This document shows, piece by piece, positions 1 to 64,000 of a stretch of DNA of 64,000 nt (position 1 is the stretch's first letter; every line of letters starts with the position of its first letter). Source of the stretch: Bacteriovoracaceae bacterium. Its GTDB lineage: Bacteria; Bdellovibrionota; Bacteriovoracia; Bacteriovoracales; Bacteriovoracaceae. Both the position numbers and the translations under genes were made by a program. The notes beneath the pieces are model-generated. The model did not search any database and had not been told where the DNA came from. It saw only the letters and a program-made list of their open reading frames with translations. The stretch covers positions 1 to 64,000 of the forward strand of contig JAMPXB010000012.1 in the NCBI GenBank assembly GCA_023701435.1, in the 5' to 3' direction.

Positions 1-300
1 CGAAAATTTTTCAAGCTCATCAGTCAAACGACTCTTGGATTCATCCATTAGCTTTTTTAGCTTCTCTTCATCAGTCAATCCAGAATCCTCACTCACCACA
101 GCTTCAGCATCTTCTTCAACAGCAGATTTAAGCTCAACCGTCTTAACATCTTCAGCTTTGATGCCTGACTCATTGAAGGCAAGTTTTTTACCCAAACGAA
201 TTCCCAAAGTGAAACTTGTAATGATCAAGACCACGACAAAGGTCAAAACGAGGATGATTTCTTTTTTTTCAAAAATGATGACTTTATTATTTTCTTCCAT
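1..300 (-). CDS. Membrane-anchored protein of unknown function (C-terminus beyond the window)
   Basis: Reading leftwards from an ATG at 300, 100 codons run to the window edge without a stop, so the gene is partial at its 3' end. The protein opens with a short acidic and basic cytoplasmic stretch (MEENNKVIIFEKKE), one transmembrane segment at about residues 15-33, then a Glu/Ala/Val-rich, probably periplasmic or coiled segment ending in repeated charged residues. This is the single-pass layout of SPOR- or TolA-like envelope proteins, but no domain is visible in the part present. It is transcribed away from the pilus locus. Family unknown; only membrane anchoring is supported. Confidence 0.7.
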   Translation of the reverse strand, partial: MEENNKVIIFEKKEIILVLTFVVVLIITSFTLGIRLGKKLAFNESGIKAEDVKTVELKSAVEEDAEAVVSEDSGLTDEEKLKKLMDESKSRLTDELEKFS

Positions 301-436
301 TCCAACATTTTAAGAGCTTACCTCATTTTTCGCCAGACATTTTCAATTCCGAACAAAACCGTCCGGCATTCCTTCTTTCATGGCCCTTCCCCCTTTCCGT
401 GTCCTAAAACCCTCCTCGCCAATGAAGGAGGCATCA

Positions 437-607
437 ATGAAAAAGCTAATAAAAAATGAAAACGGTCAGGGCATCATGGAATACGTCATCATCTCAAGTC
501 TGATAGGGATCTGTTGTCTGGTGGCCATCAAGCAATTCGGAGAAGTTGTTCAAAAAAGGGTTCAGAACATGAAGTCCCAGGTTTCTGAGCAAATTAGCCT
601 TAAATGA
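437..607 (+). CDS. Flp/Fap-type pilin (Tad pilus major subunit candidate)
   Basis: 56-residue protein with the short basic leader and processing motif of Flp pilins: KKLIKNENGQG, then IMEYVIISSLIG, with the Glu-Tyr pair five and six residues after the conserved Gly. A single hydrophobic helix follows. Start chosen at ATG 437 because AAGGAGG lies a few bases upstream; an in-frame ATG at 380 would add an unlikely Pro-rich extension. First gene of a chain of overlapping genes (stop overlaps the next ATG by 4 bases) leading to a secretin and a TadA ATPase, so it is probably the structural subunit of a Tad-like pilus. Confidence 0.85.
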   Translation: MKKLIKNENGQGIMEYVIISSLIGICCLVAIKQFGEVVQKRVQNMKSQVSEQISLK

Positions 608-882
608 ACCTTATTTCCTGGGTCCTTGGACTTTCCATCCTGATTTATCTCATGTTGGAAGCAGTGGCCTTTCACCGGGCCACTGTCTGTCGTCAGGAAG
701 CATGGTTAAAAAGTGCCGAGCTTAAGACCCGGTCCCTGCTCCCCAATGCTAAGGAGCGGGAACGGAGCTTTCACCTGAGTTGCCGCTTAGTTCTTCTGCG
801 GGATAAGGAAAACATTACCTGGCAAAAACTTCCCGGACTCCGAAAACATCAATTCACTTTAAAACTGGAAGGCTCCTTATGA
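604..882 (+). CDS. Small TadE-like membrane-anchored protein
   Basis: 92 residues with one N-terminal hydrophobic helix (about residues 4-24), then a basic, Leu- and Glu-rich soluble part. It lacks a clear prepilin-peptidase Gly-Glu motif but has the size and topology of TadE/TadF-like minor pseudopilins. ATGA overlap with the Flp pilin gene and again with the next gene argues for translational coupling. Assignment rests on position in the pilus locus; sequence alone does not identify it. Confidence 0.6.
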   Translation: MNLISWVLGLSILIYLMLEAVAFHRATVCRQEAWLKSAELKTRSLLPNAKERERSFHLSCRLVLLRDKENITWQKLPGLRKHQFTLKLEGSL

Positions 883-1475
883 ACCAGAAGGGAGAAATCA
901 CCTTACTCAGTTCCTTGATCCTTCTGGCCCTAACATCCCTGGTCCTTCTGAGTGCTCTGGAGCTCACAAAATCCTACCGACTACTGGAAAGAAGAACTCA
1001 CCTCTTTCTTTGTGTCAAAGAGGCCAAAGGGGAACTGAATCTTTTCATGAAGTTTATGGGACGAACCAATTGGGCCATTAAGAATATTAACCGCGCCAGT
1101 CTCATCATCGCCTTCATTCCAGGTCTCCAAGGTCTCGCCCTCGACGCTCAAAAAGCCAAAAAATATCTGCAGTATGCTCAAAACATCAGGTTCGTTGCAT
1201 ATATGAAAACTTTGAAGTCCTTGAGAGCAAAAAGCTGTGCCTTGGATCCACGCATGCTTATAACACCTTATCAGTTAGGCAGTCGGCTTCTTGAGCGAGA
1301 TACAGAAGGGGCCGCCATCTTAAGAGAGACAGAATGGACTTATTATTATTTTTCAAAACCCTATTTGCTAAGCCTGACGGTCAAAGCATCAGGGCTAGAG
1401 CAAATAAATCCCAAAATCATCTACAAAGCAGAGGAGAAAGCGGGGAAATTATCCTCCCTCTTGTCCTCGCGATAA
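879..1475 (+). CDS. Prepilin-like protein of the Tad locus
   Basis: 198 residues beginning MNQKGEITLLSS, a type IV prepilin-like leader with Gly5/Glu6 directly before a 20-residue hydrophobic helix. The remainder is basic with no recognisable domain. In Tad systems, TadF/TadG pseudopilins occupy this place. ATGA overlap with the upstream gene. The last 142 bases overlap the next, also pilin-like, gene in another frame, an unusually long same-strand overlap. Confidence 0.65.
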   Translation: MNQKGEITLLSSLILLALTSLVLLSALELTKSYRLLERRTHLFLCVKEAKGELNLFMKFMGRTNWAIKNINRASLIIAFIPGLQGLALDAQKAKKYLQYAQNIRFVAYMKTLKSLRAKSCALDPRMLITPYQLGSRLLERDTEGAAILRETEWTYYYFSKPYLLSLTVKASGLEQINPKIIYKAEEKAGKLSSLLSSR

Positions 1476-1600
1476 CCACTGGAAGCTTCTTATTTGGAAG
1501 CCTTTTTTGGTTAAATAAACATTTTGAAAAGAAAACACAGGAGCACCTCAGTGATTTCAAACAAGCTTGGAACAATCTTGAAAAAAAATACCAAGACTAA
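1334..1600 (+). CDS. Second small prepilin-like protein, long 5' overlap with previous gene
   Basis: 88 residues. A Gly37-Glu38 processing-like motif precedes the hydrophobic helix (ILPLVLAITTGSFLFGSLFW), followed by a short Lys/Gln/Glu helix. The leader before the Gly would be 37 residues, long for a prepilin, but I find no GTG or TTG start closer to the motif, and ATG 1334 is preceded by AGAGAG. The motif copies that of the preceding gene (GEI...). Probably a minor pseudopilin; the start is the uncertain part. Confidence 0.55.
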   Translation: MDLLLFFKTLFAKPDGQSIRARANKSQNHLQSRGESGEIILPLVLAITTGSFLFGSLFWLNKHFEKKTQEHLSDFKQAWNNLEKKYQD

Positions 1601-1976
1601 AGTCTGGTGGGTAAAACTGGCAGTGGCGCTGATCCTATCCAACATCTTTTTTTTCACTCTCTTTGGAAGTGATTCAGAAGTGAAACAAGAAGGGGTGATT
1701 CCTGAAGGATGGGTAGAAGTTCAACTAAATGCCGAACTCCTAACTCCATTTCATTCTGGAAAAAAAGTGCTGATCATCCACCGCTTAGGACGAAAAAAAC
1801 TCGAAGGAGTGCTACAAGCTTCGGGAACACAAGAACTCGGTAAGATTACTTTGCTCGTGAAAGAGAGTGAGGCCCATGCTCTTTTTCAATATGAAACCTG
1901 GGAAGTTCTCCCCTATTTAAAACAGATGAACTTTGCGGCCAACATAAAGGAAGAGTCACATGAAATTCGTTATTAG
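1551..1976 (+). CDS. Short CpaB/RcpC-like pilus assembly protein
   Basis: 141 residues from GTG 1551, chosen because AGGAG (1539-1543) sits seven bases upstream; the frame extends back to a TTG at 1524 without a good ribosome site. One transmembrane helix (about residues 18-36) is followed by a SAF-like stretch: IPEGWVEVQLNAELLTP, then SGKKVLIIHRLG, then KITLLVKESEAHALFQYETW. These resemble the P-x-G, basic-lined and 'LLV..E.A..L' blocks of CpaB, but the protein is about half the usual CpaB length. CpaB proteins stabilise the Tad secretin; the adjoining secretin gene supports that role. Overlaps the preceding and following genes. Confidence 0.6.
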   Translation: MISNKLGTILKKNTKTKVWWVKLAVALILSNIFFFTLFGSDSEVKQEGVIPEGWVEVQLNAELLTPFHSGKKVLIIHRLGRKKLEGVLQASGTQELGKITLLVKESEAHALFQYETWEVLPYLKQMNFAANIKEESHEIRY

Positions 1977-2247
1977 TTTTTTCTTCTTAAGCCTTAGTGC
2001 TCATAGTTTTCCGATTCATCTCTACCATGAAGACAATGTCAGCGAAGCGGGTATGTATAAAGAGATACTAATGAAGGAGTACTTGATCCCGGAAGAACTC
2101 ATTTCAGTCAGAACAGTCAATAATTGTGAGGTTCAGAAAGCTGAGGGGAAATTAGATCTGTGCTTAAAAAACAACGGAGACCTTTTGATGGTCTCCGTTG
2201 ATCGTGCATTCATTAATGAATCGCTTAAAATCTTTCAAGCCCCATAG
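1960..2247 (+). CDS. Small secreted protein of the pilus locus, function unknown
   Basis: 95 residues with a clear signal peptide (MKFVISFFFLSLSAHS), then a small acidic domain with two cysteines (NNCEVQKAEGKLDLC) that could form a disulfide in the periplasm. AGGAAG lies just before ATG 1960, and the gene overlaps its neighbour by 17 bases, so it belongs to the same operon. It may be a periplasmic accessory of the pilus. No family recognised. Confidence 0.6.
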   Translation: MKFVISFFFLSLSAHSFPIHLYHEDNVSEAGMYKEILMKEYLIPEELISVRTVNNCEVQKAEGKLDLCLKNNGDLLMVSVDRAFINESLKIFQAP

Positions 2248-2260
2248 GAGCTATTATGGA

Positions 2261-2521
2261 TTATTCAGCAGCTTTTGTAGCTTTAGCTTTTGGAGCAGCT
2301 TTTGCCTTTGGAGCAGCAGCGGCCTTAGCCTTTGGAGCAGCCTTAGCTTTTGGAGCGGCAGCCTTAGGAGCAGCAGCTTTAGTAGCTTTTGGAGCACCTT
2401 CTTCATGGATAGCAAACTTAGGAGTAGTACCTTTATTTCTGTTTGCCGCTTTTCTTTTAGCACCCATTGCTTTGTGCTTATTTTTACGACGGTTTTCTGT
2501 AATTGCGGTTCTAGAAGCCAT
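2261..2521 (-). CDS. Ala/Lys/Pro-rich basic protein with histone H1-like repeats
   Basis: 86 residues. The N-terminal half is very basic (MASRTAITENRRKNKHKAMG, then AKRKAANRNKG). The C-terminal half is a low-complexity repeat of KAAPKA-type units ending in KATKAAE. GGAG stands at a good distance before the ATG. The composition is that of histone H1-like or other nucleic-acid-binding tails; no fold is visible. The gene interrupts the pilus operon on the opposite strand and shares a 37-base region with the divergent secretin gene. The repeat makes a long but spurious open frame on the plus strand. Role unknown; nucleic-acid binding is an inference from charge. Confidence 0.75.
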   Translation of the reverse strand: MASRTAITENRRKNKHKAMGAKRKAANRNKGTTPKFAIHEEGAPKATKAAAPKAAAPKAKAAPKAKAAAAPKAKAAPKAKATKAAE

Positions 2522-2558
2522 AAATATCTCCTCAAGGAAAAATCTTGTAATATCAAAT

Positions 2559-3839
2559 TTGAAGCTCCTCAATTTAACGACTAGCCTCTTATTTGTCAAA
2601 GTCTTACTATCTTTACCTGTTGCAGCAAATGCAAATGTTTCTCCATCTGATCTTATTCTGGCCAAAGGAGAGCAAAAAGAGCTCCCCTTTTCGGCCCTCA
2701 AGAAGTTTTCGGTGGGTAATCCCGAGGTCATCTCCTACAAATGGCTCCCTAAAACGGGAAAATTGCTGGTGAAGGGCAAAAAAGTGGGCTTCACCGATCT
2801 GGTCGTCTGGAGCAAGGAAGGAAAAGAAGTACTTAGCCTCTATGTTTTATCTAAACAGAAATTCCTTAAAACCTTTCAATTGGCCGATGCCCTTAAAAAT
2901 TTAAACCTTACCATCGATATTAAAGGTCCAATCATGACCGCAACGGGTACCCTGACGGATTTCGGGGACTACCTTTATCTTCAAAAGATCAAAAATCAAT
3001 TTAAAGAGCAGGTCTTTTTCAAAATTGGCCTAGATCCCCGTCTCCGCAACCATATCGTGGGACAGATCTATAAGAAGTTGTATGCCAATGGCTTCTCATC
3101 AGTCACCTGCCAGGCCGACTGGCTCGATCTTATGTGTTTTTATGAAGGCCAGAATAATCAGACTCTCTTAAAACAACTGGCCGATTTCTATCGGGTCTCT
3201 TTTATTGAACAGGATTCAAGGCTCAAATATAAAAATTATCGCTTAAAACTAAAACTTATCCAGCTCGAGCAAATGGATGGACGTGAGATTCATATCGGGC
3301 TTGATAAACTCAGGGCTTCCGTTTTTGACCTCTTCGAGTTTGGTATGAGAAAGCTCATTGATGATAATATGGTTTTTCTGACTCAATCAAAAATGGACCT
3401 CTCAAGTCTTGCCGAACCGGAAATCATTGCAAATCTCAACACTCCTCAAATCATTGAAATTGGCTCGCAAATTCCTTATCAGAATATAGGAGTTCAAGGG
3501 GCAACAGTGGTGGCCCCCATTGATTGGCGATTTGCCGGACTGAGAATCAAAACCAAAATCACAGAGGCCTACGGAAAACTACTCTTAGATTATGAAACAG
3601 AATTCTCCCGTCCGGTAGATCAGGCCATTAGTGGTTCCAAAGAAGTATCTTCCGCCCTCCTGGAAGTCGGTGTGCCGATGAAGATCTTTCAGATTGGTTT
3701 TCAAACCACCTCCAAGGGCCGGCAGGGTATTCCTATCATTTCAGACATCCCTATTTTAAAGCACCTTTTTGAATCTAAATCTGATCAGAAAACCTATAAG
3801 CAAATTTATGGCTACGTGGTTTTAGAGGCTGTCCCATAA
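2559..3839 (+). CDS. Tad-type secretin (CpaC/RcpA family)
   Basis: 426 residues from TTG 2559, chosen because it begins a typical signal peptide (MKLLNLTTSLLFVKV, cleavage after ANA). Domains in order: a pilus N-terminal domain (about 25-110; SDLILAKGEQKELPF), a BON/N1-like segment, then a secretin homology domain. The last part has the hallmark blocks EPEIIANLNTPQIIEIGSQIPYQ, a beta-strand series, and GIPIISDIPILKHLF near the C-terminus. Secretins form the outer-membrane gate through which the pilus passes. No strong ribosome site precedes the TTG, so the start is tentative; the frame opens far upstream only because it is antisense to an Ala/Lys repeat. One-base overlap with the ATPase gene. 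Confidence 0.85.
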   Translation: MKLLNLTTSLLFVKVLLSLPVAANANVSPSDLILAKGEQKELPFSALKKFSVGNPEVISYKWLPKTGKLLVKGKKVGFTDLVVWSKEGKEVLSLYVLSKQKFLKTFQLADALKNLNLTIDIKGPIMTATGTLTDFGDYLYLQKIKNQFKEQVFFKIGLDPRLRNHIVGQIYKKLYANGFSSVTCQADWLDLMCFYEGQNNQTLLKQLADFYRVSFIEQDSRLKYKNYRLKLKLIQLEQMDGREIHIGLDKLRASVFDLFEFGMRKLIDDNMVFLTQSKMDLSSLAEPEIIANLNTPQIIEIGSQIPYQNIGVQGATVVAPIDWRFAGLRIKTKITEAYGKLLLDYETEFSRPVDQAISGSKEVSSALLEVGVPMKIFQIGFQTTSKGRQGIPIISDIPILKHLFESKSDQKTYKQIYGYVVLEAVP

Positions 3840-4963
3840 TGTTAAGCTTGTTTAAAGAAGATGAGATCCCCCTCTCCCGCGAAATTGCCCTCAAGAGATC
3901 CAGGGAGCTGCTGGTTTCCCATTTAAATAAAGGAACCATTCCAGAATGGGAGGACTTTTTCCAGGAATTGCCGGTTTTAAATGAAGCCGAAGACCTGCAA
4001 GTGATCAAAGATAATTTTCTTAAACTGACTAAATGGACATTTCTGGGCGAGATTCTGGAGCAGGAAGGAACTGAATTTTTCTTTCATGCCCCCGATCTAT
4101 CACAGGTCTTAAATTTTCAGGGTGAGAAAAAATCATTTCATGTTCCCCTCGGCATTGAGGACTGGCAACTCTGGCTGGAGATTCTCTCCATTCATTTCAA
4201 ACAAAACTGGAACGTGGGACAGCCCTTTGCCAGTTTTTACGGGACACTCTGTAGTAAGAACTTCCGCTTAAGTCTCATTCACGGCTCGACTTCACCTAGT
4301 GGCATCTCCAAGCTGGTTCTGAGATCTTTGTCTGCCCGTCCACACGACTTAAAATCGTTCGGTGAGACCCACATTCTGCCGGAACTGGTAAGAGAGAAAA
4401 AAAATATTCTGATCGCTGGCTCCACTGGTTCCGGCAAAACCTCTTTGCTGACAAGCCTTCTGGGCGTGATTGAAGAAAAAGAGCACCTGGTGGTGCTGGA
4501 AGATACCTATGAAATCCTTTCACCTCATCTTTATCAGACCAGATTCCTTGCGGGAAATTCCATGGAGACCAGTCTCAAGGCGTATCTGTCATATGCATTA
4601 CGTCTGAGTCCGGACCGAATCATTCTCGGTGAGATGAGATCCCATGAAGTCGTTCCGTTCCTGATGGCCATGAACACTGGCCACCGGGGACTCATGGGCA
4701 CCATCCATGCTTCCAGTGCAGTGGATGCTCTTCATCGGGTGGCGCTGCTTTTTTCTCTCTATGCCGGCGAGGCCAATTTATCATTTGAGAAAGTGATGGA
4801 GCTTATCTGTCGTAATATGGAGTATGTGGTGTTTATGGAAAAAAAGAAAATAAAGGAAGTGATTAAGATCTTAGGTTGTGAAAAAGGAATCCCCTTTTAT
4901 GAATCAATATATCCGAGCTTCGCCAGTGACGGCGAAGCTCGGAATAGTTTTAATCTCTTTTGA
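3839..4963 (+). CDS. TadA/CpaF-type pilus assembly ATPase
   Basis: 374 residues. Walker A GSTGSGKT at 194-201, acidic box around EDTYEI (221-226), Walker B RIILGE at 260-265 and His box GHRGLMGTIH at 281-290, in the order of GspE/VirB11-family secretion ATPases; the short N-terminal domain is CpaF-like. It powers pilus extension from the cytoplasmic face. ATG overlaps the secretin stop by one base. The C-terminal tail is encoded by a 12-base-pair inverted repeat that looks like a terminator, so the last 15 or so residues may not be conserved. The 3' end overlaps the convergent ettA by 14 bases. Confidence 0.92.
   Translation: MLSLFKEDEIPLSREIALKRSRELLVSHLNKGTIPEWEDFFQELPVLNEAEDLQVIKDNFLKLTKWTFLGEILEQEGTEFFFHAPDLSQVLNFQGEKKSFHVPLGIEDWQLWLEILSIHFKQNWNVGQPFASFYGTLCSKNFRLSLIHGSTSPSGISKLVLRSLSARPHDLKSFGETHILPELVREKKNILIAGSTGSGKTSLLTSLLGVIEEKEHLVVLEDTYEILSPHLYQTRFLAGNSMETSLKAYLSYALRLSPDRIILGEMRSHEVVPFLMAMNTGHRGLMGTIHASSAVDALHRVALLFSLYAGEANLSFEKVMELICRNMEYVVFMEKKKIKEVIKILGCEKGIPFYESIYPSFASDGEARNSFNLF
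4913..4956 (+). terminator. Terminator-like hairpin inside the 3' end of the tadA coding region
   Basis: CCGAGCTTCGCC (4913-4924) and GGCGAAGCTCGG (4931-4942) form a perfect 12-base-pair stem with a six-base loop, followed by AATAGTTTTAATC. The hairpin lies within the last codons of the ATPase gene, just before the convergent ettA stop. The U tract is imperfect, so efficiency is uncertain. Confidence 0.65.
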
Positions 4964-6629
4964 GTTTCTTGTATGTAAGGCGGCTTGGGATATCTGCCTT
5001 ATCACCCAGACGACGACGAAGATCTTCATGGTAATCCTGGAAGTTTCCTTCAAACCAGGTAACTTTTGAATCCCCTTCAAATGCCAGCATGTGAGTACAA
5101 ATTCTGTCTAAGAAGTAACGGTCGTGGGAAATAACCACAGCACAACCCGCGAAATCCAGGAGGGCCCGTTCAAGAGCTTGCAGGGTATTTACATCCAAGT
5201 CATTGGTGGGCTCATCCAGTAACAGAACGTTGCCTTCTTCCTTCAGCATTTTTGCCAAGTGAACACGGTTTTTCTCACCGCCCGAAAGTTCCTTAATACG
5301 TTTACTTTGATCTTCACCCGAGAAGTTAAAGCGAGAAATATACGCACGAGCATTTACTTCACGATTTCCGAGTTTCAACAGATCAAGTCCGCCGCTAATT
5401 TCAGAAAGGATAGTCGCGTTCTCATCCATCTCACGGGACTGATCAATGTAAGAGAGCTTAACAGTCTCGCCCACTTTGAAAGTTCCAGCATCCGGCTCAA
5501 GCTGGCCGGTGATCATTTTAAAAAGAGTGGTCTTACCAGCACCGTTAGGACCGATAACGCCTACGATACCGCCGGGAGGAAGCTTAAATGAAAGGTTTTC
5601 ATAAAGGAGCTTATCACCGAAGGCTTTCGAGATACCATTGGCCTCAATAACCACATCACCCAGACGAGGTCCTGGTGGAATGAAGAGATCGTTGGTCTCA
5701 TTACGCTTCTCTTTTGATTCATTGAGCATTTTCTCGTAGTTCGTAATACGAGCTTTAGATTTTGCCTGACGAGCTTTTGGTGATGAACGAATCCACTCCA
5801 ACTCTTCCTGCATTTTCTTCTGTCTCTGAGATTCTTGTTTTTCTTCCTGGGCCAGACGATTAGTTTTCTGCTCAAGCCATGAAGAATAATTTCCTTCCCA
5901 AGGAATTCCGTGACCGCGGTCAAGTTCCAGAATCCAACCAGCAACGTTATCCAAGAAGTAACGATCGTGGGTAATGGCAATGACAGTTCCTTTATAGGCC
6001 TGCAAGTGGCGCTCTAACCAGAAAACGGTTTCAGCATCCAAATGGTTGGTAGGCTCATCCAGTAAAAGAACATCCGGCTCTGAAAGAAGTAGACGGCATA
6101 AGGCCACTCGGCGCTTTTCACCACCAGAGAGAATTCCGCACTTCTGATCAGAAGGAGGACAACGAAGAGCTTCCATCGCCAGTTCCAGACGTGAATCCAG
6201 GTCCCAGGCATTAGTGGCATCCATCTTATCTTGTAGTTCGGCCTGACGAGCAATGAGCTTATCCATTTCAGCATCAGTCATTTCTTCGCCGAACTTATTG
6301 TTCACTTCTTCGTATTCTTTAACGATGTTCACGATCGACTGAAGACCTTCTTCTACCACTTCGCGAACTGTTTTATCTGGATCAAGTTTTGGATCCTGTT
6401 CAAGGTATCCAAAAGAAACACCTTTAGAGGCATTAACATCACCGATGTAATCTTTATCAACTCCGGCAATGATTCTTAGGAGAGATGATTTACCGGAACC
6501 GTTCAGACCGAGGACTCCGATCTTGGCGCCGTAAAAGAATGAAAGAGAGATATCGCGAAGAACTTGTTTCTTCGGAGGATAGACTTTCCCTACCTTGTGC
6601 ATAGAAAAGATAATCTTATGAGCAGACAT
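4950..6629 (-). CDS. ettA: Energy-dependent translational throttle protein EttA (ABC-F)
   Basis: 559 residues, close to the usual EttA length of about 555. Two ABC domains: Walker A GLNGSGKSS near 41-49 with LSGGEKRR and LLLDEPTNHLD, then a charged linker with the arm (WIRSSPKARQAKSKARI), then GPNGAGKTT, LSGGEKNR and LLLDEPTNDLD. No membrane segments, as expected for an ABC-F protein that binds the ribosomal E site and gates elongation according to ATP/ADP ratio. AAAGGAAG precedes the ATG. It separates the TadA gene from the TadB/C-like gene and has no evident functional link to the pilus. Confidence 0.95.
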   Translation of the reverse strand: MSAHKIIFSMHKVGKVYPPKKQVLRDISLSFFYGAKIGVLGLNGSGKSSLLRIIAGVDKDYIGDVNASKGVSFGYLEQDPKLDPDKTVREVVEEGLQSIVNIVKEYEEVNNKFGEEMTDAEMDKLIARQAELQDKMDATNAWDLDSRLELAMEALRCPPSDQKCGILSGGEKRRVALCRLLLSEPDVLLLDEPTNHLDAETVFWLERHLQAYKGTVIAITHDRYFLDNVAGWILELDRGHGIPWEGNYSSWLEQKTNRLAQEEKQESQRQKKMQEELEWIRSSPKARQAKSKARITNYEKMLNESKEKRNETNDLFIPPGPRLGDVVIEANGISKAFGDKLLYENLSFKLPPGGIVGVIGPNGAGKTTLFKMITGQLEPDAGTFKVGETVKLSYIDQSREMDENATILSEISGGLDLLKLGNREVNARAYISRFNFSGEDQSKRIKELSGGEKNRVHLAKMLKEEGNVLLLDEPTNDLDVNTLQALERALLDFAGCAVVISHDRYFLDRICTHMLAFEGDSKVTWFEGNFQDYHEDLRRRLGDKADIPSRLTYKKLKRD

Positions 6630-6698
6630 TACACTTCCTTTGAATTTTAAGAATCCTCATTTAAACAGAAACTGCTCAAGATGTCTAAGAATGAAGCA

Positions 6699-7568
6699 CT
6701 ACATCAGGGCCATTAAGTCACCTAATAAAAGGAAAATAAAGGCCAGGTATGAGGGTAGAAAGAACAGGGACAACAAAACAAGTTTGGTGACCATCAGTTT
6801 TTTTTCAAAAAGTTCAAAATGCCATTTTTCCTGAAAACGAAGTTCTTCCATCAGATAATTTACATCATCTTCATAACTCGTCCCCAGCTTCAGGGTTTTC
6901 TGACAAGTTTCTTTCAATTTATTCACCAGGATCCCCAGAGATTTTTGTTTGATCCGCGCCAGTTCCTGGACTCCGGCCAGAGTCAGCACTTCTGACCTGG
7001 AGAGGGGGACCTTCATCAGAGACTTAAGAACAAAAAGCATTTTCCAGATTTTACCAATATCCCCAAAATATTTTTTGCGCAGATAAGTCACAACCAGGGG
7101 AAGACACGACAATCCCAGACATTGCCAGACAAAGATCATCACCAGATTCTTTAAGGGGATGGTGACTTCCACAAAATTCAGAGCACCAAAAATAAAGGCC
7201 CAAGTCAGGAGCATCATAAATCCCATCTGAAGCCACATTCCCCAAGTGGCCTCAGTGATTTTCTTTTCGAATTGCCGATCAAGTTGTAACCCCTCTCGAA
7301 GAAAGAGTAAGGAGTCCTGATAATTACCGCCCATTTTTCGGGCGAGTCCCAGTAAGACCTCAACCACTTCAGTATAAAATTTGTATAAGGGCAGCTGACC
7401 CGGATCTTTGAATTCTTGTCTATTGTTCCAATTGAATTTCTTGAGCCAATTTTCTAAATCCTCTCCGGGATTTCTTCGGATTATCAACGAGTTAGATAAA
7501 ACTGAAGGAGATGACTCTACCCAATAAACCAAAATGATAATGAGGGTCGAATAAATGAAAATATTCAT
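6699..7568 (-). CDS. TadB/TadC-like inner-membrane protein
   Basis: 289 residues with about four membrane segments (1-18, 110-130, 137-160, 263-287) and cytoplasmic stretches rich in Lys and Glu. The block MGGNYQDSLLFLREGLQLD followed by two helices, and the C-terminal helical hairpin, resemble the T2SF domain of TadB/TadC. The pilus locus nearby lacks a TadB/C gene, so this would complete the inner-membrane platform, although ettA lies between. Similarity is topological; no diagnostic motif is conserved. Transcribed in the same direction as and upstream of ettA. Confidence 0.5.
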   Translation of the reverse strand: MNIFIYSTLIIILVYWVESSPSVLSNSLIIRRNPGEDLENWLKKFNWNNRQEFKDPGQLPLYKFYTEVVEVLLGLARKMGGNYQDSLLFLREGLQLDRQFEKKITEATWGMWLQMGFMMLLTWAFIFGALNFVEVTIPLKNLVMIFVWQCLGLSCLPLVVTYLRKKYFGDIGKIWKMLFVLKSLMKVPLSRSEVLTLAGVQELARIKQKSLGILVNKLKETCQKTLKLGTSYEDDVNYLMEELRFQEKWHFELFEKKLMVTKLVLLSLFFLPSYLAFIFLLLGDLMALM

Positions 7569-7612
7569 GAAAAAAACTCCTACATAAAATGCTCCCTACT
7601 CTCTTCGATTCG

Positions 7613-7640
7613 TTGACAGCATGCAAGGCATTGTCATAAT
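7613..7640 (+). promoter_or_regulatory. Sigma-70-type promoter, leaderless spacing
   Basis: Perfect -35 TTGACA (7613-7618), 16-base spacer, -10 CATAAT (7635-7640). The ATG of the next gene (7650) lies nine bases beyond, with no Shine-Dalgarno sequence, predicting transcription start at or within a few bases of the start codon. Confidence 0.7.
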
Positions 7641-7649
7641 TTCAATCCT

Positions 7650-7952
7650 ATGAATTCACTTCAGAAACAGCCATCCACCGAGAAATCGGAATCTCATGAG
7701 ACATTTTTAGTCACATTTGAAAAAAATCTCTTACAGATGAAGGATGCTGTTGAAGTTGAAACTTTAATGAAAAAGCTTCAGTTTCTGGGATTAAACTTTG
7801 ATCCCTTCCAGAATGACGTTGGAAATGAATGCGGGCAGATTATGGAACAATTGGGTCTCACGACTCATATGCAAAATCCATATCTGGCAACTAACATCCT
7901 TCTCCGACTACTGGATAAAACCGAAGAAAGATTGAATAACCTTAAGCAGTAA
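7650..7952 (+). CDS. Small soluble protein of unknown function
   Basis: 100 residues, acidic, helical (VEVETLMKKLQFLGLNFDP, then a C-terminal helix NILLRLLDKTEERL), without signal peptide or membrane segment. No family recognised. Its promoter is one of the best in the window and leaves almost no leader. The RlmI-like gene follows 16 bases after its stop, so the two are probably co-transcribed. Confidence 0.65.
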   Translation: MNSLQKQPSTEKSESHETFLVTFEKNLLQMKDAVEVETLMKKLQFLGLNFDPFQNDVGNECGQIMEQLGLTTHMQNPYLATNILLRLLDKTEERLNNLKQ

Positions 7953-7968
7953 CTCTGCGGAACCAAAC

Positions 7969-9180
7969 ATGAACAAAATTCCTGAATGCCTGATTCATCC
8001 GGTATCGATTAAATTATTGCGCGCCGGCCACCCGTGGATTACTGCGGACACTTTCTCTAACCGATTTCCAAGGCAATCTGAATTTGTCATTGCCACAGAT
8101 GATAGAAAACGTCCGATGGCCCTGCTGATGCATGACCCTTATCACAAAAATGTTAAGGCAAGAGTCTGGAGCACCAAATTTCCTTTCGACCGCGAAGTCC
8201 AGCATTTCACCGCCGGTATTCAAGGGCGCCTGGATGTCGCTTTTGATAAGCGGATTCAACAAAAAGAATTAAAAGAACGGGAAAATTATTATCTGGTCTT
8301 CGGAGAAGCCGATCATCTTCCAGGACTCTTTATTTTAAGATTAAAAGACCGTGTGCTGATTCAATTTTATACTGGTTTTTGGAACCGTTATAAATCGGTG
8401 ATTCAGACAACGGTTCAGGAAGTCTTTCCGGAAATCAAAGATGACAACATCTGGTTTCAACTTCGTGGTGAAACAAAAGAACTGCAAAAACTTCCGGCCA
8501 ATGCAGTTGATGCCGGTAGAAGGGATGAGTTTCATTTATCAGAATTTGGCATCCAATATCTGATCCGTCTGGGTAGCTCTTATGATCATGGTCTTTATAC
8601 TGACATGAGCTCCATCCGCCATACTTTGACCAAAATAATCCGCCCTGGCTCAAGCTTTTTAAATCTTTATAGTTATACCGGAGCCTTCTCTCTGTGGGCG
8701 ATGAAACTGGGTGCAACCAACGTTGTTTCAGTAGACCTCTCCCCTAAATATATTGAGTGGCTTCAGCAAAATCTAGGCCTTAATCCAGAGCTGGATCCGA
8801 CTCAACATACCGCCATGACTTCAAGTGTGGATGACGCTTTGACTGAATTAAAAAAGACCGGAAAAACTTTTGATGTCATCGTTTGCGATCCGCCTTCATC
8901 ATCATCTGATGGTGCAAAAAGAACCTCGGCAATCAAGGCCTACCGTGATCTTCTTCAAAAGATGGATCCTCTTCTTAACGAAAAAGGTAAGCTGGTGGTT
9001 TTCCTTAACACCCATCAGGTCACCCAGGAAAAATTTGATCGTGTTTTAAAAGATTATCTAAGCGAACTGAAACTTAATTATAAATTGTCGACTCGTCTTC
9101 ATCTTGGCCAGGATTGCCCCACTTTAAAAGGATTTCCAGAAGGAAGTTATTTAAAGGGCATCGTCCTGGAGAAACAATGA
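7969..9180 (+). CDS. RlmI/RlmK-type 23S rRNA (cytosine-C5) methyltransferase
   Basis: 403 residues. N-terminal PUA-like domain (about 1-75, with RAGHPWI), a middle EEHEE-like domain, and a C-terminal Rossmann methyltransferase with motif I FLNLYSYTGAFSLWAMKLGA, the acidic VSVDLSPKYIEW, and motif IV VCDPPSSSS; the acid and DPP positions match RlmI-like enzymes that make m5C in 23S rRNA. The usual target is C1962 in E. coli; the target here is inferred. ATGA overlap with the following ABC ATPase gene couples an RNA-modification gene to a transporter. Confidence 0.85.
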   Translation: MNKIPECLIHPVSIKLLRAGHPWITADTFSNRFPRQSEFVIATDDRKRPMALLMHDPYHKNVKARVWSTKFPFDREVQHFTAGIQGRLDVAFDKRIQQKELKERENYYLVFGEADHLPGLFILRLKDRVLIQFYTGFWNRYKSVIQTTVQEVFPEIKDDNIWFQLRGETKELQKLPANAVDAGRRDEFHLSEFGIQYLIRLGSSYDHGLYTDMSSIRHTLTKIIRPGSSFLNLYSYTGAFSLWAMKLGATNVVSVDLSPKYIEWLQQNLGLNPELDPTQHTAMTSSVDDALTELKKTGKTFDVIVCDPPSSSSDGAKRTSAIKAYRDLLQKMDPLLNEKGKLVVFLNTHQVTQEKFDRVLKDYLSELKLNYKLSTRLHLGQDCPTLKGFPEGSYLKGIVLEKQ

Positions 9181-10103
9181 TTAAGGTTCAAAACCTCACA
9201 AAAACCTTTGTTTCTCATATTAAAGAACCTGGCTTAAAAGGTTCACTCAAGGCCCTGGTAAAACGCGAAAAAAAAACTAAAGAGGCTTTAAAATCAATCA
9301 ACCTTGAAATTAAGCAAGGTGAAATCATCGGACTGATCGGCGCCAATGGTGCCGGTAAAACAACTTTAGTAAAAATTCTTTCGGGCATTGTTCATCCTAC
9401 TTCCGGTGAAGCCACTGTCCTGGGTTTTAAACCCTGGGAACGTCAGAATGAATACCGTAAACAGATGTCACTGATCATGGGACAGAAGGCCCAGGTGTGG
9501 TGGGATCTTCCTGCTCTGGATAGTTTTCTTTTGTTAAAAGAGATTTATCAGATTCCTGATAAAATCTATAAAAATAATATTGAATTCCTCGCCGACACCT
9601 TAATGGTCAAGGACCAGCTGCGGACCCAGGTTCGAAAACTCTCTCTCGGAGAGAGAATGAAAATCGAATTAATGGCCGCTCTTCTTCACCGGCCGCAGGT
9701 CATCTTTATGGATGAGCCAACCATTGGTCTGGACCTCTCATCTCAAAGGGCCGTCAGGGAATTCATGAAGAATTATCAAAAAGAATTCAAACCCATCACC
9801 ATTCTCACTTCGCACTACATGGAAGACATTAAGGAACTTTGTCCAAGAGTCGTGATTATTAAAGAAGGTGAATTCGTTTTTGATGGGGCGCTCTCTCAAA
9901 TTCAACGTCTTCTGGGTGATGAGAAATGCCTTAGTGTGACGACCAAAGAGAACACATTTAAAGTCAATGTTCCGCGGACCGAGCTCTCTACCAAAACCGC
10001 CGAAATCTTTAAGACCAATGAAGTGCTGGATCTGAACATTCATGATCCTTCGATTGAAGATGTTATTGAATCCATCATGAAGCACGGGATGAATCCTAAA
10101 TGA
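9177..10103 (+). CDS. ABC-2 exporter ATP-binding protein
   Basis: 308 residues from ATG 9177, which overlaps the previous stop. Walker A GANGAGKTT at 55-63, signature LSLGERMK, Walker B VIFMDEPTIGLD, switch His in TSHYMEDI. The N-terminal insertion before Walker A and the long C-terminal domain after the ATPase match the subfamily paired with two distinct ABC-2 permeases (COG4586 with COG4587 and COG3694), which is exactly the downstream arrangement. Substrate unknown; such systems export lipids, drugs or polysaccharides. Confidence 0.92.
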   Translation: MIKVQNLTKTFVSHIKEPGLKGSLKALVKREKKTKEALKSINLEIKQGEIIGLIGANGAGKTTLVKILSGIVHPTSGEATVLGFKPWERQNEYRKQMSLIMGQKAQVWWDLPALDSFLLLKEIYQIPDKIYKNNIEFLADTLMVKDQLRTQVRKLSLGERMKIELMAALLHRPQVIFMDEPTIGLDLSSQRAVREFMKNYQKEFKPITILTSHYMEDIKELCPRVVIIKEGEFVFDGALSQIQRLLGDEKCLSVTTKENTFKVNVPRTELSTKTAEIFKTNEVLDLNIHDPSIEDVIESIMKHGMNPK

Positions 10104-10900
10104 ATTGGTGGCGCTTCGTTGTTGCCAACGAGATAAGAAAAATTCTCGCCTTCCGTTCTGACTTCTGGGTGACTTTTCTTGGTCAGACATTGGTTCTGAT
10201 TCTGATTGCCCGGGCCCTGTGGCAGAGTATCTTTGCCGCCAATAACACTGAAGTTATGGAAGGGTTCACTCTTCCTATGATGACCCTTTATTACATCATT
10301 GTCCCCATTGGAAATAAGATCCTGACCGGAGAAAATGTGGGATTTCTCGCTCGAGAAATTTATGACGGCTCCTTTAACCGTTACTTAGTTTACCCCATTT
10401 CTTTTTTTCAATACAAGACCCTCACCTACCTGACTCACAGTGTTTTTTATGCTCTTCAACTGGTGCTGATTTATCTTTTATTTAATTTTTTCACTCCAGA
10501 AGGCATCACTCTCAACCTTCTGGCAAACCTGGCCGCAGGGGTCAGTGTCTTTATTTTTGCTTCTTATGTTTTCTGTATGTTGGCGATGGCCATAGAACTC
10601 ATTTCTTTATGGGCCGATAATATCTGGTCGCTGATGGTGATGGTCCGCTTTTTTGTCTACTTCCTTGGCGGAAGTTATATGCCGCTTAATTTTTTTCCTG
10701 ATTGGGCAGAGAAAATTCTTAATTATACTCCCTTTCCTTATCTGGTAAGTCTTCCTATTCGAACGACAATGGGGCTGGCCAGTAGTTCCGAAATACAACA
10801 AGGACTGATCCTGCTTCTGAGCTGGGCCATATTGTTTCACCTCATGGCAAAACTTCTGTGGCACAAGGGTGAGTCCCGCTACAGCGGAGTCGGAATATGA
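10100..10900 (+). CDS. ABC-2 permease subunit 1 (COG4587-like)
   Basis: 266 residues with about six membrane helices; starts MNWWRFVVANEIRKILAFRS, an amphipathic N-terminus typical of ABC-2 permeases. The conserved extracellular stretch FFLGGSYMPLNFFPDW-type (YFLGGSYMPLNFFP) before the last helices marks this family. It overlaps the ATPase gene and the next permease gene by four bases each, so three subunits are made in a fixed ratio and should form a heterodimeric channel with the ATPase. Confidence 0.88.
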   Translation: MNWWRFVVANEIRKILAFRSDFWVTFLGQTLVLILIARALWQSIFAANNTEVMEGFTLPMMTLYYIIVPIGNKILTGENVGFLAREIYDGSFNRYLVYPISFFQYKTLTYLTHSVFYALQLVLIYLLFNFFTPEGITLNLLANLAAGVSVFIFASYVFCMLAMAIELISLWADNIWSLMVMVRFFVYFLGGSYMPLNFFPDWAEKILNYTPFPYLVSLPIRTTMGLASSSEIQQGLILLLSWAILFHLMAKLLWHKGESRYSGVGI

Positions 10901-11685
10901 AACGCTACCTCCGCCTCTACCTCTACTTTCTGCAGTTTTCTTTTTCCAAGGCGATGGAGTTCAGAGTGGATTTCACTTTTCGAATCCTGATGGACGTCAT
11001 CTACTTCGTCGTTAACATCCTGCTGTTTAAAGTTCTCTTTCTTCATACAGATTTAATCGGTGGATGGACCCAAGAGCAAATGATGGTGTTTGTGGGAAGC
11101 TACCTCTTGGTGGATTCTTTTAACATGACTGTGTTTGCCACCAACCTGTGGTGGTTTCCCTCTTATATTAACAAAGGTGATCTTGATTACTATCTAATCC
11201 GTCCAGTCTCGCCGTTATTCTTCTTATCACTGCGTGAATTTTCGGCCAACTCTCTCATGAATCTGTTGATGTCGCTTGCCTTCTTTATCTACACCTTAGT
11301 GTCCTATTCAGCACCGATCGGTATGGGACAGCTGATAGGCTTCATACTGCTTTTAATAAATGGATTTTTGATTTATTACTGCATTCAAATGCTGATGGTA
11401 CTACCGGTTTTCTGGACCCATAGTCCCCGTGGCTTTATCGATTTATTCTATTCTTTAGGTATTGCGATGGAACGGCCGGATCGAATCTTCAAAGGCTGGC
11501 TCAGAATCTTTTTCACCGTGGTTATACCTTTCTCTTTAATTGCTTCCTATCCGGCGAAGTATTTTATTGAAGGCCTGGACACTGCCGCACTTATTCATGT
11601 CACTTTAGTCAGTGTTACCTTGTGGCTGGTGATGCTCTATGTATGGAAAAAAGCGCTGCAAAGCTATTCCAGCGCCAGTTCTTAG
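10897..11685 (+). CDS. ABC-2 permease subunit 2 (COG3694-like)
   Basis: 262 residues, six predicted helices, with the conserved central loop INKGDLDYYLIRPVSPLFF that is characteristic of this permease subfamily, and a C-terminal helix ending in a short basic tail. Second channel half of the exporter. Its TAG stop shares bases with the stop of the convergent Mpo1-like gene (TTAG at 11682-11685), leaving no room for a terminator between them. Confidence 0.88.
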   Translation: MKRYLRLYLYFLQFSFSKAMEFRVDFTFRILMDVIYFVVNILLFKVLFLHTDLIGGWTQEQMMVFVGSYLLVDSFNMTVFATNLWWFPSYINKGDLDYYLIRPVSPLFFLSLREFSANSLMNLLMSLAFFIYTLVSYSAPIGMGQLIGFILLLINGFLIYYCIQMLMVLPVFWTHSPRGFIDLFYSLGIAMERPDRIFKGWLRIFFTVVIPFSLIASYPAKYFIEGLDTAALIHVTLVSVTLWLVMLYVWKKALQSYSSASS

Positions 11686-11984
11686 AAGGCCTTAACTTTG
11701 CCTGTCAGAATATCCCAGAACATTCTGAAGTCACCAAGGAGGCTATAAAGAGGATGTTTTAAAGTGGCCGGTTTGTTTTTCTCAAAGGCCAGGTGTCCAA
11801 TCCAGGACAGGCTGTACCCAATAAATGGCAGCATAACCAGGATTAAGAGATTTCCGGTGAAAAAGAAAAGGAGCAACAGCGAAATCACGCCGCAGGTTCC
11901 AATAAAATGTAATTTCCTACATGTAGTATTTGAGTGTTCTTGTAAGTAATATGGGTAAAAGTCGCTAAAACTCTTAAATTGCAT
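11682..11984 (-). CDS. Mpo1-like (DUF962) membrane protein
   Basis: 100 residues from ATG 11984, where CAGGAG precedes the start. Conserved DUF962 features are present: FSDFYPYYLQEHSN, RKLHFIGT, a pair of helices (about 30-65), and FEKNKPATLKHPLYSLLGDF with the second histidine cluster. Yeast Mpo1 is an Fe(II)-dependent dioxygenase that shortens 2-hydroxy fatty acids by alpha-oxidation, with histidines in these positions. Activity here is inferred from the conserved His residues. Confidence 0.88.
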   Translation of the reverse strand: MQFKSFSDFYPYYLQEHSNTTCRKLHFIGTCGVISLLLLFFFTGNLLILVMLPFIGYSLSWIGHLAFEKNKPATLKHPLYSLLGDFRMFWDILTGKVKAF

Positions 11985-12045
11985 CGATTCTCTCCTGAAT
12001 CCATCATAACGCTTTAGGATGTAATAGCTCAAGAATATTTATTGC

Positions 12046-12072
12046 TCAAGTATTACCCGAGTGTACCGATAA
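12046..12072 (+). promoter_or_regulatory. Sigma-28 (FliA)-like promoter before the amidase gene
   Basis: TCAA (12046-12049), 15-base spacer, ACCGATAA (12065-12072). The consensus is TAAA-N15-GCCGATAA; here 7 of 8 bases of the -10 match and 3 of 4 of the -35. The start codon lies 20 bases downstream with its own ribosome site. Confidence 0.55.
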
Positions 12073-12080
12073 GTTTTTTA

Positions 12081-12095
12081 AAGGAGCACCTTTTG
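12081..12095 (+). promoter_or_regulatory. Ribosome binding site defining a TTG start
   Basis: AAGGAG at 12081-12086 stands six bases before TTG 12093. This decides the start against an in-frame TTG at 12042 that has no ribosome site and would lie upstream of the predicted promoter. Confidence 0.75.
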
Positions 12096-12905
12096 AAATC
12101 CTTGTTTCTTTCCATATCACTTTTTACCAGCTCTCTGGCAGTGGCCGGACTTGATTGTGTAAATTGCCAGACGGACAAACTGCTGACCATTCCCAAGACG
12201 GATTGGCCTATTGAATATATTGATGTTCAAACGGCTGACTATGAGAGAAATCGTCATGCGAGCTTTTGTACCAGACCGACGGAAATTATAGACACCATCG
12301 TTTTGCACCATTCAGAAACTCCCAGCACCGTGAGTGCAGAAAAAATAAATGATTATCATTTGACTCGTGGGACACCTACCGATCCGTGGTACATGATTGG
12401 CTATTCCTATGTCATCAACTCTCCTTACTCGGGAGACAGTCTTCCCAAGTTAAAAGTGACTGAAGGCAGACCAATCGAAATCATCGGTGCCCATGCCGGC
12501 TCAAGTGCTTTTGTTCCTATGTCCAAAGAACAGCAGAAAATTTGGGATGAGCAAAAAGTTAAATGCGGTAAAGAAGGCGAAGAAGGAAAATTTGATCCTT
12601 CTATGGTTAAAGATGGAAAAATCAAGGCCAACGTCACAACGATAGGATTAGTAGTGATCGGTAACTATGCCCCCTTCTCCAAAACTAATCCTGATGGTTA
12701 CTCCCGAAAAAACCCTCGTTATCCCACAAAATCCACTCAGGACTCTGTGGCGCGAATGGCCTGTCAGTTACAAAAAAAATATCCCGGTATAAAAAACATT
12801 AAATGGCATAATTACTATCACAATACCAGCTGTCCGGGGAACCTTAAGTATTACATCGGTCAGATCAAGACCCTTGCAAGGAAGTATGGATGCGAATTCA
12901 ATTAA
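12093..12905 (+). CDS. Secreted N-acetylmuramoyl-L-alanine amidase (Amidase_2/PGRP fold)
   Basis: 270 residues. Signal peptide MKSLFLSISLFTSSLAVAG, then an Amidase_2 domain: IDTIVLHHSET with the first zinc His at 72, a WYMIGYSYVI core strand, and a C-terminal HNTSCPG block supplying the other His and Cys ligands. It should cleave the amide between MurNAc and the stem peptide in the periplasm. A 30-residue Lys/Glu-rich insertion around the middle is unusual for the family. Followed by two small envelope genes with overlaps. The sigma-28-like promoter suggests expression with motility genes. Confidence 0.88.
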   Translation: MKSLFLSISLFTSSLAVAGLDCVNCQTDKLLTIPKTDWPIEYIDVQTADYERNRHASFCTRPTEIIDTIVLHHSETPSTVSAEKINDYHLTRGTPTDPWYMIGYSYVINSPYSGDSLPKLKVTEGRPIEIIGAHAGSSAFVPMSKEQQKIWDEQKVKCGKEGEEGKFDPSMVKDGKIKANVTTIGLVVIGNYAPFSKTNPDGYSRKNPRYPTKSTQDSVARMACQLQKKYPGIKNIKWHNYYHNTSCPGNLKYYIGQIKTLARKYGCEFN

Positions 12906-13288
12906 TCCTCATTTTGGCCTTATTTAGTTTTAATATTTCCGCCTCAGACGACCAGGCGATGAAAGAACTATTTCATAAATATGACCTGGTCATGGATCAG
13001 AAAAAAGTGGAATTGATAGATGAGGTCTTCACCAAAAACTTCATTAAAACCAGCGGCGGTAAAGAAGAGTTCATTAGTAAAATAAAAGAGCTGCCGGTAT
13101 CAAATGAGAAGTCCCTTTATAAAAATACTATGAGCTGGAAGAAGGGCCAGAAAGGTGAAATCTATCTGGCAAAAGTGAAGGAATCATCCGTTCATAAAAA
13201 TAAAAAACAATCCCATGAAGCGGAATTTGTCGTTTTAAAAGAAGACGGTAAATTAAAAATCAATGGAACTTTAAGTGATGGTGATTAA
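12890..13288 (+). CDS. Small secreted protein, function unknown
   Basis: 132 residues with signal peptide (MRIQLILILALFSFNISA), then a Lys/Glu-rich domain resembling the NTF2/DUF4440-like alpha-beta pattern (a helix FHKYDLVMD, then paired strands). The 5' end overlaps the amidase gene by 16 bases, and its 3' end overlaps the lipoprotein gene, so it is co-expressed. Fold assignment is a guess from length and pattern. Confidence 0.6.
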   Translation: MRIQLILILALFSFNISASDDQAMKELFHKYDLVMDQKKVELIDEVFTKNFIKTSGGKEEFISKIKELPVSNEKSLYKNTMSWKKGQKGEIYLAKVKESSVHKNKKQSHEAEFVVLKEDGKLKINGTLSDGD

Positions 13289-13607
13289 ATTCCTTCTCCT
13301 CACTCTCCTGGTAACCGGATGTGGGAGGGAAGTAAAACTTTCCAATTCAAAGCTTGAAAAGTTCTCATCCATTACTGAAGCTGATGTGTCCAAAATCTAT
13401 AAAAGTGGCACCCTGATCCGCGCTGCTAAAAACGGGGACTCCGATTATATTAAGATAAATAGCAGCACCTATAAGGTGAGTCCTTATAGTTCCTTTGATG
13501 TTTTGAAATTCATATCAAACACTCCGGTCGGAGCTGAGGTTTCAGTGAAATTTAGTGGGACGATTAAGAAAACAGACATTGTTCTGGAAACTATCACTGC
13601 CAATTGA
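13278..13607 (+). CDS. Small lipoprotein
   Basis: About 109 residues from ATG 13278 (a GTG three bases upstream is equally possible). Lipobox LLVTGC near residues 10-15 gives a lipidated Cys, followed by a short beta-rich domain. Last gene of the amidase operon; a strong terminator follows immediately. No family recognised. Confidence 0.65.
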   Translation: MVIKFLLLTLLVTGCGREVKLSNSKLEKFSSITEADVSKIYKSGTLIRAAKNGDSDYIKINSSTYKVSPYSSFDVLKFISNTPVGAEVSVKFSGTIKKTDIVLETITAN

Positions 13608-13610
13608 GCC

Positions 13611-13649
13611 AAAAAATTGAAGGCCCCAAATCGGGGCCTTCAATTTTTT
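13611..13649. terminator. Strong bidirectional intrinsic terminator
   Basis: AAAAAATTGAAGGCCCC (13611-13627) pairs perfectly with GGGGCCTTCAATTTTTT (13633-13649) around a five-base loop. The A and T runs flank the GC core on both sides, so it can stop transcription of the amidase operon from the left and of the nuo operon from the right. Confidence 0.95.
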
Positions 13650-13652
13650 TAA

Positions 13653-14159
13653 TTAAGCTTTTACGATACGATCACGCCAAGCGATAACGTCTGGAGCTAG
13701 GTAATCATATTTCATAGAATCAATGGTATATTGTGAGAACTCGTAGTCGTGAGAGTGAGTAAGACACTCAGTAGGACATACAGTTGTACAAAGACCACAA
13801 TAACAGCAAAGAGCAGTATCAATTGTGAACTGAGTCAGCTTCAAGCGGATTGGCTGGCCATTAGAAGTTTTCTTGATCTCTTCTCCTTCCGGACGTTTTT
13901 CGGAAGCGATGTAGATACAATCAACAGGACAGGCCATAGCACATTGAGTACAGCTGATACAGTTTTGAACATCGTTAAAAAGACGCATACGTGCTCTTTC
14001 AGGAAGAACTTCACGCACTTCAGGATATTCAATTGATACAGGTTTTACCGCCCATACATATTTAAATGTAATCCACATACCTTTCGCAGTCGTTGTTATA
14101 CCGCTGATGAGATCACAAAAATAATCTTTTACAGAACCGGTTTGGTGAATAGTGCTCAT
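13653..14159 (-). CDS. nuoI: NADH-quinone oxidoreductase subunit I
   Basis: 168 residues with two CxxCxxCxxxCP 4Fe-4S motifs (C67/C70/C73/C77 and C118/C121/C124/C128), the N6a/N6b clusters that carry electrons toward NuoB. The amphipathic N-terminus (ITTTAKGMWITFKYVW) lies on the membrane. Its start overlaps the nuoD stop by four bases. In most genomes nuoE-F-G-H lie between D and I; here D and I are directly joined. Last gene before the terminator. Confidence 0.95.
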   Translation of the reverse strand: MSTIHQTGSVKDYFCDLISGITTTAKGMWITFKYVWAVKPVSIEYPEVREVLPERARMRLFNDVQNCISCTQCAMACPVDCIYIASEKRPEGEEIKKTSNGQPIRLKLTQFTIDTALCCYCGLCTTVCPTECLTHSHDYEFSQYTIDSMKYDYLAPDVIAWRDRIVKA

Positions 14160-15328
14160 CGGTCTACTTCTCCTAGTACAATATCAATCGATCCAACAGT
14201 TGCAACAAGGTCAGCAATCATCTGACCAGGAGCTACGTGTGGAAGCATTGAAACGTGAGTGAAACATGGGGACTTCACTTTTAAACGGAATGGTTGTTTT
14301 TCACCTTCAGAAACCAAGTGGATACCAAGTTCTCCACGAGGACATTCATGACGGACATAAACTTCACCCTTAGGGAGTTTAATAATTTTTGGAACCTTGC
14401 CCATGATTGGACCTGGCTCAAGTTTTTCAAGCACCTGACGGACAATTTTTATCGATTGAATGACTTCTTTCATACGAACCATATAACGGTTCCAACAGTC
14501 ACCCGGACGACCTTCCTCACCTTCACCCACTGGAACATCAAAATCAAATTCTGAATAAAGTGAATACGGCTTATTCTTACGAAGGTCCCACTTCATGCCT
14601 GAACCGCGAAGGACTGGTCCAGTCGCGCCATAGCTAAGACAATCTTCCACAGTAAACACGCCTACATTGGCAGTACGTTCAACGAAGATTTTATTTTTTG
14701 AAACAAGCTCATTATATTTTTTTGCTTCTTCTTCCATGACATCACAGAATTGAGCCACGCGTACTAGCTGCTCATCAGTCCAGTCATTCCAAACACCGCC
14801 AACCCAAACATAGTTATAGAGAAGACGGGCACCAGAAACTTCTTCAAAAAGTCTGAGGATTTTTTCACGCTCATCAAAGGCATAAAGGAATGGAGTAAAG
14901 GCACCCAAATCCAGAGCATAAGTTCCGAAGGCCATCAAGTGTGAAGCGATACGCTGAAGTTCAGCTACCAGAATTCGGAGAAGCTCCGCTCTTCTTGGTA
15001 CTTCTGTTCCCAGCATTTTTTCTACCGCTGCAACATATGTCCACTCCATATTCATAGCGGCCAGATAATCCAGACGGTCTACAAACGGAATAATCCCACG
15101 ATAATCAAGATTTTCAGCGTGCTTTTCCATACAACGATGAAGGTAACCCAAATGCGGGATCGCATGGGCCACAATCTCAGAGTCGGTCCAGATTTCCAGA
15201 CGAAGAACTCCGTGAGTCGCAGGATGCTGAGGACCCATATTAAGAGTCAAAAGATCCGATTTTAACTGTTCAGTTTCTGTATTGATGGTTGGTTTTTCAG
15301 GTTCACCAATATCCCATTTGCTTTGCAT
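14156..15328 (-). CDS. nuoD: NADH-quinone oxidoreductase subunit D (49 kDa)
   Basis: 390 residues, full family length. Conserved N-terminal NMGPQHPATHGVLRL, the quinone-site HLGYLHRCMEKHAEN, and the C-terminal SIDIVLGEVDR are all present. It forms the quinone-reducing pocket with NuoB. Separate from NuoC, unlike the fused NuoCD of enterobacteria. Coupled to nuoI by ATGA overlap. Confidence 0.96.
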   Translation of the reverse strand: MQSKWDIGEPEKPTINTETEQLKSDLLTLNMGPQHPATHGVLRLEIWTDSEIVAHAIPHLGYLHRCMEKHAENLDYRGIIPFVDRLDYLAAMNMEWTYVAAVEKMLGTEVPRRAELLRILVAELQRIASHLMAFGTYALDLGAFTPFLYAFDEREKILRLFEEVSGARLLYNYVWVGGVWNDWTDEQLVRVAQFCDVMEEEAKKYNELVSKNKIFVERTANVGVFTVEDCLSYGATGPVLRGSGMKWDLRKNKPYSLYSEFDFDVPVGEGEEGRPGDCWNRYMVRMKEVIQSIKIVRQVLEKLEPGPIMGKVPKIIKLPKGEVYVRHECPRGELGIHLVSEGEKQPFRLKVKSPCFTHVSMLPHVAPGQMIADLVATVGSIDIVLGEVDR

Positions 15329-15340
15329 ATGTTCAGTTCC

Positions 15341-15922
15341 TTAATTAGCAGCTTGAGTTTGAGCTTTTTTAATCATGTCCTGACGAACCACGAATTCGCG
15401 ATCTTCGAAGTTCATTTTTCCATCGGGATAGACTTCCATGCCGTTGTAAACTTTCTGAGCAATGTAATCTTTGCGAAGCGGGAAACCTTCCCAATCATCA
15501 GGGCAAAGAATTCGACGATGGTCAGGATGGTTGTTAAACTTAATCCCAAACATGTCATAACACTCACGCTCCTGGAAATTAGCAGCAGCATAAAGTTTAA
15601 CGATCGAATCTACGGCCGGGGCCACACGATCAGTTACTTTTACTTTTAAGATAAATTCACGTGGAGTCTCAAGATCAAAGTGGGCCAGCATGTAGCAAAC
15701 TTCCATCCATTCCACGTAATCAACACCGCTGATCACTTGAAGAGAGTTAAAAGGCATCTCTTTATTAGTTTTCAGAAATTCAACCACTGAATAAATCTTA
15801 GCGGCATCGACAGTGATACTTGAATCACACTTCGTATCAGCCGCTTCATTTACAACAGCATTAGCACCTGGAACATTACGATTAATAAGTTCGGCCAGTT
15901 TATTAAAATCAACATTAAGCAT
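15341..15922 (-). CDS. nuoC: NADH-quinone oxidoreductase subunit C (30 kDa)
   Basis: 193 residues with the family signature [23 protein letters not shown]-type block (EREC.D.FGI) and [10 protein letters not shown] near the C-terminus. Structural subunit of the connecting arm of complex I. Its start overlaps the nuoB stop by eight bases, and nuoD follows after a short gap. Confidence 0.95.
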
Positions 15923-16397
15923 GTTTTACCCACTTGTTGCGAAGAAGACGCTCATTCGCAATTTTCTTCTGAAGAGTCATTACACCTTCAATCAAAGCTT
16001 CCGGACGAGGTGGACAACCAGGAACGTAAACATCAACAGGAACCACTTCATCCACGCCCTTTAAGACATGATATCCATGCTGCCAGTATGGTCCGCCTTT
16101 GTTGGCACAAGAACCCATAGAGATTACATATTTTGGTTCGGCCATTTGCTCATAAAGCACCTTCACTCGAGATGCCATCTTAAGTGTTACCGTACCAGCT
16201 ACAATCATAAGATCCGCACGACGAGGAGTCGCCATGAAGGCACCACAACCAAATCTTTCAAGATCATATTTAGAAGCACCAGTTGCCATCATTTCGATTG
16301 CGCAACAAGCGAGACCAAAGGTCATTGGCCATAAGGAATTTTTTCGACCCCAGTTGAGAAAATCATCAACCGTGGATAATACAACACCATCTTGCAT
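15915..16397 (-). CDS. nuoB: NADH-quinone oxidoreductase subunit B (PSST), N2 cluster
   Basis: 160 residues. The four N2 cluster cysteines are present: adjacent C31-C32 in [12 protein letters not shown]97 in MGSCAN, C128 in [11 protein letters not shown]2 passes electrons to quinone. First gene of a four-gene operon; nuoA, the usual first gene, is not upstream. Confidence 0.96.
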
Positions 16398-16435
16398 GGA
16401 AGACTCCGATTCAATGAAAAATATGAATACCCCTA

Positions 16436-16464
16436 GTTTTACCTTTTGGGGACTTTTTCGTCAA
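16436..16464 (-). promoter_or_regulatory. Predicted promoter of nuoBCDI
   Basis: On the minus strand TTGACG (16464-16459), 17-base spacer, TAAAAC (16441-16436), then about 38 bases to the nuoB start. Good -35, weaker -10. Confidence 0.5.
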
Positions 16465-16521
16465 TGAAAGGGCACGGAATTTCAATCGTTTCCAAAAGAT
16501 GTCTAAGGGGAATATTTCAGG

Positions 16522-17445
16522 TTATTTATGGCCGCAACGGGCAGAATAGCTTTGAATGAACTTAACTTGTCCGTCATCTTCTTCTGAAGCCGGTCCTCTT
16601 TTTGGTCCTTGCTGCATGTAGGCGAGACGTTTCTTATCATTTTCACAAACTTTATTTACAACTAAATCATATTCCATCAAAGCGGCCACGGGATAAGGAA
16701 CACCGTAAGCCGACGAAATAAAATTTATTTTTTCAGGTTTTAGGTCTGAAAATGAGCTAGCGATGGCTCTTTTTTGGAGCTGACTACTAAACCCTTCAAA
16801 ATAAGAACCAACATGATAAAAAAGCTCAACTGCTTTTGTATAAGATAGCTCACCTTTAGTATCTTCAATTTTCTGGCAATTAGAACGGGATTGAACATTT
16901 TTAGAGAAAAGTTGCCTTAAAACCCGGCATTCCGTTAAGAAGGCCTGAACTTCTCCACCTGAGCCTTCAATGGTGCTCTTAATGAAATCTTTGGCATTAA
17001 AAGACTCAGCATAAGGATTAAATCCTTCGCGGTATACATAATGAGTCAGCTCATGGGCAAGATCCAATAGAGCATCATCCCAGGCAAGATTTCTATTGAT
17101 GTAAACCACTGAGCGGGATTCATAAATAACGTGCTCAGGGGAATGTGGGGAAAACTTCCGCACCAAAGTAGTATCTGTTAGTGAGCTGTCCCCTACTTTA
17201 ATAACGTCTTCTATAGTGAAGCCGCCCCGCGACGCTTTGTAGCGGGCCTCTTTAATCAGTTTCTCTCCTTGCTCAGAACGGGAGAGCAATTCGAGAAGTT
17301 TTTTCAGGTTTAATTCTTTAGAAGAGGTGTAGTCCATCCATGAGCGGTTGCCGCTCATCGATCCCTGGACGTGAATAGTTTTTTCTTCCAGCGCCAGCGC
17401 TTGAAAGGAAAGTGATAAAAGAATGAGTGTGAAAGCAGTCTTCAT
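16522..17445 (-). CDS. Secreted HExxH protein (putative zinc metallopeptidase)
   Basis: 307 residues with signal peptide (MKTAFTLILLSLSFQALA). The motif H131-ELT-H135 sits in a helix (LLDLAHELTHYVYREG), as in zincin metallopeptidases; an Asn/Tyr/Glu-rich stretch downstream (NPYAESF, then GSGGEVQAF) could provide the third ligand (Glu). The C-terminal half is helical and unrecognised. Periplasmic or secreted location is expected. Peptidase activity is inferred from the motif only. Confidence 0.65.
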   Translation of the reverse strand: MKTAFTLILLSLSFQALALEEKTIHVQGSMSGNRSWMDYTSSKELNLKKLLELLSRSEQGEKLIKEARYKASRGGFTIEDVIKVGDSSLTDTTLVRKFSPHSPEHVIYESRSVVYINRNLAWDDALLDLAHELTHYVYREGFNPYAESFNAKDFIKSTIEGSGGEVQAFLTECRVLRQLFSKNVQSRSNCQKIEDTKGELSYTKAVELFYHVGSYFEGFSSQLQKRAIASSFSDLKPEKINFISSAYGVPYPVAALMEYDLVVNKVCENDKKRLAYMQQGPKRGPASEEDDGQVKFIQSYSARCGHK

Positions 17446-17495
17446 TACTCTGCTTGTCGGCAGCTCTAATGATAACTAGAGTCAAAAAAACAGAC

Positions 17496-19148
17496 TTAAG
17501 GAGCAAATTTGAAGTGAAAGATCTCTTTACTTGAGTTTTTTACTTGGAAAGATCCGAGGACCTTTACCGGCGCATCCGGGGCCTTATCCCCAACATAATG
17601 AGCAACCGCCAATTGATAGTTGCCTGGTGGAAGCTTAGTTTCGCTCATGCGCAGGGCCTGCGGTAAAGTGGTCCAATGGCGAACATCCGCTTTTTCCAGG
17701 GCGGCAATCCCCTTGGCGGCACCAACGTAAGTGGCCATGGCAGCAGTCTTGGCCAGGAAGTCACCGTTCTCATTTCCTTTTTTAAGACTTTGATAGACCT
17801 TCATGGCAGCGACGATGGCGACTAAATGCTTAATTGCCACTCGAGTTCCGGTTTTAACATAGCGGGCGACCACATCTTCTTCCAGAACGACTCGGGCAAT
17901 GTCACCATTCTCAGAAACCACTGGCAAGGCACCTTTTTGAATAACAACCCCTTTATCGTCCAGAATGAACATATAAAGACGCTGCACCAAGGGTACATTC
18001 TCTATCATCGGCAACTCAAACTCCACCGCGGCTTCTTGAACTGCCAATCGAGTCACATCATGAGCAAAAATAAAACTTCCGGGACTGGCCGTTCGCTCAG
18101 GAATCATCCCCAGTTTGTTCATGGCAAAAGCTGTAACAAACTCTGTTCCTACGGTTGCAATAAAGGCCTTCGCTCCCTGATTGTCCACGGAATTCATGGC
18201 GCCTTTAATACCAAAGTTAAAAGGCTTGCCCACTTTTTCCGGAATAAGTCCTTCCTCTAAAACCAGCACCACATTGCCTGGACCTTGCGCCGCTTTTTTA
18301 GCAATGTCGTCTTTGGGTTTTAAGGTCTTCACTTGAGAATTAAAATCTGTTCCTCTGATCTCTTTAGTAAGAGAGAGGATTTTATAGTGAAGAAAATCTT
18401 TTAAATCTTCCTGAGCGGGAGTCGCTGAGTAGAATTTTGGGGAAGGAGTTTTTTTCTCCTTCTCATAGGCCTGGATATAATCAACATTCTTCTGGTTAAA
18501 GATCGAAAAGATCCCTCCCTGACTATTCAGGATATCGAGGGCATCTTTATAAAGTTGCAGAGCAATTTGTTTGTCATTTCGGATCTGGCTTGCCTCATGA
18601 ATCTCCCCTCCGAAAACCTTTAGCATCAAATCAGTGGAATAAAGGGTTTTGGAGGAAGCAGATCGTTGAAGGTCAGTAAAATAAGTGTCCCAGGCCAGAA
18701 TCGTTCCTCTGGCCCCTTGCAGATCCAACTTATTGCCCTTCTTTTGAAAGCGCGCATAATAGGCCTTGGCGAGGAAGTAATAAACATAGGAGCGCTCGTA
18801 ACTTGCCCCGTAAAAATCATCCGAAGGGTCATTGATCAAGAGGCTGGCGGCCTTGCTGGAAATGCGGGTAGTATAGAATTGATCAATTAAATCGAGTGCT
18901 GTCTGAAAATGAGTAATGGATTCATCTTCATTTCCCCGGGAGAGGGCCAGAGTCCCCTTCTCCATGTGCCAAAGCATGGCACTCTTAGGGGATTCTTTTA
19001 GCTCAGATTTTTCAAGAATTTGACTGGCCCGTTCCAGGTCCCCGGCAACATAGGCATTTCGGTATTCTTTTAATTGGTCTTTCATTCTGGAGGCACAGGA
19101 CCCCAGAATGAAAAGACACATTAAAAAAAAGACTTGGTGTTTTACCAT
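17496..19148 (-). CDS. COG3014-like TPR lipoprotein
   Basis: 550 residues with signal peptide and lipobox ILGSC (Cys about 18). N-terminal TPR-like helical repeats (about 25-250), then a large beta/alpha domain including VVLVLEEGLIPEK, characteristic of COG3014 lipoproteins. These commonly sit beside LpoB-like and LPP20-like lipoprotein genes in other proteobacteria, as here. The start overlaps the LpoB-like stop by seven bases. Probable role in cell-wall or outer-membrane maintenance, inferred from that neighbourhood. Confidence 0.75.
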   Translation of the reverse strand: MVKHQVFFLMCLFILGSCASRMKDQLKEYRNAYVAGDLERASQILEKSELKESPKSAMLWHMEKGTLALSRGNEDESITHFQTALDLIDQFYTTRISSKAASLLINDPSDDFYGASYERSYVYYFLAKAYYARFQKKGNKLDLQGARGTILAWDTYFTDLQRSASSKTLYSTDLMLKVFGGEIHEASQIRNDKQIALQLYKDALDILNSQGGIFSIFNQKNVDYIQAYEKEKKTPSPKFYSATPAQEDLKDFLHYKILSLTKEIRGTDFNSQVKTLKPKDDIAKKAAQGPGNVVLVLEEGLIPEKVGKPFNFGIKGAMNSVDNQGAKAFIATVGTEFVTAFAMNKLGMIPERTASPGSFIFAHDVTRLAVQEAAVEFELPMIENVPLVQRLYMFILDDKGVVIQKGALPVVSENGDIARVVLEEDVVARYVKTGTRVAIKHLVAIVAAMKVYQSLKKGNENGDFLAKTAAMATYVGAAKGIAALEKADVRHWTTLPQALRMSETKLPPGNYQLAVAHYVGDKAPDAPVKVLGSFQVKNSSKEIFHFKFAP

Positions 19149-19747
19149 CCGACGCTGGATTTCTCAGAGTATTTGAAAACCTTAGTACGGGTACGAAGGA
19201 CTTCAGTGGCCCGCTCAAGGTCAGTCATACGGATGTTAACTGAATACTCTTTAATAGTTTTTCCATCACGTTTTTCAGGCTTCATGTACACGTTACCGAA
19301 AATCATGATATCCGCACCGGTTTGCTTGCCGATTTTTTTAGCGGTCGCAGGATCAACCATTCCGTCATTTTGATAAGTAATTTCTTTCAACACGGCTTCA
19401 CGGGCCTGGTTATCCACCAGTTCAAACTCTCCCGACAGAGAAAGTTCATTCAGGAGTTCATCGTTTAAGTCGCCAATCGGGAAATAGGCTTCTGAAGTCT
19501 GATTCTGCACTTCTGCAATAAAGACTTTAGGTGTTCCAAAGCGTGACTTCATTTTACCAAAACCTGGATGATTTCTCATTTGCTTTACCACATCGGCAAT
19601 GGCCTGAGTTGTATCAGCACTCATCCAGTTATCAGTGATGGAAAGTCCTTTCTCATCAGATTCAGTAGCATCAACACGTTTTGCCTTAAAGCTTCCACAA
19701 GAAGTTACCAGTAAAGAAAGTGATAAAAGTGTAATTAAAAATTTCAT
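19142..19747 (-). CDS. LpoB-family lipoprotein (penicillin-binding protein activator-like)
   Basis: 201 residues. Lipobox LLVTSC, a linker, then the LpoB/CsgG-like alpha-beta domain: FIAEVQNQTSEAYFPIGDL, FELVDNQAREAVLKE and the nucleotide-free core KIGKQTGADIMIFGNVYM. E. coli LpoB activates PBP1b from the outer membrane; this protein has the domain but no long disordered linker, so partner and function are inferred. Second-last gene of a four-lipoprotein operon. Confidence 0.82.
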   Translation of the reverse strand: MKFLITLLSLSLLVTSCGSFKAKRVDATESDEKGLSITDNWMSADTTQAIADVVKQMRNHPGFGKMKSRFGTPKVFIAEVQNQTSEAYFPIGDLNDELLNELSLSGEFELVDNQAREAVLKEITYQNDGMVDPATAKKIGKQTGADIMIFGNVYMKPEKRDGKTIKEYSVNIRMTDLERATEVLRTRTKVFKYSEKSSVGW

Positions 19748-19756
19748 GAGTTCTCC

Positions 19757-20440
19757 TTAAACTTCACCATGACGGGCCTTAATAAAATCCTCGCCAAGGT
19801 TCTCAAGTGCTTTTTTAACGTTTTCTTTTGTTTCAGGATCATCAGCTTTTTGAACCAGATCCTCTGAAGCTTTATCAATCGCAGCTTTTAAGCGATCATT
19901 TTCCATACGAATAAGGGTGGCACAGGTAAATCCGATGTAATCTTTCTTTGCACCCATTTTTTGCAGGTAATTTCTTTTTTCCCAATAGGTCTTAATAACT
20001 GCAGCCCCATGGATCATAGACTGGACTCTTTCTGCCAGAGTATTTGAGACGTATTCTCTCATTGGTTGAGTCTTAGGGTTATTGGCATCAATGGCAGCAG
20101 CTCCTTCAGTGGAAGAAGCCAGGGATTTTTGAATAAAAGTGGTAATCTCTGCGGCAATATCAGAACGAACATTGGCACGGGCAAGATTACAGGCTATTTC
20201 ACGGTTAACTTTCGGCTCTGTCTCAAAAGAAAAATAACGGAACTTTTTAGTGTCCATGTTCTCTTGTTCAGTCCAAACTTCAGCATCTTCAATCCATCCA
20301 GGGCGGACTGTTGAAGAGGCATCACGAACTTCAAAATCACGGGCAATTGTTTCAGAATTGTCTATGTCTTTTACTTTCTTCTTGGAAGAACAGGCCACAC
20401 CAAGAGAGAGAATTAACAAGACCGACATCAGCTTCATCAT
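19757..20440 (-). CDS. LPP20-family lipoprotein
   Basis: 227 residues. Lipobox SLGVAC (Cys near 17) and a domain with FETEPKVNREIACNLARANVRSDIAAEI, matching the LPP20/FlgT-N-like pattern in which a conserved A..A...L motif precedes a long helix. C-terminus helical and charged. GGAGCT precedes the ATG. Shares the general domain with its upstream neighbour, suggesting an old duplication. Confidence 0.7.
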   Translation of the reverse strand: MMKLMSVLLILSLGVACSSKKKVKDIDNSETIARDFEVRDASSTVRPGWIEDAEVWTEQENMDTKKFRYFSFETEPKVNREIACNLARANVRSDIAAEITTFIQKSLASSTEGAAAIDANNPKTQPMREYVSNTLAERVQSMIHGAAVIKTYWEKRNYLQKMGAKKDYIGFTCATLIRMENDRLKAAIDKASEDLVQKADDPETKENVKKALENLGEDFIKARHGEV

Positions 20441-20452
20441 AGGAGCTCCTTT

Positions 20453-21409
20453 TTAGTCTAAATGTAAATCTGATAAATGTTGTTCTATATAGTTTGTGAA
20501 GAATGATTTAACTTTTAGAAGAGCATCCGTCTGATTACGACCGGTCACAGTTTCTGAAGCAGACAGGACCTTTTTCCTTTCCCCGCCCTCAAAGCTCGTC
20601 ATATTCATGGTAAAGGTATATTTTTCAAATCCCGAAACATTCAAAAATTCTTTAATCGAATCGACATTTAGAGAAATCGCCTTGGAAGAGTTCCCGTTGA
20701 CAATTTTGAATCCGGCTTCGGTCAACAACTCCTTCAACTTTTCTGTCATCCAATCCGGTGCCTGTCCTACACGAAGAGTTAGGGTTTCCACTTGTGGACG
20801 AGTTTCTCGCCAGGCCATGATATCTCCATAAGTCATCCGGGAGGGACGGCCCTGTCCAGCAACTATGGAGTAGCGCTCGTTTAATTTTTCACGTTCAAGA
20901 TAAAGTCTTACTATCTTTCGAAGATTGGTCCGGCTCCGGCGCTGCCAAAGAACGTTAAGTTCCTCATCCAGTTTCATGAGCCTGCTCCCCAGGAGCTCCC
21001 TGGCCTGGCCCTTATCTAAAGAAGCCAGGGAATAAGACAATCCATTTTCTTTATAATGTTTTTTTATTTGCACCGCTTCGAGAACCTGATCCACAGACTC
21101 GGCCAGGGACTTTTGAACTTCTTCCCTGACAGCTCCCTGCCAAGGAAAACTTTGGGTAGAAGTGCTTTGAGTGCTGAATTCAGAGGTCACTTTAACTTCG
21201 AAAATACTGGCCAAATTTTTTCTGGCTTCAGCGTCCGCTGCAGCATAATTTTTAGCTTCACCTGTTGCGCAAAGTTCAATTTCTTCCCTGCAAACTTCAT
21301 AGGGAGCATAAATCCAGCCCGGAACCGTGGCCGCAGTTTCTGAGAGTTCTGGAGCAGTTTTAAAGATGGAACAGCCACTCAAAAGCAGCAAGATAAACAT
21401 ATTTTTCAT
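20453..21409 (-). CDS. LPP20-like lipoprotein, first gene of the lipoprotein operon
   Basis: 318 residues from ATG 21409 (a TTG at 21430 would add seven residues and lies in the predicted promoter). Lipobox LLLSGC. The pattern CATGEAKNYAAADAEARKNLASIFEV is the LPP20/DUF4384-like core found in lipoproteins that sense or build the envelope. The C-terminal domain (about 215-310) is a separate alpha-beta unit, LpoB-like in layout. Heads the four-gene set. Confidence 0.7.
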   Translation of the reverse strand: MKNMFILLLLSGCSIFKTAPELSETAATVPGWIYAPYEVCREEIELCATGEAKNYAAADAEARKNLASIFEVKVTSEFSTQSTSTQSFPWQGAVREEVQKSLAESVDQVLEAVQIKKHYKENGLSYSLASLDKGQARELLGSRLMKLDEELNVLWQRRSRTNLRKIVRLYLEREKLNERYSIVAGQGRPSRMTYGDIMAWRETRPQVETLTLRVGQAPDWMTEKLKELLTEAGFKIVNGNSSKAISLNVDSIKEFLNVSGFEKYTFTMNMTSFEGGERKKVLSASETVTGRNQTDALLKVKSFFTNYIEQHLSDLHLD

Positions 21410-21417
21410 TTGGAAAA

Positions 21418-21446
21418 ATTGTGAACTCAAGGGCTATTAAAGTCAA
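21418..21446 (-). promoter_or_regulatory. Predicted promoter of the lipoprotein operon, leaderless spacing
   Basis: Minus strand TTGACT (21446-21441), 17-base spacer, CACAAT (21423-21418), then eight bases to ATG 21409. No Shine-Dalgarno sequence is visible, consistent with a leaderless transcript. Confidence 0.5.
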
Positions 21447-21455
21447 CGAGACTCT

Positions 21456-21515
21456 AACAAACCTTCATGACACATAGCTCTGTTTGTTGACTCCCATGAG
21501 GGTCGAGCATATTCT
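21456..21515 (+). promoter_or_regulatory. sodB promoter with overlapping inverted repeat
   Basis: TTGACT (21487-21492), 17-base spacer, TATTCT (21510-21515). An inverted repeat AACAAAC (21456-21462) / GTTTGTT (21482-21488) ends on the -35 box, where a regulator could compete with RNA polymerase. A long leader with GGAGG follows. Confidence 0.55.
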
Positions 21516-21556
21516 CATTGGAGTATTTATTTAATTAATCTAAATGGAGGATTTTT

Positions 21557-22135
21557 ATGGAACATAAACTACCAGAACTGCCTTATGCAAAAGATGCCTT
21601 ACAACCTCATATTTCAGCTGAAACTTTTGAGTATCACCATGGCAAGCACCATAATGCTTATGTGACAAATCTGAATAACCTGATCAAAGGTACAAAGTAC
21701 GAATCAATGACTTTGGAAGAGATCATTAAGAGTTCTGAGGGTGGCCTTTTCAATAATGCAGCCCAGGTATGGAACCATACTTTTTTCTGGAACTGCATGT
21801 CCCCTAAGGGCGGCGGCGTACCTGGTGGAAAAGTAGCTGACCTTATTAACCAAAAATGGGGAAGCTTCGATAAATTCAAGGAAGAGTTCGCTAAAAATGC
21901 TATTGGAAACTTCGGTTCAGGTTGGACTTGGTTGGTTCAGAATTCTAAGGGTGAAGTTGAAATCATGAATACTTCAAACGCTGATACCCCAATGGCCCAC
22001 AATATGAAGGCCCTTATGACAATCGATGTTTGGGAGCATGCCTATTATATTGATTACCGTAATGCCCGTGCCAATTTCGTAGCGGCTTTCTGGAATCTTG
22101 CGAACTGGAACTTTGTTAACCAAAACTTGACATAA
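21557..22135 (+). CDS. sodB: Iron superoxide dismutase
   Basis: 192 residues, usual length. Metal ligands H27, H74, D157 and H161 are in place (DVWEHAYYIDY), with Gln70 in the AAQVWNHTFFW block, the position that marks Fe-type enzymes. Cytoplasmic: no signal peptide. It converts superoxide to H2O2 and O2. GGAGG precedes ATG 21557 at good spacing. Own promoter; a divergent lipoprotein operon starts on the other side. Confidence 0.96.
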   Translation: MEHKLPELPYAKDALQPHISAETFEYHHGKHHNAYVTNLNNLIKGTKYESMTLEEIIKSSEGGLFNNAAQVWNHTFFWNCMSPKGGGVPGGKVADLINQKWGSFDKFKEEFAKNAIGNFGSGWTWLVQNSKGEVEIMNTSNADTPMAHNMKALMTIDVWEHAYYIDYRNARANFVAAFWNLANWNFVNQNLT

Positions 22136-22140
22136 TTTCT

Positions 22141-22183
22141 TAACCAAAGATTAACTTCCTAACCATCCTCGGTATGCTATAAT
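22141..22183 (+). promoter_or_regulatory. Promoter with TATAAT six bases before the ATG; TTAAC direct repeats
   Basis: A perfect -10 TATAAT (22178-22183) ends six bases before ATG 22190; no good -35 is seen. Two TTAAC elements 11 bases apart lie just upstream, a spacing like that of Pho-box half-sites, so the encoded OmpR-type regulator may bind its own promoter. Confidence 0.5.
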
Positions 22184-22189
22184 TGGGGC

Positions 22190-22888
22190 ATGAAAAACGC
22201 TTCAATTTTAGTTATCGAGGATGAGCAGGATATCCGCGACCTCATCAGTTTTCAGTTAAAGACCGAAGGACATAATGTCATCGTGGCCGAAAGTGTAGAC
22301 AAGGCCATTTCCATCGTTGAAAGACCCGAAAAAGTAGATTTGTTTATTATCGACTGGATGTTGCCAGGAATAATGAGCGGTCTTGAATTTACCAAGAAAT
22401 TGCGGGCCCAAAAGACCTATTCAGATACCCCAATCATCATGATTACCGCCCTTACCCAGCCGGATAATATTGTGGCGGCCTTGGATGCAGGGGCAGATGA
22501 TTACATCACTAAACCCTTTGATTTAAACGTTCTCCAGGCACGGATCCGGGTCCAGCTGCGAAATATTGAACAAAACGATAAAGAGCAAGAAGATGTTTTG
22601 GATTTTGGGCTGATGAAAATCGAAATCAGCAAATGCCGGGTTTTTGTAGAAAAAGAAGAAGTCAACCTCACTTCAACCGAATTTAAGATCCTCTCTATTC
22701 TTGCTCAAAAACCAGGCCACGTTTTTACCCGGGAACAATTTATCAATAATATTCAGGGCGAAAACATCTTCGTCACTGGAAGGACTATTGATACCCATAT
22801 TGCAGGTCTTCGAAAGAAGATTGTCAATGCCGCTAATATGATCGAAACCATCAGAGGAATAGGTTATAGATTCAAAGATTCAATCTAA
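22190..22888 (+). CDS. OmpR/PhoB-family response regulator
   Basis: 232 residues. Receiver domain with acidic pocket E10-D11, phospho-acceptor D55 in LFIIDWMLPG, and the conserved Lys in YITKPFD. The C-terminal winged helix has the family's LTSTEFKILSILAQKPGHVF and VTGRTIDTHIAGLRKKI. PhoB-like by overall similarity, but no pho genes are nearby to confirm phosphate control. Cognate kinase follows directly. Probable leaderless mRNA. Confidence 0.92.
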   Translation: MKNASILVIEDEQDIRDLISFQLKTEGHNVIVAESVDKAISIVERPEKVDLFIIDWMLPGIMSGLEFTKKLRAQKTYSDTPIIMITALTQPDNIVAALDAGADDYITKPFDLNVLQARIRVQLRNIEQNDKEQEDVLDFGLMKIEISKCRVFVEKEEVNLTSTEFKILSILAQKPGHVFTREQFINNIQGENIFVTGRTIDTHIAGLRKKIVNAANMIETIRGIGYRFKDSI

Positions 22889-23012
22889 GACGGCCTATCC
22901 CTGGTTTTTCTTTTATCGGATAGCCAGGCTGACTCTTGTCGTCTTTCTTCCTACTCTATTTCTGATTCTATTCCTTTATAGGTCTTCCTATCGCTCGGGA
23001 CTTGTTTCTCAG

Positions 23013-24635
23013 ATGACCCTTCAGATTGAAGAGGACTTAAGACTTATCAAGCACACCCTGATCCGCACCAATGTGGACTGGCAAAAATGGTGTCTCTCTT
23101 TGCCTCCTTTAAAAGATGTCCACTATACCTTAGTCCACCGAGACGGGACTATTGTTTGCGATAGTGTAGATAAAAAGATGGAAGGCCAAAAGCTCATTGA
23201 TTTGGGTGAAGTGGAAGAATCTTTTGAGGCGCGATTTGCCTCAAATCTTCGAAAGAGCTCGATCTTTAATACTCAGGCGGTTTTTGCCAGTATGCGCTTG
23301 GGTGACAATTTAATGATCCGAAAAGTAATCCCTGTTTCGTCCCTTCGGGACAATATGGACCGCTTCGACCGTGTTCTCTTTTTAAGAATTGTTCCTTTTG
23401 CTTTGGCCAGTTACCTGGTTTTTATCTTTCTTTTTTATCGCTCAACAAAACCTTTGGGAGTGATTTTATCCAAGGTTGAAAAGTTCAAGGAAGACATTCC
23501 TTTCAATCGCAGTCTTGCCCTTCTCTATGAGAGGGATGAATGGAGACAAATTGAAGAAGCCTTAAACAAGGCCGATCAAAAACTTCAAACTCAAGTGCAG
23601 GAAGTAAAAACAGAAAACGAGAAGAGCACTGCCATTCTTGAGGCCATTAACGATGACATTATTGCCATAGATAAATTTGAAACGATCCTTTTCTATAATA
23701 GTAAGTTTAAAAATAACTTCATTCAAAAGCGTGAAGGTCAGGAAATCAATCCTAAGATCTGGCACATTTTTGCTGATGAAGTACTCAGTGCTTTTCGTTC
23801 TGTTCTGACTACGGGAAATCCTTGTTCTCTAAAAAGGATCAATTTTCCCAATGCCCGTCGTCCGGAGCGCTACTATGACCTGACAATCACTCCCCTGAGG
23901 TCTTCCAGTGAAAACATCACCGGAGCTTTGGGAGTCCTTTATGATGTAACCGAATTTAAACTGACAGAACAAATGAGAGTGGATTTTGTGGCCAACGTGT
24001 CCCATGAAATCAGGACTCCGCTGACTTCTATTAAGGGCTTCACCCAAATTCTTCAATCTCAATCCTCCAAGATTGATTCCAACCTCCATCCCTTTCTGGA
24101 CAAAATTATTTTCAATACCGAGAGGATGATTTCTTTATTTAATGATCTGCTTAACCTGTCAGTGATTGAATCAAAGAATTTTGTGCGAATTGAAGAGTTC
24201 TCTCTTTCCCAGATAGTTGAAGGCATTACAAGTATTGGAGCGAATTATCCGGAGAAGAAAATAGACATTACGACCAATCTGGAACTTGAAAATTTCAAAG
24301 GTGATCCGCGTTTGATTGAGCAGGTTCTCTTCAATCTGACAGACAATGCCTGCAAGTATGCTGACGTTGAAGTTAACATCGTTATTTCCAGCTATGAAAA
24401 AGATGGGTTCTCCTACATCTCAATTAAGGACAATGGACCAGGAATAGCCAAAGAACACTTACCGCGCATATTTGAGCGTTTCTACCGGGTCGATTTCTCA
24501 AGAGAAAGTTCAAGGGGAACAGGTCTGGGACTTTCGATTGTGAAGAACATTATCAGTAAGCATAAGGGAAAAATTTGGGCCCAGAGTGAAGGCCCAGGAA
24601 CAGGTACAACTTTTATAATCGAATTGCCCTCTTAG
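23013..24635 (+). CDS. PhoR-like sensor histidine kinase (true start probably upstream and non-canonical)
   Basis: 540 residues from ATG 23013: sensor region, transmembrane helix 121-143, HAMP-like linker, PAS domain (about 200-315), HisKA with H331 in ANVSHEIRTPL, then HATPase (LTDNACKYA, DNGPGIAKEHL, GTGLGLSIVK). The same frame is open back to 22863 and encodes another clear membrane helix (TLVVFLPTLFLILFLYRSS), needed for a periplasmic sensor. That stretch has no ATG, GTG or TTG; possible starts are ATT 22878 or CTG 22929. Partner of the upstream regulator. The stop overlaps the convergent gene's stop. Confidence 0.88.
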   Translation: MTLQIEEDLRLIKHTLIRTNVDWQKWCLSLPPLKDVHYTLVHRDGTIVCDSVDKKMEGQKLIDLGEVEESFEARFASNLRKSSIFNTQAVFASMRLGDNLMIRKVIPVSSLRDNMDRFDRVLFLRIVPFALASYLVFIFLFYRSTKPLGVILSKVEKFKEDIPFNRSLALLYERDEWRQIEEALNKADQKLQTQVQEVKTENEKSTAILEAINDDIIAIDKFETILFYNSKFKNNFIQKREGQEINPKIWHIFADEVLSAFRSVLTTGNPCSLKRINFPNARRPERYYDLTITPLRSSSENITGALGVLYDVTEFKLTEQMRVDFVANVSHEIRTPLTSIKGFTQILQSQSSKIDSNLHPFLDKIIFNTERMISLFNDLLNLSVIESKNFVRIEEFSLSQIVEGITSIGANYPEKKIDITTNLELENFKGDPRLIEQVLFNLTDNACKYADVEVNIVISSYEKDGFSYISIKDNGPGIAKEHLPRIFERFYRVDFSRESSRGTGLGLSIVKNIISKHKGKIWAQSEGPGTGTTFIIELPS

Positions 24636-26254
24636 AAAATATACTCCATTTCAAAAGCATATACTGACTTTGTGTAAGCAAAGTTCTCATCATCCTTGGA
24701 ATCATTCTTCTGATAGTCGTATTTAAGGTTGGCCCGCCAGTTCTTTTTGAATGTCTTGGAAATTCTGGCACTCGGATTGATAAGGGCTTCTCTACCCCGA
24801 GCGTCCCTGTCATTAATAGGATCAGTGCTGGTGTAGCTTAAACCAAAACTGGGAGTGAACCAATCTTTCACCCGGGTCATAATCAAGTCCACTCTAAAGG
24901 TGAACGAGTCAGTATCAAAAAGATCGTCAGTCACACGCATCCGATCATAACTGGCATAAAAAAGGAGTGTATTAAGTTTTAAACTCTTTATTTGTTCGAA
25001 TACCAGACTGGAGGTATTTGAGTTTGAACTCTCGATATAACTATCCAGCATACGATGACGTAAACGAACTGTTGTTTCCCCGAAGTCCCAATAATTGAAG
25101 CGCTCACCGATCATAATCGCATGGGAGCGTGAGCTGAATTCCAGTTTTTCCTCCGCGTTCACATCCCGTCTTGCTTCGCTAAAATCATAATCAACGAGAA
25201 AAGCTGCCGGTTTTTTCCATAAGGTATGCTCATAAGCAGTGCGTACGGCAGGAGCGATCAGATAGTTGTCATTTCGATAAATTTCCGGCTCTCGATTGAA
25301 GTAATAAGTATTATTAAAACGCAGTTCGGGAGCAATGCTTATGTAGTCGCGGACATAAAAAGTATAGCGCCCAATAAGATCGGTCTTGGAATAAAGAGAG
25401 GCTTGCTTGGAAGAAGAAATTGTTGTCTGGGCCGGCGAAAATGTAACATTGGTGTCGTGTCCAAACTCCTGAGAAATTCTTAAGAAGTAAGGAGGATTTA
25501 AGGTCGGACGACCATTTCTTAACTGAAAAAGTATAAGATCGTACTTACGTTGCAATTTAACGATTTTCTCTCTGATCTGCGGCGCCAGGGCCGATTCTTT
25601 GTCTATTTCAAAGGCTTTTTCATATTGAGGAATGACATAAGTCTCAACCGACTTAAATGCATCTGATCTTTTTTCGACTTGCTCCAGATAGATATCCCCT
25701 ACCTGCATTTCAGCGGCTTGACGAACTTCTTGCGCCTCTTCCTCCGGCAGCTTGTCGATCGCTTTAAAGAAGGTAAAGGCCTTTTTTCGCTCACCCAGTT
25801 CTCTGGAAATAAATCCAATATAATAAAGCGATACTCCCCGTTTAAATTTTCTTTTCAGGGATTCCCGGAATTGAAGTCTGGACTCACTTAATTTGTCTGC
25901 GGCAAAGAGCGCCTGACCGTATTCATAATGGAGATCAACCGGAGCATAATCAAGGGCCAGGGACTTATCAAAACGGCCAATGGCTTCCGAAAAATCCTGA
26001 AGTCGGTTGTAGCAAATTCCCATCCAGTACTGGATAAGTCCAAGAGTTTCTCTATTAGGACTCGGTTCTTTAGAAAGACTCGTCTCAAGAGTTTTAAGCT
26101 CCTCTACTGTCGCCTGGTATTTCCCTTGAGAATAGTTTTCTACGGCCGTCTTGAAGAGATTGTTGCCAGTGGCCTGGGTAATTTCTAAAGAATCATCTTG
26201 CGCAAAAGCCGTCAAGGCCATGCCAAGAATTAGCATCCATGCTAAAAGTCTCAT
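24632..26254 (-). CDS. TPR plus outer-membrane beta-barrel protein
   Basis: 540 residues with signal peptide (MRLLAWMLILGMALTAFA). Residues about 30-250 are TPR-like helical repeats (YWMGICYNRLQDFSEAIGRF, LYYIGFISRELGERKKAF). The C-terminal half is an alternating beta-strand pattern ending YAFEMEYIF, an outer-membrane insertion signal with terminal Phe. The TPR-then-barrel layout is that of Slam-like or PgaA-like surface export proteins; the substrate is unknown. Preceded by a FecR-domain gene in the same operon. Confidence 0.72.
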   Translation of the reverse strand: MRLLAWMLILGMALTAFAQDDSLEITQATGNNLFKTAVENYSQGKYQATVEELKTLETSLSKEPSPNRETLGLIQYWMGICYNRLQDFSEAIGRFDKSLALDYAPVDLHYEYGQALFAADKLSESRLQFRESLKRKFKRGVSLYYIGFISRELGERKKAFTFFKAIDKLPEEEAQEVRQAAEMQVGDIYLEQVEKRSDAFKSVETYVIPQYEKAFEIDKESALAPQIREKIVKLQRKYDLILFQLRNGRPTLNPPYFLRISQEFGHDTNVTFSPAQTTISSSKQASLYSKTDLIGRYTFYVRDYISIAPELRFNNTYYFNREPEIYRNDNYLIAPAVRTAYEHTLWKKPAAFLVDYDFSEARRDVNAEEKLEFSSRSHAIMIGERFNYWDFGETTVRLRHRMLDSYIESSNSNTSSLVFEQIKSLKLNTLLFYASYDRMRVTDDLFDTDSFTFRVDLIMTRVKDWFTPSFGLSYTSTDPINDRDARGREALINPSARISKTFKKNWRANLKYDYQKNDSKDDENFAYTKSVYAFEMEYIF

Positions 26255-26293
26255 TAAATCCCTTAATCAAAAAACTTATATATAAATCTTAAT

Positions 26294-27550
26294 CTATTGA
26301 TTTGGTTTCGCACGGATAATCACATCCGAACTGGTCGAGATGGCCCGGGTTGGATCATTTGATCCGGTAAATCCACCAGTAGGAGCAAATCGAGTATCAA
26401 CAGTATTAGTTCCCGGAAGAGAAACATCTGTTAACACTGCTCCATCTAAAGGCTTATCTTCAGGCGCTATCGTTGTAGGAGATAGAGTCCCGCTTGCTAA
26501 CTGGCGGCCAGTTGGATCAAGTGTCTTTACTAAGATTTTCCCATCACTGGTGATTTCAATATTTTTAGGTGGAATATAATTGCCATCAGCTCCGACTTTA
26601 CCGGCTTCTTGTCCGGGAATATAAGTATTGGTATTGGCATCGAGCACACTTCCCGGACCTGGTGGAATAATCACACCCGAATCAATATGAACAAAGGAAC
26701 CATTGGCCGGCTTCACCAGATCACCTTTAACGAATCCATCCGGATCAGAAGAAGTAGGAGATTTGGTTTGCGAATCAACTGTTACCACTTGGGCAACTTC
26801 TGACTTAAGTACCTCTCCACTATTACTCACCTGCTGGCCATTAAGACCTGCTGGAACAACTGATTTTGCAGATTCATTATCGGTACTGCTTGGGCCCTTG
26901 TCCGCTGAAAAGTCCTGGTTTTTTTCCAGTTTTTCACGCTGTTGTACGTTCAAAAGAGAAGGAACTGTCGGCATCGGGCGATTGGCTTCCATGACCGAGA
27001 ATTCACCCGGAAACATACGAACACCACGGTCAACAATACTCTCTAATTTCGAAGACGAGACTTCACCTCGCTGTTCCAGCTTATTGAAGACAACTTCCCC
27101 TTCAAACAACACAGTCGACGTATTCGTACCATTGGTTGAGATCATGAAGTCCGTACCACGCACACCCATGACAGCGTTTTGTGTTTTAATGAAGAGCTTT
27201 GATTTATCTTTATTAATTTGTAAATAATCCTTGGAAACCTGAGAGCGGATTTTACCTTTCACCAGATCAATTACCCCTGAATCCTTGCCCGAGAAAGATT
27301 CAATCTTCATCTCAGAATTAGGACCCACGTTCATCTGGGACTTATCAACGAAAATTAATTTCACGAAACTTTTTTCATGAGTCTTAACAACAGCACCACT
27401 CTCTACCCAGTCATCAACCTTTAAAGGAGTGGTCTTCCCCAAGGTTAAAACATCTGCATCGCCTCTTACCAATTTGACCACCGCCACTTTAGGAGCTGCA
27501 AAGGCCGCTTGATAAAAGAAGACCATCAAAAACAGTGTGAAAAGTTTCAT
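26294..27550 (-). CDS. Secreted FecR-domain protein
   Basis: 418 residues. Signal peptide (MKLFTLFLMVFFYQAAFA) followed by a FecR domain (about 20-180): VRGDADVLTLGKTTPLKVDDWVESG, and LFIKTQNAVMGVRGTDFMIS with the family's 'T..a..gVRGT.F' block. The rest is low-complexity, Pro/Ser/Thr-rich, probably extended in the envelope. No sigma or anti-sigma membrane helix, so it is not a FecR regulator of the usual kind; stand-alone FecR domains of this type are common next to TPR/barrel proteins. Upstream gene of the operon. Confidence 0.8.
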   Translation of the reverse strand: MKLFTLFLMVFFYQAAFAAPKVAVVKLVRGDADVLTLGKTTPLKVDDWVESGAVVKTHEKSFVKLIFVDKSQMNVGPNSEMKIESFSGKDSGVIDLVKGKIRSQVSKDYLQINKDKSKLFIKTQNAVMGVRGTDFMISTNGTNTSTVLFEGEVVFNKLEQRGEVSSSKLESIVDRGVRMFPGEFSVMEANRPMPTVPSLLNVQQREKLEKNQDFSADKGPSSTDNESAKSVVPAGLNGQQVSNSGEVLKSEVAQVVTVDSQTKSPTSSDPDGFVKGDLVKPANGSFVHIDSGVIIPPGPGSVLDANTNTYIPGQEAGKVGADGNYIPPKNIEITSDGKILVKTLDPTGRQLASGTLSPTTIAPEDKPLDGAVLTDVSLPGTNTVDTRFAPTGGFTGSNDPTRAISTSSDVIIRAKPNQ

Positions 27551-27917
27551 ATGTTATTCCTGTTGTCCCAATGTTTGGGAAGTTCTTAATAATTATACCT
27601 CTATCTGAGCTGGCCTCAATCAAGGCAATATTTCTCCATATCTCGGTAAGTTACAAATCAAGTAAAGGTCTAAAGCGGCCCTTTTTAAGGATAGAGAGCT
27701 GAAGAGATTTATGAGTTAAAACAAGAATTTAGATCAAGCATTGCCCTATAAAGTTGTCACTTTGTTAGATCCTGGAAAAAGTCAATATGAAGGAGGACTT
27801 AAATAAAACGCGCGAATAGCCTGATCTTATTAGTAAAGTAAACTTTAATAACTTCCGAAAAGTTCAGAACCGAGATGCGGCCTAAAATAGGTTCAAACCG
27901 GAATTATTGGGAGTCTT
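27551..27917. other. 367-base non-coding region between divergent genes
   Basis: Separates the FecR gene (minus) from a large lipoprotein (plus). It holds two small inverted repeats, AAAGT-TGTC-ACTTT at 27750-27763 and TAAAGT-AA-ACTTTA at 27834-27847, which may be regulatory, and GGGAG before the downstream ATG. A 10-codon open frame with a good ribosome site near 27787 is too short to claim. No RNA gene recognised. Confidence 0.4.
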
Positions 27918-30041
27918 ATGAAAGGCCAATTATTTTCAACAATAGTGCTTCTGACTTTGCTATCCACCTTAGCTGGGTGTGGAGGAGCAGGTCAATCATC
28001 GGCGAAGCTTGAGGTCTCTAAGGCCTTTGCTATGACCAATCCCTATTTTGGCGGCGGCCTAATGATTCATGGATCAAGCTCCACAGGTCAGCACTTCACC
28101 CTCGCTCTAGACAGTAATCTGGAAAAGACAATTCAATTAGAAAATGGCACTTGGTCATTCTATGCCGTCGGTTGGGATGGAAATCAAAAATTTGTTGGTA
28201 ACAGACAGTGTGGAATGGTGACAAAAGAAATTTCTGCCAGCTCAGTGGTTGAACTCAATATGAACTCCACTATTTGCTCTGATCTGGTTTTTCAAAAAAA
28301 CGTTAAGCTCCACGAATTTAAAACGATCGCTTGTGGTACGTTTAATACTTACAACTTCACTACTAATACCTACTCTCCGATTTCTGCTTCAACTCCAGAT
28401 ACTTTCTGTAGTTCTCTACCAATGGAGATGAGAAGTGAGCTGAGTCATTATAAAATTGTGGCCCAGGAATCCTTCAAAGGGGTTCAAAAACCAGCCTTTG
28501 AATCACAATGTCTCTCAACCACAGGAGAAATTTTAGGACATCTTCCAGTAATTAAATTTCCTTTCCTCATTAAGGCCTATCGTTCACTTAGTGATTGCAA
28601 TAGCACTTTGGCCCGTCCTCTCATTTTCAATTTTCCAAATGGTATTGAAGCAGGTCACCCTGAGACTTTTGATCATCTGGCCCTGCAAAGTGGAACCGCA
28701 CCTGCTCAAACCAGACTCGTTCTTCCAAGTTCTATCAGTAAGAGAGGGAAATCTCTCTTCATGAACATGATTCCTCAATTTTTATGTGAGACCAGCGGAC
28801 TTAGTGATTGTTTTAAAAGTCCGGTCAGTACATATCATGTGAATGTTGATTGGTATGATAATTTTACTCAGCGTAAGTTACTCTTGAAAAACACTTCCGT
28901 TGCAACATGTCCTTCTATGTCTGCTAATTCAAAGTTCAGCTTCACTGGATGCGAAAATCAGGATGGGAATCTTTACGGCCACATGGCCCGCAATGGTGCT
29001 TACTGCTCCAGTGTCGCTTGTGCTGATACAGTTGTTATTGACTCTAAAACCATTTCAATCAAAACAACTGAAGCGGCCGGTAACTTCTATCTTTTTGATG
29101 AGGCCCTGCAAATTCTCGGTTTGCGAGTCATAGATAATACTGAGCATCCCTACTATCTTTTCCATTCTCTGCAAGACAATCATGACAGAATCTCAGGAGG
29201 AGGGAAACTCCGCCGCGTTCAGGAGCATTTGAGCTCAACAGGGATTCTCAGTTTAGTGAGAACGGGTCATACAAGTTGTAGTGCCCTGGCATCTGCGGTG
29301 GATGTTGCTTCTATCAGCTTGCCACCTCAGTCGGTATTTGACCCACATGAAGGAAAAAGTTTTGATATTGCGATCACTATCAGCAATGGTCTAACTTCAA
29401 CGGGTGGAACCATTTACGATTTAAAAATCGATTTTAAGGTCATGGCCGGTTCTCTCTTGGATGAGCAAGGCACTTTTAACCTGGTCTGCGGTAAACCCAT
29501 TGGAACATTTGAAACTGTTTCATTTAAAGACTCGGAGCTTGAGCGTGAGCTCATTAACTGGAATACAGACAATGTCGCAACCGCTGTTTTTGAATCGTAT
29601 TCTTATCAAAAAGAAAGCGATGGCACTCAAACAAGAGCGGAAGTTGTTAAGGCCCAAAAAACCAGTGCCACCGAGTTTTGGAGCAGAGCTGTTCAAATTG
29701 GCTCAGAATCTTTTGGGGCTTATGCTTCAGTCAGTGAACTTCACAAGGCCGGGGGAAAGATCTTCACCACTCGTCTTAGTCATTCAGACACAACAATGGC
29801 AACCTTACAAACCAGCATTGATACTCCTGTGGCAGAGAATCAGTTCATGACCGGAACAGCTGCTTCCTGTATGTTGGAGACCAACGCTGAAATTTACTCC
29901 ACACCAGCAAGTGGATGTTCTTTTGCTTATCCTTCAATTGTTAATCCTGAAACTTCCTCGGGGTTTATGATGAAAATAAGCAGCTTAATGGACCTCAATT
30001 CAGCGGCCCCTTTGATTCTGGAGCAATTCAGCTTGAAGTAA
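27918..30041 (+). CDS. Large surface lipoprotein of unknown function
   Basis: 707 residues. Lipobox LSTLAGC (Cys about 21), then a Ser/Thr/Asn-rich sequence with beta-strand-like alternation and about 15 scattered cysteines, consistent with an oxidised extracellular or periplasmic protein. No domain recognised. A GGGAG ribosome site precedes ATG 27918. Composition and size suggest a surface or adhesin-like protein; homologues would need searching to say more. Confidence 0.75.
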   Translation: MKGQLFSTIVLLTLLSTLAGCGGAGQSSAKLEVSKAFAMTNPYFGGGLMIHGSSSTGQHFTLALDSNLEKTIQLENGTWSFYAVGWDGNQKFVGNRQCGMVTKEISASSVVELNMNSTICSDLVFQKNVKLHEFKTIACGTFNTYNFTTNTYSPISASTPDTFCSSLPMEMRSELSHYKIVAQESFKGVQKPAFESQCLSTTGEILGHLPVIKFPFLIKAYRSLSDCNSTLARPLIFNFPNGIEAGHPETFDHLALQSGTAPAQTRLVLPSSISKRGKSLFMNMIPQFLCETSGLSDCFKSPVSTYHVNVDWYDNFTQRKLLLKNTSVATCPSMSANSKFSFTGCENQDGNLYGHMARNGAYCSSVACADTVVIDSKTISIKTTEAAGNFYLFDEALQILGLRVIDNTEHPYYLFHSLQDNHDRISGGGKLRRVQEHLSSTGILSLVRTGHTSCSALASAVDVASISLPPQSVFDPHEGKSFDIAITISNGLTSTGGTIYDLKIDFKVMAGSLLDEQGTFNLVCGKPIGTFETVSFKDSELERELINWNTDNVATAVFESYSYQKESDGTQTRAEVVKAQKTSATEFWSRAVQIGSESFGAYASVSELHKAGGKIFTTRLSHSDTTMATLQTSIDTPVAENQFMTGTAASCMLETNAEIYSTPASGCSFAYPSIVNPETSSGFMMKISSLMDLNSAAPLILEQFSLK

Positions 30042-30112
30042 GCATTGAAAAATCAACCAACGTATGGAATATTGCAGCAACTTTACTGAAAAACGCTATT
30101 AGGACTTAAATT

Positions 30113-30367
30113 ATGACCAATGTTCCTCCACAGCCTGCTAACTCCTTTCGTATTGCCCTAAATCTGGAATATCCAGAATCGCGCATGGACAATGTTCTTC
30201 TTAATGCTCTTAGAGAGCAGGATGAGAATGAAAAGCTGAAGAATATATCTCGTGGGGCCTTGAAAGAGCTCTTCAATAATAAACAGATTATGATTAAAGG
30301 TCAGCGTGCCAAATCTAACTCTTCCCTCGCGAAAGGTATTACTTACGTAGACATCCTGGGCTTTTAA
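30113..30367 (+). CDS. Small conserved-looking soluble protein, unknown
   Basis: 84 residues, no signal peptide, with a helical middle (NVLLNALREQDENEKLKN) and basic C-terminal part ending TYVDILGF. Possible ribosome site AGGA 11 bases upstream. It shares its stop-codon bases with the convergent gene (TTAA at 30364-30367). No family recognised. Confidence 0.6.
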   Translation: MTNVPPQPANSFRIALNLEYPESRMDNVLLNALREQDENEKLKNISRGALKELFNNKQIMIKGQRAKSNSSLAKGITYVDILGF

Positions 30368-30747
30368 GAGCAAAAACCCGCTCGTTTTAGCCTTTTCACG
30401 AAATCATGAACCTGATTTTTGGCACTAAGGTTCCAGCTGTTCCACTTGGTCTGACCTCGGTACATGGTGATATAATTCCTGGTCGATTTTTTCTCGAATT
30501 TTAGCGTGCATTTGCGGGCGATAATCTTTTCTTCACAGATACCCATATCCTGCAAATTCACCATTTCTTCCAGAAGGGCCTCCGCCGTAGTCTCCACCAT
30601 AGGTATTTTGGAATGAATGGCATTGCCGGAGGCAAACTCCACGACCCTGATACCAACCGAGAAGCCAGGTCTGATATCACAGGAACTTTCAGCAAAAGCC
30701 TGTAGATTCAAGAGCATAGAAAGAATCAAAAAAGAGAGCTTCTTCAT
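30364..30747 (-). CDS. Small secreted protein, unknown
   Basis: 127 residues with signal peptide (MKKLSFLILSMLLNLQAFA), then a compact domain with four cysteines (C23, C71, C79 and one two residues from the end), suggesting disulfides. Basic C-terminal third (VKRLKRAGFC). Secreted or periplasmic; no family recognised. Confidence 0.65.
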   Translation of the reverse strand: MKKLSFLILSMLLNLQAFAESSCDIRPGFSVGIRVVEFASGNAIHSKIPMVETTAEALLEEMVNLQDMGICEEKIIARKCTLKFEKKSTRNYITMYRGQTKWNSWNLSAKNQVHDFVKRLKRAGFCS

Positions 30748-30888
30748 TTCATAAACCTTAATTGAGTGTTCTTAAGGGTTATTTTAGGCAAATCCCTATT
30801 TTCTTCCACTGAAAGAGGCCTGGTTTGTAAATCTTGTTTTAAATGTCGAAACTTTAGCCAACTTTTTAAGAGTTATTAAAAAAAGATT

Positions 30889-30915
30889 TAAATTCCCGGC
30901 CGGAAGTTTCGATAA
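30889..30915 (+). promoter_or_regulatory. Sigma-28 (FliA)-like promoter before the FHA gene
   Basis: TAAA (30889-30892), 15-base spacer, TTCGATAA (30908-30915), against TAAA-N15-GCCGATAA: all of the -35 core and six of eight -10 bases match. Start codon 33 bases downstream with GAGGAG. Confidence 0.6.
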
Positions 30916-30948
30916 GGCTTAAGTAGAAACTGCGGAAGAGGAGTTAAC

Positions 30949-31281
30949 ATGCTGATAAAAGTTCAATTCGGCTCAGAGAAACCTGTAGAATACAGCTTTG
31001 ATAAAAATCAAATCGTCATTGGATCGAGCCTGTCTTGTGACGTTGTCATCAATAATCCTTCAGTTAAAAGTAGTCACCTACTCATCTCACAAGTGGGACG
31101 TTATTTTTACGTTCAGGATTTGGGCAGCAGCGACGGTAGCTACATAATGAATAACAAGCTTATTCCCGGTGAGAAATACCAATTTGCTACTTATTTCCCT
31201 GTCCAGATTACCGAAGGTATTTCAATTCATTTATGCAAGAATTCACTCAAAGCAACTGAACACATTGTTTCAGCTGCTTGA
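30949..31281 (+). CDS. Single FHA-domain protein
   Basis: 110 residues, essentially one forkhead-associated domain: IVIGSSLSCDVVINNPSVKSSH, then YFYVQDLGSSDGSYIMNN. FHA domains bind phosphothreonine peptides. The usual Gly-Arg pair is Gly25-Ser26 here, so the Arg contact to phosphate is missing; the Ser/His pair near 42-43 and the later Asn are kept. Binding may therefore be altered or phospho-independent. Cytoplasmic; probably under sigma-28. Confidence 0.85.
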   Translation: MLIKVQFGSEKPVEYSFDKNQIVIGSSLSCDVVINNPSVKSSHLLISQVGRYFYVQDLGSSDGSYIMNNKLIPGEKYQFATYFPVQITEGISIHLCKNSLKATEHIVSAA

Positions 31282-31288
31282 GCATGAA

Positions 31289-31921
31289 CTAAGCCTTTTT
31301 AAATTTACTCTTCATCCAGGGAATTAACATCGGAAGGATGGAGACAAAAATCACTCCAAAAATCACAATATGGAAATTTTTCTTCACAACGGGCAGGTTA
31401 CCAAAGAAGTGACCTGCCAGAATAAAAGTGAAGACCCATAGAATCGCCCCAATAATATTATAAGAGAAGAATTTCTTGTAATCCATTGTTCCGATCCCAG
31501 CGACAAATGGTGCAAAAGTTCGGACGATTGGAGCAAAACGAGCAGCAACAATCGTGAAAGGTCCCCACTTCGAGTAGAAATTTTGAGTCTGAACTAGATA
31601 CTCTTTCTTAAAGAAACGTCGATCCTGATCAAAGACCTTAGGCCCCAAATATTTTCCGATATGATAGTTAACAGTATCCCCTAGTATTCCAGCGATCGTT
31701 AAGCTCACTAAAAGAATCCACAGATCAAGTCCGTTTTCTATCGCCGTGAGAGCTCCCAGAGCAAACAGCAATGAATCTCCCGGTAAAAAAGGCGTCACCA
31801 CCAGACCGGTTTCACAGAAGATAACCAAAAACATCAGCACATAAATCCAAGGTCCAAACAGGGTAAGCCAGGCCACAAGATGTTGATCGAGATGAAGAAT
31901 AATATCTAATAATTGAGTCAT
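31289..31921 (-). CDS. DedA-family membrane protein (YqjA/YghB-like)
   Basis: 210 residues with the DedA/SNARE-associated core: FCETGLVVTPFLPGDSLLF with the Glu and Pro-Gly-Asp, and FAPIVRTFAPFVAGIG with the functional Arg. Members act as lipid (undecaprenyl phosphate or phospholipid) scramblases in the inner membrane, with charged residues in these positions. Five or six membrane segments. Single gene. Confidence 0.9.
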   Translation of the reverse strand: MTQLLDIILHLDQHLVAWLTLFGPWIYVLMFLVIFCETGLVVTPFLPGDSLLFALGALTAIENGLDLWILLVSLTIAGILGDTVNYHIGKYLGPKVFDQDRRFFKKEYLVQTQNFYSKWGPFTIVAARFAPIVRTFAPFVAGIGTMDYKKFFSYNIIGAILWVFTFILAGHFFGNLPVVKKNFHIVIFGVIFVSILPMLIPWMKSKFKKA

Positions 31922-31968
31922 TGAGTTTTCCTAAGATTTTCTTTGTGAGAAATCTTAGCAAACCTTCT

Positions 31969-32670
31969 CTAGGCACTCAAGACGATATGACATTTCTTTT
32001 TTAGGTATTCATAGGTATCCTGACTTAGGGCCATGTTTAGTGAGAGCCCTACCCGCACATCGCCACGCTTTAAATAATAGCCCTTAGGTGCCACATAACA
32101 GACAGTCCCCAGAATCTGATGGCGCAGAGGTTTTTGATCGATTGACTTAAGCCAGAAGTGATCATGCTTTTGGAGATAATCCCGATTAAAACTGGAAATT
32201 AAAATACCAAACCCTCTTTCGGAAACATCAATAATTCTAAGTTCCATCTCATAAGTCATTTCCCTGACCGATTTCTCCATGCGCTTAAGTGACAGAGATA
32301 TATCTGAAGAAAAAGGCAACACATACCTTTCCCCTTTTCTTTCTTCTAGTGCTCTGGCCTCTGTTGGATATTGGCAAATAAGTTTATCGCCCATGATCTT
32401 AAATTCCCCAGGCATCAGACGGAAAATCAGGTTTCGATAGCTCAATCTGACAAAGATCGACCGGGATGGATCAATCTCTAAATTTGTAGGTGTCCTGAAA
32501 ATCACCTTGTCACATTTCATATCAATGTAAATTTGGATAATTTGAGAGACATAGCGGCCATCATGTCCTGGGTGGGCCTGCCAGACGTCCCCTCCAAAAA
32601 GGATGGCCTTTTCAATGACAGAAATGATTTGAATGCGGTTATCGAGATTTTTTAAATCTGACATATCCAT
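31969..32670 (-). CDS. PilZ-domain protein, c-di-GMP receptor candidate
   Basis: 233 residues. C-terminal PilZ domain (about 108-225) with both c-di-GMP motifs: R111-xxx-R115 in ERKGERY and D148-x-S-x-x-G153 in DVSERGFGI. The N-terminal domain (1-105) is beta-rich, like the YcgR N-terminal barrel. No secretion signal. With a Tad-like pilus in the same window, a role in c-di-GMP control of surface behaviour is plausible but inferred. Confidence 0.88.
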   Translation of the reverse strand: MDMSDLKNLDNRIQIISVIEKAILFGGDVWQAHPGHDGRYVSQIIQIYIDMKCDKVIFRTPTNLEIDPSRSIFVRLSYRNLIFRLMPGEFKIMGDKLICQYPTEARALEERKGERYVLPFSSDISLSLKRMEKSVREMTYEMELRIIDVSERGFGILISSFNRDYLQKHDHFWLKSIDQKPLRHQILGTVCYVAPKGYYLKRGDVRVGLSLNMALSQDTYEYLKKKCHIVLSA

Positions 32671-32781
32671 AAAAACGTCCTGTTAAAAAGATGGATATAA
32701 AATGCTGATTAGTCTTTTCGTCCTTCTTGCTGGAAAAATTTAACCTATTGAAATTAGTGCCTTTTTGGGTAACCTAGGAAG

Positions 32782-33579
32782 ATGAATAAAATCCCTGTTA
32801 ACTTGAAGTTTGGACTTATGCTTCTGGCCTTTGCCGGTACCTTTTATTGGATGTTTTCCAAGCCGCTGATAGAGCAGGATTTAAGCTACCATTCATTTGT
32901 TGATGTACGCTCATTATGGGGAATCCCAAATGTTCAGAATGTGCTTACGAATGTCTTCTTTTTACTCGCAGGATTTTTAGGATTGTCAGCACTGACCGGT
33001 CATCAAATACAGACTCACAAATCCTGGTGGTGGTTCTTTGTCAGTATTGTTTTGGTGGCCCCCGGATCGGCTTACTACCACTGGGAACCAAACAATACGA
33101 CACTGGTGTGGGATCGTCTTCCTATGAGCATGGGATTCATGGCCCTTTATATCGTGCTTTTATCCGAACACATCTCTTTAAAATTTGAGAAGTTTTTATA
33201 CTTTGCCCTTTTCATTGGTCTTCTTAGTATCGGAGTCTGGGTCTTTACCACTGATCTGAGGTTTTATTTCTGGATTCAATTCAGCTCTTTTCTTACGATT
33301 CCCATGATCTTGTTTCTCTTCCCAAGTTCTTACAGTAAAAAATATTGGTACTTCATCACGCTGGTGATTTACGGTCTCGCTAAATGGGTCGAGGTTCTAG
33401 ATCGGGAGATTTATTACTTTACCAGTGAACTGATAAGCGGCCATGCTTTAAAGCATATTCTGGCCGCTCTCGGATTGGCGGGTCTGTGGTGGATGGTCAA
33501 AACAAGAAAAGAAATGTCACAGACAATTTCCACTTGGAACGTAGCTGATGCCTCCCCGGCGTTCGAGAAGACGCTTTAA
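32782..33579 (+). CDS. CREST-family membrane hydrolase (alkaline ceramidase-like)
   Basis: 265 residues, about seven membrane helices. Conserved CREST features: D..S in FVDVRSLWGIPNVQNVLTN, GSAYYHWEPNNTTLVWDRLP with the His and Asp, and a late GHALKHILAALG with two His. In alkaline ceramidases these His/Asp residues bind zinc. Substrate unknown; a membrane lipid or ceramide amide is expected. AGGAAG precedes ATG 32782. Its 3' end overlaps the convergent peptidase gene by 63 bases. Confidence 0.75.
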   Translation: MNKIPVNLKFGLMLLAFAGTFYWMFSKPLIEQDLSYHSFVDVRSLWGIPNVQNVLTNVFFLLAGFLGLSALTGHQIQTHKSWWWFFVSIVLVAPGSAYYHWEPNNTTLVWDRLPMSMGFMALYIVLLSEHISLKFEKFLYFALFIGLLSIGVWVFTTDLRFYFWIQFSSFLTIPMILFLFPSSYSKKYWYFITLVIYGLAKWVEVLDREIYYFTSELISGHALKHILAALGLAGLWWMVKTRKEMSQTISTWNVADASPAFEKTL

Positions 33580-35043
33580 TTCGCCCGATAAGTCTTTAGT
33601 GACTTCATTACCATCATGATACATCAGCACCGGCTGGAAACATGAATCAACCGCTTTCCAGGCCACATGATCGGGACTAATAGTGTGCCTTCCCATTTCA
33701 CGATCAGTGGGCCACTCAAATTGATCAAAGACCTGATAGACAAGCTCTGAACAAACGATCGAACTCTCCGTTTCGACATCAAAGTTGAAATCATAAGGAC
33801 GTCCAATGAGATTCAGCGCCTTCAGAATGTGATCTGCAGGATTTTTAATATTGTTAGGTTGAACAACCACCAGATCATCTATATCCATGAAATTTTCTAA
33901 GGTGTTCATGGTGACTCCTGGTTTTCGTAAAGCTTCAACCACGAGCTTCCCTTGGGACATTTTTTCCAGGAAAGGAAGAATCTTCGGATGATCGAGAAGT
34001 GAAATTTCCTTGCCTTGATATTCCACTTTCATTTCCATCAACTCTTCAGGTCTTCCCAGCCAAATGGCCACATGTCCATAAAAGCCAGGTATAAATTGAT
34101 CCGTCAGACGAAAGGGAGTTTTCTCAAAAAGAATATCCAGGGGTCTTAGCTTCTTCTTCATCCTCGCCATCGCCTTAGGGTCTTGGGCAAGTTTTTTTAA
34201 TTTTCCTTCACGGGACTGAATTTGTCCGATGGCATTGCCGAAAACTTCACTCAGGCGCCCCATTATTTTTTCCAGAGCATCGGTGAGTTCTGCATGAGTT
34301 AAGATCGTGCTCAGAAGCATGATGCTGCGGATTTTGTAGGACTGATCTTTCTCTGCCATTCTGGCGGCAGTAAATGATTTTTCAAGGTACTGCTCAAAAA
34401 ATGATTCAGCGTCATCCCTATAGGCTTCACTTTGTTTGAGAAATTTTAAGTCAATCTCTGTCCGCTTCCAGTTCTTTGGATCAAGTGCGACCTTGAAAGT
34501 GTCCAAAAAAAGATGACCATCGCTTCCCATATCGGAAATTAAAATGGATCTCATCTTTTTGGCCTTCGCCAGGGGAACTGATAAACGAAAAAAGCTGTCA
34601 TACATCACCAGTTTCGTCACAGCACTGATAAAAACACTTTCAATAAACTGGGCAGATTTGGCTTCGTTCTTTTTAAGAGAAATGGAGATATTTCCGAATC
34701 CTGCTTTAAGAGAATGAGGTTTATTATTCTCAATGACGAAAGTCCGGCCTTTGATCTTATCGTGTAGCGGAAGAAGATACTCAAAAGCTTCCCTCTTCCA
34801 GGCTTCGAGGTTTCTAAAAAGTTCTTTTAATTTCGCAATGTCTTTGACCGACATCGGCCGGTGACAGTTGGGAATGATCCCCAACTCACAAGAGCGAGTG
34901 TCCATAAATTCCATGAGTTCATCATTGGTGCGAAGCCCCCCGGCGAGGATCTCCTCTGCGGTATCCCGCTCGCTGAAGGCATAGGTTCCAGAGGCAAGAC
35001 TAAAAAAAAACAGGGCCAGGGCCCATCGACAAAAAAACATCAT
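33517..35043 (-). CDS. YiiX/YebB-like NlpC/P60 permuted papain-fold protein, secreted
   Basis: 508 residues with signal peptide (MMFFCRWALALFFFSLASG). N-terminal 320 residues helical and unrecognised. The C-terminal domain has GFYGHVAIWLG (catalytic His) and, 100 residues later, IVCSELVYQVF (catalytic Cys): the permuted order of YiiX-like enzymes. Such proteins are cysteine amidases or lipid hydrolases. The neighbouring gene is also a candidate lipid amidase, but convergent. Confidence 0.75.
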   Translation of the reverse strand: MMFFCRWALALFFFSLASGTYAFSERDTAEEILAGGLRTNDELMEFMDTRSCELGIIPNCHRPMSVKDIAKLKELFRNLEAWKREAFEYLLPLHDKIKGRTFVIENNKPHSLKAGFGNISISLKKNEAKSAQFIESVFISAVTKLVMYDSFFRLSVPLAKAKKMRSILISDMGSDGHLFLDTFKVALDPKNWKRTEIDLKFLKQSEAYRDDAESFFEQYLEKSFTAARMAEKDQSYKIRSIMLLSTILTHAELTDALEKIMGRLSEVFGNAIGQIQSREGKLKKLAQDPKAMARMKKKLRPLDILFEKTPFRLTDQFIPGFYGHVAIWLGRPEELMEMKVEYQGKEISLLDHPKILPFLEKMSQGKLVVEALRKPGVTMNTLENFMDIDDLVVVQPNNIKNPADHILKALNLIGRPYDFNFDVETESSIVCSELVYQVFDQFEWPTDREMGRHTISPDHVAWKAVDSCFQPVLMYHDGNEVTKDLSGELKRLLERRGGISYVPSGNCL

Positions 35044-35110
35044 TACTATTCATCCTTGAATAAGTTCTTAGACTAGGATTTCAATTCGAATGAAAGGAGT
35101 CAACTTTTGC

Positions 35111-35138
35111 TTGTCCTACTTAAAAGGTCAGCTATACT
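35111..35138 (+). promoter_or_regulatory. Promoter of the parvulin gene, leaderless spacing
   Basis: TTGTCC (35111-35116), 16-base spacer, TATACT (35133-35138). Only six bases separate the -10 from ATG 35145, and no Shine-Dalgarno sequence precedes it. Confidence 0.6.
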
Positions 35139-35144
35139 AAACTG

Positions 35145-35411
35145 ATGAAATTAAAAGCTAAGCATATTTTGGTAGATCACGAATACGAGGCAAAGGACAT
35201 TCTAAGAAAGCTCGAGGAAGGGAAAAGTTTTGAGGAGCTGGCAAAAGACTACTCTCTTTGCGGTTCTGCCCCTTCTGGTGGAGACCTGGGTGAATTTCCC
35301 AAAGGAAGAATGGTTCCGGCCTTTGAAAAGGCACTGCTCGCCTTAAGGCCGGATGAGGTTTCAGGAATTGTGAAAACCCAGTTTGGTTTTCACATCATCA
35401 AACGTTTATAG
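35145..35411 (+). CDS. Parvulin-type peptidyl-prolyl isomerase (cytoplasmic, PpiC-like)
   Basis: 88 residues, a bare parvulin domain without signal peptide. Conserved KAKHILV, SLCGSAPSGGDLGEF, MVPAFEKALLAL and TQFGFHIIKRL all match PpiC. It catalyses cis-trans isomerisation of X-Pro bonds in the cytoplasm. TAG stop abuts the TAA of the convergent CoA-transferase gene. Confidence 0.95.
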   Translation: MKLKAKHILVDHEYEAKDILRKLEEGKSFEELAKDYSLCGSAPSGGDLGEFPKGRMVPAFEKALLALRPDEVSGIVKTQFGFHIIKRL

Positions 35412-36671
35412 TTTTTGCTTGATCTCATGCCACTCTTTAGCAAGCTTTTCCCGATGATCGGGATGAGCAATACTTATAAGTGCCTGGGCCCTTTCATTAA
35501 GGGTTTTTCCGAATAAATTGACGGCCCCGTATTCGGTCACTACGTGGTGAACGTGAGCGCGAGTTGTAACAACTCCTGCTCCTGGTTTAAGGCTCGAAAC
35601 AATTCGGGATATTCCCTTAGGAGAAGCTGATGTCATGGCAAAAATGGGTTTCCCATCATCAGAGAGAGCAGCTGCTCGCATAAAGTCCATCTGTCCGCCA
35701 ACACCAGAGATGATTCGGTGACCGATGGAATCGGCACACACTTGTCCGGTCAAATCAATTTCAACTGCTGAGTTGATAGCTGTCACTTTAGGATTTTTAA
35801 TAATATTGATTGGATAATTAACGTAGGTTGTTTCCATGTTAATCACAGACATGTTGTCATTGGTGAAATCATAGAGTTCCTGAGATCCAATAAGGAATGC
35901 CGAGGTAGAAATTCCGTTCTGTAGAACTTTTTTAGAGTTATTAATAACTCCCCTCTTAATCAGGTCATAAGCCCCATCGGACCACATTTCAGTATGAAGA
36001 CCCAAATTTTTGTGAGTTCTAAGGTTGGCAGCGACAGCATTCGGTATTGAACCAATTCCCAATTGGATAGTGGCCCCATCCTCAACCAAGGCGGCAACAT
36101 TTTTACCAATCAACATTTCAACTTCAGAAAGTTGCTGAGGCTTACTGACATAAATTGGCGTTGAAAGCTCTACTCCAAAGTCGATGTCATTAACATGGAT
36201 AAAGCCCGTTCCATGAATACGAGGCATTTGATCATTGATGTGTGCAATAACTAAATCGGCACACTCGACAGCGGCCTTAGCAACGTCCACACTCACTCCC
36301 AGAGAGACGAAGCCATGTTTATCCGGAGGTGAGACTTGGATAAGGGCAACATCTACTTTCTTAATGCCTCTTTTAAAAAGAAGCGGGATTTCTGAAAGAA
36401 AAACAGGAACGTAATCAATTCTCTCATAATCAAGCTTACCTCTAAGGTTCTTACCGGTAAAAAGACTGGTGATTTTAAATTCCGGATGTCCGGCATAAAA
36501 ACATTCACCCTCAGTGTGGATATGAATCATTTCCATATTTTTTAGATCATTACGTTCAAGCATGAGTGTGCGAAGCATTTCTACTGGAGTCGCCGCTGCA
36601 CCATGAACAAAAATAGCTGAGTTGGATTTGATATGCTTTAAGGCTTCTGAAAAGCTAGACATTAACTTCAT
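35406..36671 (-). CDS. Acetyl-CoA hydrolase/4-hydroxybutyrate CoA-transferase family protein
   Basis: 421 residues, full length for the Cat2/AbfT subfamily. Catalytic Glu in GLHTEMWSDG, GVGGQMDFMRAA, and C-terminal TTRAHVHHVVTEYGAVNLFG are all conserved. The enzyme moves CoA between acyl groups through a glutamyl-CoA thioester. Which acids it uses cannot be told from sequence; acetyl-CoA is the usual donor. GGGAGT precedes the ATG; own transcription unit. Confidence 0.92.
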   Translation of the reverse strand: MKLMSSFSEALKHIKSNSAIFVHGAAATPVEMLRTLMLERNDLKNMEMIHIHTEGECFYAGHPEFKITSLFTGKNLRGKLDYERIDYVPVFLSEIPLLFKRGIKKVDVALIQVSPPDKHGFVSLGVSVDVAKAAVECADLVIAHINDQMPRIHGTGFIHVNDIDFGVELSTPIYVSKPQQLSEVEMLIGKNVAALVEDGATIQLGIGSIPNAVAANLRTHKNLGLHTEMWSDGAYDLIKRGVINNSKKVLQNGISTSAFLIGSQELYDFTNDNMSVINMETTYVNYPINIIKNPKVTAINSAVEIDLTGQVCADSIGHRIISGVGGQMDFMRAAALSDDGKPIFAMTSASPKGISRIVSSLKPGAGVVTTRAHVHHVVTEYGAVNLFGKTLNERAQALISIAHPDHREKLAKEWHEIKQKL

Positions 36672-36798
36672 TAAATACTCCCAAATACTGTTAGTTGGGA
36701 AATAATATCGAATCTTTTAAGAATGATCGAGTGTTTAGAACAATAAACTTACTATTTGGAAAAATCCTTTATATCTAATCAGGAATTTGGTTGAGCAA

Positions 36799-38607
36799 TC
36801 AAGTTTGAAAATCTTTGATGACTCTCAAAAATTCATCCCCATAATTTTCCAGCTTATTTTGACCAACCCCGTGAACCATTAAAAACTCAGAAGGATTACG
36901 GGGCAATAAAAGACACATATCATTCAGCGATTTATCATTAAAGACGATATAGGAAGGCAGATTCTTTTCTTTGGCGAGTCTATTCCGCAGAGCTTTTAAG
37001 GCTTCAAAAAGTTCATCCTGACCATGTTTGGCTTCCTTACTTTTCGAGGCTGTTTTTTTGTCTTTCTTATCAATGGTAAATTCCTGCTTTCTCAGTTGAA
37101 GCTTTTCGCCACCGGTAAGAAGTTCCAATGATTTCTTTGTTAAACACAGACTGCGATACTCCCAGGACTTAATCGCTATATAACCCTGGTTCAAAAGTTG
37201 ACGTAAAACACTGTTCCAGTGCTCCTTGGCCTTGTCCTTTCCGATTCCGTAGACAGAAAGAGTGTCGTGCTGTCTTTCACTGATTTTAGTATTCTTACAG
37301 CCTCTTATGACATCAATGATGTGTCCAGCTCCGAACATCTGCTGGGTGCGATAGATCGTTGAAAGTATTTTTTGCGCATCAATAGTCGCGTCCCATAGGA
37401 CAGGAGGCTTCATGCAGGTGTCACAAAGTCCGCAGCTTTCAAGACCATTTTCTCCGAAATATTGAAGAAGATATTTCCGTCGGCAGGCTGCCGTCTCGCC
37501 TAAAGCAAGCATGCAATCCAATTTATGCCTCGCCACTTTCTTATAGGCTTCATCGGCATCCGTTGTTTCCAGCATCTGGGAGAGCTTGACGACATCCTGA
37601 AGTCCATAGATCATCCATGCTGTTGAAGGTTTACCATCACGCCCTGCCCGTCCCGTTTCCTGATAATAACTTTCAATACTTTTTGGCAAATCCAGGTGGG
37701 CCACAAATCTCACATCCGGACGATCAATCCCCATCCCAAACGCGATGGTGGCCACCACAATGATACGGTCTTCGGAATTAAATAAATCCTGATTCTTAGA
37801 TCTTTCTTCCTGCGAAAGTCCGGCGTGATAAGGGACGGCAGGATATTTCATTTTTTTCAGGGCCTTCGCCACTCGCTCAACTTTGTCCCGGGAAAGACAA
37901 TAGACAATTCCAGTATCATTCAGGTGATGGGTCTTAATGAATTCATCAAGCTGCTTAAGTTCATCACTTCTTTCCTGAATAATATATTTAATATTCGGAC
38001 GATCAAATGAAGAAATAAAAATTTCGGGATCAGTCATTCTCAATTGATTCGTAATATCAACTCTGGTCTTGGTATCGGCAGTGGCCGTTAAGGCGATGAT
38101 TGGTACAGCGGGGAACTTAAGTTTTAATTCTCCCAGCCTGGTATAATCTTTTCTAAATTCATGTCCCCATTGGGAAACGCAATGGGCTTCATCTATTGCG
38201 ATCAAACTAATTTTTATCTGGTCAAAAAAATCAGCAAGTCCTGGAGAAAGAATGCCCTCAGGAGAAACATAAACCAGTTTAATTTTTCCCTTTAATATCT
38301 TTTCTTTTGCTTTCTGAGAATCTCTATAACTTTGGGAAGAATTTAAAAAGACGGCTTCAACGCCGGATTCTTTTAAGTTCATCACCTGATCTTGCATGAG
38401 GGAAATGAGGGGTGAAATCACCAACGTGACTCCATCCAGATAAAGAGCAGGAATCTGGTAGCAAAGAGATTTCCCACCTCCTGTTGGCATTATGGCGAGA
38501 GTGTCTTTTCCGTTCAGTACTGAATTAATAATATTATGCTGTTCCAGCCGAAAAGATGAATAACCAAATCTTTCTTTTAGAATGTGCAATAGTTCCAGCT
38601 CTCTCAT
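36799..38607 (-). CDS. recQ: ATP-dependent DNA helicase RecQ
   Basis: 602 residues. Helicase core with Walker A PTGGGKS at 41-47 and DEAH at 139-142, the aromatic-rich loop AHCVSQWGHEFRKDY, and motif VI YYQETGRAGRDG. Zinc-binding cysteines in ACRRKYLLQYFGE and CGLCDTC; winged-helix RQC domain; HRDC domain at about 525-600. Unwinds 3'-5' in recombination and repair. ATGA overlap with the preceding DUF3820 gene makes the pair an operon. Confidence 0.96.
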   Translation of the reverse strand: MRELELLHILKERFGYSSFRLEQHNIINSVLNGKDTLAIMPTGGGKSLCYQIPALYLDGVTLVISPLISLMQDQVMNLKESGVEAVFLNSSQSYRDSQKAKEKILKGKIKLVYVSPEGILSPGLADFFDQIKISLIAIDEAHCVSQWGHEFRKDYTRLGELKLKFPAVPIIALTATADTKTRVDITNQLRMTDPEIFISSFDRPNIKYIIQERSDELKQLDEFIKTHHLNDTGIVYCLSRDKVERVAKALKKMKYPAVPYHAGLSQEERSKNQDLFNSEDRIIVVATIAFGMGIDRPDVRFVAHLDLPKSIESYYQETGRAGRDGKPSTAWMIYGLQDVVKLSQMLETTDADEAYKKVARHKLDCMLALGETAACRRKYLLQYFGENGLESCGLCDTCMKPPVLWDATIDAQKILSTIYRTQQMFGAGHIIDVIRGCKNTKISERQHDTLSVYGIGKDKAKEHWNSVLRQLLNQGYIAIKSWEYRSLCLTKKSLELLTGGEKLQLRKQEFTIDKKDKKTASKSKEAKHGQDELFEALKALRNRLAKEKNLPSYIVFNDKSLNDMCLLLPRNPSEFLMVHGVGQNKLENYGDEFLRVIKDFQT

Positions 38608-38822
38608 TTGATCCTATTTTTATGAACAAGATATTCAAGCCCGTTTAATTTTATCTCATACAAGAGACCCAATAACTGACCTAATTTTCCATCAGGAAGG
38701 CCTTGGGTGTGAAACCAAACGACATACGTTTCCGGTAGGTCTATTAATGGAACTCCCTTGTACTTACCAAAGGGCATACAAGTGGTCGCTAGTTTCTCAA
38801 GGTCATTTGAATCATTTGTCAT
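38604..38822 (-). CDS. DUF3820-family protein coupled to recQ
   Basis: 72 residues from ATG 38822; an in-frame TTG at 38867 would add 15 residues and neither has a good ribosome site. Signature MPFGKYKGVPLIDLPETYVVWF and LPDGKLGQLLGLLYEIKLNG match DUF3820, small proteins that contain a nuclease-like or DNA-binding 'FGKYKG' motif. Direct coupling with recQ suggests a nucleic-acid role, which is inferred. Confidence 0.8.
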   Translation of the reverse strand: MTNDSNDLEKLATTCMPFGKYKGVPLIDLPETYVVWFHTQGLPDGKLGQLLGLLYEIKLNGLEYLVHKNRIK

Positions 38823-38966
38823 TCCTGAAACTTTATCAAAATGTTCCTGAGTAAGAAAGTTATTCAAAAATTAAAAATTAATGCAGCCTTAAATACGCCA
38901 TCTGGTCTAGTTCCTTCATACTTTAAATAGATGGTTCGCAGGAATCATTGAAAAACTTGGGACCTT

Positions 38967-40457
38967 ATGATTTTTAATGAAGCGTCTTTTCTTGGTGTTG
39001 CAGTACTGCTTATATTGTGCGTTCTCGCCAGTAAAGCAACGGGTCGTTTGGGAATTCCCACTTTAGTAGTTTTCCTTTGTATTGGGATGCTTGCCGGCAG
39101 TGAAGGTCCTGGAAGAATTGAGTTTAACGATACTCACTCAACTCAATCATTAGGCATTCTGGCCCTGGCCTATATTTTGTTTTCCGGGGGGCTTGATACC
39201 AAATGGAATTCCGTGAAACCGGTCATCAAAGAAGGCTTTGCTCTTGCAACTTTCGGAGTCCTCTTCACTTGTCTCTTTGTGGGAAGTTTCATTCATTACA
39301 TACTAGGTTTCACTTTACTGGAAAGTTTTCTGGTCGGTGCCATTATCTCATCTACTGACGCTGGTGCTGTTTTTACCGTTCTGCGCTCCAGGAACATTCA
39401 TTTGAAAGGGAATTTAAAACCACTCCTCGAGCTGGAAAGTGGCTCCAACGATCCTATGGCCGTTTTCTTAACCACCGCTTTTCTGCAGATGATGTTGATT
39501 CCAAGTTTTAAACTTCCGGATATGATACCTCTTTTATTCCAACAAATGCTAACTGGTGCCCTTGTAGGATACGTTCTCGGCATCTCTATTTCTTGGCTTT
39601 TTAATAAGATTAAACTGCACATAGAAGGCCTCTATATTGTTCTTTCCATTGCTCTGGTCATCTTTATTTATTCCCTAACCCAATCATTAAAGGGAAATGG
39701 TTTCCTTGCGGTTTATATCTCCGGCGTTGTCCTGGGAAATCATAATTTTGTCTTCAAGAAATCCCTCACTCTTTTGCATGACGGGCTTTCCTGGCTCATG
39801 CAAAGTGTGATGTTTTTAACTTTAGGACTTTTAGTTTATCCAAGCCAGATTCTGGATGTTGCTGGCGAAGGGATGCTTATAGCATCCTTTATGATTATAA
39901 TTGCCCGCCCTCTCAGTGTTCATCTGGCACTGGCATTTTCCAAACTTAGCTTTAAAGAAAAGGCCCTGGTATCCTGGGTAGGACTCAGAGGTTCAGTCCC
40001 GGTTATTATGGCAACATATCCATTAGTTGCCGGGATAGATCGCGCTGGCCTTATTTTTAACATTGTCTTTTTTGTGGCATTAAGCTCTCTTATCATTCAG
40101 GGCACAACTATTCCGATCGTATCGAAATGGTTAAATGTCCATGATCCTTTCGCACCCTTAAAACGTAATTATTCATCAACCCCCGGTCATTTAAAAGATA
40201 TAGTGACTGTTGAAATTCCACGAAATTCCCCTTTGGTCGACAAAACCATCATTGATTTGGGGCTACCCCACAACAAGGTGCTAATCGTCGGTATAGAACG
40301 CAATGGTGAGGTTATTATTCCTCGAGGCAGCACAACTTTAGAAAGAGAAGATAAGATTTCCATAATGGCCGATGATGAGTCTCTGGCCAATTTTTATGAA
40401 ATGCTTTGCGCCCCTAAAATGGAGCACCATAAAAATCCACCAGATTACCTTCACTAA
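38967..40457 (+). CDS. CPA1-family K+(or Na+)/H+ antiporter, NhaP2/CvrA-like
   Basis: 496 residues: about 12 membrane helices, transport motif ISSTDAGAVFTVLRSR with two acidic residues and ELESGSNDPMAVFL with the ion-binding Asn-Asp pair, then a cytoplasmic RCK_C/TrkA_C domain (about 405-490; VEIPRNSPLVDKTI, VLIVGIERNGEVIIPRGST). Works in pH and cation homeostasis in the inner membrane. The NhaP2 subfamily prefers K+; this is family knowledge, not shown by the sequence. Confidence 0.9.
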   Translation: MIFNEASFLGVAVLLILCVLASKATGRLGIPTLVVFLCIGMLAGSEGPGRIEFNDTHSTQSLGILALAYILFSGGLDTKWNSVKPVIKEGFALATFGVLFTCLFVGSFIHYILGFTLLESFLVGAIISSTDAGAVFTVLRSRNIHLKGNLKPLLELESGSNDPMAVFLTTAFLQMMLIPSFKLPDMIPLLFQQMLTGALVGYVLGISISWLFNKIKLHIEGLYIVLSIALVIFIYSLTQSLKGNGFLAVYISGVVLGNHNFVFKKSLTLLHDGLSWLMQSVMFLTLGLLVYPSQILDVAGEGMLIASFMIIIARPLSVHLALAFSKLSFKEKALVSWVGLRGSVPVIMATYPLVAGIDRAGLIFNIVFFVALSSLIIQGTTIPIVSKWLNVHDPFAPLKRNYSSTPGHLKDIVTVEIPRNSPLVDKTIIDLGLPHNKVLIVGIERNGEVIIPRGSTTLEREDKISIMADDESLANFYEMLCAPKMEHHKNPPDYLH

Positions 40458-40528
40458 GGAGCTTTTTATGTAAAAACTCTAAAATTTTTACCTTGCCACT
40501 ACCCTTACCCTGTCGAGATTTATAGAAC

Positions 40529-41671
40529 ATGTGGGTGAATAAACTAATTCTAAGTATACTCATTTCCCAGGTGCTGGCGCTTTCTCTTTGTGCCCAGGAC
40601 TTCACGACTCAAATGAAGGAAGCCTACCTGGCAACCGACAAGAACTATGATATAGACTGCCGCTACGCTTTTAACAAAAAATTCAAACTCATTACTCCTA
40701 GCTCAGAAACAATCAAGGGCTTTGACTTTATTCAAAGAAATTTTCTTCTTGAGGATGGCACCAGAACAGTAAACATGTCTTTTACTCTCCGGGAGATAAA
40801 TAATAAATTTGAATACACTATTTTATTTGATGACAAATTCATCTCTCAGAACCGCCTTGCAAAGCGCGAGTTTTATATTTCACCCGTCAGAGACCTTGAA
40901 TTTTCAAAAGAGTTTGAGACCTCCCAGATTGTCTGTGGGGTAAATTTTGCTTATGCTTATCCCCATTCCCTCAATGATGGTCATTATCATATCAGTGTTC
41001 ACCCTCATAAAATTTATGACTGGCAGTCTCTGTTAAAAAAACAGATCGAAAGTTATTTAAGTAATATTAATTATCAGTCATTGATTCTACTGGAAACTGG
41101 CAACTACCGTGGGAATCTCGTCAATATATCAGCTTTTTTAAAAGGCGATGATTATCAACTTCCCCAAGTCTTTTACGCCAGCGAGCTTGATCAGGTTTCT
41201 ACGGCAACTCCAATCATCGTCTCACCCGCCGGGCACAATCGCTATGATGTCAAGGCTCAAACTGAACTAAATATTACCTTTAGCGGTGGCAATCATAACT
41301 ACTGCATCTGGAATAACACCCGGGAAATTCTTGAGTCCTTCATGCGCTCAAACTCAAGTGCCAAAGTCACTGTCTATTATGATACAAAATCGATTGTGGC
41401 CCAGACCCGTGGAATAGAAGGTTTTAAATTCAATTTTCCACAGAGCGATATCAATCGTTCGAATCTCTTAGTTAATCTTTTTGCAAACAAAAAAAATACT
41501 CTCACCTATCATTCAAATTATCACCGCTACTTTAAAGGAATCTTCTTTAAAGAGTTTCTTGGTATGTTTAAAACTGTTAAATTAACTTATCAGGCCGTTG
41601 ATTATAGTTCATCAGACATCATTCAGGGTCAGGGTGAGCGTGAACTCGAAATAAACCTCATCTATCTCTAA
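40529..41671 (+). CDS. Secreted protein of unknown function
   Basis: 380 residues with signal peptide (MWVNKLILSILISQVLALSLCA), then a Tyr/Asn/Phe-rich beta-type protein without recognised domain. Four or five Cys. It lies between two cation antiporters but has no link to them by motif. No clear ribosome site before ATG 40529. Confidence 0.65.
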   Translation: MWVNKLILSILISQVLALSLCAQDFTTQMKEAYLATDKNYDIDCRYAFNKKFKLITPSSETIKGFDFIQRNFLLEDGTRTVNMSFTLREINNKFEYTILFDDKFISQNRLAKREFYISPVRDLEFSKEFETSQIVCGVNFAYAYPHSLNDGHYHISVHPHKIYDWQSLLKKQIESYLSNINYQSLILLETGNYRGNLVNISAFLKGDDYQLPQVFYASELDQVSTATPIIVSPAGHNRYDVKAQTELNITFSGGNHNYCIWNNTREILESFMRSNSSAKVTVYYDTKSIVAQTRGIEGFKFNFPQSDINRSNLLVNLFANKKNTLTYHSNYHRYFKGIFFKEFLGMFKTVKLTYQAVDYSSSDIIQGQGERELEINLIYL

Positions 41672-41756
41672 TCACCATACCTTTTAACTTACATTTGGAT
41701 TTAAGGCGAAAAGAAGCTATGATTCTTTCGTCCGGTACTTGTCGTCGGAGGATGGA

Positions 41757-42605
41757 TTGGCGCCTTTCAGTTTTAAAAATACAAAGTTCTGGCTGGATCT
41801 ATTCGTTTTGAGTATTTTCTGGTTTCTTTCTCTTTATATTCCGAAAGAATACACCATCTTTAATTTGGTCTCATGGTCAGTATTTTTTAAAATCATCGCT
41901 CTCTTGGCATCCCTTGAAGTCATCGGTTTCTTTGCTATTTTTTTTCTCAGTGAAAGAAGCAGTATCATGTTTCAGGGCTTTTTTGGCGGTTTTGTTTCCA
42001 GCACGGCGACCTTTCTTCATTTCACCCAAGGGGAAGAATTTAAACAGAACCATCCTCGTTCGGTTTCTAGGGCCCTTCTTCTTGCCTCGATGGCAATGCT
42101 TCTTGAAGGTGTTTTCTTTATTCTCACTTTAAGTACAAAGGACGCCTTGGCTTTATCCCGTCCTTTTATTATTCAGTTTTTAGTTCTGATGATAATGGTC
42201 ATTGCCTTAAAATCTAAAAATTTTCCTGAGCAACCTTCCTCTGAGAGTAAGATTAAATTAAAAGAAATGATCATTTGGAAAAATGTTCTCAAATTTTCAT
42301 TACTCATGGTTGCTTTGATCTTTGCCATGAGATTTCTAACCAGCAGTTTATCGATATCCCCTGTTTTGAGTTCTTTTCTTATGTCACTCTTTGAGGCACA
42401 TGGAGTGCTTGCTGCTGCCTTATCTGAATTCGGACAAACCCAAAACAGTAATACCACTCAAGAAATCTTGATGGCCATTTTAGTCGGTAATGTCATCAGC
42501 AAAACATTTTTTGTTCTTCGTGGCCGAAATAAAACAATTAGAGGCCCGGTATTGTTCTCACTCTATTTTTCTCTCTCATTAGCGCTGCTTTCTCACCTTA
42601 TTTAA
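41757..42605 (+). CDS. DUF4010 membrane protein (MgtC-associated domain, alone)
   Basis: 282 residues from TTG 41757, chosen because GGAGG (41747-41751) stands five bases upstream. About eight membrane helices. GGFVSSTATFLHF is the DUF4010 signature usually fused behind an MgtC domain; here MgtC is absent. The last part (SLFEAHGVLAAALSEF, ILVGNVISKTFFVL) repeats the pattern. Substrate unknown, probably a small ion or lipid. Confidence 0.7.
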   Translation: MAPFSFKNTKFWLDLFVLSIFWFLSLYIPKEYTIFNLVSWSVFFKIIALLASLEVIGFFAIFFLSERSSIMFQGFFGGFVSSTATFLHFTQGEEFKQNHPRSVSRALLLASMAMLLEGVFFILTLSTKDALALSRPFIIQFLVLMIMVIALKSKNFPEQPSSESKIKLKEMIIWKNVLKFSLLMVALIFAMRFLTSSLSISPVLSSFLMSLFEAHGVLAAALSEFGQTQNSNTTQEILMAILVGNVISKTFFVLRGRNKTIRGPVLFSLYFSLSLALLSHLI

Positions 42606-42679
42606 GGGTTCACATAAATTTCATTCTAAGATAAGATATTGTTTTATCATTTCACTCTAATTCATGGCGTACAAATAAT

Positions 42680-44917
42680 ATGAATCACTTACCTCCAATG
42701 ATTTTAGACTTAACGGTCATTCTAGTTGCAGCAGCTCTCAGTACGATAATATTCAGTCGTTTTAAACAACCGATTGTTCTGGGTTACCTGATCGCAGGAT
42801 TTGCAGTTGGTCCACATTTCTCACTTTGGCCCACTGTCGTTGACACTGAAGGCGTAAAAATCTGGGCAGAAATCGGAGTCATCTTTTTACTTTTTGGTCT
42901 GGGTCTTGAGTTCAGTTTTAAAAAGCTGGCCAAGGTCGGAAAAAGTGCCTCAATATCTGCAGGCTTTGAAGTCATAACCATGCTCGGCTTAGGTTACTTA
43001 GTAGGAAGAGCTTTTGGTTGGAGTACCATGGACAGTCTTTTCCTGGGCGCTATCCTCTCCATGTCTTCCACGACTATTATTATCAGGGCCTTCGATGAAG
43101 CTGGTCTTAAAGGTAAAGGGTTTGTCAGTCTAGTATTTGGAATTTTGATTGTAGAAGATCTTATCGCTATTCTGCTTATGGTTTTTCTAACTGCAATTAG
43201 TGTTCCTGGTAATTTTTCCGGATCAAATTTAATCTATCTATCAGCAAGACTCGGTTTCTTCCTGATGATTTGGTTTCTTGTCGGAATTTATATCTTACCT
43301 TCGGCCTTAAAAAAGGTCCGGAAATTTTTAAGTAATGAAATCATGTTAGTGGTCTCCATTGGTTTGTGCTTCCTGATGGTGGTTCTGGCTTCAAAAGCCG
43401 GCTTCTCAGCGGCACTTGGGGCCTTCATTATGGGATCGATCCTGGCCGAGACACAGGAAGGTGAAAGGATTGAACATCTTTTATTGCCAGTAAAAGATCT
43501 TTTTGCGGCAGTCTTTTTTGTTTCAGTAGGTATGATGATTAATCCTGCGATCCTCCAGGAGCATTACGGAATTGTTCTCCTGATTGTCGGCGTGACTATT
43601 ATTGGAAAACTTCTAGGCTCCGGCTTTGGCGCCATTTTATCTGGCCGAAGCCTTAAGCAATCAGTTCAAGCGGGAATGAGTCTGGCCCAGATCGGAGAAT
43701 TTTCTTTCATCATTGCCACGCTGGGGATGAGCTTGAAAGTGACCAGTGATTTTCTTTATCCAATAGTCATAGCCGTTTCTGCTGTCACAACTTTTACAAC
43801 ACCTTATATGATCAAGTTTTCCGATCCCATTTATAATTGGATTGAGGCCCGTATTCCCGACCGCTTTCTTGAGAACTTCCGGAAATATGAATTGGCCATG
43901 AATGCTGACAGTAAAGAAGGGGCCTTCGGACTATTGTGGAGAATTTATGGTCTGGCTGCACTGTTAAATTCTGTTGTTGTTATCGCAATCGCCCTGGCAG
44001 CTGGTCGTTATTTAATGCCGTTAATGATTGTGGCATTTGGCAAAGGCACTTTTGCCAATATAGTTACTTCCATTATCACAATTCTCTTGTGCTCCCCTTT
44101 TCTTGTGGCCATCGTCATTAAAACGCCCAAGAAACTTTCAACAGAGGAAGTTCAAACACTCGCAAGACTTCGTCGTTTGCAAATTGGTGTTTTAATCATG
44201 CGTATCTTGATTGGTTTTGGTTTGACTGCTTTCATTGTAAAACAGTTCAGCTCAACCAGGTTTTTATTTGCTTTCGTGATGATCGCAGCGTCGGCCCTAA
44301 TTTTTGCTCTTCGAAAATTTATTAAACCTTTCTATTCATCTGTGGAAAAACATTTTCTATCCAATTTGAATGGAAAAGAGCTGGCAGAGATTGAAACCAT
44401 TGCCAAACTTCCGGAATTAGCTCCCTGGAATGCTACACTTGTAAACCTGACTCTCTCTTCTGATTCTATTCTGGCGGGTCTTACACTGGAAGAGTCGAGA
44501 TTCAGAACTGTCAGCGGAGCAACTGTGGCCATGATTGACCGGGGAAAACGTAGAATTTTTGCTCCTACCAGGGCCGAGCGCCTTTTACCTAATGATCAGT
44601 TATTTTTAATTGGTACAGATGAGCAATTAACAACGGCACAAATCCTGATTGAGGCAAAAAATAGCGAGATACCACCGCCTCATGATGAGCTTTTCAGTTT
44701 AGAGTCTATTTTGATTGAGGAGACTTCCATGCATGCCCATAAATCGATCCGAGAAATTGGATCAGGGGAAGGCCTGGGTGGATTAATTGTCGGGATTGAA
44801 AGAAAAAGTCAGCGAATTCTCAATCCAGAGTCCAATGTTGTTATTGAACCTGATGATTTAATCTGGGTATTTGGCCGCCGAGATCGCATTCGTGCCTTAA
44901 AGCAAACCAGTCACTGA
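42680..44917 (+). CDS. CPA2-family cation/H+ antiporter with two C-terminal TrkA_C-like domains (KefB-like)
   Basis: 745 residues. Twelve or more membrane helices with FKQPIVLGYLIAGF, LLFGLGLEFS and SMSSTTIIIRAF, the CPA2 core. A further helical pair (about 430-540) is unusual, followed by two RCK_C/TrkA_C-like domains: TLVNLTLSSDSILAGLTLEES and a C-terminal IEETSMHAHKSIREIGSG. KefB/KefC-like proteins export K+ for H+. No canonical ribosome site before the ATG. Stop overlaps the HAD gene's stop. Confidence 0.9.
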   Translation: MNHLPPMILDLTVILVAAALSTIIFSRFKQPIVLGYLIAGFAVGPHFSLWPTVVDTEGVKIWAEIGVIFLLFGLGLEFSFKKLAKVGKSASISAGFEVITMLGLGYLVGRAFGWSTMDSLFLGAILSMSSTTIIIRAFDEAGLKGKGFVSLVFGILIVEDLIAILLMVFLTAISVPGNFSGSNLIYLSARLGFFLMIWFLVGIYILPSALKKVRKFLSNEIMLVVSIGLCFLMVVLASKAGFSAALGAFIMGSILAETQEGERIEHLLLPVKDLFAAVFFVSVGMMINPAILQEHYGIVLLIVGVTIIGKLLGSGFGAILSGRSLKQSVQAGMSLAQIGEFSFIIATLGMSLKVTSDFLYPIVIAVSAVTTFTTPYMIKFSDPIYNWIEARIPDRFLENFRKYELAMNADSKEGAFGLLWRIYGLAALLNSVVVIAIALAAGRYLMPLMIVAFGKGTFANIVTSIITILLCSPFLVAIVIKTPKKLSTEEVQTLARLRRLQIGVLIMRILIGFGLTAFIVKQFSSTRFLFAFVMIAASALIFALRKFIKPFYSSVEKHFLSNLNGKELAEIETIAKLPELAPWNATLVNLTLSSDSILAGLTLEESRFRTVSGATVAMIDRGKRRIFAPTRAERLLPNDQLFLIGTDEQLTTAQILIEAKNSEIPPPHDELFSLESILIEETSMHAHKSIREIGSGEGLGGLIVGIERKSQRILNPESNVVIEPDDLIWVFGRRDRIRALKQTSH

Positions 44918-45540
44918 AGGATCTGACGCAACTCTTCAACACTATTGAAAATATATGTTGGAGATTCAGCTTCCAGGGCCTTCACGGTGGCATATCCCCA
45001 AGCAACTGCTCCAGAATGAATTCCAAGGACCCGTGCTGCTTCAATGTCACGGGTCTCATCACCTATCGAAATCACCTGTTCTGGTGATTTCCTATATTTC
45101 CTGATAACTTTTTTTAACTTGGCCTTTTTACCAAAGATAGAGACACCACACTCAAAGTGATTGATCCATTTAACATTTTCGCCACCTAGAACCCCTGCAA
45201 CATTGTGGTAGGAATTGGAGCTCAGTATGACGATGAGCGCTCCATCATCTGCTAACTTTTTTATTACAGAATCAATACCGCTAAATAAAGTGATGGACGC
45301 AAGATCTTCTGTCATAAGTCCACGCATATATTTAGCGATAAATGGCACTTTCCACCACGCCACCCCAAGATATTGCATAATCTCTTTGGTCTTTTGGCCC
45401 CTTAATGCTTCCATTTCTACCGCATCTATTTCCCGGAAATGATATTTCCTAGCGGCCTTATTGATTGATTCTCTGAACCAGGAGTATGAATCTGCCAGGG
45501 TACCATCGAAATCAAAAATAATCAGTTTGTAATTCTTCAT
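44911..45540 (-). CDS. HAD-superfamily phosphatase (phosphoglycolate phosphatase-like)
   Basis: 209 residues. Motif I IFDFDGTLADS with nucleophile Asp and acid/base Asp, motif II VILSSNS, and motif IV VISIGDETRDIEAARVLGI. The cap domain is alpha-helical. Like Gph and related phosphatases; the real substrate is unknown. Its 5' end overlaps the esterase gene by 29 bases, so it is the second gene of a two-gene operon. Confidence 0.88.
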   Translation of the reverse strand: MKNYKLIIFDFDGTLADSYSWFRESINKAARKYHFREIDAVEMEALRGQKTKEIMQYLGVAWWKVPFIAKYMRGLMTEDLASITLFSGIDSVIKKLADDGALIVILSSNSYHNVAGVLGGENVKWINHFECGVSIFGKKAKLKKVIRKYRKSPEQVISIGDETRDIEAARVLGIHSGAVAWGYATVKALEAESPTYIFNSVEELRQILQ

Positions 45541-46210
45541 TTAAAAAAGACATCCATGTTCTGGCCGCTTTAAGCACATTTTCCTGAATTCCATGACCAC
45601 CTTGAAATTCAAGATAGTGATAATTAACCTTTAACTCTTCTAAAAGCTCACGACTTTTATGGGCCATTCCTACAGGAAGCTTATCATCCAAACTACCATG
45701 AGTGAGAAAAATTCTTCTGCCTTTTACAGTTTCAGGATGTTTTCTGGCATGGTCCGAAAATTCAGGCAAAGTCCTGCCGGAAAAACAAAGATAATGTCCA
45801 ACAGTAAGAGAACTTTTAAGAGCAAGCCCCATGGTCATAATTGAGCCCTGGCTAAAGCCCATAATAGCAATTCGTTTCAAAGGAGCATTATAGGTTTGAG
45901 AAAGTTTTTTAATTTCTTGCTCCAGGATCTTAAAGCTCGCCTCCGCTTCGGCCCAATTATGGCGTGGTCCCTCAGGAGTAAATTGAACATGAAACCAACC
46001 AAAAGAAGATTCTCCTAAAATCAGCGGCGCGCGCAGGCTTACAATGATTTCATCAGGAGCTAATTGCTCTCCGACAGTGCAAAGACTTTTTTCATTGGCA
46101 CCGACCCCATGAAGAAGAATCAGCAAGGATTGTTCACCCTCCAGTTTTTTTGAAGGATGAGAAATCAAACCTGTTAGGTTTTCAGAAGAATAAGTGGTCC
46201 ATGATCGCAT
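45512..46210 (-). CDS. Phospholipase/carboxylesterase (alpha/beta hydrolase, YpfH-like)
   Basis: 232 residues. Oxyanion-hole LLILLHGVGANE, nucleophile GFSQGS (Ser near 119), Asp in FLTHGSLDDKLPV, and His in FQGGHGIQE complete the catalytic triad of the phospholipase/carboxylesterase family. Cytoplasmic. AAAGGA before the ATG. Upstream partner of the HAD phosphatase. Confidence 0.88.
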   Translation of the reverse strand: MRSWTTYSSENLTGLISHPSKKLEGEQSLLILLHGVGANEKSLCTVGEQLAPDEIIVSLRAPLILGESSFGWFHVQFTPEGPRHNWAEAEASFKILEQEIKKLSQTYNAPLKRIAIMGFSQGSIMTMGLALKSSLTVGHYLCFSGRTLPEFSDHARKHPETVKGRRIFLTHGSLDDKLPVGMAHKSRELLEELKVNYHYLEFQGGHGIQENVLKAARTWMSFLNEELQTDYF

Positions 46211-46306
46211 AGTAGTCCTTTCTTGTTTCTCCTGATTTTAGCCCAAAATCGAACAAGAGGATTACCACTAAAATCAGAACTGACTTTTCTAAAATCGTGA
46301 ACAATC

Positions 46307-46700
46307 TCAAGTTCCAATATTTCCCAACTCATAAGCTTTTTTTAAATTCCCCTCAATGCCATCCCTGCTTTTGTTCTTAATTTCATCTAATTGAGTAACC
46401 TTAACCGAAGTCACGCCAGAAAACTCCAGAACAGCTTTTTTCATCATTCTTACAGCAGGGTCGCCATAGGCAAATTTATTCCACCACCATGGGGCATCTG
46501 TTGTGATTATTAAGCGACCTGTGCGCCCTTTGAGTAGACGATCCCACCAAGTGCTCCGCCCAAAGGATGTCGTTTGGGGCCTGTCGTAGATCTTCTTCAA
46601 GCTCCTGAATTTCTAAATAAACCTTGTGAAGGATAGGATCAAAGTCCAGTTGAGACAGATGAATGAGTTTGGCCTCATGATTGCCAGCCAAAGCAAATCG
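46307..46700 (-). pseudogene. Flavodoxin-fold NAD(P)H oxidoreductase (KefF/MdaB family), broken
   Basis: Two reading frames must be joined to recover the family. One frame gives AGNHEAKLIHLSQLDFDP, ELEEDLRQAPNDILWAEHLV; the other gives WWDRLLKGRTGRLII, then TTDAPWWWNKFAYGDPA, AVRMMKKAVLEFSGV and KKAYELGNIG. Both fit KefF/MdaB-type reductases. The roughly 40-residue middle part that normally carries the FMN-loop (PTWW...) and 'KGFIDRV' is missing, with a frame change at about 46547. About 28 N-terminal residues are also missing: a TAA lies directly upstream at 46704-46706. Cannot give a functional enzyme. Confidence 0.85.
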
Positions 46701-46744
46701 CAGTTATTCAAAAGACAGTTGAATTCATTAAAAATAAAGGTGAA

Positions 46745-47236
46745 GTGGATTTTACCCTTCGTGAAATTGCGACTGCACTTAAAGTGAGTCACACTGCCAT
46801 CTATCGCCATTTTAAATCAAAGCAAGACCTTCTTTCTTATATTGCCGAGGAAGGATTTCATAATCTGTGCCATCAATTTGAATTTGAACTTGAAAAAGTT
46901 CGTTCTTCTCGTATGAAGTTTAAATCACTTATCAGAACTTACATCCATTTTGCTCTGCTAAATAGTGGTCATTATCGAAGCATGTTCCATCATGAGCTTC
47001 GTTGTGAGAACTCACTACGGCCCGAGCTTGAGATTGCCGGAATGAATGCCTTTAATCATTTAATGGAGATCTATCAGTCGGGAGTAAAGGAGCCAGTATT
47101 CAGAAAAGATAAACCTGAGATTATGGCCAGATCAATTTGGTCATCAATTCATGGCTTTCAAATTACATCTCAGCTTTATAGAAAGAACTCTTTAAAAATA
47201 GCGCACTCTCCTGATATCAACTATTTAGCGATTTGA
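46745..47236 (+). CDS. TetR-family regulator, N-terminally truncated
   Basis: 163 residues from GTG 46745. HTH core FTLREIATALKVSHTAIYRHFKSKQ is intact for helices 2 and 3, and the C-terminal ligand domain (TetR_C-like, about 45-160) is complete. Helix 1 (IQKTVEFIKNKGEV) is encoded just upstream in the same frame, which is open back to about 46667 but has no ATG, GTG or TTG there. The usual start and promoter are therefore missing. It stands divergent to a broken oxidoreductase gene, its likely former target. Confidence 0.72.
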   Translation: MDFTLREIATALKVSHTAIYRHFKSKQDLLSYIAEEGFHNLCHQFEFELEKVRSSRMKFKSLIRTYIHFALLNSGHYRSMFHHELRCENSLRPELEIAGMNAFNHLMEIYQSGVKEPVFRKDKPEIMARSIWSSIHGFQITSQLYRKNSLKIAHSPDINYLAI

Positions 47237-47267
47237 TTTTTCTGACCATTTACCGATGAGAATATTG

Positions 47268-48068
47268 ATGAAAAATGTTTATCTGCTTCTCCTTATTCTG
47301 CTCCTCTCCCCTATGAAGTCATGGTCATTGACGGTGGCCGAGAGTGAAATAAGCACTTGGGAAAGTAAGGCGTTAGAAGAACTTAAAAAACATAAAGACA
47401 AAGATCCTGAAAAAGAATTTCTGCTGTATATGATCGCAGGCCGTGAGCTTTCCGCCTATGGTCAGGAAGAGAGGGCCCGCCGTTATTATCTCATGGCCTA
47501 TGATCATCCAAGTAAAAGCGATAAAACAGAGGCCGTCATACAGCTAGTCGCCCTCAACAGAGAAAACAAGAAAGAATTGAACAAGGCCATAGAGCGTGCC
47601 CATAAGTGGTTTACGAAGAATCCAGAACAAAACCGGCCAGAGCTAAGGCGTTGGCTTGAGATGATGGAAGGCTATGCTCAAGGTAAGACACCTTATCTTG
47701 AACAAGGGTATTACACTTTCTGGGCAGTTGATACCAGAATCGATGAATTAATGAAGGAAGGAAAAGCTGATGAGGCTTACCAAATATTAGGACCGGTTGA
47801 TTTAAACAGTGCTGACATTAACCAGCGAGTTCGTCAGGACCTTCTGGCCGCAGTAGCCTTAGGAAAGAAAATTTCTCCACCATTATCATGTCTTCCCACT
47901 CTGGAAAAGTATCCTACATCTACTACCTGGAGTATGAGAGTTTGCCGTTTTTTAGATGACTGGAAAAATGAGAAAAAGCCCAGAGAAACAATTCAAAGTA
48001 TAAAAGAGCAGTTAACAAGAGAAAACCCAGAACGTCTTCATTGGATAAGACTCCTGGAACGTTTATGA
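47268..48068 (+). CDS. Secreted TPR-like protein
   Basis: 266 residues from ATG 47268 (ATG 47256 would add four). Signal peptide MKNVYLLLLILLLSPMKSWS. Helical repeats with TPR-like spacing (LLYMIAGRELSAYGQEERARRYY; WFTKNPEQNRPELRRWLEMM). Probably periplasmic. ATGA overlap with the downstream lipoprotein gene, suggesting the two act together. Confidence 0.68.
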   Translation: MKNVYLLLLILLLSPMKSWSLTVAESEISTWESKALEELKKHKDKDPEKEFLLYMIAGRELSAYGQEERARRYYLMAYDHPSKSDKTEAVIQLVALNRENKKELNKAIERAHKWFTKNPEQNRPELRRWLEMMEGYAQGKTPYLEQGYYTFWAVDTRIDELMKEGKADEAYQILGPVDLNSADINQRVRQDLLAAVALGKKISPPLSCLPTLEKYPTSTTWSMRVCRFLDDWKNEKKPRETIQSIKEQLTRENPERLHWIRLLERL

Positions 48069-49213
48069 AACTTCTCTTCTTGTTAATTTTACTTCCAACA
48101 TTGGCTAGCTGTAATCAAGTTTCCCTTGGAGCTGGCAGTGCAGTAAAAAATTTTTTCTCATCCCCTATTAAGGGAGTGCAAGGTCTTTTCACTGACTCCA
48201 GTTATGAGAAAGAACGAGAGGACACACTTAGCAAAAGAAAAGAAAAGAAAGGAAAAGACCTCACCTATTGTATTGATCAATCAGGTCGTCCCATAGATGA
48301 CACCGGCCTGAGTGATCTGGATAAATTAAGGAACAAAATTAGAACGACCGCTTGCAGTTGTTCTCCTTGGGGCAATTGTCCCATTTCTGTCTGCAGTTGT
48401 GACATTCAATGCCCAAAAGGTTTTGATATTTTCCTTCATCCCAAGGGCATTACTCCTAAGAAGTTATCCCAAGAGCAAAATGGATTGGCCTTCCGAAATA
48501 GAAGAATCCCCAGTAAGTATAAGCAGACTCAGGGTTATTGCTGGGGTCACGCACGTCTGACATCTCAGTTTAATCGCCTGGCCTTTTTTAAACCAGGCAC
48601 CAAGCCTCCTTACAATATCAACTCAAAGAGTGCTCAAGAGCAGGATAAAGCAGTAGATTATTATAAGAGTCTCATCGATAAAATTGATGATAATGAAGCC
48701 GTTGATATCCCTGGCTTTCCAGACCTAAAAACACTCTCAGATCATCCGGCCATGCAATCTTACCTCGCCGATAAGGTCGCCAAAAGTTGGGCTTCACAAG
48801 CAATGAGTTTTCAGGGACTCAGTATTGCCACAGGCAGCGGTAAGAAATCCAATGCTCATTACACTCAATTTTTTAAAGATGTAAAAGAGCGCATCGATAT
48901 GAACATGCAGCCAACGGTTGTTTTTACCGACAGAGGCTCCTCTTTTTATACCCATGCCGCACTGGTTTCTCATTACGAAACTCTTAGTTATGGCCAGATA
49001 AAGCTTTGCCTACGGGACAATAATAATCCTGAATCAAATGCAGCGACTTGTAAGGACAACATGATTATTGACCCGAAAAAAGGTCTTGTCTATTCTGATC
49101 GGGCCTGGGGAGAGATTGGAAATATATCCATTGTTCATAATGATAAATCCGATGCCACAGCCCAGGCCGACTCACTTCGAAAGAAATGCCAATCTGAAAA
49201 AGGTTGTCGCTGA
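48065..49213 (+). CDS. Lipoprotein with papain-like Cys/His/Asp pattern
   Basis: 382 residues from ATG 48065. Lipobox LPTLASC (Cys16). A Cys-rich stretch (CSCSPWGNCP, VCSCDIQC) precedes a domain with the order of papain-like enzymes: Gln156 and Cys159 in TQGYCWGHA, His297 in FYTHAALVSHYE, Asp318-Asn in LRDNNNPE. Protease or transglutaminase-like activity is inferred from that order; no family name recognised. Coupled to the upstream TPR protein. Confidence 0.62.
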   Translation: MKLLFLLILLPTLASCNQVSLGAGSAVKNFFSSPIKGVQGLFTDSSYEKEREDTLSKRKEKKGKDLTYCIDQSGRPIDDTGLSDLDKLRNKIRTTACSCSPWGNCPISVCSCDIQCPKGFDIFLHPKGITPKKLSQEQNGLAFRNRRIPSKYKQTQGYCWGHARLTSQFNRLAFFKPGTKPPYNINSKSAQEQDKAVDYYKSLIDKIDDNEAVDIPGFPDLKTLSDHPAMQSYLADKVAKSWASQAMSFQGLSIATGSGKKSNAHYTQFFKDVKERIDMNMQPTVVFTDRGSSFYTHAALVSHYETLSYGQIKLCLRDNNNPESNAATCKDNMIIDPKKGLVYSDRAWGEIGNISIVHNDKSDATAQADSLRKKCQSEKGCR

Positions 49214-49258
49214 ATTTAAACTGCATTACTCTCAAGAAAACCTAAGAGCATAATCAAC

Positions 49259-49483
49259 ATGAAAGACAACGCCCCTAAAGATCCGCTTCACGGAATGACA
49301 CTGGAAAAAATCCTGACTGAGCTGGTGGAATTTTATGGTTGGGAACAACTTGGAAATATGATCAACATCAGATGCTTCGTGTATGATCCTAGTATTAAAT
49401 CAAGTCTTGCATTCTTAAGAAAAACCCCCTGGGCAAGAACCAAGGTTGAAGACCTCTATCTCTATATGAAAAAATCCCTTTAG
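49259..49483 (+). CDS. DUF2132 (VF530) family protein
   Basis: 74 residues, whole family length. Nearly all conserved positions are present: [43 protein letters not shown] and KVEDLYLY. The family has a known small helical fold with proposed DNA-binding; function unproven. A weak promoter (CATAAT four bases before the ATG) may make it leaderless. Confidence 0.92.
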
Positions 49484-49492
49484 AATTTCATT

Positions 49493-50569
49493 ATGACCAA
49501 ACCAATTACTGAAATTAAACGTTATCCTTACGTTAAGAACGATACCTTGCAAGGCTGGGACAGTGCTGATGAATTAATTCTTGAGCACATGAAAACCCTG
49601 AACCTCACCGACAAAAAGATTCTCATTATCAATGACCATTTTGGAGCCTTAAGTTGCGGTCTGAAAGAATTTAATTGCACGACTTATACAGACTCTTTTG
49701 TCAGTATGATGGGAGTCATTACCAATAGCGAGGAGAGGATTCGACCTCTTCATAAACTGACTGATGTGCATGGCCTTTTTGACTATGTCCTGATTCAGCT
49801 TCCCAAGAACATGTCATACTTTGAGGACATCCTCTGCCATCTGTCCCAGCATCTCCATGCGGGATCACAAGTCATATGCGCTTCCATGGTGAAGCATCTC
49901 GCTCCAACGAGTTTCGAACTCCTCCAAAAGTATATTGGATCAACGACAACGAGCTTGGCCCAGAAAAAGGCTAGACTCATTTTTGCAGCTTTTGAGAAGT
50001 CCCCTACTCAGTCTCCCTATCCAATTAATGTTAAGATCGAAGGGTTCGAGCAGCCTTTTACCAATCACTCCAACTTATTTAGCAGGGACAAACTGGATAT
50101 TGGTACCCGTTTTTTTCTGGAACACTTACCACGAGGGAAAGCGGGAAAGATTTTGGATCTGGGCTGTGCCAATGGAATCATTGGCATCAAAACTAAAATG
50201 AATAATCCGAACGCCACCATTTTATTTAGCGATGAATCCAGCATGGCCATCGAAAGCGCCAGAATAAATTATAAAAAGTACTTTAATGAAGAAGCAGAAT
50301 TCTATTGGACTAACTGTTTTGAAAAACAACCTGAATCTACTTTGGACATGGTGCTTTGCAACCCTCCCTTCCATCAACACAATACCATTGGTGATTTCAT
50401 TGCCTGGCAAATGTTTAAAGATTCTTACCATGCCTTAAAAAAGGGCGGGGTTATCAGAGTTATTGGCAATTCTCATCTGGGCTACCAGATCAAACTAAAG
50501 AAACTCTTCGGTAATAGTAAGATCATCGCCACCAACAAGAAATTTATTATTTGTGAAGCAGTTAAGTAA
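49493..50569 (+). CDS. Ribosomal RNA large subunit methyltransferase G (RlmG-like)
   Basis: 358 residues with the duplicated methyltransferase layout of RsmC/RlmG: a degenerate N-terminal half and a catalytic C-terminal half with ILDLGCANGIIGI and LCNPPFHQHNTIGDFIAWQMF (NPPF motif, RlmG-like 'AWQMF'). RlmG makes m2G1835 in 23S rRNA; RsmC is close, so target choice is fairly but not fully sure. It follows DUF2132 by nine bases. No clear ribosome site. Confidence 0.82.
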   Translation: MTKPITEIKRYPYVKNDTLQGWDSADELILEHMKTLNLTDKKILIINDHFGALSCGLKEFNCTTYTDSFVSMMGVITNSEERIRPLHKLTDVHGLFDYVLIQLPKNMSYFEDILCHLSQHLHAGSQVICASMVKHLAPTSFELLQKYIGSTTTSLAQKKARLIFAAFEKSPTQSPYPINVKIEGFEQPFTNHSNLFSRDKLDIGTRFFLEHLPRGKAGKILDLGCANGIIGIKTKMNNPNATILFSDESSMAIESARINYKKYFNEEAEFYWTNCFEKQPESTLDMVLCNPPFHQHNTIGDFIAWQMFKDSYHALKKGGVIRVIGNSHLGYQIKLKKLFGNSKIIATNKKFIICEAVK

Positions 50570-50576
50570 GTTCAGT

Positions 50577-51521
50577 ATGAAGAGTTCAAATCTCGGTTTG
50601 TTTTTTGGTTTATCGGCCGGTTTTCTCTGGTCCTTTACCTTTCTAGCTCCCAAGGCGACCTGGCAATTTTCATCGACGGAGATTCTGCTTGGACGTTACG
50701 TCGCATTTTTTATCATCTCCCTCTTCTTCTTTCCTATTAAGAAAATCTATAACTTTTTTAAAGAGAATCCTCGATTTTTAAAAGAGGCCCTTATCATCAC
50801 TACCGCCGGATTTTCTGGATATTATTTTCTCTTAATTGAAGCCGTTCGCTTAGTGGGCGTTCCTATTACTTCCTTCACCATGGGCATGGTGCCGGTCACC
50901 ATGGTACTCTTTTCTGGTGACCTGAAAAAGAATCTAAAACTTTTTTTCCTCCCACTCTCCTGCATTGTCTTGGGAATGCTTTCCCTGGTGATTAACGATA
51001 TTCTGCGGTTGGATAGTAATAAAGACCTGGAAGAACTGATTTGGGGAGGATTGATCGCGCTCTCGGCCCTTGCTTCATGGACCTATTACGCTTTAAAAAA
51101 TAGCCACTTCTTGCTTAAACATCCCCAAGTAAAAAGTAAAGACTGGGCTTCGGCCCTGGGATTTCTGGCCCTTCCAACGGTTATTCTTTTCTTAATTATC
51201 GAAGGCATCTTTAGGAATAAAACTTTTTACTTACCAGAAGCTAGCACTCAGGAAGTATGGATATTTATTGCAACATCTCTCGCTATTGGCGTCGGCTCCT
51301 CGTGGCTTGCCACCATTTGCTGGAATCTTGCAGGCTCTCTGATGTCTAAAGAGCTTCTGGGACAAATGGTCGTCAGTGAGACATGTTTCGCTATTTTACT
51401 CAATATTATTTATGAAAAAAGATTTTTCCACACCGCAGAGATTGTAGCGCTTATACTTCTCTCTCTGGGCGTGGCACTGGCGGCCGGAAAAAATAGATCT
51501 AAAAGTATTCCAGCTCTATAA
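50577..51521 (+). CDS. EamA-family (DMT) transporter
   Basis: 314 residues from ATG 50577 (a GTG at 50553 would overlap the RlmG gene). Ten membrane helices in two EamA repeats: FFGLSAGFLWSFTFLAPKA at the start and SLAIGVGSSWLATICWNLAG in the second half. Substrate unknown. Downstream is a convergent two-component pair. Confidence 0.85.
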   Translation: MKSSNLGLFFGLSAGFLWSFTFLAPKATWQFSSTEILLGRYVAFFIISLFFFPIKKIYNFFKENPRFLKEALIITTAGFSGYYFLLIEAVRLVGVPITSFTMGMVPVTMVLFSGDLKKNLKLFFLPLSCIVLGMLSLVINDILRLDSNKDLEELIWGGLIALSALASWTYYALKNSHFLLKHPQVKSKDWASALGFLALPTVILFLIIEGIFRNKTFYLPEASTQEVWIFIATSLAIGVGSSWLATICWNLAGSLMSKELLGQMVVSETCFAILLNIIYEKRFFHTAEIVALILLSLGVALAAGKNRSKSIPAL

Positions 51522-51582
51522 AATATTTTGCTCTTTGCAATGGAAATACCCTGAAGAAAAGAGAGAGCCAACACATGTTCAT

Positions 51583-52089
51583 CTATGGGCGTTTTTTAAG
51601 TTTTCTTTGAAGACTTTGACGATGAAGTCCCAAGGCCTTGGCCGTCTTGGTAATGTTTCCGTCATTTTTGGCCAATATATACTCGATATATTCGTGCTCT
51701 TGTTGGGAAAGAGTAATGGGTTGCTCTTGTGGTGCTTCATCCATCGCTTCACCTAAAAGAGCCTTTTCAATTTTTTCAACATCAGCAGGTTTGGTGAGAT
51801 AATTGACGGCCCCGAGTTTGATAGCCTCAACTGCCGTTGAAATGCTACCGTAACCAGTTAAAATAACGATCCGGCACTGGGGTGAAATCCTTTTTAAGTG
51901 TTGAACAACCTCTAAACCACCCCCACCTTTTAATCGCATATCCACAATGGCATATTCATAACTCATGTCAGCGATAGACTTAATGGAATCGGCTTCATAA
52001 ACTTCATAGCCTTTATCCTTGAACTCCAGCGCGAGACTTGTCCTTAATCTTTGGTCATCCTCAATAATGATTATTCCCCTTGACCTCAT
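51583..52089 (-). CDS. RegA/PrrA/ActR-type response regulator
   Basis: 168 residues. Receiver domain with acidic pair D11-D12, phospho-acceptor D50 in AIVDMRLKGGGGLEVV, and Lys in YLTKPAD; then a short linker and Fis-type HTH (ILAKNDGNITKTAKALGLHRQSLQRKL). The VDMRLKGG.GL block and length of about 170 mark the RegA/ActR group that controls energy and redox genes. ATGA overlap with the upstream kinase gene. Confidence 0.9.
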   Translation of the reverse strand: MRSRGIIIIEDDQRLRTSLALEFKDKGYEVYEADSIKSIADMSYEYAIVDMRLKGGGGLEVVQHLKRISPQCRIVILTGYGSISTAVEAIKLGAVNYLTKPADVEKIEKALLGEAMDEAPQEQPITLSQQEHEYIEYILAKNDGNITKTAKALGLHRQSLQRKLKKRP

Positions 52090-53327
52090 GCTTCAACCCC
52101 CTTCGGAAATAACATTTTTATGGTTGCTCCCTTGTCTGGATTATTAAAAACAGTGAGTTCCCCTGCTACTGCGTGCATAAAAAGCAGGGAGGAGTAGAGA
52201 CCGAGACCTGTACCATTTTCCTTATTCGTATTAAATGGTTCACCTAAGCGGCCTAATACATCTGTAGTAAATCCTGCTCCCTCATCCTGAATCGATACCA
52301 TAACATGATGTTCATCAGTTTCCAGCTGCATGAGGATGCTTCCCTTAAATTCCATTGACTCCGCTGCATTATCAAGTAGATTTAAAATTGTTTGAGTTAA
52401 ATTAATACGATTCGCCCTGATTTTTGCCTCCACCATTGAAAGATGGAGCCGAACGGAAGGAAATTCTTTCTTCCATTTTGAACTTGTTTCTTTAATTAAT
52501 AAATCAAGTCCTAATACTTCTAAATCAGAATCATCCATACTCAGTTGAGATGAGTTCATCCGTTTTAAGACCATTTCACATTCATCCAAGGCCAGCATGC
52601 ATTCTTTAAGATCATTGCTTGGGTTTGGAGTTTGCCGCCCCAAGCGCTGTAATCTGATTTTAGCAGCATGGAGAGGAGAAGCGAACTCATGTGAGAAGCC
52701 AGAACTTAAAGCGCCAAGCGCACGTAGACGATCAAGTCTTTCGCTTTGAATAGTGATATGGATCAAGCTATTTTGACTTTTCACTAAAAGCTCACCAAAT
52801 GAGTGAGCTATCAAATAAGTGCCTGCAGGAATTAATATTTGCGAGGCCAGATAAGGCAGGGTTTGCAGATTAAACATCATATCCAAGGCATAACTGGTGA
52901 TGAAGATCGGATAAATCTGTATTAGTAAAATACAACTGATAAGAAGTCCGAAGAACATGCCACCAGAACCCACAGTAAAAATGCCACCAATGACGGCAAT
53001 CACATAATAAACTGCATCGAGAGGATTATTACTTCCTCCAGAGAGAAGCAAACACACAGTGAAAAGAATGAGATCCAAGGAGATTTGAGCATTTAAATAG
53101 TTAGTTGAAATGTTCAGATTTTTTTTGGCAGTAATTTTTCTATAGAGGATGGAATTATAAATAAGCACTAAACAAAATATCAGAGCAAAAAGGAGATGAT
53201 TCCGTTGATTTAAATATCCATAGTAGCGGCCCACCAACGACAAAGGGATCTGAATAAAAAGAGAAATAAACCGCAGGCGAACCAGCCATAAAAACCGTTG
53301 TTCTTTTATATTTCTCAGAGCTTCCAT
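52086..53327 (-). CDS. RegB/PrrB-type redox sensor histidine kinase
   Basis: 413 residues. Six N-terminal membrane helices containing GGSNNPL (97-103), close to the RegB quinone-binding motif GGxxNPF. H213 in SSGFSHEFASPLHAAK is the phosphorylation site; HATPase with NLLDNAAESM and GTGLGLYSS. The redox-active Cys that RegB carries after the H-box is not present in the same place, so sensing through quinone is more likely than through disulfide. Partner RegA gene follows. Confidence 0.88.
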   Translation of the reverse strand: MEALRNIKEQRFLWLVRLRFISLFIQIPLSLVGRYYGYLNQRNHLLFALIFCLVLIYNSILYRKITAKKNLNISTNYLNAQISLDLILFTVCLLLSGGSNNPLDAVYYVIAVIGGIFTVGSGGMFFGLLISCILLIQIYPIFITSYALDMMFNLQTLPYLASQILIPAGTYLIAHSFGELLVKSQNSLIHITIQSERLDRLRALGALSSGFSHEFASPLHAAKIRLQRLGRQTPNPSNDLKECMLALDECEMVLKRMNSSQLSMDDSDLEVLGLDLLIKETSSKWKKEFPSVRLHLSMVEAKIRANRINLTQTILNLLDNAAESMEFKGSILMQLETDEHHVMVSIQDEGAGFTTDVLGRLGEPFNTNKENGTGLGLYSSLLFMHAVAGELTVFNNPDKGATIKMLFPKGVEA

Positions 53328-53346
53328 AAATACTTCTACAAGAGAT

Positions 53347-53361
53347 GCAACAATATGTTGC
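53347..53361. promoter_or_regulatory. Perfect inverted repeat between regB-like and TonB-receptor genes
   Basis: GCAACA-ATA-TGTTGC, perfect six-base arms. It lies 20 bases before the kinase start and 70 before the receptor start, within the divergent promoter region, so it may be an operator for a metal- or redox-responsive regulator. Weak -10 TATATT (53386-53391) for the receptor. Confidence 0.55.
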
Positions 53362-53430
53362 GTTTAATTAGGGGTGCATTTGCAGTATATTTACGATCTA
53401 CACTACAACAACACAAAGCGCAATTCCTCT

Positions 53431-55482
53431 ATGAAAATACTTTTTTTTCTTCTTTTTACTACTCCCGTCCTCGCCGCTGATTCGACTGAACTTTCAGAAG
53501 TAGAAGTCATAAACTCAACCCCTGATTTTTCCATCGCCTCGAACAGTACCGACACGGCCACACTGCTACAAAACAGGCCAGGCATTTCAGTCAGAACCGG
53601 TGGAGGACTGTCCTCCCAGCCTGCTATTCATGGCCTCTCTAATGACAGAGTTAATATCCGGATTGATGATGTCCTGATTACTTCAGCATGTTCCAACCAC
53701 ATGAACCCCGCTCTTTCTTATATTGATCCGGCAAAGGTGGAGTTTATTGAAACCATGGCCGGCATCACCCCTGTAAGTTATGGCGGTGACAGCTTAGGTG
53801 GCTCTATTTTAGTCAAATCAAAAAGCCCCGTTTTCTCGGATAAAGATACCCTTTATAAAAAACTCAGAACAACTTCTTATTACAGAAGTAATAATGACAA
53901 CATTGGAGCTTCTTTAGAAACAACTGTAGCATCCGATAAACTTAGCTTTCAATATTCAGGAATGGATGAAAAGGCCAATCGCTACCAAGATGGTGATGGA
54001 AACAGACTTAAAGGGACCATCTATAACCAGAATAATCAGAGTGCCAAACTGGCAGGAAAAATCGGTGATGGGGTACTTGCTCTAAAACTCTCCCATGCAG
54101 TTGTACCTTACCAGGGCTTTGTGAATCAATACATGGACCTGAACGATAACAAAGCTGACGCTGTCAATTTAAGTTATGTCGGAGAAATCCAGGACATCCT
54201 TATTGAGACGAATGTCTCACATCAGGATACCGAACACTATATGGACAAGTTATCATCGGAGCGTCCTGGTAAAATGCCGATGTACACTCAGTCTGATGAA
54301 TTTGGTTACAACTTAAAAACGACTCATCAGTTAAATTCAATCCATACCATGAAACTTGGTGGTGAATATAACCAGTTTCGTCTGGTAGATTGGTGGGAAC
54401 CGGTCACTGGTTCCATGGGCATGTCTCCCGGCGATTTCCAGAGTATTCACAATGGAACAAGAGACCGCTTTGGATTATTTACCGAGATGAATTCCGAGTG
54501 GGGACAGAAATTCAACTCGCTCATCGGAATTCGTTATGACAATGTCCGTATGGATACGGGCGATGTTAAAGGCTACAACACAACGATTAATCTGCCCGCT
54601 GACGCAGCAGCCTTTAATAATGAAGACCATACAAAACAGGACCAGAACTGGGATGCCACTGTCTTAGGTCGCTATCTTGTAAATGAAAAATCAGAAATTG
54701 AACTTGGCTACGCCCGTAAGTCCCGCTCTCCTAATCTTTATGAGCGCTATGCCTGGGCGGGTTCGGTAACAGATCCTGCGCTGAGCGGCCCCGTCCGAAT
54801 GGATATGCGGATGATAAACTGGTTTGGAGATGGTAATGGTTATGTAGGAGATATTGATTTAAAACCTGAGGTCGCCCACATAGTAAGCAGTAGCCTTAAA
54901 CTGAAAGGTTCTGCGAAGGTTTGGGATTTGACTTTAACCCCTTACTTTACTTACGTGGAAGACTTCATAGATGCTGACCTGCTGGCCAGTCCTGCTGCTG
55001 ATGGAAGAAATTATTTAAAGTTTGCCAATCATGATGCTGTTATTATGGGCACCGACTTATCTGGATCAATTGAGTTAAACAAGGAATTCAGAGTCAGTGC
55101 AGTGGCCAGTTACACACGAGGTTACCGTAAAGACGGAAAAACGTCGCTATATCACCTCATGCCGCTTAATGGAAAAATTCAATTGGATCACTCCTTGGAT
55201 AAATGGTCCAATCACGTGGCCTTTCATCTGGTGGAATCAAAAGAACAAGTCAATACCATGCGACTGGAACCAACGACTCCCGGTTACGCTCTCATTGATT
55301 TAGCCACCGCTTATCAGCTCACAAAGCAAGCCAGAGTCGAGCTGGCGGTCTTAAATCTATTAGATAAAAACTACAGCTTGCCACTAGGGGGAATTGACGT
55401 GGTTAATTACACTGCCAAGTCACATACCCCCCTGTCTGGCATGGGAAGATCTATTAACACCAACGTGACTCTGGATTTTTAG
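53431..55482 (+). CDS. TonB-dependent outer-membrane receptor, OprC/NosA-like (copper)
   Basis: 683 residues from ATG 53431. Signal peptide (MKILFFLLFTTPVLA), TonB box-like EVEVIN, plug domain with NRPGISVRTGGG and DRVNIRIDD, then a 22-strand barrel ending NVTLDF. The plug has C87-SNH-M91 (ACSNHMNPALSYIDP) and the barrel H269-Y-M271 (TEHYMD): the CxxxM and HxM motifs that bind copper in OprC, as I recall that family. This makes copper uptake the best guess, zinc (ZnuD-like) the alternative. Ribosome site not obvious. Confidence 0.85.
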   Translation: MKILFFLLFTTPVLAADSTELSEVEVINSTPDFSIASNSTDTATLLQNRPGISVRTGGGLSSQPAIHGLSNDRVNIRIDDVLITSACSNHMNPALSYIDPAKVEFIETMAGITPVSYGGDSLGGSILVKSKSPVFSDKDTLYKKLRTTSYYRSNNDNIGASLETTVASDKLSFQYSGMDEKANRYQDGDGNRLKGTIYNQNNQSAKLAGKIGDGVLALKLSHAVVPYQGFVNQYMDLNDNKADAVNLSYVGEIQDILIETNVSHQDTEHYMDKLSSERPGKMPMYTQSDEFGYNLKTTHQLNSIHTMKLGGEYNQFRLVDWWEPVTGSMGMSPGDFQSIHNGTRDRFGLFTEMNSEWGQKFNSLIGIRYDNVRMDTGDVKGYNTTINLPADAAAFNNEDHTKQDQNWDATVLGRYLVNEKSEIELGYARKSRSPNLYERYAWAGSVTDPALSGPVRMDMRMINWFGDGNGYVGDIDLKPEVAHIVSSSLKLKGSAKVWDLTLTPYFTYVEDFIDADLLASPAADGRNYLKFANHDAVIMGTDLSGSIELNKEFRVSAVASYTRGYRKDGKTSLYHLMPLNGKIQLDHSLDKWSNHVAFHLVESKEQVNTMRLEPTTPGYALIDLATAYQLTKQARVELAVLNLLDKNYSLPLGGIDVVNYTAKSHTPLSGMGRSINTNVTLDF

Positions 55483-56795
55483 TTGGATCCGGCAATTGAG
55501 ATGTCATAAAACATCAGAGGCACAGAGAAAAAAGATTCATCGGTTGATGACAATAAATCTGTGCCAGTTACTTCCACTTGCCGCAAAAGGTCCATAAATT
55601 TTCCAGAAAGAGTAATATTACCAAAAGTCCCTACACGCTCTCCTCTTTCCCAAATATACCCTTTAACGGCCACAGAGAAGGCACCAGTCACCCGGTTAGC
55701 ACCAGAGTGTAAACCGTCCATTTTAATGACTTCCAGATACTTTTTCGGAAGTGGCTTGACATTCTTTCCTTTAATCAAAAGATCTGTCCCATAAACCCCC
55801 AAAGGACTGCTGGCACTGCGGGCAGCATGACCGGTGGTTTGGGCCTTATAATGATTGGCGGTGACTGAATTATGATAAAAAGATTTAAGTACACCATCCT
55901 CAATCAAGCTAAGCGGCTTTCTTTGTACGCCCTCACTGTCAAATTTGCTGGTTCTGAAAGATCGCTCAAAAAGTGGATGATCAATAATTGAGAGATCTTT
56001 GGAAATGACTTCCGTGCCTAAGTGATTGGTCCATGGATTCACTTGATCCATAGCAGACTTGGCCGAATAGAAATTAGAAAAGCAGTTAAATAGACTCTGG
56101 AGAGAATCCTCGGTGAAGCGTATGTTATATTTACCTGTCGGCAAGGTCTTTTCCTGCAGCAGATTACGTGAATGAAAAAGTGCTGTATCAATGACCTTTT
56201 GAAAATTTAGATCTTTGAAGACGTGGGCCATATGAAAGTCATAATAGTTGGATTTTTTTCCTTTCTCATCCATGACGGCAGAGGAAGTGATCGTGTAGCT
56301 TTTATCGCGATAGGTGGTAAATCGACCACGTGAGCTCAGATAATGGGAAAGATAATCTTGTTCTGAATATGAATTATAAGGAACAGCAGTTACCCGATGA
56401 TCAAGTTTTTTGACTCCATTTTCAAGCAGCAGTGCCTTTTCTGTTTTTAAAGCAATGCTTACTTCTTCCTCCGGTAGAAATAATTCATCCTGTAAAGTTC
56501 CAGCAAGATCCAGAATTCTCTCGTGGGCATTAACCTCAGTGGTCTCTGCATTTTGCAAAGCTTGCTTTACCAGAAGCTTCAGGGACTCATCGTCGAGAGA
56601 TTCTGTATAAGAGAGCCCCACTCTTCCGTCTTTAATCACCCGCACACCTAATATCTGTGAACTGGAGACATTGTAGGTAGAGATCGTATTTTTTTGAGCG
56701 CTCATTTTTAATGTTTTCGCACTAGAAAACATCAAATCGGCTTCGGCTTTTTGATCGGTAATTTGATTAATTACTTTTTCCATTAATTGTTTCAT
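55479..56795 (-). CDS. tldE: TldE/PmbA metalloprotease subunit
   Basis: 438 residues with PmbA/TldE features: ILGVRVIKDGRVGLSYTES near the N-terminus and a C-terminal GFTG-like region (RVTGAFSVAVKGYIWERGERV) matching 'gr.tG.fSv.a.G...engE'. No HExxxH motif, as expected for the non-catalytic partner of TldD. ATGA overlap with tldD. Stop overlaps that of the TonB receptor. Confidence 0.92.
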   Translation of the reverse strand: MKQLMEKVINQITDQKAEADLMFSSAKTLKMSAQKNTISTYNVSSSQILGVRVIKDGRVGLSYTESLDDESLKLLVKQALQNAETTEVNAHERILDLAGTLQDELFLPEEEVSIALKTEKALLLENGVKKLDHRVTAVPYNSYSEQDYLSHYLSSRGRFTTYRDKSYTITSSAVMDEKGKKSNYYDFHMAHVFKDLNFQKVIDTALFHSRNLLQEKTLPTGKYNIRFTEDSLQSLFNCFSNFYSAKSAMDQVNPWTNHLGTEVISKDLSIIDHPLFERSFRTSKFDSEGVQRKPLSLIEDGVLKSFYHNSVTANHYKAQTTGHAARSASSPLGVYGTDLLIKGKNVKPLPKKYLEVIKMDGLHSGANRVTGAFSVAVKGYIWERGERVGTFGNITLSGKFMDLLRQVEVTGTDLLSSTDESFFSVPLMFYDISIAGSN

Positions 56796-58171
56796 GCTTG
56801 ACCTCCCACTAAGATTTCATCCACTTTGATCGGAGGCTGCCCTACTGTTGTAGGAATACTGCCGCTTACCGAGCCACACATACCGGCCATCAATTGAAGG
56901 TCTTTTCCGACCATGGAAATTTTTGACATGATATCCGGACCAGTTCCAATCAAGGTTGCACCTTTAACTGGTTTAGTAATTTTACCATCCTCAATGAGAT
57001 AAGCTTCCTGGACTGAAAAGTTAAACTGCCCTGTAGAAGGGTCAACTGAACCGCCGCCCATTTTTTTAGCATAGATACCATTTGGTACAGCTCCTATCAA
57101 CTCCGCGAGTTCATACTCACCGCTTTGAATAAAGGTATTTCTCATTCGGGAGGCAGGAGCATATTTGTAAGATTGTCTGCGGGCCGAACCAGTTCGTTTA
57201 TGGCCGGTCTTCAGCTCACCTAACCTGTCGGATATAAAGTTTTTTAAAATACCATTTTCAATGAGGGTTGTTCTTTGGGTCGGCATTCCCTCATCATCAA
57301 TCGACAAGGATCCCCAGGCACCGGCAATCGTTCCATCATCCAGCGCTGTCACGGCTGAATGGGCAATTTGCTCACCCATTTTATTCCAGAACACACTGGC
57401 CTTTTTTTCTACAGAAGTTGTTTCCAATAAATGACCGCAGGCCTCATGGAAAATAACGCCGCCAAAACCATTATCGATCACCACTGGCATTTTGCCGGCC
57501 GGGCAAGGAGAAGCATAAAGTGTGGTGGTGGCCTGCTTTAAAAGATTTTCACAAACTTCTTCAGTATTGAGTTTTTCAATAAATTCCCAACCCCCAATCG
57601 CACCAGGTCCGTAGAATGCTTCCGTTTGAAGATTTCCATCTTTCATCACTAAATGATGAAAAAGACGAATATAAGGCCTCTCTTCAGTAGCAAAGAGTCC
57701 TTCTGAATTATAGACTTCAATCAGTTGTTTTTTCTTGGTGAAGTTCAACATGACTTGGGAAACTTTTGAATCTTTCCTTAGTCTTTCATCAATATTTTTT
57801 AAATAAGATAATTTGTATTTGGCATCAACTTCTTTATCAAGCATTGTCGGAATCTTGGGATATGAGAGCTTTTCAAAGTTAAGGGTTAAGTCTTTACCTT
57901 TTCCGTTTATCCTGGCCCCAAGAAGATTGGTAATCCGTAAAAGCTCTTCTCGATCAGTTGAGTTTGTATATCCGTAAAGGGCCTGCTCATCATGAATCAA
58001 ACGTATACCAATACCAAAGAGAGTTCCCGACTGACTATCTTCAACCCGTGAGTTTTTAAATACCATTCCATCATTAAATGTTCTTTCCACAAAAACATCG
58101 ACGAAATCCGCACCCGCGCTGATTCCAGCCGCGATAACATCATGGATAACTTGAGGTTGTATTAATTGCAT
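56792..58171 (-). CDS. tldD: TldD metalloprotease catalytic subunit
   Basis: 459 residues. Metal motif H242-EACG-H247 (HExxxH) and C-terminal GMCGS with the Cys ligand. N-terminal RLIHDEQALYGYTN and the middle GAWGSLSIDDEGMPTQRT block are family features. TldD/TldE degrade unfolded or modified peptides and mature some ribosomal peptides; no microcin gene is nearby. TTCAGGAG-type site precedes the ATG. Confidence 0.95.
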   Translation of the reverse strand: MQLIQPQVIHDVIAAGISAGADFVDVFVERTFNDGMVFKNSRVEDSQSGTLFGIGIRLIHDEQALYGYTNSTDREELLRITNLLGARINGKGKDLTLNFEKLSYPKIPTMLDKEVDAKYKLSYLKNIDERLRKDSKVSQVMLNFTKKKQLIEVYNSEGLFATEERPYIRLFHHLVMKDGNLQTEAFYGPGAIGGWEFIEKLNTEEVCENLLKQATTTLYASPCPAGKMPVVIDNGFGGVIFHEACGHLLETTSVEKKASVFWNKMGEQIAHSAVTALDDGTIAGAWGSLSIDDEGMPTQRTTLIENGILKNFISDRLGELKTGHKRTGSARRQSYKYAPASRMRNTFIQSGEYELAELIGAVPNGIYAKKMGGGSVDPSTGQFNFSVQEAYLIEDGKITKPVKGATLIGTGPDIMSKISMVGKDLQLMAGMCGSVSGSIPTTVGQPPIKVDEILVGGQA

Positions 58172-58225
58172 AATTTCTCCTGAAAGAAGAAATTATATAA
58201 GAAGTGGAATCAGATGACACCCGGG

Positions 58226-58741
58226 TTAAAGCAGTGTACTTTGGTCACCCATTCGACGTAGCTCTTCTTTTTTAGAGGAAGAGAGTCCGGTTTCTACCCT
58301 GATTAGTTCATCTAGTTTATCAAAGCTTTGCGACCAGCCCATTTCACATTCTTTGGCACTTTTCTCGTCAGGCAAGCCCCGCTGGTTAATTTTAACTTCG
58401 GTCCCCCCAAGCTTGGAGTTAAATTCAATGGAGCTCTCAAGACTCTTATAGAGCGGCTCTCCATTGGGTTTTGAAATTAATTCATCCCATTGCACAAGCT
58501 TTCTTCCCGGATCAAATTCCCTGAAATGACCAGTACAAATATAAACGCCATCTTGACCAGTATGTTCATAGCGATAACGACCTCCGATCTTCGCTTCAAA
58601 CTGAGGAATCCGAAGAGTCATTCCTTCCGGTGCCGCCCATTTTTCAAGGAGATCGGCACGCACAAAATAATTAAAAAGTGTTTCTCGATCAATAAGAAAG
58701 AATTTAGTTAGCTGTATTTGTTCACTCATCTTTTCCCCCAT
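58226..58741 (-). CDS. AHSA1/SRPBCC-fold protein
   Basis: 171 residues from ATG 58741, where AGGAG gives the better start than the ATG at 58729. Helix-grip fold pattern: IDRETLFNYFVRADLLEKW, GGRYRYEHTGQDG, LVQWDELI, and the long C-terminal helix GWSQSFDKLDELI. Activator of Hsp90 homologue-like, with the usual pocket that binds a hydrophobic ligand. Function unknown. Confidence 0.88.
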   Translation of the reverse strand: MGEKMSEQIQLTKFFLIDRETLFNYFVRADLLEKWAAPEGMTLRIPQFEAKIGGRYRYEHTGQDGVYICTGHFREFDPGRKLVQWDELISKPNGEPLYKSLESSIEFNSKLGGTEVKINQRGLPDEKSAKECEMGWSQSFDKLDELIRVETGLSSSKKEELRRMGDQSTLL

Positions 58742-58883
58742 TTGTTTCTCCTAAGGATAGGCCTGAAACCTGGAATGTAATGTGACACTGAGGCTATTCA
58801 GAGTAAAAAGATAAAGATGCCGCTTTCAATGACTTCCAGGCCTATTCCTCCTATTTTTTTAGCAGTAAAACATCAGGAGTTGT

Positions 58884-60179
58884 ATGACTAAAAAAACACC
58901 TCAAATAAATAGGAAAATTCAGTGTCTGGAACAGGTCGCAGAATTTCCACTCCTGACCGCTTTATTAGGGAGACGCTCCAGAAGATTTGCCGCCGGCGCC
59001 AAAATTGAATCAGGTCCATTTGCCTTTGAATCAAAAAAGAAAGTACAACCTCTTACGGAACTAGAACGGGCCTTAATCGTCTCAAGCATGGCCGGCAATA
59101 CTGGTTGGAGTCATCTGATACCTTACAATCAAAAATACGCACCTCATCTGCCCAATTACGCCGGTAGCGCTGGTGCCAGAACCTTCCCTTCGGCTGCAGG
59201 ATTTCATACCAGCGATTTATTCTTCACGGACGACACAGGGGTGTATTATCTTTCCACCAAAGATGCACCGGCCAGCGAACATAAGCAGATGTCTGCAGAC
59301 ATCGCTGTGGATGAGTGGCTTGACCAAACCCGCAAGCGAACAAAAAAATTATCTGACCAGCGACTTCAAATTCCCAATGAAGAGCCTCATGTAGAAAGTC
59401 ATAACCTATGGGTCAGCAACACCCCTGGTAGCCTTTTTGCTATACCTGTCGTGGATCTTGCGCAACATTCGCTTCTCAATCTTTGTTATCTGGTTCAGAA
59501 CGGATACGGAATTATAGACGATATCAACAAAGAGCAGATTCCTGGTTTAGAGAGGTTCGATAAACTTATTGATCTGAAGTCTCCCTATCCACTTTCATAC
59601 TTAGAGCAAATAGCTTTTGGAGAGGCCACGGTAGAAATTTCCACCTCATGTTATGCGGGAGCCTTATTGTTGCAGGCAATGGGTCTGGGAGGATGGATGT
59701 ATAATGGAGTGGACCGACATTCTGTTTTTGGAGTGAGCGGAGACACTCGAAATAAAGGTCTAGGGTTTCTTGCCGACACTCATCAGGACTGGAATTTTCC
59801 TAACCCCACTGGGCTTCCGGGGATTTTTGAGACAATGTGTCCACCCCACTATCCAGACATGCGTGCAGCAGTGAAAGCAGTAGTCGAAAGAAAATATGGG
59901 AAAGATGGTCCGTTTAATGAAGCTACACCCGGACCATGGAAAGCAACACCGGAGATTCGCAAGAAAGCGGCACCTCACTCCGGTGAATTTATTGATTGTG
60001 TCGCCACTATGGCCCAATATGTTTATGACCGTTTCGGTAAATTTCCGGCATCAACTCCGTCAGCCTATTGCATGATGTATTTGCAAGCGTTTCATTTAGA
60101 CACAGATTTCTATGATCACTTCTACCGACCAGGTTCATATCTTCAAACTCATGCCAATCATCAGCAGGACTGGCATTAA
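58884..60179 (+). CDS. Nitroreductase-like protein of unknown function
   Basis: 431 residues, no signal peptide. N-terminal LTALLGRRSRRFAAGAKIES resembles the FMN-contacting RRSxRxF of nitroreductase/SagB-like folds, and the later AGALLLQAMGLGGWMYNGV resembles their dimer helix. The intervening GARTFPSAAGFH (SAG-like) supports this. Otherwise long insertions are present and no confident family is recognised. AGGAG before ATG 58884. Confidence 0.55.
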   Translation: MTKKTPQINRKIQCLEQVAEFPLLTALLGRRSRRFAAGAKIESGPFAFESKKKVQPLTELERALIVSSMAGNTGWSHLIPYNQKYAPHLPNYAGSAGARTFPSAAGFHTSDLFFTDDTGVYYLSTKDAPASEHKQMSADIAVDEWLDQTRKRTKKLSDQRLQIPNEEPHVESHNLWVSNTPGSLFAIPVVDLAQHSLLNLCYLVQNGYGIIDDINKEQIPGLERFDKLIDLKSPYPLSYLEQIAFGEATVEISTSCYAGALLLQAMGLGGWMYNGVDRHSVFGVSGDTRNKGLGFLADTHQDWNFPNPTGLPGIFETMCPPHYPDMRAAVKAVVERKYGKDGPFNEATPGPWKATPEIRKKAAPHSGEFIDCVATMAQYVYDRFGKFPASTPSAYCMMYLQAFHLDTDFYDHFYRPGSYLQTHANHQQDWH

Positions 60180-60182
60180 TCA

Positions 60183-60911
60183 TTAGTCGAAATTATATTG
60201 AAGGGCGGAGAAGAAATAATTGAATTGAGAAAAGTTATAAACTTTTTCATTATCTACTCCCCCTTCCAGCATTCGATAGCCAAGGTTCCCATGGAATTTT
60301 GGAGTAAAGTAGTAACCGCTCATGAGTGCTATATCGAAGGCACGTCCTTGAGGAGCGGCCAGTCCGTCGAAATCCAGAGCGACCCGAAAACCATTATCCC
60401 GTTTGTATTCTGAAGCGAGATAAAAGAGCGGAACTAATCCGGTATTCTTTTTAAATTTGCGGACATTATCTTGCTTAAGCTCAACCAAAGCATCGCGAAC
60501 CTTTAAGGTCGCACCCAATCTTAAACTCCAGTCTTTTTGATCAATCAATTGATAGAAGTAACTTCCTCGATAGGAATTAAAGGCATATTCAGTATGGATC
60601 TTTTCATTGGCATTAAAAGTCACACTTTGGAATTTGATCTCTTTTGAATAAACCTTGTCTCCCTCAAGTTTTAAAGGAGCATAAAGGAGGCGAAATCCGT
60701 GTTTGGATTTAAATTTATGTGAATAACTTATCCGGTGATAAAAATTGGAATCATCAAATGAAGGGGCCATATTGAACAATGTTCCCTTATCTCCGGGAAT
60801 TTTGATCTTGTTGTATGAATTTTCAACTATTCCTAATTCAAGATTAAATTCGGCTGCTACAGTCAAATTGGAAAAGATTAAAAAAATAAAAATTGCCGCT
60901 GTATTCAACAT
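60183..60911 (-). CDS. Outer-membrane beta-barrel protein
   Basis: 242 residues with signal peptide (MLNTAAIFIFLIFSNLTVAA) and strand-rich sequence throughout, alternating polar and aromatic residues (FRLLYAPLKLEGD, GYYFTPKFHGNLGYRM), ending SALQYNFD. An OmpW/OMP_b-brl-like barrel of eight to ten strands is likely. No terminal Phe, but FD-terminated barrels exist. Function unknown. Confidence 0.7.
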   Translation of the reverse strand: MLNTAAIFIFLIFSNLTVAAEFNLELGIVENSYNKIKIPGDKGTLFNMAPSFDDSNFYHRISYSHKFKSKHGFRLLYAPLKLEGDKVYSKEIKFQSVTFNANEKIHTEYAFNSYRGSYFYQLIDQKDWSLRLGATLKVRDALVELKQDNVRKFKKNTGLVPLFYLASEYKRDNGFRVALDFDGLAAPQGRAFDIALMSGYYFTPKFHGNLGYRMLEGGVDNEKVYNFSQFNYFFSALQYNFD

Positions 60912-61069
60912 TGTTTCTCCTAAAATTATACAATAGAAGAATTTACATTGAGCGAAAAGACAATTTCTCTCAATGCTTTTTTAATATCTTAAGCTTCAAA
61001 GACGTCCTGCAAAATGACCTCTTCATCCTCACGGCTATGATCATCGTAATTCATCAGTGGGAGACACAA

Positions 61070-61858
61070 ATGAAAACTACAAACTTTATCATTGTTCTAA
61101 TGGCCATGGTCATAGCAAGTTGTACAATAAAAACGAAACCGAACGTAAAGGTCAGTGGAGATGAAAAGTCAGAGGACACTATTGCCCTTGAAAAATGGGA
61201 ACGCCTGTTTCAAGAGAATGCTCCTGTTGCGCAAATGGACGTTCACCTGGTGGGTCTTCATCCAATGAAAGATTATCCCACCCACCAAATGGAGGCCCAT
61301 CACTTCTGTAGACAAATGAATGAAGACTTCGCTCAATGTGCCCTTTTTGACGGTAATTCCAAAGAAGCAAACCTTAATGGAGTGGAATATATTATTTCTG
61401 AGAAATTGTTCAATACCCTTCCAGTGAAAGAAAAGAAATTCTGGCATCCTCATAACTATGAAATTCTCTCCGGTCAACTTACCGCGCCGGGACTCCCGGC
61501 AGGGGCAGAAAAGGACTTAATGAGAAAGACAATGAACTCTTATGGGAAAACTTGGCATGTGTGGAACACTGGCCATTTTTCCATGAATGATGCGACCAGC
61601 TTGCCGACTGGGGAGCCAGCACTGGCATGGTCTTTTAACCATGATGGTGAGGTAAAACCAGAACTTGAAAAAAAACTGGAGAAAAAATTTGAAATCAGCT
61701 TCAAAGACCAGCGTCGTCGAAGAAAGGAGCTGGTCAAAGATGCCCACCCACAAGTCGGTGTAAATGATTTGAAGAAAAAGTTTCCCGGAAAACTAGTTGA
61801 TATTCCTGGGGTTCAAGATAGTAAAACGGCCCAGGCCCAAGAAGCGAAAAAGCGTTAA
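61070..61858 (+). CDS. DUF1264 (oil-body-associated-protein-like) lipoprotein
   Basis: 262 residues from ATG 61070, where GGGAG precedes the start. Lipobox VIASC (Cys about 18). The domain matches DUF1264/OBAP: VHLVGLHPMKDYPTHQMEAHHFC, CALFDGNSKEANLNGVEYI, LPVKEKKFWHPHNYEI and KTWHVWNTG. OBAP proteins bind lipid bodies in plants; bacterial members are of unknown function. The His-rich pattern could bind metal. C-terminal Lys/Arg tail. Strong terminator after the stop. Confidence 0.88.
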   Translation: MKTTNFIIVLMAMVIASCTIKTKPNVKVSGDEKSEDTIALEKWERLFQENAPVAQMDVHLVGLHPMKDYPTHQMEAHHFCRQMNEDFAQCALFDGNSKEANLNGVEYIISEKLFNTLPVKEKKFWHPHNYEILSGQLTAPGLPAGAEKDLMRKTMNSYGKTWHVWNTGHFSMNDATSLPTGEPALAWSFNHDGEVKPELEKKLEKKFEISFKDQRRRRKELVKDAHPQVGVNDLKKKFPGKLVDIPGVQDSKTAQAQEAKKR

Positions 61859-61859
61859 T

Positions 61860-61896
61860 AAAACCTTCCCCTGTTCAAATGCCAGGGAAAGGTTTT
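61860..61896. terminator. Bidirectional intrinsic terminator
   Basis: AAAACCTTCCCCTG (61860-61873) and CAGGGAAAGGTTTT (61883-61896) pair over 14 bases with one mismatch and a nine-base loop; a T run follows on the plus strand and an A/T arm serves the other. It sits between the DUF1264 gene and the convergent OsmC gene. Confidence 0.85.
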
Positions 61897-61902
61897 TCTT
61901 TT

Positions 61903-62493
61903 TTATGAAAGCACTGGTTTGTTAATTTTAAAATCAACTTTCACAGGGACACCTGCCGAAATCATTTCATATACCGGAGAAAACTTAATCAAATCTCTCA
62001 GCACATCTTCCTTCGCATCAGTTTCCACATTAAAAGTGATACGAATTTCTTTAAAGCCTCTTCGGACATCGCCTAACCCTAAAAAGCCCCTTAAATCCAG
62101 ATCACCTTCCATTAATGAGTTTAAGCTTTTAATCGTAATGCCTCTAGCCGCTGCATGGTAAGCGATAGTCGTTGTGATACAGGCAGAAAGAGCATGAAGA
62201 ACAAACTCCACCGCATCTGCGGCCTTATCTGTTCCAAGTAAAACCTCCGGACCATCTGCCTCGATAGTGAATCTTTCTTTTCTGTCGGTATACTCTTTTC
62301 CCGCCCCATAAAAGGGCTTGATGACTGTTCGATTGAAAGCACCACTGACCCAATCATTCTTTGCGCGGAATTTAAATGTAGCAAGCTCAGAGTTCTTTTT
62401 AATTCCCTCAATGGTTGAATTCAATGCATCCAGATTGACTCCATTCAGTTCTTTCACCGTTCTTTTGGTGGTCTCTTGCATTTGGGGTTCCAT
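61903..62493 (-). CDS. OsmC-family protein
   Basis: 196 residues from ATG 62493, where AGGAGTAGGT precedes the start better than at 62523. OsmC core: FTIEADGPEVLLGTDKAADAVEFVLHALSACITTTIAYHAAARGI, then the second beta sheet. Only one Cys is visible (in LSACITT); the second redox Cys of peroxidase-type OsmC/Ohr is missing, so peroxide reduction is doubtful and it may be YhfA-like. Same direction as the helicase upstream. Confidence 0.88.
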   Translation of the reverse strand: MEPQMQETTKRTVKELNGVNLDALNSTIEGIKKNSELATFKFRAKNDWVSGAFNRTVIKPFYGAGKEYTDRKERFTIEADGPEVLLGTDKAADAVEFVLHALSACITTTIAYHAAARGITIKSLNSLMEGDLDLRGFLGLGDVRRGFKEIRITFNVETDAKEDVLRDLIKFSPVYEMISAGVPVKVDFKINKPVLS

Positions 62494-62604
62494 ACCTACT
62501 CCTTGTTTTAGGTGTACGGACATTATAGAACGGAACCCTGGCCCTGACCTTGGAGTGGCGAGGGATTTAGATACTATTAAATAGGAGTAAATTATTTAGA
62601 ATGC

Positions 62605-64000
62605 TCAAAAGATTTTTTCTCTGATACTCCAATAGTGTTTTTGCTTACGTGCGATAATGAACAGAGGACTACGAAATTTCTTTTGTGATGTAATGGCTTC
62701 CTTAATATTATTTATGAATAGAGGCTGCTCTGGTAGACGATGATGCATCCGAATAAAATTAAAGTAAAAAGCGCGACAATCCTCTTTAGTATTCAGATAA
62801 AAATATTCTTTTAATACCTCCGCATCAGCATCATAGTAATGCACTTCCAGCCGCGCCTGGCCTTTCTTGTCATAACTGCCTTGAAGAAGCATCGAATCCA
62901 CCCGCATCACATGAGCATCTTTTAATGACATGGCCTCTTTGAGCTTTTTATCATTATCCACAAGTATATGGTGGCATGAACAACAACTTCTGGCAGCGAT
63001 GTCATTTTCCTCTCCACACTGGTCACATCTTTTAAAGCGAAAACGAAAACCACAATTTTCTACTTCCAACGTTTGAGGATTTTCAAAAGCTCCCCGGCAC
63101 TTGCGTCCATAATGTTCAACCAATACGCCATCAGCATCACATAGACCCCAGAAGGAATTTACCACACCACACTGAGGACAAATCACTTCGACTGTTTGTG
63201 ACTGACTATTGGGACGATCCTCCTCAATCAAGGGTGAATACAGATCATGTCCTTGACCAGTAAAGTCTAAAATCAGGCAATCTTCCTTACCCGGACTTAA
63301 TCGAAGTCCTCGTCCAATGATCTGCTGATACAAGCTCACAGACTCAGTAGGTCTCAAGACTGCAATGACATCAACGTGAGGAGCATCAAAGCCAGTCGTT
63401 AAAACGGAGACGTTCACTAAAAATTTAAGTTTTTGCTTTTTGAAGGCGGTTATTATTTCATCTCGTTCCTGAGCAGGCGTCTCTCCTGTCACCAAGGCCG
63501 ATACCAAAGCAGGAAGACTTTGCATAATTTCAATGGCGTGATTCACAGAGCTCGTAAAGATCATGACCCCTTTACGATCTTGGGCCATCTCAATAATATT
63601 TTTTATAATCAGAGGTGTAATTCGGTTTTGATCCTTCAACACCGCCTCAATTTGATTTTGCACAAAGCGCCCACCTTCCAGTTTTAAACTGGAAAAATCA
63701 TAACAGGCCACGGGCGAATCAATTTTAACCGGCGGGGTGAGAAATTTATTTTTAATCATATACCGAATCGAAAGCTCAAAAAGGCATTTCTTAAAAAAGC
63801 GATCTTCCTCAGTCCGTTTAAGCTTCTTTTGTTTGTGATACTGATAAATCCATCCTAGTCCAAGACGATAAGGTGTTGCGGTAAGTCCTAAAATACAGAG
63901 ACCCGGATTCGTTTGCTGAAGCTTGGTAATAACCTGCAGGTACTGAGTATCCTCATCCATAGAGACCCGGTGACATTCATCAATGACTAGCAGTGAGAAG
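62605..64000 (-). CDS. radD: RadD-like (YejH) DNA helicase, 5' end outside window
   Basis: Open from the right edge; about 465 residues are visible. Directly at the edge stands LLVIDECHRVSMDEDTQ, the DECH box II, then GLTATPYRLGLGWIYQYH, and later motifs LTTGFDAPHVDVI and QIIGRGLRLSPGKED. Then zinc-binding pairs CPQCG and CDQCGEENDIAARSCCSC, as in RadD. The family acts in double-strand-break repair with RecA. Walker A lies outside. Partial but not broken. Confidence 0.9.
   Translation of the reverse strand, partial: FSLLVIDECHRVSMDEDTQYLQVITKLQQTNPGLCILGLTATPYRLGLGWIYQYHKQKKLKRTEEDRFFKKCLFELSIRYMIKNKFLTPPVKIDSPVACYDFSSLKLEGGRFVQNQIEAVLKDQNRITPLIIKNIIEMAQDRKGVMIFTSSVNHAIEIMQSLPALVSALVTGETPAQERDEIITAFKKQKLKFLVNVSVLTTGFDAPHVDVIAVLRPTESVSLYQQIIGRGLRLSPGKEDCLILDFTGQGHDLYSPLIEEDRPNSQSQTVEVICPQCGVVNSFWGLCDADGVLVEHYGRKCRGAFENPQTLEVENCGFRFRFKRCDQCGEENDIAARSCCSCHHILVDNDKKLKEAMSLKDAHVMRVDSMLLQGSYDKKGQARLEVHYYDADAEVLKEYFYLNTKEDCRAFYFNFIRMHHRLPEQPLFINNIKEAITSQKKFRSPLFIIARKQKHYWSIREKIF

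Follow-up and report, generated by a model that had tools for sequence, protein, structure and literature searches.

What becomes of a divergent gene pair when both of its start codons are missing at one and the same junction is the question raised by positions 46307 to 47236 of the window, by which we mean the whole 64,000-nucleotide stretch analyzed here (contig JAMPXB010000012.1 of a Bacteriovoracaceae bacterium, assembly GCA_023701435.1). The locus carries a reductase on the minus strand and a TetR-family regulator on the plus strand, and we consider it highly probable that both are pseudogenes made by two deletions, one of at least 168 bp in the start region and another of 110 bp within the reductase. 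The locus is an ordinary, rather clear instance of gene decay. We found no literature on it among the matches listed.

The reductase gene, of the Flavodoxin_2/NADPH-quinone-reductase type, is present as two minus-strand pieces in different frames, both clearly homologous to intact relatives in sequence comparisons. The N-proximal remnant, piece A (46545–46703), has its better-supported homology at 46545–46682 and perhaps as far as 46694. Its frame is open from 46703 down to 46476 and starts LRFALAGNHEAKL..., directly below the TAA at 46706–46704 to which the initial annotation had pointed, and holds no start codon within the homologous context. The C-terminal remnant, piece B (46307–46555), sits in a frame open from 46612 to the stop at 46309–46307, with homology beginning at the Ser codon at 46555. 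No Pfam family matched piece A; PF02525 (Flavodoxin_2) matched piece B at 17.9 bits (E = 0.0026), below its cut-off of 27, and piece B is 51% identical to the reductase of a genome of the same genus, G015, over query residues 20 to 100. Compared with the intact G015 protein, 27 to 31 N-terminal residues are missing by alignment and profile, so that the earlier figure of about 28 stands. The window's reductase lacks both the N-terminal loop (GHPxxxSF) and a central WW..PA..KGF.DR...GFAF block, which are found, with substitutions in places, in 11 of 11 aligned relatives. The same is seen against the best solved match of the G015 reductase, the NADPH quinone oxidoreductase PDB 3lcm (a putative oxidoreductase; E = 3.5e-20, residues 3 to 186), relative to which the window copy has neither the N-terminal loop nor the central WWGSxPALxKGFIDR...GFAF block. 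Loop and block have a role in cofactor binding. Because the N-terminal cofactor loop and the central active-site block are lost, the reductase should be inactive, and it is very probably dead.

The regulator remnant on the plus strand (46700–47236) lies in a frame of 189 open codons (46667–47233) closed by a stop at 47234–47236. Within this stop-to-stop frame, the helix-turn-helix (HTH) domain PF00440 (TetR_N; 38.3 bits against a cut-off of 24) and the TetR C-terminal domain PF13305 (TetR_C_33; 34.4 bits against 26.8) both score above cut-off. The nearest intact TetR, that of G015, is 41% identical, and in the alignment family homology extends back only to about 46700, resuming at Ala 46700, the equivalent of Ala 13 in G015. 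The start codon and an N-terminal arm of about 12 residues (MAKAYHHGDLKE in G015, the YHHGDLKE arm) are lost, and helix 1 is mostly kept from Ala 46700 onward. The first ATG, GTG, or TTG left in the frame is the GTG at 46745–46747, opening 163 amino acids without helix 1; none of these codons occurs 5' of it, so none stands ahead of the full HTH domain, and the rare start codons in the frame are ATC 46697, ATT 46706, and ATT 46727. The initial description of a TetR gene with no start for helix 1 was therefore correct about the start, the first one being GTG 46745, but helix 1 itself is mostly retained. Two further ideas about this gene were discarded. A third lesion at the C terminus was considered, and the tail, a few residues shorter than in G015, fits an in-frame difference when the alignment is judged by eye. 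A lateral, distant origin was considered as well, and the best match among the 58 genomes searched is the same-genus one (41%). The genome itself holds no other match to this regulator at an E value of 0.01 or below, and a non-exhaustive scan able to pick up only close relatives gave 38 loci with 26 to 29% identity where the match was long.

Both remnants can be measured against intact counterparts. In the set of 58 genomes searched with the regulator and 58 searched with piece B, the regulator was matched in 6 (E ≤ 1e-8) and piece B in 7 (E ≤ 1e-5), the source genome included in each count. A genus-wide search at an E value of 1e-15 recovered the regulator in 2 of 26 genomes, the source genome and G015. 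In G015, a reductase of 191 amino acids and a TetR of 187 amino acids diverge from starts 56 bp apart. An intact-reductase search over 129 genomes of the order (E value of 1e-20) found 26 places in 23 genomes, including the remnant described here, and the 25 other places were inspected with 1.5 kb on each side at a TetR threshold of E = 0.01. A divergent TetR-like frame adjoins the reductase at seven of them (G015, G059, G101, G027, and second copies in G060, G063, and G069), and no divergent TetR was detectable at that threshold in the remaining 18. In G060, the regulator shows only weak similarity (E = 3e-5). In the three pairs for which both starts were located, these lie 56, 75, and 85 bp apart. 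The expectation that relatives would carry an intact divergent pair of a reductase of about 200 residues and a TetR of about 190 is thus borne out by G015 and by six further pairs in the order, and all seven pairs contain the stretches missing from the window. Two observations concern the neighborhoods of these genes. The closest counterpart of the G015 reductase (64% identity; L060, in G009) has no detectable TetR neighbor; directly upstream of it, in the same orientation, lies a gene that by eye resembles an RND transporter. Beside the intact G015 pair, L002:2163-2774 gives a weak CusF-like match (25.9 bits against a cut-off of 143).

The lengths missing from the window follow from conserved anchors. 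Between the reductase's LIHL-type anchor and the FTLRE-type anchor in TetR lie 83 bp in the window and 251, 270, 282, 287, 292, 314, and 428 bp in the seven divergent pairs. Provided that the ancestral stretch was at least as long as that of G015, the window lacks at least 168 bp relative to the shortest relative (83 versus 251 bp). Anchor distances, profile, and alignment place this junction at about 46683–46699. Some 28 residues of the reductase and some 12 of TetR were lost together with the spacer, none of which remains between the two genes. The reductase-side end of homology is blurred, as the cumulative profile score is 6.06 at an Asn and still 5.58 at an Ala four residues on. Nonsense mutation was rejected as a cause, since the flanking stops fall in the neighboring gene's DNA: the TAA preceding the reductase remnant and the stop that bounds the TetR frame are each the other gene's DNA read antisense and need not be nonsense mutations. 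The anchor distances in all seven pairs accord with the proposal that a single deletion removed the shared promoter region together with both 5' ends.

The second loss, which the initial annotation had suspected near 46547 as a frame-changing internal deletion, can be placed at 46545–46555 on the minus strand by anchor lengths and profile scores. From the HxV to the WD anchor, the distance is 117 bp in all seven divergent pairs but 7 bp in the window, a frameshifting loss of 110 bp. Against a profile built from 25 reductase sequences (including G015, which was also used a second time as the reference), homology of piece A stops at the Val codon 46547–46545 and that of piece B starts at the Ser codon 46555–46553, with the score for piece B dropping just upstream of Ser 46555. 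The 11 bases 46545–46555 thus give homologous residues in either of the two frames, the pattern expected of a deletion between short direct repeats, and the 110 bp were probably lost by slippage between direct repeats of about 8 to 11 bp.

Could the two stretches have been dropped by the assembler, leaving an intact pair in the living genome? The assembly (3.63 Mb) is in 53 contigs, which leaves some room for such an error. However, the two losses (110 bp and at least 168 bp) lie some 140 bases apart and do not resemble the usual single-base errors, the remnants show no stop or shift elsewhere, both neighboring genes are open, and, on the present evidence, the internal join involves a repeat of no more than 11 bases. 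The words used in assembly are usually longer than 11 bases. We therefore regard an assembly error as unlikely and give it only a slim chance.

It is similarly improbable that the regulator is still made as a 163-amino-acid protein from GTG 46745, with its function kept or changed, for example to ligand binding or dimer formation without full DNA binding. The stretch 46745–47236 forms an open frame, the stop-to-stop frame around it matches PF13305 above cut-off, and AAGG stands just 5' of the GTG; the long open TetR frame fits residual use and to that extent speaks against the pseudogene reading. The ribosome-site match amounts to four bases, however, and matches of at least four bases occur at 1,022 of 5,000 random positions and likewise precede 23 of 43 starts of long ORFs; since random positions and real starts both often reach four, the match neither supports nor excludes translation. 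The product would be without helix 1, neither the start region nor the partner gene remains, and the codon aligned to GTG 46745 is not ATG, GTG, or TTG in any of the seven relatives. The openness of the frame is explained by the youth of the decay alone. The suggestion that the regulator might be partly used from this GTG accordingly finds no support, and slimmer still is the prospect that the shortened TetR persists specifically as a ligand-binding or dimer-poisoning protein. If it did, the regulator would have outlived its partner gene, and the deletion would have changed rather than ended its function. Lacking a start in homologous context, the N-terminal arm, its own start region, and the partner gene, the regulator is very probably dead too. 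Finally, there is next to no chance that the two reductase frames, though both open, belong to one gene with a programmed frameshift or encode two short functional proteins, since a frameshift cannot supply the absent block of 36 to 37 residues present in 11 aligned relatives, which rules that version out, and the TTG-started ORFs of 71 and 97 amino acids have ribosome-site matches of two and three bases, like random positions.

The history that we favor, a pseudogene pair made by two deletions, would then run as follows. In the ancestor, a TetR gene on the plus strand and a minus-strand NAD(P)H quinone-reductase-type gene with the flavodoxin fold would have pointed away from each other, with a short control region in common between them. 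A deletion of at least 168 bp would have carried off this region along with the start codon and 5' coding end of each gene, and the other, of 110 bp, would have taken the central block of the reductase and shifted its frame. The reductase would thereby have been inactivated and the regulator left with no start, arm, start region, or partner gene to control. The remnants, the intact pairs of the relatives, and the missing lengths are direct observations; from them we infer the slippage, the order of the events, and the loss of expression.

None of the three open remnants contains a nonsense codon. When random substitutions were simulated on them (1,000 runs for each value), the remnants stayed free of stops with a probability of 0.43 at 0.02, 0.13 at 0.05, and 0.05 at 0.08 substitutions per site. 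The absence of stops means either that neutral decay has lasted only a short time or that the regulator has been maintained. The simulation suggests a recent decay and is compatible with a neutral divergence below about 0.08 substitutions per site since its onset, a bound that leans on all three remnants being dead because TetR alone still has a 0.18 chance of no stop at 0.08 substitutions per site. The codon index is 0.784 for TetR and 0.721 and 0.725 for the reductase pieces, compared with 0.750 (standard deviation, 0.023) for 44 ORFs; two of five wrong frames score above the right one for piece A and one of five for piece B. Base composition is unremarkable (0.399 for the block and 0.418 for the window).

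The broken pair is flanked by an open Abhydrolase_2 esterase gene (45512–46210, minus strand; PF02230, 77 bits), which is absent from the corresponding site in G018. There, a HAD-hydrolase gene and a gene like that at 47256–48068 face apart with 57 bp between them, whereas in the window the HAD gene and the 47256 gene are 1,715 bp apart (45541–47255), with the esterase and the broken pair lying between them. G003 has a sensor-kinase-like and a KaiC-type-ATPase-like gene at this place (both by eye). Judging from the loci compared (window 45541–47255, L056, L055, and L086), this is a variable site, for which insertion here or loss in G018 would both be possible. A paralogue of the esterase elsewhere in the genome (L053:1429-2160, 59% identity) adjoins a 4,5-DOPA-extradiol-dioxygenase gene (340 bits against a cut-off of 233), and both esterases weakly match the quinone-stress esterase model MhqD (41 and 48 bits against a cut-off of 325). 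These matches hint at quinone or catechol chemistry near the esterases.

The start regions of the intact pairs, scanned from the reductase start to the FxLRE codon of TetR, offer a view of what the window may have lost. Two copies of ATGTT-N9-AACAT, 21 to 23 bp apart and with zero to two mismatches, occur in four of the seven, namely, G015 (the L059 spacer), G059, and the second copies of G063 and G069, with L075, L083, and L084 as the matching regions. The observed motif count was reached by 1, 0, 36, and 7 of 500 mononucleotide shuffles (G015, G059, G063, and G069, respectively), so that the case for a tandem motif appears strong in G015 and G059, fair in G069, and, on this count, weak in G063; these counts are not independent tests, as the motif was picked after viewing the same spacers. 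At up to two mismatches, the motif is absent from G101, G027, and G060 and from 45500–47300 of the window. Free palindromes in G063 (19 pairs) and G069 (score 11) were matched by 0 of 200 shuffles, and the best palindromes of G015, G059, G101, and G027 were matched by 61, 22, 84, and 51 of 200 and therefore carry no weight alone; the G060 start region has no palindrome. A single ATGTT-N9-AACAT site is not specific, because exact counts in eight genomes run from 2 to 11, compared with 1 to 16 for a reversed control. A surviving regulon marked by the motif was likewise rejected, the source genome having four exact places against three for the reversed control, which is chance level. The whole window has no exact site and four one-mismatch sites, also at chance level (3 to 7 in five shuffles), and a promoter scan of 45400–47400 found one site against 4.3 expected in shuffles.

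G015 and G059 combine both starts, a short spacer, and the putative operator motif. In PMC3511530, TetR-family genes less than 200 bp from a divergent neighbor are described as most likely to regulate that neighbor, and the intact pair may stand in such a repressor/operator relation. The intact relatives have the divergent layout of the TetR/tetA paradigm; the window, by comparison, has neither the control region nor either start.

Bacterial pseudogenes are the subject of The Extinction Dynamics of Bacterial Pseudogenes (PMC2916853). A young pseudogene is expected to be disrupted yet to keep open what is left of its frames, and in this respect the remnants are like other bacterial pseudogenes arising from small deletions. 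The locus differs from these in that one event beheaded two divergent genes together, because their start region was shared. One small deletion can thus silence two divergent genes at once through a shared start region, and an internal join may still display its direct repeat in two reading frames. Perhaps worth more than the broken pair itself are the intact TetR/quinone-reductase pairs with the tandem motif, which provide a directly testable candidate operator.
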